In this document: one piece after another, positions 1 through 36,968 of the stretch
Layout of the letters: each line of letters opens with the position of its first letter
Position numbering within the stretch: position 1 is the stretch's first letter
DNA from: Candidatus Gastranaerophilales bacterium
GTDB lineage: Bacteria > Cyanobacteriota > Vampirovibrionia > Gastranaerophilales > Gastranaerophilaceae
DNA length: 36,968 nucleotides
Assembly (NCBI GenBank): GCA_944326515.1
Contig: CALVEI010000015.1
Coordinates: 1 to 36,968 of the forward strand
Direction: 5' to 3'
Position numbers and translations under genes: made by a program
Notes under the pieces: model-generated
What the model saw: only the letters and a program-made list of their open reading frames with translations
Database searches by the model: none
Told to the model about the DNA's origin: nothing

Positions 1-1118
1 ATAACTGTTTCAAGTGTTTGTTTGTAGTGTTCGATAGGAGCTGAAGCAATCATATCTACAGGGTTTTTAACACTTGCTGCTGCCGGTAGGAAGCTTCTTA
101 ATTTTTCTTTTGTAGCATCAGAAAGTTTAGCCATTTGCATACCGTATTCGCAAACAGCGTCTGTTGCCATGATACCAGGACCGCCTGAGTTAGTAATGAT
201 AGCAACTCTGTCTCCTTTTGGAATTGGAGAAGTTGCAAAAACTTTAGCTGTAGCAAACAAGTTTTTCAAAGAGTATTCTCTAATAACACCTGATTGCATT
301 AATAAAGCGTTAGCTGCTTTGTCAGCACCAGCCAAAGAACCAGTGTGAGAAGATGCTGCTGAAGCACCTGCTGCAGAACGACCTGCTTTTAAAGCAAGGA
401 TTGGTTTTTTCTTAGTGATTCTTGTAGCTAATTTTCTGAAGTTAGCAGGGTTTTGGATAGATTCCATGTATAACAAGATTTGTTTTACGTCGTCTTCGTT
501 TTCCCAGTATTCCATAGCTGTTTCAGCGTTAACGTCAGCTTGGTTACCGATTGAAATGAATTGAGCAAAACCTAAGTTAAGGTCTTTCAATATGTTCAAG
601 ATACCGCCGCCTAAAGCACCTGATTGAGAAACGAAACCGATGTTACCTCTTTCAGGAAGAGATTCAGCAAAGCAACCGTCCATTCTGATGTCTGGAGCTG
701 TGTTTACAACACCTAAGCAGTTTGGACCAACGCATCTCATACCGTATTCTTTTAATTTAGCAACCAATTGTTTTTCAGCTTCTGCACCTTCTGCACCTGA
801 TTCTTTGAATCCGGCAGAGATGATACAAATACCTTTGATGCCTTTTTCGTGGCAATCATCAATTGCTTGCAATACAAATTTTTGAGCGATAACGATGATA
901 GCTAAATCAACTTCGCCAGGGATTTCTTTAACGTTTGTATAAGCTTTGAAACCTTCAATTTCTCCGCCTTTAGGGTTAACAGGATAGATGTTTCCTGTGA
1001 ATTTGTATTCTTTTAATCTTTTCATGATGTCAGAACCGATAGTATGGTCCTTTGTGGATGCGCCAACAACAGCTATTGCTTTTGGACGCATGATTTTGTC
1101 TAGTTGTTCTTTTAACAT
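1..1118 (-). CDS. Acetate--CoA ligase (ADP-forming), CoA-binding/alpha part, 3' end cut by window edge
   Basis: The reading frame is open to the left edge, giving 372 residues of an ADP-forming acyl-CoA synthetase, which makes ATP from acetyl-CoA, ADP and phosphate. The N-terminus reads MLKEQLDKIMRPKAIAVVGAS, a CoA-binding Rossmann start. It is followed by CVGPNCLGVVN and GNIGFVSQSGALGG (ligase-CoA domain) and by SSHTGSLAG, which carries the His phosphorylated in the succinyl-CoA-synthetase superfamily. The start is ATG at 1118 with AAGGTGA just upstream. Whether an ATP-grasp beta domain is fused or encoded separately lies outside the window. The enzyme suits a fermentative anaerobe that makes ATP from acetate formation (inference). 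Confidence 0.9.
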   Translation of the reverse strand, partial: MLKEQLDKIMRPKAIAVVGASTKDHTIGSDIMKRLKEYKFTGNIYPVNPKGGEIEGFKAYTNVKEIPGEVDLAIIVIAQKFVLQAIDDCHEKGIKGICIISAGFKESGAEGAEAEKQLVAKLKEYGMRCVGPNCLGVVNTAPDIRMDGCFAESLPERGNIGFVSQSGALGGGILNILKDLNLGFAQFISIGNQADVNAETAMEYWENEDDVKQILLYMESIQNPANFRKLATRITKKKPILALKAGRSAAGASAASSHTGSLAGADKAANALLMQSGVIREYSLKNLFATAKVFATSPIPKGDRVAIITNSGGPGIMATDAVCEYGMQMAKLSDATKEKLRSFLPAAASVKNPVDMIASAPIEHYKQTLETV

Positions 1119-1240
1119 GTGTTCACCTTTCTTTTGGTTTTTATGTGTTTTTCACAATTAAATTTTAAAAATCACGATTAGTTATAATCCACCTCTATAA
1201 TTATCATACGAACAAAATATTTATTCAAATTATTGAATCA

Positions 1241-1270
1241 AAAAAGTCGGTTTTAATTAACCGACTTTTT
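1241..1270 (-). terminator. Intrinsic terminator overlapping the end of the 140-residue gene
   Basis: A 12-bp stem (AAAAAGTCGGTT with AACCGACTTTTT) surrounds a short AT loop. The leftward transcript ends in a run of T. The stop codon of the 1257-1679 gene lies inside the stem, so the radical SAM operon probably ends here, before the acetate-CoA ligase promoter. Confidence 0.75.
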
Positions 1271-1679
1271 CTCTTTTTAATATCTTTCTTGCTTTGCTTT
1301 TCATCTGCTCAAAAAGGCTTTGGTTGGGAGTTCTTGCCTCTTTAGGATAAAATTCTTTATATCGTTGGATTGCACCTTTTGCCATTTCTATGTAATCTTC
1401 ATCTGTTATGTTTTCAAGATCCGGCATGCAAATATCTATTCCTTTTGTAAATATGTTTGTTTTATAACCCTTTTGGGCAGAAACATGCAATCCATCATAA
1501 CCCTCTTTGAGTTTGTAATAAAAAAGCAAGTCAAAGTTTTCGTTGTGAATATATTTTTTTAATTTTCGAGAAATTCTTTTAACAACTTCCATTTTTTCAG
1601 GAATCATTTTTGTTGTTTTTAAGAAAATTCGTCCTTTAAAGTTCGGCTTTTTGTTATCGTTATCAGTAATTACTATCAT
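1257..1679 (-). CDS. Conserved-type hypothetical protein, 140 residues, partner of radical SAM gene
   Basis: I do not recognise this family. It starts 2 bp after the stop of the upstream radical SAM gene, so it is probably co-transcribed and translationally coupled. The protein is lysine-rich (KAIL-type C-terminus, KSKARKILKREK) and soluble, with no signal peptide or membrane segment. A mid-region YYKLKEGYDGLHVSAQKGY looks like a beta-strand pair. The N-terminus contains PNFKG at residues 12-16, which resembles the F-x-G motif near the N-terminus of several other proteins here. An alternative start is Met25 (MIPEKMEVV). The neighbour suggests a shared pathway, but no function can be assigned. 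Confidence 0.75.
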   Translation of the reverse strand: MIVITDNDNKKPNFKGRIFLKTTKMIPEKMEVVKRISRKLKKYIHNENFDLLFYYKLKEGYDGLHVSAQKGYKTNIFTKGIDICMPDLENITDEDYIEMAKGAIQRYKEFYPKEARTPNQSLFEQMKSKARKILKREKVG

Positions 1680-1681
1680 TA

Positions 1682-2302
1682 TTAATATCCGTTGTCTAAC
1701 CAGGGTCTCTCTCTAAAAGTTGCGCCTAGTGCCTCTATCTGTCTTTTACAATCTTCTAAGTCTACTTTGTAGTTTTTATATCCTGTCACAATTGTTGCAG
1801 TTGTTTCAATGCCCTCTTGTACGCATTCTTTTATAAAATCTTTCATACCTTCATAGGCATTTTCAATTTTGGGTTGCGATAATTCATCGTAGACTTTTTT
1901 GTTTTCACCGTTAAAGCTTATAGAAACACTGTCAATTAAATCTTTAAGTTCAGGAACAATGTTTCTTTTATATATTAAATTGCCTTGTCCGTTTGTGTTT
2001 ATTCTTGTTTTAAGATGTGGATATTTTGCTTTTATGTATTTTGCAGTTTCTTTAAGTTCTTCAAGCTTCAAAATAGGTTCACCATATCCGCAAAAAACTA
2101 TTTCTTTGTAGTTTTGTGGTTTTATGTTGTCAAGTTGTTTTTTCACTTCTTCAACGTCTAATTTTTCACTATCTAAAAAAAGATTAGCGCCTACAACATC
2201 GTCTTTTATCGAACGGATACAAAATACACAATCGTTTGTGCATAAATTTGTAAGGTTTATATATAGTTTGCCCTCAAGTGCATATACATAGTTGTTAGTC
2301 AT
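1682..2302 (-). CDS. Radical SAM protein, TatD-linked type
   Basis: A short (206-residue) radical SAM protein with the cluster-binding motif at C21-x3-C25-x2-C28 (LCTNDCVFC), followed by the SAM-binding stretch EIVFCGYGEPILK and RINTNGQGN. Size and sequence fit the small TatD-family-associated radical SAM group, whose reaction is unknown to me. An ATG 30 bp upstream (2332) is in frame. I prefer 2302, which has AGGAGA about 6 nt ahead and lies downstream of a TATAAT box at 2324-2329. It is followed 2 bp later by the 140-residue gene. No tatD gene is visible in the window. Confidence 0.85.
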   Translation of the reverse strand: MTNNYVYALEGKLYINLTNLCTNDCVFCIRSIKDDVVGANLFLDSEKLDVEEVKKQLDNIKPQNYKEIVFCGYGEPILKLEELKETAKYIKAKYPHLKTRINTNGQGNLIYKRNIVPELKDLIDSVSISFNGENKKVYDELSQPKIENAYEGMKDFIKECVQEGIETTATIVTGYKNYKVDLEDCKRQIEALGATFRERPWLDNGY

Positions 2303-2323
2303 GTTTTTTCTCCTTGGATGATT

Positions 2324-2329
2324 ATTATA
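2324..2329 (-). promoter_or_regulatory. -10 box for radical SAM gene
   Basis: A perfect TATAAT (leftward) lies 21 nt before the ATG at 2302 and upstream of its AGGAGA ribosome site. No convincing -35 is visible. Confidence 0.5.
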
Positions 2330-2362
2330 CAATCAAAAATTTTAAAAATAAAAACTTTTACA

Positions 2363-2392
2363 TAAAAAAATAAGTCTGCTTTTAAGCAGACT
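2363..2392 (-). terminator. Leftward intrinsic terminator
   Basis: Stem AGTCTGCTT/AAGCAGACT (2373-2392), followed on the minus strand by a T-rich run. It would stop leftward transcription from the 2717-3406 gene that reads antisense through the small XRE gene, just ahead of the radical SAM promoter. Confidence 0.6.
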
Positions 2393-2455
2393 GAATAAAT
2401 TTATACTAATAAAATGAATCAAAGAAAAATTTTTGAATTCTTCTTCTATATTGTA

Positions 2456-2474
2456 CCACAACTGACAGTTGTGG
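2456..2474. promoter_or_regulatory. Perfect palindrome, candidate operator of the small XRE gene
   Basis: CCACAACTG and CAGTTGTGG are perfect 9-bp arms around a single A. The dyad lies 32 bp before the ATG at 2507 and just after a TATATT hexamer (2447-2452), the position expected of an autoregulatory operator. Confidence 0.5.
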
Positions 2475-2506
2475 ACAGTAAAAATAATCAAAGCCAAAAT
2501 GTTTGT

Positions 2507-2713
2507 ATGCCGAATAGCTTTTTTGTAAAGTTTGGAAACAACATAAAAAATCTGCGTCTTAAAAAAGGTCTCTCACAAGAGGCACTGGGTTTTGACACAG
2601 GAATATCAGGCGCATTTGTAGGCATGATAGAACGTGCAGAAAAAGATATTTCCCTTTCTAAGGTTTATAAGCTAGCTAAAGCTCTTGATGTAAGCATAAA
2701 AGATTTGTTTTAA
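2507..2713 (+). CDS. Small XRE-family helix-turn-helix regulator
   Basis: The protein is essentially one HTH_3/XRE domain: FGNNIKNLRLKKGLSQEALG, then GISGAFVGMIERAEKDISLSKVYKLAKALDVSIKDLF. This is the usual five-helix DNA-binding fold. I choose the ATG at 2507 (68 residues) because it gives a normal XRE-only protein and places the 9+9 palindrome in the promoter. An in-frame ATG at 2414 would add 31 residues (MNQRKIFEFFFYIVPQ...). It has a TATACT hexamer exactly 6 nt ahead, so a leaderless longer form cannot be excluded. Neither start has a good Shine-Dalgarno. It converges with the next gene, with a 3-bp gap. Confidence 0.75.
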   Translation: MPNSFFVKFGNNIKNLRLKKGLSQEALGFDTGISGAFVGMIERAEKDISLSKVYKLAKALDVSIKDLF

Positions 2714-2716
2714 AAA

Positions 2717-3406
2717 CTACAAAATAGAAGAATTTCCGTTACTTTTTACATAAAAACCCATACCTAATGATTTGAATCTGCTGAGTTCATTTTTTAAATT
2801 GTATAACTCTTTGTTTAATTCATTCATTTTGTAGCGCAGAGTTTCGTTTTCTGTTTTGCATCTTACAAGCTCAACAACAACTTCGTCCATGCCATCGAGT
2901 TTTTCATCAAGTTTTTCTTCTATAATTCTCGACATTTTGTCGGTTAAGCTTTTTTCTAAATCGTTAAAGCTTGTGCTGAGTTTTTCTGCTGCCAAAATAG
3001 AATTTACTTTAACTGGGAAATTTAACGCTTTAGTTGGAATATTTTCCTGAATACTATTTTCAAGATTGTTTTCGAATACAGTTTTCGGTTCTTGAACCTT
3101 GATTTTTTTGACAGGTTGAGGTGCTTTTGGGGGTACTTTTGACTCGACGGGTATTGTTGCGTATGATTTTTTTGTTTGATTTTTTACTTCAGTTACTTCT
3201 TGATTCATTGCTTTTACTCGTCTGAGTATTTCAACGTCGTCTTTTGTAAAGTACGTTCTGCCGTAGTCATCTTTTTTGGGCATAAGTGAAACTTGAGCAC
3301 AAAGTTTTGCTATACCTTTGTTATCAGTTTCTAATAGATTTCTTACTGTTTCGACGGAGAAATTACTAAATGTTGACTTCAAGTGTCCGTTAATAATATT
3401 AGCCAA
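2717..3406 (-). CDS. Predicted DNA-binding/coiled-coil protein, 229 residues
   Basis: The N-terminal ~70 residues resemble a MerR-like winged helix used for partner or DNA binding (FSVETVRNLLETDNKGIAKLC, then DDYGRTYFTKDDVEILRRV). A Lys/Pro-rich linker follows (VPPKAPQPVKKIKVQEPK). The C-terminal ~90 residues form a heptad-like coiled coil (MSRIIEEKLDEKL to NELNKELYNLKNELSRF). The overall plan recalls nucleoid or segregation accessory proteins, but I cannot name a family. The start is TTG at 3406, supported by AAGGAAGG about 6 nt upstream; the next in-frame Met is residue 42. Confidence 0.7.
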   Translation of the reverse strand: MANIINGHLKSTFSNFSVETVRNLLETDNKGIAKLCAQVSLMPKKDDYGRTYFTKDDVEILRRVKAMNQEVTEVKNQTKKSYATIPVESKVPPKAPQPVKKIKVQEPKTVFENNLENSIQENIPTKALNFPVKVNSILAAEKLSTSFNDLEKSLTDKMSRIIEEKLDEKLDGMDEVVVELVRCKTENETLRYKMNELNKELYNLKNELSRFKSLGMGFYVKSNGNSSIL

Positions 3407-3546
3407 GATAACCCTTCCTTCTTGGAATTTGGATATTCTTTTATTGTATTATGCCAAATCCCGCCTCTTGAACTCATGAAATATATATTAATTATAAGTA
3501 TTATATTTCAAAGCTCGTTCTTTTGAAATACAAAAGTCAAATTTCT

Positions 3547-3759
3547 TTACATTGTAAATGGATTTTTGGGTTTAATTTTGGAAGGATCATTTTTTACAGT
3601 TAATCCACATTTGGAACAGGCCAAAATTTCACCTGTACTGTCTATCGGAAGAAAAATATGATTACAAGTGTTTTCATAATCAATTTCCGGCGGCATATTG
3701 TTAGGTCGTTCTTCTTTTTCGTTTTTTATAAGTTTTGCAATTAATTCAAGGATGTACAT
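3547..3759 (-). CDS. Small putative zinc-ribbon protein
   Basis: About 70 residues: a short helical start (MYILELIAKLIKNEKEE), then CNHIFLPIDSTGEILACSKCG, whose Cys/His pair plus CxxC would fit one structural zinc site. No family recognised. I place the start at ATG 3759. A TATAAT lies exactly 6 nt before it (3766-3771) and there is no Shine-Dalgarno, which would make the mRNA leaderless. A TTG five codons upstream is in frame but lies within that -10 box. No neighbouring gene is close enough to be co-transcribed. Confidence 0.6.
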   Translation of the reverse strand: MYILELIAKLIKNEKEERPNNMPPEIDYENTCNHIFLPIDSTGEILACSKCGLTVKNDPSKIKPKNPFTM

Positions 3760-3765
3760 ATTTTT

Positions 3766-3771
3766 ATTATA
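3766..3771 (-). promoter_or_regulatory. -10 box, apparently leaderless promoter
   Basis: TATAAT with 6 nt to the ATG at 3759. It directly abuts the T-run of the terminator of the upstream gene, so termination and initiation are packed into about 45 bp. Confidence 0.5.
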
Positions 3772-3772
3772 C

Positions 3773-3808
3773 AAAATAAAAAGCCTCTAACAAAATCGTT
3801 AAAGGCTT
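3773..3808 (-). terminator. Intrinsic terminator of the 126-residue gene
   Basis: The outer stem AAGCCT/AGGCTT and inner TAAC/GTTA form an 11-position arm with one mismatch, followed leftward by TTTTTATTTT. It lies about 95 bp after the stop of the 3901-4281 gene. Confidence 0.65.
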
Positions 3809-3900
3809 AAACGTATGTTAAATATCGGAGAAGTTGGAAGTGTGAGTAAATTTTTAGTGACACCTTTTAAAGACGACACTATATTGAATCTTTTTCGTAC

Positions 3901-4281
3901 TTATTGAACCATTGCAGCTGCAATTTCATATTTTGCACTATCTGAAAGTCCTTCAAACTCTTCCATTTCGTTAATAGCTAAAAGACCTTTTGCTACTTGA
4001 TCTTCAAAGCTTGTTACGAAACCTGCGATACGTGCAGCTTGTTCAGGTGTTACATATTTTGATACATCATAAGTCTTTGTTGAGGCTTTCGGATTAACAA
4101 CTACTGCCGAATTTGCCATGTATGTTAATACATCTTCAGGTTTTACTTGTGGTTTTTGAGGTGTATTATTTGTTGTTTCAGGTTGTTTTTCTTCAGGTTT
4201 TGTTTCATTACCTTTAGGAGCATTTCCGTATGGGTTAACTGAACCTGTATTGATACCAATTCCGCGAATGTTTTCTGTCAT
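3901..4281 (-). CDS. Hypothetical protein, 126 residues, disordered N-terminal half
   Basis: Not recognised. Residues 1-55 are Gly/Asn/Pro/Thr/Lys-rich and probably disordered (GSVNPYGNAPKG, PEEKQPETTNNTPQKPQ). Residues 75-126 are predicted helical (VTPEQAARIAGFVTSFEDQVAKG, LSDSAKYEIAAAMVQ). There is no signal peptide, membrane segment or cysteine. The ATG at 4281 has AGGAGA about 7 nt upstream. It is a single-gene unit with its own terminator. The composition suggests a small abundant structural or adaptor protein, but this is only a guess. Confidence 0.75.
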   Translation of the reverse strand: MTENIRGIGINTGSVNPYGNAPKGNETKPEEKQPETTNNTPQKPQVKPEDVLTYMANSAVVVNPKASTKTYDVSKYVTPEQAARIAGFVTSFEDQVAKGLLAINEMEEFEGLSDSAKYEIAAAMVQ

Positions 4282-4442
4282 CTTATCTTCTCCTGTTTAA
4301 TATTTGTTCCACATCATTGTTATCGGCTTATAGTTTAATGAACTTTAGAGTTTTTTCTTGTTTTTATTAAATTTATTTACATATCGTTACATTTTGTTAG
4401 TGGTAAAATTAAAGACATAATAACTAAGAAATGGAGAATGTG

Positions 4443-5885
4443 ATGGACGAAGTTAGAGTTAGAATTGCCCCTTCCCCAAGTGGTAATTTACACATAGGTA
4501 CAGCAAGAACAGCGTTGTTTAACTATTTGTTTGCAAAGAAAAACAACGGAAAATATGTATTAAGAATTGAAGATACTGACCTTGATCGTTCAAGTCAGGC
4601 TTATATCGATAATATTTATGACAGTTTAAAAGCTTTGGGCCTAAACTGGGATGAAGGTCCGGATGTTGGCGGTCCTTATGGTCCTTATCAACAATCTGAC
4701 AGATTTGATATCTACCCAAAATATGCTCAAAAACTTGTTGAAATGGGCTATGCATACGAATGCTTCTGCACTCAAGAAGAATTGGATGCAGAAAAAGAAG
4801 AATCTATTAAAAATAAAAAACCTCATAAATATTCAGGAAAATGCAGACATTTAACTGAAGAAGAAAAAGAAAAACTAAGAGCAGAAGGCAGAAAACCATC
4901 TATAAGATTCCATGTTCCGGAAGGCGAAACTTCTTATGACGATATGGTAAAAGCTCATTTGCACTTTGACAACTCATTAATCGGTGATTTTGTTATCATG
5001 AAATCAAACGGAACACCGACTTACAACTTTGCAGTAGTAATCGATGATATGGAAATGAAAATTTCTCACATCATAAGAGGTGAAGACCACATCTCTAACA
5101 CAGCAAAACAAATCATGATATACAATGCATTGGGTGCAGAAATTCCTAAGTTTGGTCACTTGGGTATGATTCTTGCTCCTGACAGAAGTAAATTATCAAA
5201 AAGACACGGTGCTACTGCTGTTTCAGAATTTGTTGAAAAAGGCTATTTAACAGAAGCACTTGTTAACTTTGTTGCACTTTTGGGTTGGGCTCCATCAGAC
5301 GGACAAGAAATCAAAACTTTGGATGAGATTGCAGCAGATTTCAGAATCGGTGAAGTTTCATCTTCTAACTCAATTTTTGAATATGACAAATTAAACTGGA
5401 TGAACGGTCAGTATATTAAGAAAATGGATTTGGCAAGATTAACAGAACTTGTTAAACCTTATCTTTCTTGCTACGACCTTAGCGAATACAATGAAGAACA
5501 ATTGCAAAGAATTGTTGAAGTTACAAGAGAACCGATTACTATCCTCTCTGAATTAACTAACGATACTAAATACTTCTTTGGCAAAGATGTTGAAATTGAA
5601 CCTGAAGTTCAAGAAAAAGTTCTTGACGGCGAAGTTGCTAAGAAAGTTCTTCCTTACATCATTGAAAATGAGCTTGATAAATGGGCTTTTGATGATGAAG
5701 AAAAACTCCACGATCAACTTGCTGATTTAAGAACATACTTTAAAGAACAAGGTATCAAACCTAAAGAAACTATGTGGGCAATTAGAGCAGCTGTTACTGG
5801 TAGAACTCACGGTGCTGATATGGTTGCAACACTTGTTCTTCTCGGCAAAGACAAAGTAGCTCACAGAATTAAAGCAGCTGTATAG
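4443..5885 (+). CDS. gltX: Glutamyl-tRNA synthetase
   Basis: This class I aminoacyl-tRNA synthetase charges tRNA-Glu. The signature PSPSGNLHIGT (HIGH-type, residues 11-20) and the KMSKS-type DRSKLSKRHGA (about residue 250) are both present. A CxC...CxH cluster near residues 107-136 matches the zinc-binding site of the bacterial enzyme. The length (480) is normal. ATG 4443 is chosen over in-frame ATG 4431 because GGAG sits 6 nt before 4443, inside the longer version. It heads a rightward operon: bioG follows after 2 bp. The cognate tRNA-Glu gene lies 8 kb away at 13951. Confidence 0.97.
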   Translation: MDEVRVRIAPSPSGNLHIGTARTALFNYLFAKKNNGKYVLRIEDTDLDRSSQAYIDNIYDSLKALGLNWDEGPDVGGPYGPYQQSDRFDIYPKYAQKLVEMGYAYECFCTQEELDAEKEESIKNKKPHKYSGKCRHLTEEEKEKLRAEGRKPSIRFHVPEGETSYDDMVKAHLHFDNSLIGDFVIMKSNGTPTYNFAVVIDDMEMKISHIIRGEDHISNTAKQIMIYNALGAEIPKFGHLGMILAPDRSKLSKRHGATAVSEFVEKGYLTEALVNFVALLGWAPSDGQEIKTLDEIAADFRIGEVSSSNSIFEYDKLNWMNGQYIKKMDLARLTELVKPYLSCYDLSEYNEEQLQRIVEVTREPITILSELTNDTKYFFGKDVEIEPEVQEKVLDGEVAKKVLPYIIENELDKWAFDDEEKLHDQLADLRTYFKEQGIKPKETMWAIRAAVTGRTHGADMVATLVLLGKDKVAHRIKAAV

Positions 5886-5887
5886 TT

Positions 5888-6544
5888 ATGAAGATTTATC
5901 TGCGTGACAATAACAGCGATAATTTGATTTTATTCTTTTGCGGATGGGGAATGGATGAAAATCCTTTCTCCATCCTTAAAAGTGATTACGATATTTTATT
6001 TGTTTATGATTATGTCACACCTGATTTTCCCGAATTTGATTTTTCAAAATATAAAAGTGTAAAACTCTTGTCATTTTCTTATGGGGTTTATGCAGGTGCA
6101 ATAGCTAATTTGCCAAACAACATAAAGATTGACACCAGCGTGGCAATAAACGGAACATTAATACCTGTTGACGACAAACTCGGAGTGCCTGTAAGACAAT
6201 TTGAGCTTACAGAAAAAATGGACTCTGAATCGGTGGTAAAATTTAGACAAAGACTTTTTGGCGGCGAAGAAGCAAACAATCACTTTGAAATATTTGAAAA
6301 ACATTTGCCGAAAAGAACAGCAAAAAGCTGTACAGATGAATTGCTTGGTATGAAAAAATATACTCCTCAAATTCCGGCAAAACAAAGAAGCTTTGATAAA
6401 ATCTACATAGGCCTTTTTGACAGATGTGTCCCAACAAGAAATCAAATGAATTTTTGGAAAAAAGATAGTAGTTCTAATATAATAGAACTCAATACAGGAC
6501 ATTTCCCTTTCTATAATTATGAAAAGCTGGAAGAACTTTTATGA
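5888..6544 (+). CDS. bioG: Pimeloyl-ACP methyl ester esterase, BioG/DUF452 family
   Basis: An alpha/beta-hydrolase of the BioG (DUF452) type, which removes the methyl ester from pimeloyl-ACP methyl ester at the end of pimelate synthesis for biotin. Visible elements are LILFFCGWGMDENPF (oxyanion region), the nucleophile S64 in LLSFSYGVYAG, the acid D178 in IGLFDRCVP and the base H205 in LNTGHFPF. The length of 218 fits the family. It lies 2 bp after gltX and overlaps bioC by 4 bp (ATGA), so translation is coupled. The pairing with BioC strongly supports the call. Later biotin genes (bioF, A, D, B) are not in the window. Confidence 0.88.
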   Translation: MKIYLRDNNSDNLILFFCGWGMDENPFSILKSDYDILFVYDYVTPDFPEFDFSKYKSVKLLSFSYGVYAGAIANLPNNIKIDTSVAINGTLIPVDDKLGVPVRQFELTEKMDSESVVKFRQRLFGGEEANNHFEIFEKHLPKRTAKSCTDELLGMKKYTPQIPAKQRSFDKIYIGLFDRCVPTRNQMNFWKKDSSSNIIELNTGHFPFYNYEKLEELL

Positions 6545-7287
6545 TTAACAAAAATCTTGTAAAATTCAGATTCAAAAAAAGTATCCAAACCTATGATGAT
6601 TCTGCAGTAATACAAAAAGAAATGGCGCATACGCTAATAGACAAAATTCTTTCAAACTGCGGAAATTCCTTTGATAAGGTATTTGAATTCGGTGCTGGTA
6701 CAGGTTTTTTGTCTAAAAATATCTTGCAAAAAATTAAGTTTAAAGAATACTATGCCAACGATATTATCGAAGAATCAGAATTCTGCATAAAAAACATAAT
6801 AAACGACGTTAACTTTTTGGCAGGCGATATTGAAAAAATAGAATTAAATAAAAAATTCAATCTAATAGTTGCCAATGCCGTTATGCAGTGGATTACTAAC
6901 ACGGATGAATTGTTATTAAAAATACACAACAATCTGGAAGATGACGGATACTTTGCTTTTACGAGCTTTGGCGAACAAAATTTTAAAGAAATTAAAGAAA
7001 CAACAGGCGTATCTTTGAGTTATTTAAAATCAGAAACCCTTAAAGAAAAATGTGAACATAACTTTGAGGTTGTTTATTTTGAAGAAAATATACAAACGCT
7101 TTGTTTTAACACGCCTTTGGATGTTTTAAAACATATAAAATACTCGGGCACTAACGGTATCAAAACGTTGAATTGGACAACTTCTAAGTTAAAGCGTTTT
7201 GAATCATATTACAGAGAGTGCTTTGGTATGAATGATAAAGTGACGTTGACTTACAACCCTGTTTATATGATTTTAAAAGCAAAGTAA
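6541..7287 (+). CDS. bioC: Malonyl-ACP O-methyltransferase BioC
   Basis: A class I SAM-dependent methyltransferase. VFEFGAGTGFLSKNIL is motif I, and FNLIVANAVMQWITN carries the WxxN-like region typical of BioC (AVMQWI). The C-terminal LDVLKHIKYSGTNG matches the BioC tail. BioC methylates the free carboxyl of malonyl-ACP so that fatty acid synthesis can build a pimeloyl chain. The length of 248 is normal. It is coupled to bioG by the 4-bp overlap. The gene fusion or pairing bioG-bioC is known in other bacteria; its position after gltX looks lineage-specific. Confidence 0.88.
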   Translation: MINKNLVKFRFKKSIQTYDDSAVIQKEMAHTLIDKILSNCGNSFDKVFEFGAGTGFLSKNILQKIKFKEYYANDIIEESEFCIKNIINDVNFLAGDIEKIELNKKFNLIVANAVMQWITNTDELLLKIHNNLEDDGYFAFTSFGEQNFKEIKETTGVSLSYLKSETLKEKCEHNFEVVYFEENIQTLCFNTPLDVLKHIKYSGTNGIKTLNWTTSKLKRFESYYRECFGMNDKVTLTYNPVYMILKAK

Positions 7288-7304
7288 TAAATTTTAGGAT
7301 AATT

Positions 7305-8615
7305 ATGGAACTGTTATTAAACCCTGTTATTGTATCGGTAGTTGTATTGTGCATTTTGTGCGTGTACAGAATAAATGTTTTGTTATCAATTATTTTTTCT
7401 GCAATAGCTGCAGGAATTTGTGCTCATATGAGTTTGTCTCAAATTATGCATACTTTTATTTCCGGCATGGGTGGAAACTCTGAAACTGCACTGAGCTACA
7501 TTTTGCTGGGGGCATTTGCTGCTGCAATGACTCACACAGGTCTTGCTCCGATTCTGGCAAAAAAAATAGCAGGAATAATCAAAGGCAGAGCCTTTTTATT
7601 GATATTGATTATTACGGTAATGGCAATGTTATCGCAAAACCTAATTCCTGTTCACATTGCATTTATACCTATTTTAATTCCGCCTCTTTTGCATGTAATG
7701 AATAAACTTAAAATAGACAGAAGAGCCGTAGCTTGTGCTTTGGCATTTGGTTTAAAAACTCCTTATATCGCCATACCGGCTGGGTTTGGTTTGATATTTC
7801 AGGGGCTTATTGCAGAAAATTTAACCCAAAACGGTATGACCGTCGCTGTGGGTGATGTGTGGAAATCAAATTGGTTTTTGGCATTAGCTATGTTAACAGG
7901 GCTTTTGATTGCGTTGTTTGTTTCTTATAAAAAGCCTAGAGAGTACAAAGATGTTGAAATAGCTTTTGATGTAGAAACTGAAGGAGAATGTCTAAAGTTT
8001 AATAAAAACCATTACCTCACTTTGCTTGCTGCATTTGCAACACTCGGTGTGCAGTTGTGGACAAATTCTTTGCCTTTGGGGGCATTGGTCGGTTTGTCCG
8101 TTATATTCGGAACAGGCGCTATTGACCACAAAAAAATGGATAAGCTTATGAATGAAGGTATTGGGCTTATGGGTTATGTTGCATTCGTAATGCTTGTGGC
8201 TGCAGGTTTTGCTCTTGTTTTAAAAGAAACAGGCGGTATAGAATCTCTTGTTCAGGGTGCAACTGCCTTTATGGGACACAGCAAAATGCTTGCCGCAACA
8301 ATAATGTTGGCTATTGGTTTGTTTATTACTATGGGTATTGGAACATCTTTTGGTACAATACCTATTTTGGCTGTTTTGTTTGTTCCTATATGTGCAAAGA
8401 TGGGTTTTAGCGTTCCTGCAACTGTGATTATTTTATCTGCGGCAGCAGCATTAGGCGATGCAGGTTCTCCTGCTTCTGACACAACATTAGGCCCTACAGC
8501 AGGGTTGAACGCTGACGGTCAGCACAATCACATCACTGACACGTGTATTCCTACATTTGTACACTACAATGTACCGCTGATTGTGTTTGCGGTACTTGCA
8601 GTGTTTTTATTCTAA
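7305..8615 (+). CDS. Na+/H+ antiporter-family transporter, YuiF/NhaC type
   Basis: A 436-residue polytopic inner-membrane protein with about 11-12 hydrophobic segments. The N-terminal part (INVLLSIIFSAIAAGIC, FISGMGGNSETALSYILLGAFAAAM) resembles the YuiF branch of the Na+/H+ antiporter superfamily. The C-terminal GDAGSPASDTTLGPTAGLNADGQHNH matches its conserved signature. Some members of that branch are reported as amino-acid transporters (histidine), so the substrate is uncertain. TAGGA lies ahead of the ATG, 17 bp after bioC, so it is likely the last gene of the gltX operon. No terminator is evident before the convergent 8627 gene. Confidence 0.82.
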   Translation: MELLLNPVIVSVVVLCILCVYRINVLLSIIFSAIAAGICAHMSLSQIMHTFISGMGGNSETALSYILLGAFAAAMTHTGLAPILAKKIAGIIKGRAFLLILIITVMAMLSQNLIPVHIAFIPILIPPLLHVMNKLKIDRRAVACALAFGLKTPYIAIPAGFGLIFQGLIAENLTQNGMTVAVGDVWKSNWFLALAMLTGLLIALFVSYKKPREYKDVEIAFDVETEGECLKFNKNHYLTLLAAFATLGVQLWTNSLPLGALVGLSVIFGTGAIDHKKMDKLMNEGIGLMGYVAFVMLVAAGFALVLKETGGIESLVQGATAFMGHSKMLAATIMLAIGLFITMGIGTSFGTIPILAVLFVPICAKMGFSVPATVIILSAAAALGDAGSPASDTTLGPTAGLNADGQHNHITDTCIPTFVHYNVPLIVFAVLAVFLF

Positions 8616-8626
8616 TGGATGCAAAT

Positions 8627-9373
8627 TTACCAAATGTATGGTGATAATTCTTTTGTGTCTGCTGTTTCAGGCATGCCGTCTTCGTCGTATGTGCAAGCAA
8701 ATTTTTGTTCTTCTTTTTCACCATCAGAGTATTGGAAGTATTTTTCAGTATGGCTGGCTTTTGCTTGCATATTTTTGTCGAACAAGACGTATGTATCTTC
8801 TACAGCTCTTTCGCTATTGCTATCATCTATAAATTGATAGTGGAACACGTAATCGCCTTCATTATTGTTTGATTTTTTAATTGCGATTCTTTCAATTGCG
8901 TCTTTAGGTGAATCTTTCAAAACACCTGCAGATGCAGCTACCAATTCGTGAGTTTTTTTGTCATATTTTAAGTTATACTTTATGCCTTCACTTTGATAAG
9001 AAATCAAGCTGAATTTTTCATTTGAAACAGCGTCAAAATCTTTAGTTTTAATATCTTTATTTTTTAATGCTGTTGCAAAATCAAGTTCATCACCAAAAAA
9101 GCCTACTTTTTTGTCATTTGCATTCCAAACAAATTTGGCCAAAACAGGTTCTTCATTTTTGTTTAGTTTAGTTTGTGTTTCAAAGTAATTTGTGATGTAA
9201 CTTCCATCGTCTTTTAAAAGCCCAAAATTATTACAAACGCTGTTGTCATCGTTACACCCGAATGAAACGGAATCAGATACAGCTTTTGCTGTTGTAATTG
9301 GTCTTGTAACTGCTATATTATTTGCAATATTTGCTACTTTTGGTGATATATTTGACACATTTAGGATTTTCAT
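8627..9373 (-). CDS. Hypothetical protein, 248 residues, with N-terminal SFG motif
   Basis: Not recognised. The N-terminal ~45 residues are low-complexity Ala/Val/Thr/Ser (ANIANNIAVTRPITTAKAV), then VSFG at 36-39. The rest is rich in Asp/Lys/Tyr with alternating beta-like segments (YVFHYQFIDD, DTYVLFDKNMQAKASHTEKYFQYSDG), resembling a beta-rich soluble or secreted domain. There is no classical signal peptide. The ATG at 9373 follows the purine-rich AGAAAGAAG. The gene is flanked by a convergent transporter and an upstream pirin gene 100 bp away. Function unknown. Confidence 0.75.
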   Translation of the reverse strand: MKILNVSNISPKVANIANNIAVTRPITTAKAVSDSVSFGCNDDNSVCNNFGLLKDDGSYITNYFETQTKLNKNEEPVLAKFVWNANDKKVGFFGDELDFATALKNKDIKTKDFDAVSNEKFSLISYQSEGIKYNLKYDKKTHELVAASAGVLKDSPKDAIERIAIKKSNNNEGDYVFHYQFIDDSNSERAVEDTYVLFDKNMQAKASHTEKYFQYSDGEKEEQKFACTYDEDGMPETADTKELSPYIW

Positions 9374-9462
9374 AAATTCTTCTTTCTATTTTGATACAGC
9401 ATTTCTATTCATGTTATTGTATATCATTTAAAAAATATTACAAGCATAATAAAGAAGAATTT
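9374..9462. repeat. 12-bp perfect inverted repeat flanking a promoter region
   Basis: AAATTCTTCTTT at 9374-9385 and AAAGAAGAATTT at 9451-9462, separated by 65 bp. The inner copy contains the ribosome-site region of the 8627-9373 gene. It could be chance in such AT-rich sequence. Confidence 0.3.
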
Positions 9463-9475
9463 AAAAAATGTAACG

Positions 9476-10192
9476 TTAAATTGTCAGGTTTCTCAAATTA
9501 AATATAAGAAAATTTGATTCTAAATCTACACCGTTGATTTCCATTTCACCCACTTCACCGATAATAGACATCCCGTCTCCGGCTTCTAAAATATTTGAAT
9601 TAACATCAATTGCGCCTTTTGCAACCTGTAACCAAAGTTTTCTGTTTTCAGGAATATCAAAATATACAGTTTTGTCAGCTTCCAGTATTGATTTGTAGAT
9701 TTCTGCATCTTGGAAAATTTTTACGGAATTATTTTTGCCACTACCCGATATAATTAGTTTTATTCTGTTTAAAAACTTTTCTTTAGCAAAAGCTTTACGT
9801 TTAAAACACGGTTGAATATTTTTTTTGTTCGGTAAAATCCAAATTTGAAGATAGTGAGTGTTTTCAACAGGTGAAGGGTTAAATTCCTGATGAATAATAC
9901 CCGTACCGGAGCTTATTACTTGCACTTGGTCTGGTGTTAAGATTTTGGATTTTTTGTTTAAATTTTTGTACTCTATTGCACCATCAAGTACTAAGGTAAC
10001 TATTTCCATATTAGAAATATCGAGCCTTTCTGTTTTTGCTGATGGAAAAAGTACATTGTCGTTTATTGCTCTTAGGTCACTAAGTCCCATATTAAAAGGG
10101 TCAAAATACTGTTCAAAAGAAAAACTGTGCGCGCTTTTTAGCCAGTCTGTTACGGTATAACCCCTTTTTTCTCTGGCCATTAATTTATACAT
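9476..10192 (-). CDS. Pirin-family bicupin lacking two usual metal ligands
   Basis: The pirin N-terminal domain is clear: DWLKSAHSFSFEQYFDPFNMG, LRAINDNV, MEIVTLVLDGAIEY, then SSGTGIIHQEFNPSP and THYLQIWILP. The C-terminal cupin is degenerate, as is usual. In YhhW-type pirins iron is bound by HPHxDMEI plus the H and E of GIxHxE. Here the HxH of the first motif is replaced (aligned region ERLDISNMEI), while GIIHQEF is kept. Metal binding and quercetinase-like activity are therefore doubtful. ATG 10192 has AAAGGAAAAAGAT upstream and is preferred to the in-frame GTG at 10219. Confidence 0.88.
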   Translation of the reverse strand: MYKLMAREKRGYTVTDWLKSAHSFSFEQYFDPFNMGLSDLRAINDNVLFPSAKTERLDISNMEIVTLVLDGAIEYKNLNKKSKILTPDQVQVISSGTGIIHQEFNPSPVENTHYLQIWILPNKKNIQPCFKRKAFAKEKFLNRIKLIISGSGKNNSVKIFQDAEIYKSILEADKTVYFDIPENRKLWLQVAKGAIDVNSNILEAGDGMSIIGEVGEMEINGVDLESNFLIFNLRNLTI

Positions 10193-10403
10193 ATCTTTTT
10201 CCTTTACTAGACTTTTCACAGAAAGTATAAAATTTGTTTTTGCTTATTGATATAGCTTTTAAGAGGAAAGTTTTACTATATTTGTGTTTGTTAAAATCTT
10301 TTATAAAAAAGTTTTAAAAATTATATGAATAAACAGTAATTTTAATTTATTGTTTTTTGTATTCTTTCAATGTTTATAAATGCCGTGTTGTCAAAACTAA
10401 ATA

Positions 10404-10420
10404 ACAGTGTAAAACACTGT
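10404..10420. promoter_or_regulatory. Inverted repeat upstream of XRE regulator
   Basis: ACAGTGT and ACACTGT are perfect 7-bp arms around AAA. The half-site ACACT/AGTGT recurs at 10466-10483 with a longer spacer. This is a candidate distal operator within the 350-bp gap 10193-10540, which otherwise holds AT-rich sequence and the promoter below. Confidence 0.4.
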
Positions 10421-10492
10421 AATTTATAAAATTATAAGTCATAAAACACCTAATACTGAAAAACGACACTATTTTTTGAGTGTTTAGAAACG

Positions 10493-10521
10493 TTAAGTTG
10501 CACATTTTGTGCGTATATACT
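10493..10521 (+). promoter_or_regulatory. Promoter with internal dyad for XRE regulator
   Basis: TTAAGT (10493-10498), 17 bp, TATACT (10516-10521). The spacer contains GCACA-TTT-TGTGC (10500-10512), an inverted repeat placed where a repressor would block RNA polymerase. AAAGGAA then precedes the ATG at 10541. Confidence 0.5.
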
Positions 10522-10540
10522 TAGACGAAAGGAACTTTTT

Positions 10541-11200
10541 ATGACTAATTTTAAAAATGGTGTAGGGCAAAATATTAAGTTATTAAGAAAAATCAGAGGC
10601 ATTACTCAAGAAGATTTGTCAGGTATTATAGGACTCCACCCTCGTCAACTTTCTAAGATTGAAACTGGTGATCACTTCCCTTCTTGTAGAACTTTGGAGA
10701 AAATCTGCATTGTGTTAAATATTCAACCAAGCCAGTTGTTTGAGTTTGAATTTTTGACAGAAGAAAACGAAGGTGCAATGACAGGCACTGACGGCGCTAC
10801 AAATTTTCAGGTGTCTAAAACAAAAAAAGACAACGTCTATCAACTTTTTGATAACCAAGAGTCTAAAACCAAAACTTGCACGGACGAATCTATGGCAAAT
10901 ATGGCAAAAACCTTAAATAAGCCTTTGTTTGTGGAATATTTTGATGAGAAAAAATCTTCAAAAATTGTTGTATTCTACCCTGACGGAAAAGAAAAAATTA
11001 TTAAAAATTCTGCAGATGTCGATGCACAGCGTAATTTGAATTGCATGGTTAAAGAATTTAAAAAAATAGCAAAAGATAATTCAGCTTCAGACTTTATAAA
11101 ACTTTCTATGGAAGCGTTGAAAAAAGACGATGCTCTTGAAAAGTTGAGCAACCTGATAGAAGGTATGAAACTAGCAAGAGGCCTGTCTAAAGACAGGTAA
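10541..11200 (+). CDS. XRE-family regulator with unique C-terminal extension
   Basis: Residues 5-68 form a canonical XRE HTH (GVGQNIKLLRKIRGITQEDLSGIIGLHPRQLSKIETG, then TLEKICIVLNIQPSQLF). A polar linker follows, then a C-terminal ~100-residue domain (KPLFVEYFDEKKSSKIVVFYPDGKEKII, then helical VKEFKKIAKDNSASDFIKLSMEALKKDDALEKLSNLIEGM). I do not recognise it; it could be an oligomerisation or sensing part. ATG 10541 has AAAGGAA upstream. Two dyads lie in its long upstream gap, suggesting autoregulation. Convergent with mutS, which ends 7 bp away. Target genes are not evident. Confidence 0.85.
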   Translation: MTNFKNGVGQNIKLLRKIRGITQEDLSGIIGLHPRQLSKIETGDHFPSCRTLEKICIVLNIQPSQLFEFEFLTEENEGAMTGTDGATNFQVSKTKKDNVYQLFDNQESKTKTCTDESMANMAKTLNKPLFVEYFDEKKSSKIVVFYPDGKEKIIKNSADVDAQRNLNCMVKEFKKIAKDNSASDFIKLSMEALKKDDALEKLSNLIEGMKLARGLSKDR

Positions 11201-11214
11201 GAGTTATTACTCTT
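11199..11214. terminator. Possible bidirectional terminator between XRE gene and mutS
   Basis: AAGAGT-TATT-ACTCTT spans both stop codons. A second hairpin CCTGTC-TAAA-GACAGG (11182-11197) lies in the end of the XRE gene. T-runs are weak on both sides, so efficiency is uncertain. Confidence 0.4.
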
Positions 11215-13801
11215 CTTTATTAAAGATTAAAGACAATTGAGGTACTTCAGGCGCAGGAATCTTGTTCTTGCGCTTGTTTGCTGATAAGTCTTTAGAATAA
11301 TCAAGCTGCATTTTTGTCATCATATCTTCTGCTGTTTTTATTACGGATTGAGGAAGTCCAGCCATTTTTGCTACCTGAATACCGTAACTTTTGCTGGCAG
11401 AGCCTTCTATAACTTTTCTCAAGAAGATAATTTCGCCATTATCTTCTGATATTGTGACTCTGTAGTTTTTAATTTGCGGAAACATCGAACTCATAACGTT
11501 AAGCTCGTGATAATGAGTAGCAAATATTGTTCTTGCTTTGATTTTAGTTGCGATATACTCTGCAACGCTCCACGCAATAGCTACACCGTCATAGGTGCTT
11601 GTGCCTCTTCCTATTTCATCAAGAAGAATTAAACTCTTGTCTGTGGCAGAGTTGAGGATAAAGGCTGTTTCATTCATCTCAACCATAAATGTTGATTGTC
11701 CGAGCGACAAGTCATCAACCGCACCTACTCTGGTAAATATTTTATCAACAATACCTATTTTTGCTGCGTCACAGGGAACAAAGCTTCCTATTTGCGCAAG
11801 TATTACAATAAGAGCGTTTTGACGCATGTATGTTGACTTACCAGCCATGTTAGGCCCTGTAAGTATCATAAATTGCGTGTCTTGTGCAGATTGATTATCA
11901 GCAATAAGTTTCAGGTCATTAGACACATATTTGCCCATTGGAAGAATTTTTTCCAATACGGGGTGTCTGCCCTCTTTTATATAGAGCTCGTTTGAGTCCG
12001 TAACAACAGGGCGAATGTATTTGTTTTCTATTGCACAAACAGCAAATGATACCAAAACATCTAAATCTGCGAGAGATTCTGCAACTTCTCTTATTGAATC
12101 AACAAATTCTTTTGAATACTCTCTCATGTCAGAAAAGATTTTTGACTCTAATTCAAGAGATTTTGACTGCGCAGAAAGCACGTCTGATTCGTGTTTTTTA
12201 AGTTCTTCAGTGATGAACCTTTCTCCGTTAGTGAGAGTTTGTCTTCTTATGTAATGATCAGGAACCATGCTTAAATTGGAATTAGAGACTTCTATAAAAT
12301 AACCAAATGTTTTAGAAAAACCTACTTTTAAGAATTTTATTCCTGTTTCTTCTTTTTGTTTGTTTTCAAAATCAATAAGCCAGTTTTTTCCGCCGGTAAG
12401 TAGTTCTCTGTAATAATCAAGATCGCCAGATACACCTTCTTTGATAACATTTCCGTCTTTTAGAGTTATCGGTGCGTCTTCTGATATAGTTTTTTCGATT
12501 ATATCTGCAAATTCTGAAAGATTTTTTCTTTCTTCCGTTAGTTTAGAAAGTAAATTGGAGTTGAAATTTTTTAATACTTCACTAAAAAGCGGCAATAATT
12601 TTATAGTATCTTTAAGAGCAATAAAATCTCTCGGATTAGCGGTATTGTTGCTTATTCTTGTTGAAAGACGCTGTATGTCATAGACTTTTTCTAACAAGCC
12701 GATAAGTTGGATTCTGGAAGATGTATTTTTGATTAATTCGTCTACAGCATCTTGGCGTTGTGTAATTTTTTCGATATTTTTTAGCGGTTGATGAATCCAT
12801 TTTTTTAACTGTCTTGAACCCATGTTTGTTTTTGTATTATCTATCGCCCAAAGCAAACTTCCGTATTTTGCTTTGTCTCTTGATGTTTCTGTTAATTCAA
12901 GATTTCTTCTTGTGTTAGCATCTATAGACACAAACTGGTTGAGACTGTATGTTGTAATTTTTTCAAACTTAGGAAAATTTTCTTTTTGAGTTTTAAAAAG
13001 GTATTCAAAAATAGCACCTGCAGCACAAAAACCTGCTTTAAATTGAGAAAAGCCAAAGTTTTCTGCTGATTCTACTTTAAAAATTTCTTTAATATTGTTT
13101 TGCGCTCTGTCCTCGTCAAAAGCTGCGTAGCTCATTTTGGAGCAGTTATAGTTGTTTGTGATTTCTTCAGGTAGGTCAATTTGTTCGTTGCCGACAAATT
13201 GGAAAGGCAAAACTTTTTGCGAAATTTTGGGCACAACAACTTCTGTAGGTTTTATTCTGGAAAGTTCACTCAAAAGCTGTTCAAAATCTGTTTGAGTAAC
13301 TTTAAATTCGCCTGTAGAAATGTCAGTGTAAGCCAAGCCGTAAAGATCTGTCTTTTTATCTTTTATAACAGAAGCAAGATAGTTGTTTACGTTTGATTTT
13401 AAAAGAGTTGTTTCTGTCAGAGTTCCTGCTGTGATTGTTTTTACAATATCTCTTTTTACCAATCCCTTAGCTGTAGCAGGGTCTTCAAGCTGTTCACAAA
13501 TTGCTATTTTATGACCTTTTTCAAGCAATTTGGGAAGGTAATTTTCAACAGCTTTAGCAGGGATTCCTGCCATAGGAATACGACCTAAAGGCCCACCTTC
13601 TCTGCTTGTTAAAGTTATTTCCAAATCCTTTGAAAGAGTGAGAGCATCTTCAAAAAAAGTTTCGTAAAAATCACCCATGCGATAAAGTAGCAAAACATCC
13701 ATGTTGTTTTTTTTGATTTCCAAAAACTGTTTTAACATGGGGGTTGCTTCGTTTATATCAACATCCATGCTGTTTATAAAATTGGTTTCTGATTTAGACA
13801 T
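11207..13801 (-). CDS. mutS: DNA mismatch repair protein MutS
   Basis: An 864-residue MutS1, which recognises mismatches and small loops and recruits MutL. The mismatch-contacting Phe-x-Glu lies in MGDFYETFFEDA (F45, E47). The connector, lever and clamp regions are intact. The ATPase carries Walker A TGPNMAGKST at about residues 648-657, Walker B LILLDEIGRGTSTYDG and FATHYHEL. The C-terminus ends in a short basic tail (ANKRKNKIPAPEVPQLSLIF) resembling the usual beta-clamp or tetramer tail. ATG 13801 follows GAGGAGA. There is no mutL in the window. The gene appears intact. Confidence 0.98.
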   Translation of the reverse strand: MSKSETNFINSMDVDINEATPMLKQFLEIKKNNMDVLLLYRMGDFYETFFEDALTLSKDLEITLTSREGGPLGRIPMAGIPAKAVENYLPKLLEKGHKIAICEQLEDPATAKGLVKRDIVKTITAGTLTETTLLKSNVNNYLASVIKDKKTDLYGLAYTDISTGEFKVTQTDFEQLLSELSRIKPTEVVVPKISQKVLPFQFVGNEQIDLPEEITNNYNCSKMSYAAFDEDRAQNNIKEIFKVESAENFGFSQFKAGFCAAGAIFEYLFKTQKENFPKFEKITTYSLNQFVSIDANTRRNLELTETSRDKAKYGSLLWAIDNTKTNMGSRQLKKWIHQPLKNIEKITQRQDAVDELIKNTSSRIQLIGLLEKVYDIQRLSTRISNNTANPRDFIALKDTIKLLPLFSEVLKNFNSNLLSKLTEERKNLSEFADIIEKTISEDAPITLKDGNVIKEGVSGDLDYYRELLTGGKNWLIDFENKQKEETGIKFLKVGFSKTFGYFIEVSNSNLSMVPDHYIRRQTLTNGERFITEELKKHESDVLSAQSKSLELESKIFSDMREYSKEFVDSIREVAESLADLDVLVSFAVCAIENKYIRPVVTDSNELYIKEGRHPVLEKILPMGKYVSNDLKLIADNQSAQDTQFMILTGPNMAGKSTYMRQNALIVILAQIGSFVPCDAAKIGIVDKIFTRVGAVDDLSLGQSTFMVEMNETAFILNSATDKSLILLDEIGRGTSTYDGVAIAWSVAEYIATKIKARTIFATHYHELNVMSSMFPQIKNYRVTISEDNGEIIFLRKVIEGSASKSYGIQVAKMAGLPQSVIKTAEDMMTKMQLDYSKDLSANKRKNKIPAPEVPQLSLIFNKEE

Positions 13802-13879
13802 ACTCTCCTCACTTATAACAGCAATTTACTATAAAACAGGGGCTTTTTCAATTCTGTTAAGTTATATACAAAAACACTG

Positions 13880-13908
13880 TTGACATGCAATTATGTCTTA
13901 GATATTAT
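13880..13908 (+). promoter_or_regulatory. Near-consensus sigma-70 promoter of tRNA-Glu
   Basis: TTGACA (13880-13885), spacer of exactly 17, TATTAT (13903-13908). Predicted transcription start is about 35 nt before the mature tRNA 5' end. Confidence 0.8.
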
Positions 13909-13950
13909 TATTCATACAGTCGAGATTTGAAATACAAATCTTGTTCACAG

Positions 13951-14026
13951 GCTCCCATCGTCTAGAGGCCTAGGACACATCCCTTTCACGGATGCGACAG
14001 GGGTTCAAATCCCCTTGGGAGTACCA
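13951..14026 (+). tRNA. tRNA-Glu (anticodon TTC)
   Basis: A 76-nt cloverleaf with encoded CCA. Acceptor GCTCCCA pairs with TGGGAGT, leaving a G1-U72 wobble as seen in chloroplast/cyanobacterial tRNA-Glu. The anticodon stem CATCC/GGATG encloses the loop CTTTCAC with TTC at 13985-13987. The T arm is CAGGGGTTCAAATCCCCTT. The D-arm GTCTAGAGGCCTAGGAC is typical. It decodes GAA/GAG and would be the GluRS substrate. It may also feed tetrapyrrole synthesis by the C5 route if HemA is present, which the window does not show. Confidence 0.97.
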
Positions 14027-14030
14027 TTTT

Positions 14031-14057
14031 AAAAGAGCCTTGACGGCTCTTTTTTAT
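14031..14057 (+). terminator. Intrinsic terminator of tRNA-Glu
   Basis: AAAAGAGCC / GGCTCTTTT around TTGAC, then more T. It starts 5 nt after the CCA end, so the tRNA is a single-gene transcript. Confidence 0.85.
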
Positions 14058-14076
14058 TGCTTAAAAATTTTAGAAG

Positions 14077-14787
14077 CTACACTGTTTTCATCGCATTGGC
14101 AATGAATATGTCGGCAAAAGGGCCTTCGTATTTTTTATACAATTCATAGATTTCTTTAGGCAGTGTTTTGCCGTTGATTATTGAATTAAATGTACATGCT
14201 ATAAATTCTGCTGCTGAAGATGTAGCGTATGGTCGTATATATTTTTTTATAAGTTTGAGTGATTGTTTATCATTTTTAGATTGTTCGTAAATTGAAAAAT
14301 CTGTTATGCCATCATCAATAAGTTCTTGGTGTTTGCCCATTTTGGAAAAATCAGAACAGCATTTTTGGTGGTTGTAGTGCCCGATTTCATGAATTATTGT
14401 ACTTATCATTTGAGGATGTTTTATGACTTCAATATGACAGGTACCGCATTCTCCCGAAAATCGGACATTCTTTTGGTTTCTGATTGATACAATAGGCGGA
14501 AACTCCGCCTTGCCTTTTGTTGTGTTATGTATTTTTGTGAATACTTTATTTAGTAGATTTGCACATACTAGATCATTTATATTGAAATTTTTTACTCCAA
14601 AGTTTTTTTCTGCGAACAAAGCCGCTTCTTTTAAATTTGAACTTTTTTTAAATATTATTTCTTTAAATTCCGGTATTTCTGCTTTAACAAATACGTCTTT
14701 TTCCATCATCTTTTTAGACGGTGAAAGTCTTTGTCCGATGTGTTTTATGATATTTATACTTTGTACTGATATCGATGATAGTTTCAT
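14077..14787 (-). CDS. Putative zinc metallopeptidase (HEIGH)
   Basis: 236 residues of no family I can name, but with a classic zincin site: STIIHEIGHYNH (H133, E134, H137) and a likely third ligand E194 in SSAAEFIACTF. This is followed by LPKEIYELYKKYEGP, the layout seen in gluzincin-like domains. There is also a CGTC pair just before (residues 114-117) and CC at 143-144. No signal peptide is obvious, so the site of action is unclear. The ATG at 14787 has no Shine-Dalgarno; TACACT lies 5 nt ahead, so the mRNA may be leaderless. The neighbours (tRNA-Glu and NifX-like) do not suggest a substrate. Confidence 0.75.
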   Translation of the reverse strand: MKLSSISVQSINIIKHIGQRLSPSKKMMEKDVFVKAEIPEFKEIIFKKSSNLKEAALFAEKNFGVKNFNINDLVCANLLNKVFTKIHNTTKGKAEFPPIVSIRNQKNVRFSGECGTCHIEVIKHPQMISTIIHEIGHYNHQKCCSDFSKMGKHQELIDDGITDFSIYEQSKNDKQSLKLIKKYIRPYATSSAAEFIACTFNSIINGKTLPKEIYELYKKYEGPFADIFIANAMKTV

Positions 14788-14909
14788 AATGCAGTGTAAA
14801 ATATGTGAATAAAAATATTTGCTACTCTAAAAAATTTGTTTACCTTAATGCTCATTATTGCTATTATAGTTTTAAGCAAATAAGTATTTTTAACAAAAAG
14901 GAGTTATTA

Positions 14910-15302
14910 ATGAAAATAGCCGTTACTTATGATAATGATGAAAATGTTTTTCAACATTTTGGTCATACAGAACATTTTAAAGTTTATGAGGTGGAAGATA
15001 ATAAAGTTGTATCCTCAAGAGTTCTTTCTTCAGACGGCGAAGGTCACAGTGCATTAGCTCAATTGTTAGAAAATGAAAATATAGACAAACTTATTTGCGG
15101 CGGAATCGGCGGTTGTGCTGTTAATGCTCTTGGCGAAGCAGGTATTGAAATTTTTGCAGGCATTTCAGGAAACGCTGATAAAGCAGTAGAAGCATTCTTA
15201 AACGGTTCATTAGAACAAACAACATCCCCAAATTGCTCTCACCACCACGGTGAGCATCATCATCACGCAGGCGGTCACTCCTGTGGCCACAGCTGCCACT
15301 AA
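14910..15302 (+). CDS. NifX/NifB-type iron-molybdenum cofactor-binding family protein with His/Cys tail
   Basis: A 130-residue protein with the Nitro_FeMo-Co fold: MKIAVTYDNDENVFQHFGHTEHF, VLSSDGEGHSALAQLL, LICGGIGGCAVNALGEAGIEIF. In nitrogen fixers this domain carries FeMo-cofactor precursors. In non-fixing anaerobes such stand-alone proteins are common and probably bind iron-sulfur or molybdenum clusters. The last ~25 residues are a metal-binding-type tail rich in His and Cys (SHHHGEHHHHAGGHSCGHSCH region). ATG 14910 has AAGGAG at a good distance; an in-frame upstream start at 14805 has none. No nif genes are seen. Confidence 0.85.
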   Translation: MKIAVTYDNDENVFQHFGHTEHFKVYEVEDNKVVSSRVLSSDGEGHSALAQLLENENIDKLICGGIGGCAVNALGEAGIEIFAGISGNADKAVEAFLNGSLEQTTSPNCSHHHGEHHHHAGGHSCGHSCH

Positions 15303-15336
15303 TATAATTTAAATTAATCGGGTTAAAAATATCGTT

Positions 15337-15359
15337 TTCTAACTGTTTTGCAGTTAGAA
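15337..15359. other. Strong hairpin in the gap before the aminotransferase gene
   Basis: TTCTAACTG / CAGTTAGAA, a perfect 9-bp stem with TTTTG loop, lies 50 bp before the aminotransferase ATG. No T-run follows, so it could be an operator, a 5'-UTR element or a weak terminator of the NifX-like gene. Confidence 0.4.
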
Positions 15360-15408
15360 TCGGTCTGTTTGAAAAAATGTGTTAATAGAATTTGAAGGAG
15401 AAATTTAT

Positions 15409-16557
15409 ATGAAAGATAAAAGTTTTTTAATGATTCCAGGCCCTACACCTGTACCGGAAAGTGTTTTATTTGCAATGGCAAAACACCCTATAGGACATAG
15501 AAGCACAGAATTTGCTGCAATTTTGGAAGAAACTTATGCTGATTTAAAATGGTTGTTCCAAACACAAAACGATGTGTTTATTTATACTTCAAGCGGCACA
15601 GGCGCAATGGAAGGGGCTTTGTCTAACCTTGTAAATGAAGGTGATAAGGTACTTTCTCTTGTTATAGGTAATTTTGGAAACCGTTGGGCAAAAATTGCCG
15701 CTAAACTTGGCGCTGATGTTGAAAAAATTGAAGTAGAAGCAGGACAAGCAATTGACCCGCAAGTGCTTAAAGCAAAATTGGACGCTGACGTAAACAAAGA
15801 AATTAAAATTGTTACCCTAACTCATAATGAAACTGCAACAGGTGTAACAAACCCGTTAAAAGAGCTTGTTGCATTGATAAAAGAACACGGTGCAGTATCT
15901 GTAGTTGACGGTGTAACATCTATCGGTGCAATTGATTGCAAAATGGATGAATGGGGCATTGATGTACTTGTTTCTGGTTCACAAAAAGGCTTTATGATTC
16001 CTCCGGGATTGGCATTTTTAGCAGCAAGTGAAAAAGCTTTTAAAATGCACGAACAATGCAAACACCCTTCATTCTACTTTGATTGGACTGCATACAGAAA
16101 ATCAGTAAGAGCTAATTCTACTCCATACACTCCTGCTGTTAACCTGATTGTTGCATTGAATGAAGCGTTAAAAATGATGAAAAAAGACGGTTTAGAAAAT
16201 ATAATCAACCGCCATGCTAAACACGCAAAAGCTTTGCGTGCAGCCATTAAGGCAATCGGTTTAAAACCTATGGTAGCTGATGATGCAATTGCTTCTAACG
16301 CTATTACATCAATCTATCCGCCTGAAGGTGTTACTGTACCTGATATCAGAAGCACAATGAAAAAAGATTTTGATATTGTTGTAGCTAACGGTCAGAATGA
16401 ACTTAAAGACAAAATCTTTAGAATGGGTACATTGGGCTTTGTTTGTGACAGAGATGTGTTAGCTGCTGTAGCTGCTTTAGAAGCAAGCCTTTATAAACTT
16501 GGTCATAAGTTTGAGCTTGGTTCAGGCGTTAAAGCTGCAATTGAAAATCTTGTATAA
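15409..16557 (+). CDS. Class V aminotransferase (alanine-glyoxylate/serine-pyruvate type)
   Basis: A 382-residue PLP enzyme of the class V, subgroup IV fold. The start MIPGPTPVPESVLFAMAKHPIGHRS is diagnostic, followed by TSSGTGAMEGALSNL (PLP phosphate site), VSVVDGVTSIGAIDCKMDEWGIDVLVSGSQKG with the Schiff-base lysine at K193, and the C-terminal RMGTLGF. Family members include serine-glyoxylate and alanine-glyoxylate aminotransferases and the cyanobacterial protein once named the small subunit of soluble hydrogenase. The exact substrates cannot be read from sequence. ATG 15409 follows AAGGAGA; the in-frame ATG-type start at 15379 does not. A structured region follows 3 bp after the stop. Confidence 0.9.
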   Translation: MKDKSFLMIPGPTPVPESVLFAMAKHPIGHRSTEFAAILEETYADLKWLFQTQNDVFIYTSSGTGAMEGALSNLVNEGDKVLSLVIGNFGNRWAKIAAKLGADVEKIEVEAGQAIDPQVLKAKLDADVNKEIKIVTLTHNETATGVTNPLKELVALIKEHGAVSVVDGVTSIGAIDCKMDEWGIDVLVSGSQKGFMIPPGLAFLAASEKAFKMHEQCKHPSFYFDWTAYRKSVRANSTPYTPAVNLIVALNEALKMMKKDGLENIINRHAKHAKALRAAIKAIGLKPMVADDAIASNAITSIYPPEGVTVPDIRSTMKKDFDIVVANGQNELKDKIFRMGTLGFVCDRDVLAAVAALEASLYKLGHKFELGSGVKAAIENLV

Positions 16558-16560
16558 AAA

Positions 16561-16755
16561 GATGTCCGAGAAAAATTCGTGATAAGGAGCAAAGCGACGT
16601 GAACGAATTTTTGGACAAAGCGAACAGCAGAGCTGTGGCGATGCTAGTGAGCCTGTCTCCGAAACTTAACGAAGTTAAGTGTAGGTGAGAGTCACCTTGA
16701 AAAGGTGAGTAGTGGCGGCTCGAATGTTCGAGGCGACAACTGCGACACTAGATTA
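16561..16755 (+). ncRNA. Candidate structured non-coding RNA or 3'-UTR element
   Basis: This is a GC-richer stretch with no reading frame and many stems. Stem A is GTCC (16564) plus AAAAATTCGT (16571-16580) pairing with ACGAATTTTT (16603-16612) plus GGAC (16613-16616). Stem B is ACAGC-AGA-GCTGT (16624-16636). Stem C is ACTTAAC-GAA-GTTAAGT (16664-16680). Stem D is GGTGA-GAG-TCACC (16684-16696), which competes with stem E, TCACCTT-GAA-AAGGTGA (16692-16708). Stem F is CTCGAA/TTCGAG (16719-16732). The long-range pair CTAGTG (16644-16649) with CACTAG (16746-16751) closes the 3' part. A strong terminator follows. I match it to no known RNA class. Strand is set by the terminator and upstream gene, not proven. 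Confidence 0.5.
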
Positions 16756-16765
16756 AATTATTAAT

Positions 16766-16794
16766 AAAAAAGGAGCGAAAATCGCTCCTTTTTT
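16766..16794. terminator. Strong bidirectional terminator
   Basis: A 13-bp perfect stem AAAAAAGGAGCGA / TCGCTCCTTTTTT with AAA loop. It serves the aminotransferase/structured RNA from the left and the 92-residue gene from the right. Confidence 0.85.
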
Positions 16795-16795
16795 A

Positions 16796-17074
16796 TTAAC
16801 CGATATTCCTTTTTGGAAAAATACTTGTATTTTTAAATTCTTCGTGTTTCTCAGCCTTTTGTTTGTCTTCTAATTTTTGGATTTCTGCTTCTAATTTAGC
16901 AATATCTTTTAACAGTTCTGCTTTTGCCTCGGGCGGACAATTTGGATGTGATAAAATACGTTTTTTTGCTGCAATTACATTGTTTTTTTCCGGAATTGTA
17001 TTTGTTGTTTCAGGAATACCTCTGTTTACTGACTCTGCAAATTTTTGAAACTCCGAACCGTTTACTTGTGCCAT
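16796..17074 (-). CDS. Small coiled-coil hypothetical protein, 92 residues
   Basis: Not recognised. The second half is a charged coiled coil (CPPEAKAELLKDIAKLEAEIQKLEDKQKAEKHEEF). The first half is polar (MAQVNGSEFQKFAESVNRGIPETTN). There is one Cys and no membrane segment. ATG 17074 has an ideal AGGAGG. The downstream terminator begins right after the stop codon. The strong ribosome site and single-gene unit suggest good expression. Confidence 0.75.
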   Translation of the reverse strand: MAQVNGSEFQKFAESVNRGIPETTNTIPEKNNVIAAKKRILSHPNCPPEAKAELLKDIAKLEAEIQKLEDKQKAEKHEEFKNTSIFPKRNIG

Positions 17075-17173
17075 TAATAATCCTCCTTGTTTAGTCTTTA
17101 TAGTGATTTATTGTTACTTAATAATAAAAACTAAAAAGTAAAGAAAATTGCCTTCAAAACATAGTTTTACAAA

Positions 17174-17449
17174 TTAGTATCCTATTTTAGATAAAAAATA
17201 ACTTGGTTTAAGTTTTTGTTCGTCTATTTTTAGGTTATTTTTTTGTTTAATTACTTTAAGACCGTCACAAACTTTTATTAGTGTGGTTATTCTCATTATA
17301 TTTTGATTATGAAGTATTCTGTATGCAAAAGAATTGTCCAGATGATACATAGCAGCTGACAAATCTTTATAATCAACATTCATTTGTTTTAGCGTTTTGT
17401 TCAATTCAAAAACAATTTTTTTGTTTATTTCTCTGTCAAATTCGAGCAT
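17174..17449 (-). CDS. Small XRE-like DNA-binding protein
   Basis: 91 residues from ATG 17449: MLEFDREINKKIVFELNKTLKQMNVDYKDLSAAMYHLD, then FAYRILHNQNIMRITTLIKVCDGL. This fits a divergent XRE/Cro helix-turn-helix with a short tail. A longer frame reaches 17563 but would run through the divergent promoter and encode a hydrophobic stretch, so I reject that start. TATAAT lies exactly 6 nt before ATG 17449 and no Shine-Dalgarno is present, suggesting a leaderless mRNA. It is divergent from the 17507 gene, with a near-palindrome between them. It probably regulates itself and its neighbour (inference). Confidence 0.65.
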   Translation of the reverse strand: MLEFDREINKKIVFELNKTLKQMNVDYKDLSAAMYHLDNSFAYRILHNQNIMRITTLIKVCDGLKVIKQKNNLKIDEQKLKPSYFLSKIGY

Positions 17450-17455
17450 ACGCTC

Positions 17456-17461
17456 ATTATA
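17456..17461 (-). promoter_or_regulatory. -10 box of the leftward member of the divergent pair
   Basis: TATAAT, 6 nt before ATG 17449. The -35 region would fall within the near-palindrome TTGACAAT/ATTGTCGA at 17472-17491. Confidence 0.5.
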
Positions 17462-17471
17462 AAAAAGTATA

Positions 17472-17500
17472 TTGACAATTTTATTGTCGACCCATACAAT
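17472..17500 (+). promoter_or_regulatory. Consensus promoter plus near-palindromic operator, leaderless start
   Basis: TTGACA (17472-17477), 17-bp spacer, TACAAT (17495-17500), then 6 nt to ATG 17507, which puts the predicted transcription start at the A of the ATG. TTGACAAT and ATTGTCGA form a dyad (7 of 8 positions) over the -35, a natural site for the divergent XRE-like protein. Confidence 0.7.
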
Positions 17501-17506
17501 AAAAAT

Positions 17507-17701
17507 ATGCCAAAAGTTACTTATACAATAACAAAAGAACAATTTGAAAAAATATATAATCATTCTTACAATATCTATAGTGCTATTGAAGAAATGTATG
17601 ATGATTTCGCAATTTTATACAATACTTTAGAACAAATTAAAGCAAACCCCAACAACAAAAACCCTAAAGTTACACACATCTACAAGAAAAAATTTGATTA
17701 A
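17507..17701 (+). CDS. Small hypothetical protein (64 residues) from a leaderless promoter
   Basis: MPKVTYTITKEQFEKIYNHSYNIYSAIEEMYDD, then FAILYNTLEQIKANPNNKNP: a short helical protein of no family I know, with Tyr-rich amphipathic helices. It has no Shine-Dalgarno; the near-consensus promoter places the transcript 5' end at the start codon. It is convergent with aroB, 1 bp apart. Divergent pairing with a small DNA-binding protein recalls regulator-target or toxin-antitoxin-like pairs, but nothing shows toxicity. Confidence 0.65.
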   Translation: MPKVTYTITKEQFEKIYNHSYNIYSAIEEMYDDFAILYNTLEQIKANPNNKNPKVTHIYKKKFD

Positions 17702-17702
17702 T

Positions 17703-18797
17703 TTAGCCTATACTGTCAAATACTTGTTCTTTTGGTATATCAGAAACTATTTTGACGCTAAATTCATTATCAGGCAGTACAAATCTTATTTTCCCGCCTT
17801 GTGCTTTTTTGTCTAAAAACATTTCGTCGTAAAATTTTTCTTTATCAAAATTAGGCATTTGCGGTGAAAGGTCATATTCTTGGATAAGACTAGTTGCGCT
17901 GTTGTAATAATCTTTTTCAATCATATTTTTTAACAATGACATCTTAAAAGCCATTTGCATGCCCGCTGCAACAGCCTCACCGTGAGTGTAAACGGTGTAG
18001 TTTGTCAGATTTTCTATTGCGTGTGCAAAAGTGTGACCAAGATTGAGGATAGCTCGCAATCCTTTTTCTGTTTCGTCTTTATTCACAACACAGGCTTTTA
18101 GCGAACAGCACATAAATATTAATTTTGAAACAATGTCAGAATCAAGCTCAAATATTTTTTGACGATTTTCTTTTAAAAATTCAAACAAGTTATATTTTTC
18201 ATTGTGATTGCAAGTTTGTTCTATAAAAGCGTATTTTAAGACTTCGGCAAGACCTGTTTTTAATTGTCTTGAATCAAGAGTTTTTAACACATCAGTATCG
18301 ATAATAACTGCTTTGGGCTGATAAAATGCACCTATCAGGTTTTTTCCGTGCTCATGGTTTATTGCAACTTTTCCTCCGACTGAAGAATCTACTTGCGCTA
18401 ACAATGTGGTTGGAATCTGAATAAAATCAATACCTCTCATATAGCTGGCTGCAGCATAACCTGCCATATCGCCTATTACACCGCCGCCAAAAGCTACTAT
18501 GCAATCAGTACGTTCAAGTCTGTAGTCAACAGCTTTATCGAGAATTTGTTTTAGAGTGTCAAAGTTTTTAAACTCTTCTCCGTCTTTTAGTACAAGCCAT
18601 CTTGAATTATCAATATTCAAAGGATTTTTATAAAGCTTTGCAACAGTTTCGTTTGTTACGATAAGAAATTTTTGCGCTTTGGAATATTCTTTTACAAGCT
18701 CATTTGCCTTGGTTAAAAGCCCTTTATCTATGAGAATATCGTAAGCATAAGCTTTTTTAGACGGTATATTAACTTTTAAATTATTGGATTGATTCAT
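17703..18797 (-). CDS. aroB: 3-Dehydroquinate synthase
   Basis: AroB converts DAHP to 3-dehydroquinate with NAD+ and a divalent metal. Diagnostic stretches are DCIVAFGGGVIGDMAGYAAASYMRGIDFIQIPTTLLAQVDSSVGGKVAINHEHGKNLIGAFYQPKAVIIDTDVL and NLGHTFAHAIE with TVYTHGEAVAAGM supplying metal ligands. Length is 364 from ATG 18797. A TTG three codons earlier is possible. The start overlaps the aroK end by 17 bp, so the genes are coupled. It is the last gene of aroC-aroK-aroB. No terminator is visible before the convergent small gene. Confidence 0.96.
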   Translation of the reverse strand: MNQSNNLKVNIPSKKAYAYDILIDKGLLTKANELVKEYSKAQKFLIVTNETVAKLYKNPLNIDNSRWLVLKDGEEFKNFDTLKQILDKAVDYRLERTDCIVAFGGGVIGDMAGYAAASYMRGIDFIQIPTTLLAQVDSSVGGKVAINHEHGKNLIGAFYQPKAVIIDTDVLKTLDSRQLKTGLAEVLKYAFIEQTCNHNEKYNLFEFLKENRQKIFELDSDIVSKLIFMCCSLKACVVNKDETEKGLRAILNLGHTFAHAIENLTNYTVYTHGEAVAAGMQMAFKMSLLKNMIEKDYYNSATSLIQEYDLSPQMPNFDKEKFYDEMFLDKKAQGGKIRFVLPDNEFSVKIVSDIPKEQVFDSIG

Positions 18798-19302
18798 ATT
18801 TTTCAATTATTTCTTGTACTATTTCTATCAATTCTTTGTTATCTGTATTGATTTCAAAATCAGCTTTTTTGTAGAACGGTTCTCTTTTTTTTACAAGTTC
18901 TTTGATTCTTTCTTTAGGGTTTGGATGTTTTAAAAGAGGCCTGTTTGTAGTTTTTCTTACTCGTTCATAAAGCGTATCGATTTTGGCAGACAGGTAAAAA
19001 ATTACACTGTTTTTTTTAAGAAGGTTCAAGTTTTCTATATTTTCAACTATTCCTCCGCCCGTTGCTATAACTTGGTTGTGATAGTTAGAAAATTTTTGTA
19101 TAAGTTCGTGTTCGAGCTTTCTAAAATGTGGTTCTCCGTCTTGTTCAAAAATTTCAGGAATATGTTTTTGAGCAAGTTTTTCTATTTCTTTATCGATATC
19201 CACGTAAGAAAAATCTTGCAATTTTTCATCAAGAAGATACCCGATTGTGCTTTTACCTGCACCCATCATTCCTATTAAAACAATATTTTTTTTATTATCC
19301 AC
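18781..19302 (-). CDS. aroK: Shikimate kinase
   Basis: A P-loop kinase that phosphorylates shikimate at the 3-hydroxyl. Walker A GMMGAGKST is at residues 11-19, with the shikimate-binding region YVDIDKEIE, FRKLEHELIQKF, VIATGGGIV and the lid region RPLL. Length 173 is typical. The start appears to be GTG at 19302, 4 bp after the aroC stop, with purine-rich AGGTTAAAAAGG upstream. It overlaps aroB downstream. Part of the shikimate operon, transcribed leftward. Confidence 0.95.
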   Translation of the reverse strand: MDNKKNIVLIGMMGAGKSTIGYLLDEKLQDFSYVDIDKEIEKLAQKHIPEIFEQDGEPHFRKLEHELIQKFSNYHNQVIATGGGIVENIENLNLLKKNSVIFYLSAKIDTLYERVRKTTNRPLLKHPNPKERIKELVKKREPFYKKADFEINTDNKELIEIVQEIIEKYESIQ

Positions 19303-19306
19303 CTTT

Positions 19307-20410
19307 TTAACCTATCGTTTTTATATAATTTTCGTAATTTTGTTTTATTTCTTCAAGGCTGTCTCCGCCAAATTTTTCTAAAAACGCATCAGCAAGAACA
19401 ATAGCGCACATTGCCTCTGCAACAACTGCACAGGCTTCTACAGCACAGGTATCTGAGCGTTCAAAATGCGCTTCGTAAGGTTCTTTAGTTTCTATATCTA
19501 CTGAACGTAGAGGCTTTTTCATTGTCGGAATTGCCTTCATTGTTGCAGTCAAAACTACGTCTTCACCGTTTGTCATACCGCCTTCAATGCCACCAGCGTT
19601 GTTTGTTTTTCTGAAATACTTGCCGTTTTCGTAAAATATTTCATCATGCATTTGAGAACCTTTTAAAGAAGCTGCCTTGCATCCTGCACCGACTTCTACA
19701 GCTTTTATAGCAGGAATGCTCATTAACGCTTGAGCAAGCAAACCTTCAAGACGTCTATCCCAATTTACAAACGAGCCTAGTCCTGCTGGAAGGTTTTTGA
19801 CATTTATTTCAAAACGTCCGCCTAAAGTGTCTCCGTTTTCTTTTGCGTTATCTATTTCTTTTTTCATATCTTCTTCATTAAAGGCGTTTCCTATTTGCAA
19901 AATTTTAGAAGAAATTGAAATATCAAACTCTTTTAAAAGACACTGCGCTATTGAGCCTACAGCAACTCTTGTCGCTGTTTCTCTTGCACTGGAACGTTCA
20001 AGAACATTTCTTATATCTTTATGGTTATATTTTAAAGCACCTGTTAAATCAGCGTGTCCGGGGCGAACACGTGTGATTTTTTTTGCTTCTACAGCTTGAA
20101 TAATATCAGAGTCAGAAAAATCTACCTCATCAACAGACATAGGTACTTGCCAATTTGCCCAATCTTTGTTGTTTATTTCCACACAAACTGGGGCACCTGT
20201 TGTTTTGGAAAATCTTACACCTGATTTTATCTGTACTTTATCTGTTTCAATTTGCATACGACCGCCCCTGCCGTATCCGCATTGGCGTCTTGCAAGTTGA
20301 TTATCAATAAAGTCTTTGTCAATAAATACGTTTGAAGGCATACCTTCAATGATTGCATTAAGGCATATACCGTGGGATTCTCCTGATGTTAAAAATCTGA
20401 ATTTTTTCAT
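19307..20410 (-). CDS. aroC: Chorismate synthase
   Basis: AroC makes chorismate from EPSP using reduced FMN. It begins MKKFRFLTSGESHG (signature 1, GESHG), then RRQCGYGRGGRM, GHADLTGALKY, RSSARETATRVAVG and the C-terminal MKPIPTM-like region (ATMKAIPTMKKPL). Length 367 is normal. It is the first gene of aroC-aroK-aroB. Other shikimate genes (aroA, D, E) are elsewhere. The ribosome site is only weakly purine-rich (AAAGAAAGC). Confidence 0.97.
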   Translation of the reverse strand: MKKFRFLTSGESHGICLNAIIEGMPSNVFIDKDFIDNQLARRQCGYGRGGRMQIETDKVQIKSGVRFSKTTGAPVCVEINNKDWANWQVPMSVDEVDFSDSDIIQAVEAKKITRVRPGHADLTGALKYNHKDIRNVLERSSARETATRVAVGSIAQCLLKEFDISISSKILQIGNAFNEEDMKKEIDNAKENGDTLGGRFEINVKNLPAGLGSFVNWDRRLEGLLAQALMSIPAIKAVEVGAGCKAASLKGSQMHDEIFYENGKYFRKTNNAGGIEGGMTNGEDVVLTATMKAIPTMKKPLRSVDIETKEPYEAHFERSDTCAVEACAVVAEAMCAIVLADAFLEKFGGDSLEEIKQNYENYIKTIG

Positions 20411-20528
20411 TCGATTAGCTTTCTTTTGTCTGTTGTTACAGCCAATTATAAGCTAATTTTTATTACCCTGCAATCGGTTTGCTTGGTTTAGTAATGATTT
20501 AATCAAGAATTCGGATGTTTAGGTTTTA

Positions 20529-20798
20529 CTAATTAAGGTATTGATTTAATTTTCCTGAGTTAATCAGTTCTTTTAGTTCTGAATATCCGCCAATGTATTT
20601 TCCGTTAATTGTTATTTGTGGCACTGTAGCACGGCCTGATGGTATTTCGAAAAGTTCTGCCAATTTGTGGCGGAGTTCTTCTTCGTTATGTGAGATGTCA
20701 TGCTCTATATAATCAAGATAGTTGTCGTTTAACTTATCTTTTGCTTTTTGGCAAAACGGGCATGTTGGTATTGTATAAATTTCTATATCATTTTTCAT
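20529..20798 (-). CDS. Glutaredoxin
   Basis: An 89-residue glutaredoxin, class with CPxC active site (IPTCPFCQKAKDKL, C14 and C17). It has the cis-proline motif ATVPQITINGKYIGGYSEL, which binds glutathione or a similar thiol. It reduces disulfides and mixed disulfides in the cytoplasm. CPFC instead of CPYC is a mild variant. The ATG at 20798 has no Shine-Dalgarno but CATAAT lies exactly 6 nt upstream, so the mRNA may be leaderless. It is 118 bp upstream of aroC on the same strand, transcribed away from 20851. Confidence 0.93.
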   Translation of the reverse strand: MKNDIEIYTIPTCPFCQKAKDKLNDNYLDYIEHDISHNEEELRHKLAELFEIPSGRATVPQITINGKYIGGYSELKELINSGKLNQYLN

Positions 20799-20804
20799 AA
20801 ATTC

Positions 20805-20810
20805 ATTATG
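20805..20810 (-). promoter_or_regulatory. -10-like box of glutaredoxin gene, leaderless spacing
   Basis: CATAAT with 6 nt to ATG 20798; no clear -35. Confidence 0.35.
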
Positions 20811-20850
20811 GATTTATTTAACAAAAATAAAATGCGTAAAAAGTATAAAA

Positions 20851-21318
20851 TTATTTGCCTATTATAGATGATAAAACGGCATTAACCGTATCTATAATAG
20901 TGTTACCCAAAAAGACAAACATCAAAAGTATTGCAAACCATTTTTGGATGTCTTTCACTAATATAACTCTTTTGTTAGAACGTTGGTCTGATAGTTCTTT
21001 GTATTCTTCTCTGTTTGGAGCTTTAGGAAGGTCTTCTTCAAGCTTTTCTATGACAGAATTGTATTTTATTTTGATTATAGAAGAATAAGCATCCTGATTG
21101 GAAATCCACATAATACAAGCTGCTATTCCAAATATATCAAGGCCAAGCAGTAGAAAATATTCTGTTGGCATAAACATTTTAGAAAAAATTAATGCAAACA
21201 AAAATACGGCAGAAAGTATCATAAAAAATCTGTTTATTGCAAAAGAACGATTGATAAAACTTTCTTTCATCTCGTTATAGATTCTGTATTGTTCAAGAAT
21301 TAAATGTTTTTCATCCAT
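20851..21318 (-). CDS. Small membrane protein, three predicted transmembrane segments
   Basis: 155 residues: a short cytosolic start (MDEKHLILEQYRIYNEMKESFINRSFAINR), a transmembrane hairpin at about 31-49 and 54-72, a charged soluble loop (residues 76-122, SSIIKIKYNSVIEKLEEDLPKAP), then a third segment about 126-145. The plan resembles small RipA/SLATT-like membrane proteins, some of which are linked to stress or defence, but I cannot confirm membership. The ATG follows GGAGA. It is a single gene with no obvious partner. Confidence 0.75.
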   Translation of the reverse strand: MDEKHLILEQYRIYNEMKESFINRSFAINRFFMILSAVFLFALIFSKMFMPTEYFLLLGLDIFGIAACIMWISNQDAYSSIIKIKYNSVIEKLEEDLPKAPNREEYKELSDQRSNKRVILVKDIQKWFAILLMFVFLGNTIIDTVNAVLSSIIGK

Positions 21319-21445
21319 TAGAAATCTCCAAGTATTTGAAATAATTGTAACACATATAATAACTTATGTTACATTTCAACATAGCAGTAGCAAAAAAAAT
21401 CTATTAAGCGTTTTATACTGGTAAGTGTAAAAGGAGTGTGAAGAC

Positions 21446-21811
21446 ATGATTCAACCGTTAAATTCTATAGGTACAAATTGTTGCGGTACAACAAGAAAGC
21501 AGTCATTTGGTGAAAATCCGCAAACACAAGATAAACCTTTTGTTGTTGAAAACAAAGAACAAATTTTAGGTAAAAAACCTTCAAAAGCAAAATTATTAGC
21601 AGGTTACACAGCAACCCAGTTTGCTGCAGGTGCTATTGTTAGCGGTATTTTTGACGGATTAACAAACCTTTGGCGTGTTGCATTTAAAAATAAAGAATTA
21701 ATGCCTCTCAAAGAAATTGGCGGCAGAGCAGCATTTATGGGTGCAGCATTTGCTGTTATCGGCCTTGTATTTACTGCTATTGGATCACTTATGGCAAAGA
21801 AAAATAACTAA
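21446..21811 (+). CDS. Hypothetical protein with two transmembrane segments and N-terminal SFG motif
   Basis: 121 residues. The polar N-terminus has QSFGEN (residues 19-24) and a CC pair. Hydrophobic segments at about 50-66 (LAGYTATQFAAGAIVSGIF) and 93-116 (GRAAFMGAAFAVIGLVFTAIGSL) flank a loop. Not recognised; it may be a small membrane anchor. ATG 21446 has AAGGAG upstream and a TATACT -10-like box before that. It is followed by its own terminator. Confidence 0.7.
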   Translation: MIQPLNSIGTNCCGTTRKQSFGENPQTQDKPFVVENKEQILGKKPSKAKLLAGYTATQFAAGAIVSGIFDGLTNLWRVAFKNKELMPLKEIGGRAAFMGAAFAVIGLVFTAIGSLMAKKNN

Positions 21812-21836
21812 CATTTTTCTTAATATAATTTTTATG

Positions 21837-21872
21837 AAAACGCTTTATATTATTAAATATGAAGCGTTTTTA
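21837..21872 (+). terminator. Intrinsic terminator after the 121-residue gene
   Basis: AAAACGCTT / AAGCGTTTT with an AT-rich inner arm (ATATT/AATAT), then T. Confidence 0.7.
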
Positions 21873-21939
21873 ATTTATTCTTTAAAAAATTTCATTTTTA
21901 TGTAAGAATCTTTGTAAGATAGCACTTTGTTGTCTGTAT

Positions 21940-22000
21940 GTCACCTTGAATTTGTTTTAGAATGTTAAGTTTAACAATTCCAAAACATATTCGGAATGAC
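21940..22000. repeat. Decayed palindromic intergenic repeat upstream of fusA
   Basis: Two 25-bp arms, left GTCACCTTGAATTTG... and right ...CATATTCGGAATGAC, match at about 18 of 25 positions. They flank GTTAAGTTTAAC. The outer GTCA/TGAC and inner TGTTTT and GAAT blocks are conserved. It resembles the GTCATTCCGAA-type hairpin repeats scattered in many bacteria. No second copy is seen in the window. Confidence 0.5.
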
Positions 22001-22044
22001 AAAAAAATAATCGTAGTACTAGTAAATAAAAAAAGGAAAAAAAG

Positions 22045-24129
22045 ATGGCAAGACAAGTCCCATTAGAAAAGGTTAGAAACTTCGGGATTGCAGCTCACAT
22101 CGACGCAGGTAAAACAACTACTACTGAACGTATCTTGTTTTACACAGGTAAAACTCACAAATTAGGTGAGGTTCACGATGGTGCGGCTGTTACCGACTTT
22201 ATGGATCAAGAAAGAGAACGTGGTATCACTATCCAATCAGCTGCTGTTACAGCTATGTGGAAAGGTCACCAATTAAATATCATTGACACCCCCGGTCACG
22301 TTGACTTCACTATCGAAGTAGAACGTTCTTTACGTGTATTAGACGGTGTAGTAGCTGTATTTTGTGCGGTAGGTGGTGTTCAGTCACAATCTGAAACAGT
22401 TTGGAGACAAGCTAACAGATATGAAGTACCAAGAATGGTATTTGTTAACAAAATGGACAGAACAGGTGCTAACTTCTATCGTGTTGTTGATCAATTGAGA
22501 AACAGACTTGGTGCTAATGCTCATCCTATTCAATTGCCAATCGGTGCTGAAGATCAATTTACAGGTATTGTTGACCTTATCGATATGAAAGCTCACATCT
22601 ATACTAATGATTTGGGTACAGATATCAAAGTTGAAGATATTCCTGCTGATATGGTAGAAAAAGCTAATGAATATCACGCTGCTTTGGTTGAAGCAATTTC
22701 TGAACATGATGATGAATTGATGATGAAATTCCTTGAAGGTGAAGAACCTACAATGGAAGAATTGAAGAAAGTTTTAAGAAAAGCTACTTGTGATAACAAA
22801 ATTGTTCCTGTTTGCTGTGGTACTGCTTTCAAAAACAAAGGTGTTCAGTTGTTGTTAGACAACGTTGTTGATTATCTTCCTTCTCCGGTTGATGTTAAAG
22901 CTATTGATGGTGAATTGGAAGACGGTACAAAAGTTGAAAGACATTCTTCTGAATCAGAACCATTTGCAGCTCTTGCATTTAAAGTTATGACAGACCCTTA
23001 TGTAGGTCGTTTAACATTCTTACGTGTTTACTCAGGTAAGTTGACTTCAGGTTCTTATGTATTGAACGCTACAAACGGTAAAAAAGAACGTATTTCAAGA
23101 CTTGTACAAATGTATGCTGATCAAAGAAACGAAATCCAAGAAGTTTATGCTGGTGACATTTGTGCAGCTGTTGGTCTTAAAGATACAACTACAGGTGATA
23201 CATTGTGTGATGAAAAAGCTCCAATTATCTTGGAAAGAATGTCATTCCCAGAGCCTGTAATTTCTGTAGCTATTGAACCTAAAACAAAAGCTGACCAAGA
23301 TAAAATGGGTATCGCTCTTCAAAAACTTGCTGAAGAAGATCCTTCATTCAGAGTTAAATCTGATACAGAAACTGGTCAAACTATCATCTCTGGTATGGGT
23401 GAGTTGCACTTAGACATCATCGTTGACAGACTTTTAAGAGAATTCAAAGTTGATGCTAACGTTGGTAAACCTCAAGTTGCTTACAGAGAAACTATCAGAG
23501 GTAATGCTGATCAAGATTCTAAATTCATCAGACAATCTGGTGGTAAAGGTCAATACGGTCACGTTAAAATTCAAATCGAACCTGCTGAAGAAAACGCAGG
23601 ATTCGTATTCGAAAACAAAATCGTTGGTGGTGCTATTCCTAAAGAATACATCGAACCTGCAAGAAAAGGTATGGAAGAAGCTCTTGAAGGCGGTATCTTA
23701 GCAGGATTCCCAATGATTGACGTTAAAGTTACATTGTACGATGGTTCTTACCACGAAGTTGACTCTTCAGAAATGGCATTTAAAATTGCTGGTTCTATGG
23801 CTATCAAAGAAGGTACAAGAAAAGCTAAACCTTGCATTCTTGAACCTATGATGAAAGTAGAAATCGAAGTTCCTGAAGAAAATACTGGTGATATCATTGG
23901 TGATATTTCTTCAAGACGTGGTCGTGTTGAAGGTATGGAAATCATTGAAGGTACTGGAATCCAAAAAATCAGAGCTACTGTTCCTCTTGCTGAAATGTTC
24001 GGTTATGCAACTGATATCCGTTCAAAAACTCAAGGTAGAGGTACATTCTCTATGGAATTCAGCAAGTATGAACAAGTACCTGCTAATATCGAAAAAGAAA
24101 TTATTGAAAAATCTGGTGCATCTGCGTAG
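22045..24129 (+). CDS. fusA: Translation elongation factor G
   Basis: A 694-residue GTPase driving ribosomal translocation. G1 [20 protein letters not shown]2 [10 protein letters not shown]3 DTPGHVDF and G4 NKMDRTG are intact, followed by domain II, domain IV with [35 protein letters not shown] and domain [10 protein letters not shown]-type region. Length and motifs are canonical. ATG 22045 has AAAAGGAAAAAAAG. It stands alone here, with no rpsL, rpsG or tuf beside it as in the usual str operon. It has its own terminator and a repeat element upstream. Confidence 0.98.
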
Positions 24130-24150
24130 GTTTTCAATATTCATAAAATT

Positions 24151-24184
24151 AAAACCGGTTATGTCAAACATAGCCGGTTTTTTT
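24151..24184 (+). terminator. Intrinsic terminator of fusA
   Basis: AAAACCGGTTATGT / ACATAGCCGGTTTT with one G-T wobble and CAA loop, then a T-run, about 20 bp after the stop. Confidence 0.85.
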
Positions 24185-24193
24185 ATTAAAATT

Positions 24194-26224
24194 TTATAGA
24201 GAGCTCAGTGGTATATCAAGTTCCCCATCAGTGGATTTTCTTACGTTTTCTAAGATTTCGTATGGGTAGTATTCAAAACCTGTTATCTCTTTATTTTTTA
24301 TTAGTTCTTCTACTTTGCGTAGATTTTTAGGCAGGTTTTGTTTCATTTCTGGGTGTAGTTTATACCAATATTTTAGAGTTTTATCTCTTTTGGCTGAGCT
24401 GCAAGATTTGCAAAGGACTATTTTTCTACCTTTAGAATCAGTTTTTAATATATTTTTTGCTCCATCTGTTTTGGTATCTATCAAATTTATTGTAGCTACA
24501 GAATTTTTAAAAATATCTTGTGCTATAACTTTAATTTCGTTACCAACTTTTTTTGCGACCTCTTTTTCTGGAAATAGAATTGCTTGTAGGCCATAAAGTT
24601 CTTTTATAGGCGCAATGACTTTTTGCAATAGTAATGACTTATTGCGGTTGTTGTCATATAGAGAACCAAGAGTTGATTGTGTTATTTGGTAATATTTGTT
24701 GTAGTCAAATTTTGTATCTTTATTTATTTCTAAAATTATTTTTTGAATGTTTTCTATATATTCATTGACCAGATTTTGATTTTGTTCGTCGTAGTTATTA
24801 ATATTGGCACTTGTTGCAGCCATAGAAATGCAGTTGAATAAAGCTTCTTTAATCTGCTCATATTTATGTTGTCTTAAATTATCTAGAATGTCTGTCTCAG
24901 AAGCGTAAGGATGTTTTATCAATAAATCTTTAAACTCTTCTGCGATAGGCAGGTATCTTTTTTTAATAATATTTTTGTTATCATCTAATATTTTTGCAAT
25001 CTCATACATGGAGTTGCTATTTTTTACTTCTTCAAAAAGTTCGCATTTTTTGTCGTGAGTTATCGTTTCTTGTCCGCAACTTGCGCAAGGGATGCCGTTA
25101 TGTTTTACCAGTTCAAAGTTTGTTTCTCTTTCCTTTTTTACACCTGTAATTCCTGATAGTTGTTTTAATGCCGCATCATTATCATCAGGATTTAGTCTGT
25201 CATTAGACGTATCTCTGACAAAACTGGCAAGAGTTATCGGGTATGATTTGTTGCTCTCCAATTTGCCTTGCAAAGCTGCATCAGCAAGCTCTTGCAAATG
25301 TTTATAATAATATTGCGTTTCTTCTGATGATGTTAGTTTGTATATGTTTCTTTGTTCAGCTGCGCAATATTCACAACTTAACATCATATTTAAGATGCTG
25401 CCTTTTTGTGCATCTTTACTTGTATTAACTTTGTGTATGTCTGATTTTGAATAGTGAAATAAATTTTTTAAAACAGTTTTTTGTGTTTTTTCATTGTTTG
25501 TATGTGATATAGAACTTTTGTCAAAAAGAAGTTCCTGTCTGCAAGCTATTTTTAATTTATTAGAAATGTTTTTGTATATTTCTGCTTTATCTTGATTTTG
25601 AAGGAGTTTAACAGTATTTTTGAGTGATATATCCAAATATTTTAGTAAAGCTTGTCTTGATTTATTTTGATATAAGTAATTTATTTCTCTTTGGCAATCA
25701 GACAATATTTTTTTGTCATTTGTTGTTAAGTTTTGGTTTTTTACAATATTAATAAAGTTCTCATTTGTTTTTTCTAATACTTGCGTTGTTTTTTTAGAGT
25801 ATCCTTCTTTTAAAGCTGTCAAGAAAGGTTCCATTTCAGGATTACGCAATCTGTAGAACATTAGTTTTGAGTCTTTAACAATATTTTTCATTTCCGGAAC
25901 AATATTGTCTGAATATTTTTCAATATAATTGCAAAATTCCTCAGGTGTGTTTATTTCGTCAGCTTCTTTCATACATTGTTGATATTCTTTTGCAGACAGC
26001 ATTTTCGTGCCGCATAACGGACAATGCATGTTATCCAGCGATTTAAGCTCACCAATAAAGGCAATAGTATCTATGCCTTGAAAATTAATGGGCCTATAGG
26101 CATACAGCGATTTACCACATTCTTTTTTGTTTACACTTCCACTTGTTACCGCACTACCTGAAGAAAAATGATTAACCGATGTACTACCGTTGATTCTGTT
26201 GTTAAAATCATTCGGTATTTTCAT
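24194..26224 (-). CDS. Uncharacterised protein with two tandem HNH-like zinc-knuckle modules
   Basis: 676 residues, not recognised as a whole. Four CxxC pairs occur as two repeated sets: C68/C71 (HCPLCGTKM) with C284/C287 (SCEYCAAEQRN), and C380/C383 (PCASCGQET) with C605/C608 (LCKSCSSAKRDKT). Spacing within the sets is 216 and 225 residues, and the period is about 312-321, so the protein is an internal duplication with long helical inserts. The second pair in each half resembles the zinc knuckle of HNH nucleases. In module 1, H264 and N279 fall where HNH catalytic residues sit; module 2 lacks the His. The N-terminus has INFQG at 46-50. The ATG has a weak ribosome site. The function is open. 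Confidence 0.75.
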   Translation of the reverse strand: MKIPNDFNNRINGSTSVNHFSSGSAVTSGSVNKKECGKSLYAYRPINFQGIDTIAFIGELKSLDNMHCPLCGTKMLSAKEYQQCMKEADEINTPEEFCNYIEKYSDNIVPEMKNIVKDSKLMFYRLRNPEMEPFLTALKEGYSKKTTQVLEKTNENFINIVKNQNLTTNDKKILSDCQREINYLYQNKSRQALLKYLDISLKNTVKLLQNQDKAEIYKNISNKLKIACRQELLFDKSSISHTNNEKTQKTVLKNLFHYSKSDIHKVNTSKDAQKGSILNMMLSCEYCAAEQRNIYKLTSSEETQYYYKHLQELADAALQGKLESNKSYPITLASFVRDTSNDRLNPDDNDAALKQLSGITGVKKERETNFELVKHNGIPCASCGQETITHDKKCELFEEVKNSNSMYEIAKILDDNKNIIKKRYLPIAEEFKDLLIKHPYASETDILDNLRQHKYEQIKEALFNCISMAATSANINNYDEQNQNLVNEYIENIQKIILEINKDTKFDYNKYYQITQSTLGSLYDNNRNKSLLLQKVIAPIKELYGLQAILFPEKEVAKKVGNEIKVIAQDIFKNSVATINLIDTKTDGAKNILKTDSKGRKIVLCKSCSSAKRDKTLKYWYKLHPEMKQNLPKNLRKVEELIKNKEITGFEYYPYEILENVRKSTDGELDIPLSSL

Positions 26225-26258
26225 ATCTTAATAAAAAACATCCTTTGACCAAAAATTG

Positions 26259-27989
26259 CTATTTTTTAAACACAAATTCAAAAATTTTTACATCTTGCAG
26301 TTCTGACTGATACACTCCTTTTAATGTTAAATGTTGGGATAATATTTCTTCTAAATTTTTAAGTATTTTTGTATAAAGAATAGCATATTTTGCATTTTTT
26401 TCAAGCTCGTTCTGATTTTTTTTGTCAATATTTAGATTGGAAACCATTGGCATGTAAAGGTTTTCTGGAATTCTGTACATATTGTAATTTTCTACTAAAA
26501 AGATTCTCTGCCCGTTGTTTAATTTTGAAATATAGTTTTCTGTAAAATATTTTTCTAAATCTTTTGGTGCTTTTGTTTGTTCTACATACTGTTGCATTAA
26601 CATGCCTCTTTTGTCTTTTTGAGAATATTGTTTGTCTGTATAGTTGAAGGTTTCTTTCATTAAAAATGCATCAGAATTCATTAATAACTCTTCTGCCCTA
26701 TAATCTATCAAATGTGATTTATCAAAATATTTGTACAAAAATCTGCCAAAGTAAGGCATTATTACTAAATCATTTTTATCTGCTTTGGCTTTTATAAGGG
26801 CTTGTGCACTGTAGTAGTGAAATGAAGATTGTCTTTTGATTGCAGAATCTTTATAAAATAAAAAGTTAAATAAAGATACTAAAACAACGCTAAATATAGA
26901 TGCCTGAAGAAGTTTCTGCTTTGTCACTTTTGAAAGCCCAAAAGCAATAACAAGCAATATATTTAAATGTACAAGTACTGTGTATCTTGTAACAAGGGGG
27001 ATAACATGCAGGTTTGCCAAAGTTGTTAGTATTGTAATAAATAAAACTGACAAAGAAATAATCAATATACTTTTTTCTGACTTTTCTTTTAATGACAGAT
27101 ATATTGCATACAAAGACAATATCAAAAATATTAAAACATAGAATATAAAAGGGGCTACGCCATTTTCTTTTATAAAAACAAGTGGATTGTAATTTATTGA
27201 ATTATTTGAAATATTAACAAGTGCAGGTGTAAGAAAATTTTGGATAAGCGAAAAAATAAACCCCATATCAAAGTGAAAAATATCAAATAAAGAGCACAAG
27301 CCGTTGTTAACAGAAAGCATTGTTTTTATCTGAAAATAGCAATATGGCAGATAAAATATTGCCGTTGCAACAAAGCTGTACAAATAGTTTTTAAACTTTT
27401 TGTCTTTTTTTACCAACAAATAAAACAGACCAACCATAAATTCTGATGCTACAAAAAATATTCCAACATTAAAGGTATAAACAACTATGGTGTTTGTTAT
27501 AAAGAGGTATATTGCATTTTTTATGTCGAATTCTTGGACAGTTTTTAAAAAATGATATGCACTTATTAACCCAAGTATTGGCAAAAGAGAATAAAATTTG
27601 AGTTCTTGGGCATAATAAATTTCTAATGCACTTATTGTGCTCAATATAGAGAATATAACTGCCGTTTTTTCGTTAAAAAGTTTTTTGGCTAAAAAATATC
27701 CAACTGGTATGCTTAGTGTTGAAAAAAGTACAGGCAAAAAAATTAATGCTTTGTCACTTGTTCCGACCAATTTTATCCAAAAATGTAAAATTATAAAAAA
27801 CAAAGGTGCATGTAAATCTGTATAAAATACGGTTTTTAGTATTTCTAAAATACTTGTTTTAGATGCTATATCAAAACAGTAAAGCTCATCCACCCATAAA
27901 GACGCATTGTCGATATTAAACCATCTTAAAATGAAAGCAAGAGTTGTTATTGCAATTAAAAAAAGAATTGTTTTATATTTAAATTTCAT
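26259..27989 (-). CDS. GT39/ArnT-like membrane glycosyltransferase
   Basis: 576 residues with about 11-12 transmembrane segments and a soluble C-terminal ~150 residues. The start RWFNIDNASLWVDELYCFDIA carries the catalytic-type Asp-Glu of polyprenyl-phosphate-sugar-using transferases (PMT_2/GT39). DLHAPLFFIILHFWIKL and SALEIYYAQELKFYSLLPILG match their HPPLY and YSQEARxY motifs. It would transfer a sugar from a lipid carrier on the outer face of the membrane; the acceptor is unknown. TATAAT with an extended TGC lies exactly 6 nt before ATG and no Shine-Dalgarno is present. It sits 28 bp after the GT4 gene, which suggests a shared glycan pathway. Confidence 0.85.
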   Translation of the reverse strand: MKFKYKTILFLIAITTLAFILRWFNIDNASLWVDELYCFDIASKTSILEILKTVFYTDLHAPLFFIILHFWIKLVGTSDKALIFLPVLFSTLSIPVGYFLAKKLFNEKTAVIFSILSTISALEIYYAQELKFYSLLPILGLISAYHFLKTVQEFDIKNAIYLFITNTIVVYTFNVGIFFVASEFMVGLFYLLVKKDKKFKNYLYSFVATAIFYLPYCYFQIKTMLSVNNGLCSLFDIFHFDMGFIFSLIQNFLTPALVNISNNSINYNPLVFIKENGVAPFIFYVLIFLILSLYAIYLSLKEKSEKSILIISLSVLFITILTTLANLHVIPLVTRYTVLVHLNILLVIAFGLSKVTKQKLLQASIFSVVLVSLFNFLFYKDSAIKRQSSFHYYSAQALIKAKADKNDLVIMPYFGRFLYKYFDKSHLIDYRAEELLMNSDAFLMKETFNYTDKQYSQKDKRGMLMQQYVEQTKAPKDLEKYFTENYISKLNNGQRIFLVENYNMYRIPENLYMPMVSNLNIDKKNQNELEKNAKYAILYTKILKNLEEILSQHLTLKGVYQSELQDVKIFEFVFKK

Positions 27990-27995
27990 TTTCTT

Positions 27996-28004
27996 ATTAT
28001 AGCA
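27996..28004 (-). promoter_or_regulatory. Extended -10 promoter with leaderless spacing for the GT39 gene
   Basis: TGCTATAAT read leftward, then 6 nt to ATG 27989. The TGn extension strengthens the box in the absence of a clear -35. Confidence 0.55.
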
Positions 28005-28017
28005 AAATTAGTGTTTT

Positions 28018-29085
28018 TTATTTGTTTAAAAATGTATCTATAATGGTTAAAAAGTTTTTAATAAAATCATCAGAATAGAGATCTTTAACAGATTCGATAG
28101 CTTTATCATTGAAAAAGTTGAGATCTTTTTCATTTGCATTAAGCATTTGCTGCATTGCTCTTGCCAAGGCAAAAGATGAATTTGTTTTGTATAGAAAACC
28201 ATTTATACCATTTTTTACATAATCACTTGCTCCACAATGTTCGGCCGTAATTACAGGACATCCAACACTTAATGCTTCAGTCGCAACCATTCCAAAAGGT
28301 TCTATGAGCGATGGCATTATCAAACAATCTATAGAGTTGTAAAACTGTTGCATATCAGATTGTTGAGGTATAAATTCGCAATATTTTTGAATTCCATATA
28401 TTTTAATTAATAGTTTTACAGCAAGATTGTTAGATGGATATATAAATTTCACTTTAAATTTTTTATTTGTGTTTTTTAGAGCTCTAATTGCATTTAAAGC
28501 TATATAGCCACCTTTTCTGTTAAAACCAAGAGCAGATATGCCAAAAGTAAAAATAGAATTTCTAATTTTATTTGTTTGATAACGTTCTATAGGCGGTGGA
28601 AGAATTTCAATATTTTGTGAAGCTATCTTATAATTTTCAATCATGTCATTTTTGAGCACGATTGACGAAACAATTACTTTTTGACAAGAAGATATGTTTT
28701 CTTGTGTTTTTAAAAATTCATTTAATCTTCTTTTATGATGTTTTGGTCGCAATGTTTTGTATAAGAAATGGGCAAATTTGTTCGACATCATTTTTATTCT
28801 ATACGGATAGCTGTGATCGTGTATATAAGTAATATCTGATGGAACAAATGCTTTGTCCGATATAATTAAGTCATATTTGTGCTTATTTGTTTCAAAATCT
28901 TTTAGGGCAAAAATATTTTGTGGAACATTTTTGATATTACTTTTTATATTATTCGTGTACAAGTCAATAATGTATCCATGTTTTTTTAGTCCTTCTAAGA
29001 GAATAAAATTTAATTTTATTCCTCCAGAATCAAATTCATTGTCGGTATAAACAGGAGTGACAAATGCTACAGTTTTACTTTTCAT
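28018..29085 (-). CDS. GT4-family glycosyltransferase
   Basis: 355 residues with the GT-B plan: N-terminal Rossmann part beginning TVAFVTPVYTDNEFDSGGIKLNFILLEGLKKHGY and a C-terminal Glycos_transf_1 domain. The C-terminal part has EPFGMVATEALSVGCPVITAEHCGASDYVKNGINGFLY, the nucleotide-sugar-binding E-x7-E motif. It would add a sugar from a nucleotide donor on the cytoplasmic side, probably to a cell-surface glycan, which fits the next gene (GT39). TATAAA lies 6 nt before the ATG and there is no Shine-Dalgarno. Confidence 0.9.
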   Translation of the reverse strand: MKSKTVAFVTPVYTDNEFDSGGIKLNFILLEGLKKHGYIIDLYTNNIKSNIKNVPQNIFALKDFETNKHKYDLIISDKAFVPSDITYIHDHSYPYRIKMMSNKFAHFLYKTLRPKHHKRRLNEFLKTQENISSCQKVIVSSIVLKNDMIENYKIASQNIEILPPPIERYQTNKIRNSIFTFGISALGFNRKGGYIALNAIRALKNTNKKFKVKFIYPSNNLAVKLLIKIYGIQKYCEFIPQQSDMQQFYNSIDCLIMPSLIEPFGMVATEALSVGCPVITAEHCGASDYVKNGINGFLYKTNSSFALARAMQQMLNANEKDLNFFNDKAIESVKDLYSDDFIKNFLTIIDTFLNK

Positions 29086-29091
29086 TTTTCT

Positions 29092-29097
29092 TTTATA
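29092..29097 (-). promoter_or_regulatory. -10-like box of GT4 gene, leaderless spacing
   Basis: TATAAA, 6 nt before ATG 29085. The rest of the 265-bp gap 29086-29351 is AT-rich with nothing else I can identify. Confidence 0.35.
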
Positions 29098-29351
29098 ATT
29101 TATAACTTATTCTTTATTGCTTATAACGCTACTATGATTATAAATCAACTTTTATAAAATTATCAATTATATTTTTGCAAAATGTACTTATTAAAATTCA
29201 ATGGTGAAGCTAATATACTGTTAATAAAAGTTTGGAACTTACAAATCAATATAGATAAATTGTTTATTTTGGATAGTAGAAAAAATTGATAAGTTTGATT
29301 TTTTGGGGCTAAATTATTGTATCTTTGTGTTTCTAAATAGCGTTATTTGTA

Positions 29352-29723
29352 CTAACTTAAATTGCCTTTATATGCACAAGGGATATTTTCTTCTTTAAGA
29401 TATTTCATTCCCCATTTATTCAACTCAATAATAGCAGGGATTAGGGTTTCTCCTCTTTCTGTTAGAGAATATTCTGTTTTGGGAGGAACAACAGGATAAA
29501 GTTTTCTTTTTATTATATTGTCAGTTTCTAATTCTTTTAGTTGTTGGATTAGCATTTTGGGTGTAGCGTGAGGAATTAATTTTTGTAATTCATTATAACG
29601 TAGAGTTTTGTTTATCAAGTGCCCGATTATCACACCTTTGTATTTGCCTCCAATAATTTCCATAGTTACTTCTAGTGGACATTGATATTCATCTTGTTTT
29701 CGTTTAACCATAAAATACACCAT
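29352..29723 (-). CDS. HxlR-family transcriptional regulator
   Basis: A 123-residue winged-helix regulator. YQCPLEVTMEIIGGKYKGVIIGHL is the HxlR hallmark, with a Cys near the N-terminus that in relatives such as YodB senses electrophiles or quinones. TPKMLIQQLKELETDNIIKRKLYPVVPPKTEYSLTERG forms recognition helix and wing. ATG 29723 overlaps the operator; an ATG four codons later (29711) is equally possible. It is divergent from the MBL hydrolase, with back-to-back promoters and a perfect dyad over its own -10, so it is probably autorepressed and likely also controls the hydrolase. Confidence 0.93.
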   Translation of the reverse strand: MVYFMVKRKQDEYQCPLEVTMEIIGGKYKGVIIGHLINKTLRYNELQKLIPHATPKMLIQQLKELETDNIIKRKLYPVVPPKTEYSLTERGETLIPAIIELNKWGMKYLKEENIPCAYKGNLS

Positions 29724-29743
29724 ACTTACTTTTTAGTAAGTAT
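29722..29743. promoter_or_regulatory. HxlR operator
   Basis: ATACTTACT and AGTAAGTAT are perfect 9-bp arms around TTTT, matching the TACT-N-AGTA type sites known for HxlR/YodB regulators. It overlaps the start codon and -10 of the HxlR gene. Confidence 0.8.
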
Positions 29744-29769
29744 TATACAAAAAAGTACATTCTTGTCAA
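29742..29769 (-). promoter_or_regulatory. Promoter of HxlR gene
   Basis: TTGACA (29764-29769, leftward), 16-bp spacer, TATAAT (29742-29747). The -10 overlaps the operator. Confidence 0.75.
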
Positions 29770-29791
29770 AATGAAAGTGCTTATTTAAAAT
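29763..29791 (+). promoter_or_regulatory. Promoter of MBL hydrolase gene
   Basis: TTGTCA (29763-29768), 17-bp spacer, TAAAAT (29786-29791). Its -35 overlaps the -35 of the divergent HxlR promoter, so the two promoters compete or are co-controlled. Confidence 0.65.
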
Positions 29792-29814
29792 TAATTATCA
29801 AAGGAGTGATAACT

Positions 29815-30597
29815 ATGAAAATAACTCAAGTAAGAAACGCTACATTAATAATTGAATACGATAATACAAAGTTTTTGGTAGATCCTTGGCTTATGCCAAA
29901 AAATTATATGGAAGGATTTGTTGCTGCAGTTAATTCAGAAATTCGTCAGCCAAGAGTGGAATTGCCATTTGAAATTGAAAAAATAGTTGATGTGGATGCT
30001 GTTATTATTACTCATATTCATCCAGACCATTGGGATGAATTTGCTGAACGTTCAATAAATAAAAATTTGAAAATATTTGTTCAATCGGAAATAGATAAAA
30101 ACTATATTTTGACAAAAGGTTTTGTAGATGTAGAAATTTTAGCTGACGATGGTACAAAATATAATAATATCAAATTGTATAGAACACCTACACAACACGG
30201 TAAAAGAGAAATTTTAAAACCTTTGTGTGATTCGATAGGTATGCCATATGATGCCATGGGTGTTATTTTTAAATCTCAAAATGAAAAAACACTGTATCTT
30301 GCAGGTGACACTATTTGGTGTGATGAGGTTAAAAATACATTAGGTATGTATAACCCTGATGTAATAATTTTAAATGCTTGTGCGGCTACTGTCTTGAACG
30401 GAGAACGTTTGATTATGAATATTGAAGATATAGAAAAAGTTATAAAAAATGCTCCAAATTCAATAGTTATTGCAAGTCACATGGATACAGTCAGCCATTT
30501 AACTATAACAAGAGATGATTTGCTAAAATATAAAGAAAAAATGTCTTTTGCTAATTTATTAATTCCTAATGACGGGGAAATCTTGAGTATTATTTGA
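29815..30597 (+). CDS. Metallo-beta-lactamase-fold hydrolase, UlaG-like
   Basis: 260 residues. THIHPDHWDE is the HxHxDH metal motif, AGDTIW supplies the bridging Asp and SHMDTVSH the final His. The start MKITQVRNATLIIEYDNTKFLVDPWLMP is typical of the UlaG/YtnP-like branch, often lactonases or phosphodiesterases. The substrate is unknown. Its divergent HxlR regulator suggests induction by a small molecule such as an electrophile or aromatic (inference). ATG 29815 has AAAGGAG 8 nt upstream; an in-frame GTG at 29806 lies too close to it. Confidence 0.9.
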   Translation: MKITQVRNATLIIEYDNTKFLVDPWLMPKNYMEGFVAAVNSEIRQPRVELPFEIEKIVDVDAVIITHIHPDHWDEFAERSINKNLKIFVQSEIDKNYILTKGFVDVEILADDGTKYNNIKLYRTPTQHGKREILKPLCDSIGMPYDAMGVIFKSQNEKTLYLAGDTIWCDEVKNTLGMYNPDVIILNACAATVLNGERLIMNIEDIEKVIKNAPNSIVIASHMDTVSHLTITRDDLLKYKEKMSFANLLIPNDGEILSII

Positions 30598-30931
30598 TAA
30601 ATGTTTTTTATATGAGGAGTTAACAAAACTTTAATTGGATCAATTTTTAGCTTCGATTTACATTATACAAGTATGTATTTTAATTTTAACTATTATAACT
30701 TAATATGAATTCTTTGTTTTAAGCTTTGCGTCAAGGAGTAGGGTTGTTTTATAATAAAAAAAGAATGTTAATTTCTTGTAAGACACAAGTCTTTTTCACA
30801 ATGATTTAGACGATTGGGATAAGTTTGTAGTGATGATAATTATTGTATTTTAGAGAAAAACTCTGTTTTTCATAATGCTCTTATTATTTATTTTAAATAA
30901 TTTTGTGTTAATTAGTTTTATATATGTAGTA
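30598..30931. other. Non-coding gap with no assigned feature
   Basis: AT-rich spacer between the MBL hydrolase and the WYL promoter. I find no frame with a ribosome site, no RNA gene and no clear terminator. It marks the left border of the WYL region. Confidence 0.5.
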
Positions 30932-30963
30932 CGACTCTTTTTGTCGTGGTTGTTGGGTATAAT
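30932..30963 (+). promoter_or_regulatory. WYL operon promoter with dyad operator (copy 1)
   Basis: CGACTCTTTTTGTCG (30932-30946; CGAC-N7-GTCG, extended to ACGAC/GTCGT) lies 11 nt before TATAAT (30958-30963). The -35 position falls inside the dyad loop (CTCTTT, 17-bp spacing), so a bound protein would block polymerase. The identical 15-mer at the same spacing precedes the convergent operon. Confidence 0.7.
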
Positions 30964-30989
30964 ATACATGAAATTAATAGGAAATAAAA

Positions 30990-31949
30990 ATGTCAAGATT
31001 AAATAAAGCAAATGAAATAATAGAACTGGCTATACTTATGCAAAATAGTTATTGCGGCATAACAATTGATGAAATCTCAGAAAAGTTTAATTGCTGTAGG
31101 CGTTCGGCAGAAAGGATGAAAGCTGTTTTAACTGAAAAATTTTCCGATAAATTGGAAGAAGTTGAAAATTTTTGTGATAACAAAAAAAGATGGCGATTAA
31201 AAAAAGGAACTATAAATTGGGCTGTTAGTTTTTCTGCTTCTGATTTTGCAAATTTAGAGATGTGCAAAAATTTAATCAAAAATCCTAATAAACAAAAAGA
31301 AGTTCAAGAAATTATCGAAAAAATAAAAGCTTTGACTCCTAATAAAATTTCCAATGTTGATGTGCAAGAACTTTTATATAATCAGACATACAGTGTAAGA
31401 CAAGGCTTTAGAGAAAATATATCATTAGATGTTTTACAAATAATTCATGATGGGATTTTATGTCAAAAACAAATTAAAGCTAAATATGTTGACAAAGATA
31501 TTATGTTAAATCCATATGGGATAATTTATTCAGACAAATTATATTTGGTCGCCCATAATGGTTGGGCTGATGATGTTTGGTTATATAGAATTTCTAAGTT
31601 AAAGGAAATTGAATTAACAAATCACTATTTTGATAAAGATGAAAAATTTAATATTCAGGAATTTGCTGATAGATCTTTTGGAATTTACCAAGATACCATT
31701 TTTGATGTCGAACTTTTGTTTGATAAAGATGTTGTTCAAGATTTACAGGATTATTATTTTCACCCTACACAAGTTGGATATATAAATGAAGACGGGAGTT
31801 ATACATTAAAATTTAAAGCTTGTGGAGAATATGAGATTATTACAGAACTTTTAAAGTGGCGTGATAAAGTAAAAATAATTGCCCCGCAACGTTTAAAAGA
31901 TGAATATAATAAAACTGTTTTTGCAATGTGTAAAAATATAAAGGAATAA
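30990..31949 (+). CDS. WYL-domain transcriptional regulator (CapW/BrxR-like)
   Basis: A 319-residue protein: N-terminal winged helix (IIELAILMQNSYCGITIDEISEKFNCCRRSAERMKAVL), a WYL domain at about 140-220 (LNPYGIIYSDKLYLVAHNGWADDVWLYRISKLKEIEL) and a C-terminal WCX-type domain. The size and layout match the WYL regulators found with defence systems, which repress their operon until a nucleic-acid or nucleotide signal is bound. ATG 30990 has GGAAAT upstream. It is followed after 3 bp by the NUMOD4-HNH gene. The dyad in its promoter and in that of the facing operon is the likely binding site (inference). Confidence 0.88.
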   Translation: MSRLNKANEIIELAILMQNSYCGITIDEISEKFNCCRRSAERMKAVLTEKFSDKLEEVENFCDNKKRWRLKKGTINWAVSFSASDFANLEMCKNLIKNPNKQKEVQEIIEKIKALTPNKISNVDVQELLYNQTYSVRQGFRENISLDVLQIIHDGILCQKQIKAKYVDKDIMLNPYGIIYSDKLYLVAHNGWADDVWLYRISKLKEIELTNHYFDKDEKFNIQEFADRSFGIYQDTIFDVELLFDKDVVQDLQDYYFHPTQVGYINEDGSYTLKFKACGEYEIITELLKWRDKVKIIAPQRLKDEYNKTVFAMCKNIKE

Positions 31950-31952
31950 GTT

Positions 31953-32501
31953 ATGGATAGAATGCATACATTAGAACAAGTACAAGAACTGCTTGATGCT
32001 TCTACAGCAATGACAGAAGAAAAAAAGTCTGAATATTTAAAAACATATAAAAAGAACTATCAGGAATGGCTTGATGGGTTAAAAGATAAATTAAATAATT
32101 ATGTACCTTTATTTAATGATTTAGATACGCGTAGAAGCATTTCTCCATCATTTAAGTATGTTAAGCATAATTTAAAAGGGGAAATTTGGAAAGAGTTTCC
32201 ATTAAACCCAAAATATGAAGTGAGTAATTTAGGCAGAATAAAATATGACGGTTTAATACAAGAGCAAAAAGATGAAAAAACTCAGTATGTTACTCTTGCT
32301 GACGAAAAATTGAGAAAAGATTATATTTATAAATTTGTTGCTTATACTTTTCTTGGGAAAAAAGATGGTGATGGGTATCAGGTTCATCACATTACAAATG
32401 ATGGTTATTATAATACCGTTGATAATTTGGTATTATTAACCCAAGAAGAACATTCATACGTACATGGTTTCGCTGTTTCAGGAGACAATCATAATGACTA
32501 A
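31953..32501 (+). CDS. NUMOD4-HNH endonuclease-like protein with N-terminal helical domain
   Basis: 182 residues. Residues 1-70 are helical and unassigned. Residues 76-97 (GEIWKEFPLNPKYEVSNLGRIK) match NUMOD4, a DNA-binding module of homing-type nucleases. Residues 142-171 form an HNH-like core (YQVHHITNDGYYNTVDNLVLLTQEEHSYVHG, with H145/H146, N158 and H167/H171). It probably cuts or nicks DNA. The regulated operon context argues for a defence or mobile-element role rather than a free-standing homing gene. AAGGAA precedes ATG. Its end overlaps the next gene by 8 bp. Confidence 0.82.
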   Translation: MDRMHTLEQVQELLDASTAMTEEKKSEYLKTYKKNYQEWLDGLKDKLNNYVPLFNDLDTRRSISPSFKYVKHNLKGEIWKEFPLNPKYEVSNLGRIKYDGLIQEQKDEKTQYVTLADEKLRKDYIYKFVAYTFLGKKDGDGYQVHHITNDGYYNTVDNLVLLTQEEHSYVHGFAVSGDNHND

Positions 32502-33183
32502 AAATTATAGAAAAGAAGACTTGGAGTATTGTAAAAATTTAATTTTAGATTTTTTACAACTTGAAAAACAAGATTGTAATATTGATTACTTTACAACACT
32601 TAATTTGGGTTGTTTATGGGATGATGAGCACAAAAACAGATATATTTACGGAAAATTTAGGGCAAGTTCAGATGAAGATAGTTTCCATCTTGTGAAAGCT
32701 ATCTATTACATTCTATGGAACAAATATCTACCAAATATGGATAGTTTTGACGATATGGAAAGATATTATGGCGGTGATACCATTAATCCTGTGAGAAATT
32801 CTAAAAAATATCTTACTATTGGTAATTTTATGCTGCTGCCTAAAAGTTATCACAAAAAAAATGAAACTTTTAACATCTACAAATACATAACCTTTAGAGA
32901 TGATTTTTATAAATTTATGAAAAAAATACAGGATTTGTATAAAAATAAAATTACAAAAGAAGAAGATATAAATAACATTACAGATGAACAAATTTGGGAA
33001 AAAATTGTTATTATAAATAACTGGTATTTTAAAAAAGTAAAAACATTTGATGATTTTGTAAAAATCAATATGCTTGAAGGTTGGGAAAATCTTAAAAATA
33101 GTGAATTTGATGCAATTGAGAATTTTATAAAAAATCGCAGTATTAAAATGATAAAGAATTTAAAAGAAATTTTAAAAGCATAA
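32494..33183 (+). CDS. Uncharacterised protein with GGDTIN/IGNFMLLP signature, 229 residues
   Basis: I cannot name the family. Helical overall, with LDFLQLEKQDCNIDYF, the conserved-looking YYGGDTINPVRNSKKYLTIGNFMLLPKSYHKKN in the middle and FYKFMKKIQDLY later. Similar IGNFMLLP-type proteins occur in variable regions of other bacteria as I recall, but I cannot verify this. ATG 32494 has AGGAGA and overlaps the HNH gene end by 8 bp, so it is translated with it. A start at 32464 is less likely. It could be the effector or a partner of the nuclease. Converges with the leftward operon 10 bp away. Confidence 0.75.
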   Translation: MTKNYRKEDLEYCKNLILDFLQLEKQDCNIDYFTTLNLGCLWDDEHKNRYIYGKFRASSDEDSFHLVKAIYYILWNKYLPNMDSFDDMERYYGGDTINPVRNSKKYLTIGNFMLLPKSYHKKNETFNIYKYITFRDDFYKFMKKIQDLYKNKITKEEDINNITDEQIWEKIVIINNWYFKKVKTFDDFVKINMLEGWENLKNSEFDAIENFIKNRSIKMIKNLKEILKA

Positions 33184-33193
33184 ATTCAAAATA

Positions 33194-33538
33194 TTATTTA
33201 ATTGTAAGAAATTTATCAATACAATTTCTTCTCTCAGCTTCGCAAGTTGTTGTATTACCGCAGAAAGTATTTATTTTTATGAGAGTTTTATAATCTGAAT
33301 CTGAACAATTTTTTACAAAATTAACAACACACATTTCAAACTCTCCATTTGCTGAGATATGCTTTGTATTACAAAAATTTATACCGTTTATAAATGTATG
33401 TTGTAAGGACAAAATAGATTTATTATATTGAACAAAAGCTATCGGAAAGCTTGTTAAAAAACCGATAACTTTTGTTTGAAATATAAGTTTAAGATTTAAT
33501 AATAGAAATATGAATAAAATGATTGTCAATTTAGACAT
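33194..33538 (-). CDS. Cys-rich membrane-anchored or secreted protein, 114 residues
   Basis: Not recognised. An N-terminal hydrophobic segment (LTIILFIFLLLNLKLIF, residues 4-20) acts as signal anchor or uncleaved signal. The remainder holds six Cys (NFC, EMC, KNC, TFC, TTTC, RNC), enough for three disulfides, which fits an extracytoplasmic domain. ATG 33538 follows AAGGTGA. It overlaps the WG-repeat gene end by 8 bp, so the two are coupled; a GTG four codons upstream is less likely. It is last in the leftward three-gene operon that shares the operator with the WYL operon. Confidence 0.68.
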   Translation of the reverse strand: MSKLTIILFIFLLLNLKLIFQTKVIGFLTSFPIAFVQYNKSILSLQHTFINGINFCNTKHISANGEFEMCVVNFVKNCSDSDYKTLIKINTFCGNTTTCEAERRNCIDKFLTIK

Positions 33539-34142
33539 CAATTTTTTCACCTTTTCTATTTATACAAAATGTTTCATCTCCAATTTTTACTTCGGCAATG
33601 CCATTTATGAACTTACTTGCTTTGTCATAAATCACAGGAATGACAATATTTCCACTTGAATCAATATAGCCGTACTTATTGTTAATACAAAAAGCAGCCA
33701 AACCTTCATAAAAACAGATTGTATCCTCAGCTATAGGCTCAATTACAACATTTCCTAAACAATCAAGCAGACCTGTTTTACTATTTTTGTAGGAATAAAT
33801 AAAATTGCTGTTTATTACAAAGCCTCCAATGCTATCATATTCAAAAGGAACTATTAACTCACCTTTTGCGTTTACTAAGCCGCATTTTTCTGAATCTATT
33901 TTTTCTAATGAATAAAATCTTTTGTTTCTATCATTTGTAAAAAAGTTTGTCATACTATAATCAAAAATTGAGTGAGGTACTTTTGATTTTTCTAATTTTT
34001 TTGTGTTTTTTAAAGCTGTCTTTTTTATTTTGTTGTAATAGTTTTCAATATATGCAATATTCGCATCTTTTATATTTAATATAGCTTCTAAAAAAATTTT
34101 GCCGAGTTTTTCGTGTATTTCTTTTTGTTTTGTATTAGCCAT
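33531..34142 (-). CDS. WG (KWG) repeat protein
   Basis: 203 residues. The N-terminal ~70 are helical and unassigned. Residues 87-203 hold about four WG repeats: CGLVNAKGELIVPFEYDSI, TGLLDCLGNVVIEPI, YGYIDSSGNIVIPVIYDKASKF and TFCINRKGEKI. These beta-hairpin repeats usually bind proteins or ligands and are often on cell-surface or defence-associated proteins. There is no signal peptide. AGAGGA precedes the ATG, 2 bp after the upstream gene stop; the downstream gene overlaps by 8 bp. The role may be a scaffold or sensor in the system. Confidence 0.85.
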   Translation of the reverse strand: MANTKQKEIHEKLGKIFLEAILNIKDANIAYIENYYNKIKKTALKNTKKLEKSKVPHSIFDYSMTNFFTNDRNKRFYSLEKIDSEKCGLVNAKGELIVPFEYDSIGGFVINSNFIYSYKNSKTGLLDCLGNVVIEPIAEDTICFYEGLAAFCINNKYGYIDSSGNIVIPVIYDKASKFINGIAEVKIGDETFCINRKGEKIDV

Positions 34143-34144
34143 TT

Positions 34145-34543
34145 TTAATCCTCTATTCTATATGAATATACTTTTTTTGAATTTAGGTAAAATTCCATAT
34201 GCTTTAAATCATCTGAAAATGCTCTTTCATAATGTTCAAAAGGCAATATAATTTCTTTGTTTGAAGAGATTATTGCTGATTTTTTACTTGCAATTTCGAT
34301 AACAAACCAATAAGAGATATTATTTTCTTCGTAAATTTTTCTGGTTGACTCATAATGAAATACAAAAAATATATCTGTATTGTCTTCTATAATTTTACAA
34401 ATACTCTTATTTAATTCATTTCTTAATGCTTCCTTATAAAAGTCTTTCAAAAGCTCTTCGTTGTCTGTTAAAAATGCTTGTAACCTAAGCGCTTCTTCTT
34501 GTGGTGGTGTCTTTTTGATTTTTAAAAATTGTTGTGGATTCAT
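34145..34543 (-). CDS. Hypothetical protein, 132 residues, first gene of the leftward operon
   Basis: Not recognised. Soluble, mixed alpha/beta: helical FLKIKKTPPQEEALRLQAFL and DFYKEALRNELNKSICKII, then strands (IFFVFHYESTRKIY, NISYWFVIEIASKKSAIIS, KKVYSYRIED). No motif or cysteine pattern stands out. ATG 34543 has AAGGAG 6 nt upstream; an earlier in-frame ATG (34561) directly follows the TATAAT box, so I reject it. The promoter carries copy 2 of the 15-bp dyad, linking it to the WYL operon. Confidence 0.75.
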   Translation of the reverse strand: MNPQQFLKIKKTPPQEEALRLQAFLTDNEELLKDFYKEALRNELNKSICKIIEDNTDIFFVFHYESTRKIYEENNISYWFVIEIASKKSAIISSNKEIILPFEHYERAFSDDLKHMEFYLNSKKVYSYRIED

Positions 34544-34566
34544 TTTGTGCTCCTTTCTCATAATTT

Positions 34567-34605
34567 ATTATAAAAAAACAATGCGACAAAAAGAGTCGCA
34601 TTGTT
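34567..34605 (-). promoter_or_regulatory. Leftward operon promoter with dyad operator (copy 2), also terminator-like
   Basis: CGACTCTTTTTGTCG (34598 to 34584) lies 11 nt before TATAAT (34572 to 34567), the same sequence and spacing as in the WYL promoter. The stem extends to 11 bp (AACAATGCGAC/GTCGCATTGTT) and is followed by seven T, so it could also end transcripts coming from darTG. Confidence 0.65.
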
Positions 34606-34619
34606 GACTTAAAAGAGAA

Positions 34620-34660
34620 GAGTTTAAACTCAAAAAGACTCCTGATAAGGAGTCTTTTTG
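34620..34660. terminator. Strong hairpin, likely darTG terminator, plus GAGTTTAAACTC palindrome
   Basis: CAAAAAGACTCCT / AGGAGTCTTTTTG is a perfect 13-bp stem with GATA loop (34631-34660). Next to it is the 12-bp perfect palindrome GAGTTTAAACTC (34620-34631). It separates the WYL system from darTG. Confidence 0.6.
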
Positions 34661-34724
34661 AATGGTGGGTGAGGTGGGACCAAGCGAGCGAAAGCTTGCG
34701 ATTTAGATTATCCCACGTCGTGGG
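34661..34724. other. GC-rich structured patch with alternative pairings
   Basis: In an AT-rich gap, GTGGGA (34674-34679) can pair with TCCCAC (34711-34716), enclosing CAAGC/GCTTG (34681-34698). CCCAC can instead pair with GTGGG (CCCAC-GTC-GTGGG, 34712-34724). No reading frame or known RNA is recognised. The rest of the gap (34725-34957) is AT-rich with nothing identified. Confidence 0.4.
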
Positions 34725-34957
34725 TGTAAAGAAACAACTTAAATGATTATTTGTAACATATAATTTGATTATTTAATAAAACTCAAAATATTTACATATT
34801 TAGTTTATACATACGCTAAATTTTTCCAATAGTAGTAAAAGATTAAAGCTAGACTATCTAATATATGTCATGATTTTAGTATTATATTTTGTAACTATAT
34901 TATAAATAACTAGAAAATAACATATTTTTAGGAAATTGAAGTATTTGTATAAAATAT

Positions 34958-35980
34958 TTATACCCATGCTTGTTGAATTAAAACATTATATGCAATTTCA
35001 ATTTGTTTTTTTGAAAATTTTTGTTTTTTAACGTTCCAAGAGTATACCGCCGATATTAAATCATTTAATTCAGTTTTATTTTCTTTTGACATTAGCCAAT
35101 GCACAGTCGCCAATAATTCTAATCCAAATGGAGTTTCAAATCCGCCTACAAGTTCAGAGACTTTATTTATTTTATTAAGCAAAGCTAAATCTTTTTCTAA
35201 CAATAAATGGGCGTCTTTTATAGCACCTGGTAATAGTGTAATATGTTTATCGGGTGCATCTTCACCGTCATAGCCTTCAATATAATGTTTTTCTAATAAA
35301 TTTAAAACATGTCTTAAATTTTGAGCATATGGACCATATAAAGCTTTTTTATAATTTAACCTTAAATTCTGCCCTGATTCTTGTAAAAAGTACATAAGCT
35401 TATGTATTTCAAGTAAAGTAATAAAAGGGTCAAGCATACTTTGTAAATAACGATTTATAAGTTCAATTAAAGCCGCTCTACTTAATGTCAATTCTGGAAC
35501 TTCTTTATTTTTTACTTGTTCTATATTATTAGCAGGTTCATAAATAACAATTTTTACATCTTGTAAATCTCCTAATACTTGTTCTATAATAGGTTTTATT
35601 TCATCCCAATTAAGTCCACCAAGCCCACATCCCAAAGGAGGTATTGCAATAGATTTTATTTCATAATTTATTATGTCATCTTTTAATGCAACTAAACCTG
35701 ATTTTATATCTTGTACCCTACTTTTCCCTTTCCAATGTCTTTTGGTAGGGAAATTAATTATATATTTAGGATTAAACAAAAGTCCAGAATTATAAATAAA
35801 CATCTTGCCAGGCTCAACTTCTCCTTTATCACAAGCTTGTTTGTATGCTTTAAAATTTTCAGGATACATTTGTTTAAACTGTAATGCTATACCACGCCCC
35901 ATAATACCAACACAGTTTACGGTATTGATAATAGCGTCTGTTTGTTCTTGTAATATATTTCCTGTTTTATATTCAAACAT
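34958..35980 (-). CDS. darG: DarG: macrodomain DNA ADP-ribosyl glycohydrolase antitoxin
   Basis: 340 residues. The N-terminal macrodomain (about 1-150) starts MFEYKTGNILQEQTDAIINTVNCVGIMGRGIALQFKQMYPENF and has SIAIPPLGCGLGGLNW, as in DarG/TARG1-like enzymes that remove ADP-ribose from thymidine in DNA. The C-terminal half (about 170-340) is the DarG toxin-binding domain (SRAALIELINRYLQSMLDPFITLLEIHKLMYFLQESG). AGAGG precedes the ATG, 17 bp after darT. It neutralises DarT both by reversing the modification and by binding. A terminator hairpin lies about 300 bp downstream. Confidence 0.95.
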   Translation of the reverse strand: MFEYKTGNILQEQTDAIINTVNCVGIMGRGIALQFKQMYPENFKAYKQACDKGEVEPGKMFIYNSGLLFNPKYIINFPTKRHWKGKSRVQDIKSGLVALKDDIINYEIKSIAIPPLGCGLGGLNWDEIKPIIEQVLGDLQDVKIVIYEPANNIEQVKNKEVPELTLSRAALIELINRYLQSMLDPFITLLEIHKLMYFLQESGQNLRLNYKKALYGPYAQNLRHVLNLLEKHYIEGYDGEDAPDKHITLLPGAIKDAHLLLEKDLALLNKINKVSELVGGFETPFGLELLATVHWLMSKENKTELNDLISAVYSWNVKKQKFSKKQIEIAYNVLIQQAWV

Positions 35981-35997
35981 ATTAACCTCTTTATAAA

Positions 35998-36660
35998 TTA
36001 ATAATACCAGTCCTTCTTTAGCATTATATTAGACGAAATATTGTATTTAGTTAGTATTTTACTGACTTCAGTTTGATTTTTTAAATTGTACACTCCAATA
36101 GTAGTTATTAAATCTACAGGGACTTTACTTTCTATTAAAAACTCTGCTTGCTTATTTTCTTTTACTTGCCTATCAACACCAGGCCCAGCCCAGTGAATAG
36201 CATTAATTGCATCCCAATCCAATAATTCGATAATCTTATCAAAATTAGAATAGTCACTAAAATAAAAACTTCCTGCATTAGAAGTTGTATAGCAAGCCTT
36301 TAAACTATTTTTTTCTGCCCACTCTAAAATTTTGCTTAATTCAAATTCCAAATGTAGAATGTTATCCTGTCCTAGTGAATACTGCAAATCCGGGTTATTT
36401 CTACAACTAATTACATATAGCATAACAGAACGTGGACAAAAATAAAATGGAACACATTGCCCAACTGTTAAATTTTCGAATGATGATAAAAGTTTATTTA
36501 AACGTCTTTCTTTAATTTGTGACATTCCTATTGTTGTTCCATTAATTTGTCTATTTGTAATTAGAGCATCACAATATAAATAACCATCTGATAAAACAGA
36601 TTCCAAACGATCAACGTGTAAAATATGATAAACTTTTATATCTGTCAGTTTTTTTATCAC
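35998..36660 (-). CDS. darT: DarT: DNA ADP-ribosyltransferase toxin
   Basis: About 220 residues from GTG 36660, supported by AGAGG 6 nt upstream; the frame extends to 36705 but without a ribosome site. It has the DarT layout: IKKLTDIKVYHILHVDRLESVLSDG, then TTIGMSQIKERRLNK (NAD-binding loop), VPFYFCPRSVMLYVI and KQAEFLIESKVPVDLI with the likely catalytic Glu at residue 173. It ADP-ribosylates thymidine in single-stranded DNA, blocking replication; in known systems this halts phage growth. It is co-transcribed with darG. Confidence 0.94.
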   Translation of the reverse strand: MIKKLTDIKVYHILHVDRLESVLSDGYLYCDALITNRQINGTTIGMSQIKERRLNKLLSSFENLTVGQCVPFYFCPRSVMLYVISCRNNPDLQYSLGQDNILHLEFELSKILEWAEKNSLKACYTTSNAGSFYFSDYSNFDKIIELLDWDAINAIHWAGPGVDRQVKENKQAEFLIESKVPVDLITTIGVYNLKNQTEVSKILTKYNISSNIMLKKDWYY

Positions 36661-36670
36661 AAAATACCTC

Positions 36671-36683
36671 TTAGACAGTCTAA
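36671..36683. promoter_or_regulatory. Candidate darTG operator
   Basis: TTAGAC-A-GTCTAA, perfect 6+1+6 dyad, overlapping the darT -10 (36677-36682) and its ribosome-site region. Confidence 0.45.
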
Positions 36684-36705
36684 CATAAACACAAGCAATC
36701 AGCAA
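36677..36705 (-). promoter_or_regulatory. darTG promoter
   Basis: TTGCTG (36700-36705, leftward), 17-bp spacer, TAGACT (36677-36682). It overlaps the dyad above and starts about 20 nt before the GTG. Confidence 0.5.
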
Positions 36706-36731
36706 AAATAAACCTTAATTTATATTAAAAC

Positions 36732-36760
36732 TTGCGTTTAAAAAGTAAAAACAATATTTT
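36732..36760 (+). promoter_or_regulatory. Possible hsdR promoter
   Basis: TTGCGT, 17-bp spacer, TATTTT. An alternative -10 is TAGAAT at 36766-36771. It is divergent from the darTG promoter. Confidence 0.4.
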
Positions 36761-36795
36761 CATGATAGAATTATCACATAAGCTGCGAGGTCTTA

Positions 36796-36968
36796 ATGTA
36801 TAAAAAAGATTTATCAGAACGTGATATTTGTACAAAATTTATAACACCTGCAATACTAAAAGCTGGGTGGAATAAAGACTCGCAAATTAGGGAAGAAGTT
36901 TCTTTTACTGCAGGAAAAGTTATTGTTAGAGGTAAGCTTGTTTCACGTGGCAAAGGTAAAAGAGCTGA
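36796..36968 (+). CDS. hsdR: Type I restriction endonuclease subunit R, 5' end only
   Basis: 57 residues before the window edge: MYKKDLSERDICTKFITPAI, GWNKDSQIREEVSFTAGKVIV, then RGKLVSRGKGKRA. This is the N-terminus of an EcoR-family HsdR, whose RecB-like nuclease motif begins just after this point (typically RADYIL...). GAGG lies ahead of the ATG. HsdR cuts DNA after ATP-driven translocation; hsdM and hsdS would be expected to the right. It is divergent from darTG, which gives a defence cluster. Confidence 0.85.
   Translation, partial: MYKKDLSERDICTKFITPAILKAGWNKDSQIREEVSFTAGKVIVRGKLVSRGKGKRA

Follow-up and report, generated by a model that had tools for sequence, protein, structure and literature searches.

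A probable non-autonomous, mosaic mobile element with a conserved, strand-specific fold in Gastranaerophilales genomes

Behind a class-V aminotransferase gene of a Candidatus Gastranaerophilales bacterium lies a short stretch of folded DNA, and the question raised by this locus is whether the stretch belongs to the gene or came from elsewhere. The DNA analyzed here, referred to as the window, comprises positions 1 to 36,968 of contig CALVEI010000015.1 (36,968 nucleotides; assembly GCA_944326515.1). Positions 16561-16755 are non-coding and strongly folded, with a folding energy of -68.5 kcal/mol compared with -48.6 +/- 4.4 kcal/mol for shuffled sequences (z = -4.5, 0 of 200 shuffles). An earlier note, based on the letters alone, had described a candidate structured RNA at this position and suggested a small RNA, a 3'-UTR regulator or a switch. 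Its stems are all present, at identical positions or displaced by 1-2 bases, including the composite stem of GTCC plus AAAAATTCGT with ACGAATTTTT plus GGAC (16564-16616), the closure of CTAGTG (16644-16649) with CACTAG (16746-16751), and two hairpins that have TCACC in common. We also agree that the stretch matches no known class, as a search of Rfam 15 returned no family above the gathering score in it. At E<=10 without thresholds, only chance matches driven by the terminator appeared, essentially all of them lying over the terminator, and copies from other genera and from a phage likewise had no match above the gathering threshold.

A search of the bacterium's own genome (G000) with this folded stretch returned dozens more matches. 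Nineteen short copies served to build a covariance model, which gave 35 matches in this genome, corresponding to about 30 distinct loci. Across 146 sampled Gastranaerophilales genomes, model matches occurred in 24, all but one of which fell within one family (f1), where six genera were represented. Related genomes carried tens of copies each, with element sizes of 100-310 bases; one of them (G019) had 29 copies in 385 kb of chosen contigs, with no gene inside the copies. In a species-level genome collection, the named genomes among the matches listed were all Candidatus Gastranaerophilales MAGs, save apparently mislabelled bins. Weak early matches in other families (e.g., L029, L031, L032 and L034-L037) were set aside as matches to the query's terminator or other chance matches. 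The sole match outside f1 (L150 in G049, family f7; E 1.4e-4) was short and divergent, with a plain P1 hairpin that has no GATAAG/GTGA loop.

When the copies were aligned side by side, their ends were sharp, with TGTYCGAGAAAAATTYG on the left and GACACTAGATTA on the right, and could be written as a constant TGTYCGAG ... CTAGATTA followed by a 3-nt tail. The earlier note had placed the unit at 16561-16755 and had it end at the terminator; it is indeed structured, but the family consensus and an empty site in the sister genome G006 put its true limits at 16563-16758. The features of the locus are as follows.

15412-16557, plus strand: host gene, class-V aminotransferase (PF00266, E 9.9e-40), with its stop codon 5 bases before the element
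16559-16562, plus strand: target motif A-N-N-N (AAGA), immediately left of the insertion and also present in the empty site
16563-16758, plus strand: complete mobile element copy of 196 nt, from TGTCCGAG to CTAGATTA plus the tail AAT, delimited by the consensus ends of ~100 copies and the G006 empty site
16563-16615, plus strand: 5' module, with helix P1 (16571-16580 / 16603-16612) and the conserved GATAAG...GTGA internal loop
16616-16688, plus strand: optional module B, 73 nt, missing in short copies; its CTAGTG at 16644-16649 pairs with CACTAG at 16746-16751
16689-16758, plus strand: 3' module, with P3 (16693-16698 / 16702-16707) and P4 (16709-16713 / 16739-16743); covariance-model match of 69 bits
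16756-16758, plus strand: variable 3-nt tail AAT, element-borne at this locus and missing from the empty site
16760-16800, no strand assigned: bidirectional intrinsic terminator of the host gene, outside the element, kept at the element-free G006 locus and identified in a minus-strand terminator scan

The window copy carries module B and is thus of the long form; its 3' module has a variable distal hairpin on P4, a conserved GAAAAGGTGAG and the GACACTAGATTA end. The copies fell into three size forms, a short one of about 112-125 nt, a medium one of about 150-180 nt and a long one that reaches 311 nt, all consisting of one core with extra hairpin modules. The longest copy (L020, positions 1501-1811, in G011) contains a long G+C-rich nested structure within the P4 hairpin. 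The lpd copy occupies the same site in both sister genomes but is 165 nt long in G000 and only 123 nt in G006, indicating that loop modules were gained or lost after insertion; the element is a mosaic that grows through its loops. Module B is also found by itself, in tandem arrays of 73-nt units, at G000:C95 (positions 1-319) and G006:C2 (about 219.8-220.2 kb; L071, 3800-4200). Both arrays start right after a terminator-like hairpin, and the one in G006 terminates in a degenerate element 3' end. In genus g9, four copies (L142, L144, L146 and L147) have a common 5' half (TGTCCGAG, P1 with GATAAGGAACGTGAG, and GAGTGGCG) and a quite different 3' half (AGACAGCGCAGCC...GGCGGAGAACTGCTTTA), representing either a sister family or a swap of the 3' module.

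To ask whether these copies had moved, we searched the joined flanks of 21 G000 insertions against 23 genomes of the genus. The sister genome G006 had an empty site at about nine of the 21. About seven of these were precise, namely the window locus together with L059, L060, L004, L049, L043 and L005, while small indels or a poly-A run complicate the reading of two further tested sites, L045 and L062. Base by base, filled sites consist of the left flank, TGTYCGAG...CTAGATTA, 3 nt and the right flank, whereas empty sites consist of the left flank joined to the right flank. At the window locus, the empty site in G006 (L114) has TATAAAAAGA directly followed by TACCAATAAAAAAGG, and the window has TATAAAAAGA, the element and then TATTAATAAAAAAGG. 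The repeat is therefore dispersed and recently mobile. One minus-strand copy of 238 nt with the left flank TTAACC (L038 and L070) is shared by G000 and G006 at the same locus, from which it follows that the family holds old as well as recent insertions.

The empty locus bears directly on what the stretch means for its neighbors. Because G006 keeps the terminator at 16760-16800 without an element, this terminator is the gene's own, and the window copy, lying between it and the stop codon, very probably belongs to the 3' UTR of the aminotransferase gene. The strong fold and the adjoining terminator would suit a stand-alone small RNA or a locus-specific switch. However, G006 is empty at the same position and there are about 30 sister copies elsewhere in the genome, which speaks against a small RNA of the aminotransferase gene and against a dedicated 3'-UTR regulator of it. 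We rejected a locus-specific role on these grounds, and its remaining probability is very small. For structured intergenic RNA candidates in Gastranaerophilales genomes, copy number should therefore be checked first.

On the left side of the insertions, position -4 is occupied by A in 94 of 105 cases, compared with 38% A in the flanks, so that the element inserts after A-N-N-N. The 3-nt tail equals the three bases left of the element in 22 of 105 copies, compared with 8.4 expected (0 of 20000 shuffles), and rare tails matched the left flank in 9 of 21 cases, compared with 1.2 expected. An ordinary target duplication was not found, as the left end was identical to the start of the right flank in 6 cases against 4.7 expected. 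We thus discarded a simple 3-bp duplication, for which this identity is at chance level; instead, the tail is partly target-like. Target and element end have a common A-NNN core, and the tail is sometimes derived from the target.

We further analyzed the conservation of the fold, which consists of a 5' hairpin (P1) with the GATAAG/GTGA internal loop, followed by a three-way junction of P2, P3 and P4, with optional hairpin modules. Across an alignment of 100 copies drawn from several genera, 94% of the cells in the four helices are paired, compared with 32-59% in slid controls. Compensatory double changes filled 281 cells of this alignment, compared with 83.7 in shuffles, where the copies were fitted to the covariance model and are related through transposition, so that the cells are not independent events. 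An unfitted alignment of 19 sequences was also 94% paired, with double changes in 11 pairs versus 6.0. The helices differ in what they contribute: P1 is paired in 99% of cells with double changes in 8 of 10 pairs, P4 has double changes in 4 of 5 pairs, P2 hardly varies and is backed mainly by pairing, not covariation, and P3 has one pair broken in about half of the copies. Covariation was one of the checks that the earlier note had proposed, and its reading of the stretch as structured is borne out, with the fold preserved on the gene-sense strand. Its proposed switch between mutually exclusive hairpins fared differently. Only 4 of 10 comparable copies have an intact alternative hairpin, and its competitor P3 is the conserved one, which adds to the case against a switch at this locus.

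The strand was assigned from mismatches. An A-C cell corresponds to a G-U wobble on the other strand, and among non-Watson-Crick cells G-U outnumbered A-C by 160 to 25 (113 to 7 in P3), from which we conclude that the plus (gene-sense) strand is the folding strand, be it RNA or single-stranded DNA, between which this test cannot separate. The structure is selected, and on one strand. Its conservation could also reflect a function for the host.

Such a function is the core of another reading, in which the repeat is a structured UTR module, for example a stability element, an RNase site or a riboswitch-like regulator, that was domesticated and spread by helping adjoining genes. The genomic contexts lend it some weight, in addition to the conserved sense-strand structure. 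Most copies are found in one of two settings, either upstream of a start codon at a distance of a few bases up to about 60, with many at 5-60 nt, or downstream of a stop codon and ahead of a terminator. Tandem contexts on whole-scanned contigs comprised 17 sense and 4 antisense copies. Copies also followed the local GC skew (34 of 48), and we do not attribute the sense bias to the replication strand alone, given that transcription and replication biases both exist and are inseparable in this sample. The target genes, however, are not related to one another and vary from one sister genome to the next, a close relative has empty sites at the window locus and at six or more other loci, and copies also occur antisense, within genes and in a phage. 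We therefore consider a host-beneficial module improbable. The phage copy, which is divergent, sits in a Mu-like phage contig (IMGVR_UViG_3300010163_003650; L364, about 11080-11250), where it is flanked by the tape-measure gene and the tail gene that follows. A phage of this kind is a plausible vehicle for the element; the annotated phages and plasmids that we searched had no element.

Six genuine copies were found inside genes (one in lpd, two in one DUF2142 gene, and L183, L191 and L202), and all six of these tolerated copies are in phase 0, have a length that is a multiple of 3 and are open. Among 45 copies of 123 nt, by comparison, that frame is open in only 16. The in-gene copies are therefore read as translated rather than spliced, and their frames bear the signature of translated inserts. 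The apparent in-ORF copies L155, L190 and L048 were excluded as 5'-UTR copies with spurious upstream frames. In the case of L055 (G000:C1:95768-95889), a murJ-like frame ends within the element, so that the copy supplies the stop codon and the last residues (LSDKNL). At L004 (G000:C78:6805-7040), an insertion soon after the start of a short gene adds stops, and the gene is uninterrupted in the sister genome (L116). This copy is not open and truncates its gene, which means that copies can break genes.

The lpd insertion had suggested to us a very small intron, self-splicing or otherwise excised as RNA, whose insertions would be silent through self-removal. Precise insertion without duplication, conserved ends and internal motifs, plus-strand structure and the sense bias are all features that an intron would have. 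However, splicing would not require a reading frame, which all six tolerated in-gene copies respect; the non-open insertion at L004 breaks its gene; most copies lie outside genes; and Rfam gave no match to a ribozyme model, be it group I, group II or another. The frame and phase test led us to abandon the intron, which we now regard as very improbable.

We also searched for an enzyme that could move the element. No transposase- or gene-carrying copy was seen among the copies examined. TnpB was absent from all 146 genomes, which removed the possibility that the element is the TnpB guide-RNA scaffold of an IS605 element, and RVT_1 reverse transcriptase was missing from five element-rich genomes, which led us to reject a reverse transcriptase partner. 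Y1 transposase genes were present in about 11 of the 24 element genomes, and no Y1_Tnp domain (PF01797, E<=1e-5) was found in the fragmented assemblies of G000 and G006, which carry recent copies. None of the Y1 loci had element ends as borders, and 16 of 18 had no confident element nearby; one of the others (L230) lies about 1.2 kb from an element and another (L231) is accompanied by a partial one. Y1, TnpB and RVT_1 genes thus do not track the element.

These results weigh on the possibility that the element is a single-strand 'peel-and-paste' passenger of a Y1 transposase of the IS200/IS605 or REP-associated type. In favor of such a passenger, insertion leaves no target duplication, the hairpins close to the two ends are strand-specific, a short motif on the left resembles the element's own last four bases, orientation agrees weakly with GC skew, and Y1 genes are present in nearly half of the element genomes. 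However, the two genomes that differ by recent insertions have no Y1 at the threshold used, element ends do not border the Y1 genes, and target-copying tails would be unexpected. The IS200/IS605 family uses a fixed target tetra- or pentanucleotide, whereas only one target base is fixed here. We consider a Y1 passenger possible but unlikely.

Taken together, the evidence makes us fairly confident that the repeat is a non-autonomous, mosaic mobile element of Gastranaerophilales, whose gene-sense strand folds into a conserved shape and whose copy in the window is a passenger of a 3' UTR. An enzyme acting in trans would recognize the folded single strand, as ssDNA or RNA, and joining may proceed through an exchange of strands within the short A-NNN core common to the target and the element end. 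Either outcome would be possible at the right junction, and such an exchange would account both for the lack of a regular duplication and for those tails that copy the target. Copies in UTRs, or in frame within genes, would then be tolerated, giving rise to structured UTRs or inserted peptides. What counts against a mobile element is that no mobilizing enzyme, terminal inverted repeats or regular target duplication were found. There is also a small chance that the element represents a new class in which the folded RNA or ssDNA is itself active. In that case, the plus-strand structure would guide or catalyze its own insertion at A-NNN through a short strand-exchange core, and the element would have no relative among known transposons, introns or retroelements.

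We found no description of this element in the open-licence literature, and the mobile repeat family is apparently undescribed before. In these non-photosynthetic relatives of Cyanobacteria from animal guts, the repeat would be dense enough to break genome assemblies, alter many UTRs and add peptides within conserved enzymes. Unlike classical transposons, it has neither inverted repeats nor a regular target duplication, so that the identity of the enzyme, or of an RNA-based route, becomes directly testable.

Comparison with known repeats places the element near several kinds. Like MITEs such as Correia, ERIC, RUP and Nezha, it is small and non-autonomous, occurs in many copies, has folded transcripts and lies in AT-rich targets. 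The defining features of MITEs are terminal inverted repeats and target-site duplications, whereas this element has no regular target-site duplication and no terminal inverted repeats, its ends being TGTYCGAG and CTAGATTA-NNN with only a subterminal UGUC/GACA complement. Unlike in most MITEs, covariation and strand specificity can be demonstrated, which means that the structure is selected. The element thus behaves as a MITE would but is not a standard one. With IS200/IS605 and REP/RAYT elements it has in common strand-specific subterminal hairpins, the lack of a target duplication and a motif on its left, but it differs from them in having no fixed tetranucleotide (only A at -4 is near-fixed), no Y1 or TnpB in its own genome, and tails that are partly copied from the target. 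The tails also recall the coupling sequences of Tn916/CTnDOT-type elements, which are a few bases between the ends that can be element-borne or target-derived; there, the coupling regions have more bases and belong to large elements with an integrase gene of their own, so the likeness is a lead only.

Pneumococcal BOX elements are folded, probably parasitic, non-autonomous repeats that have been linked to terminal inverted repeats resembling ISSpn2 (PMC3049150). In Streptococcus pneumoniae and S. suis, they resemble our element as short, dispersed mosaics in which an optional middle module, sometimes in tandem, is set between constant 5' and 3' modules; they fold strongly if transcribed, are mostly intergenic, contain some open frames and have no known autonomous partner (PMC3049150). 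The resemblance is one of analogous layout only (5' and 3' modules, the optional 73-nt B and the B arrays), as no Rfam match indicates a relation in sequence. Unlike BOX, the Gastranaerophilales element has ends that are not inverted repeats, inserts precisely after A-NNN, forms in-frame inserts in conserved genes and has demonstrated strand-specific covariation. Rickettsia palindromic elements are folded repeats of 100-165 nt found in intergenic regions and in frame within conserved protein genes (PMC2229807, PMC10969869), as are the open inserts in lpd, in DUF2142 (twice) and at L183, L191 and L202. They are palindromes with terminal inverted repeats from an unrelated phylum, in contrast to the directional ends, P1 hairpin, three-way junction and mosaic build of the Gastranaerophilales element. 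By analogy, its closest known counterparts would be pneumococcal BOX for the mosaic organization and the Rickettsia palindromic elements for in-frame insertion.
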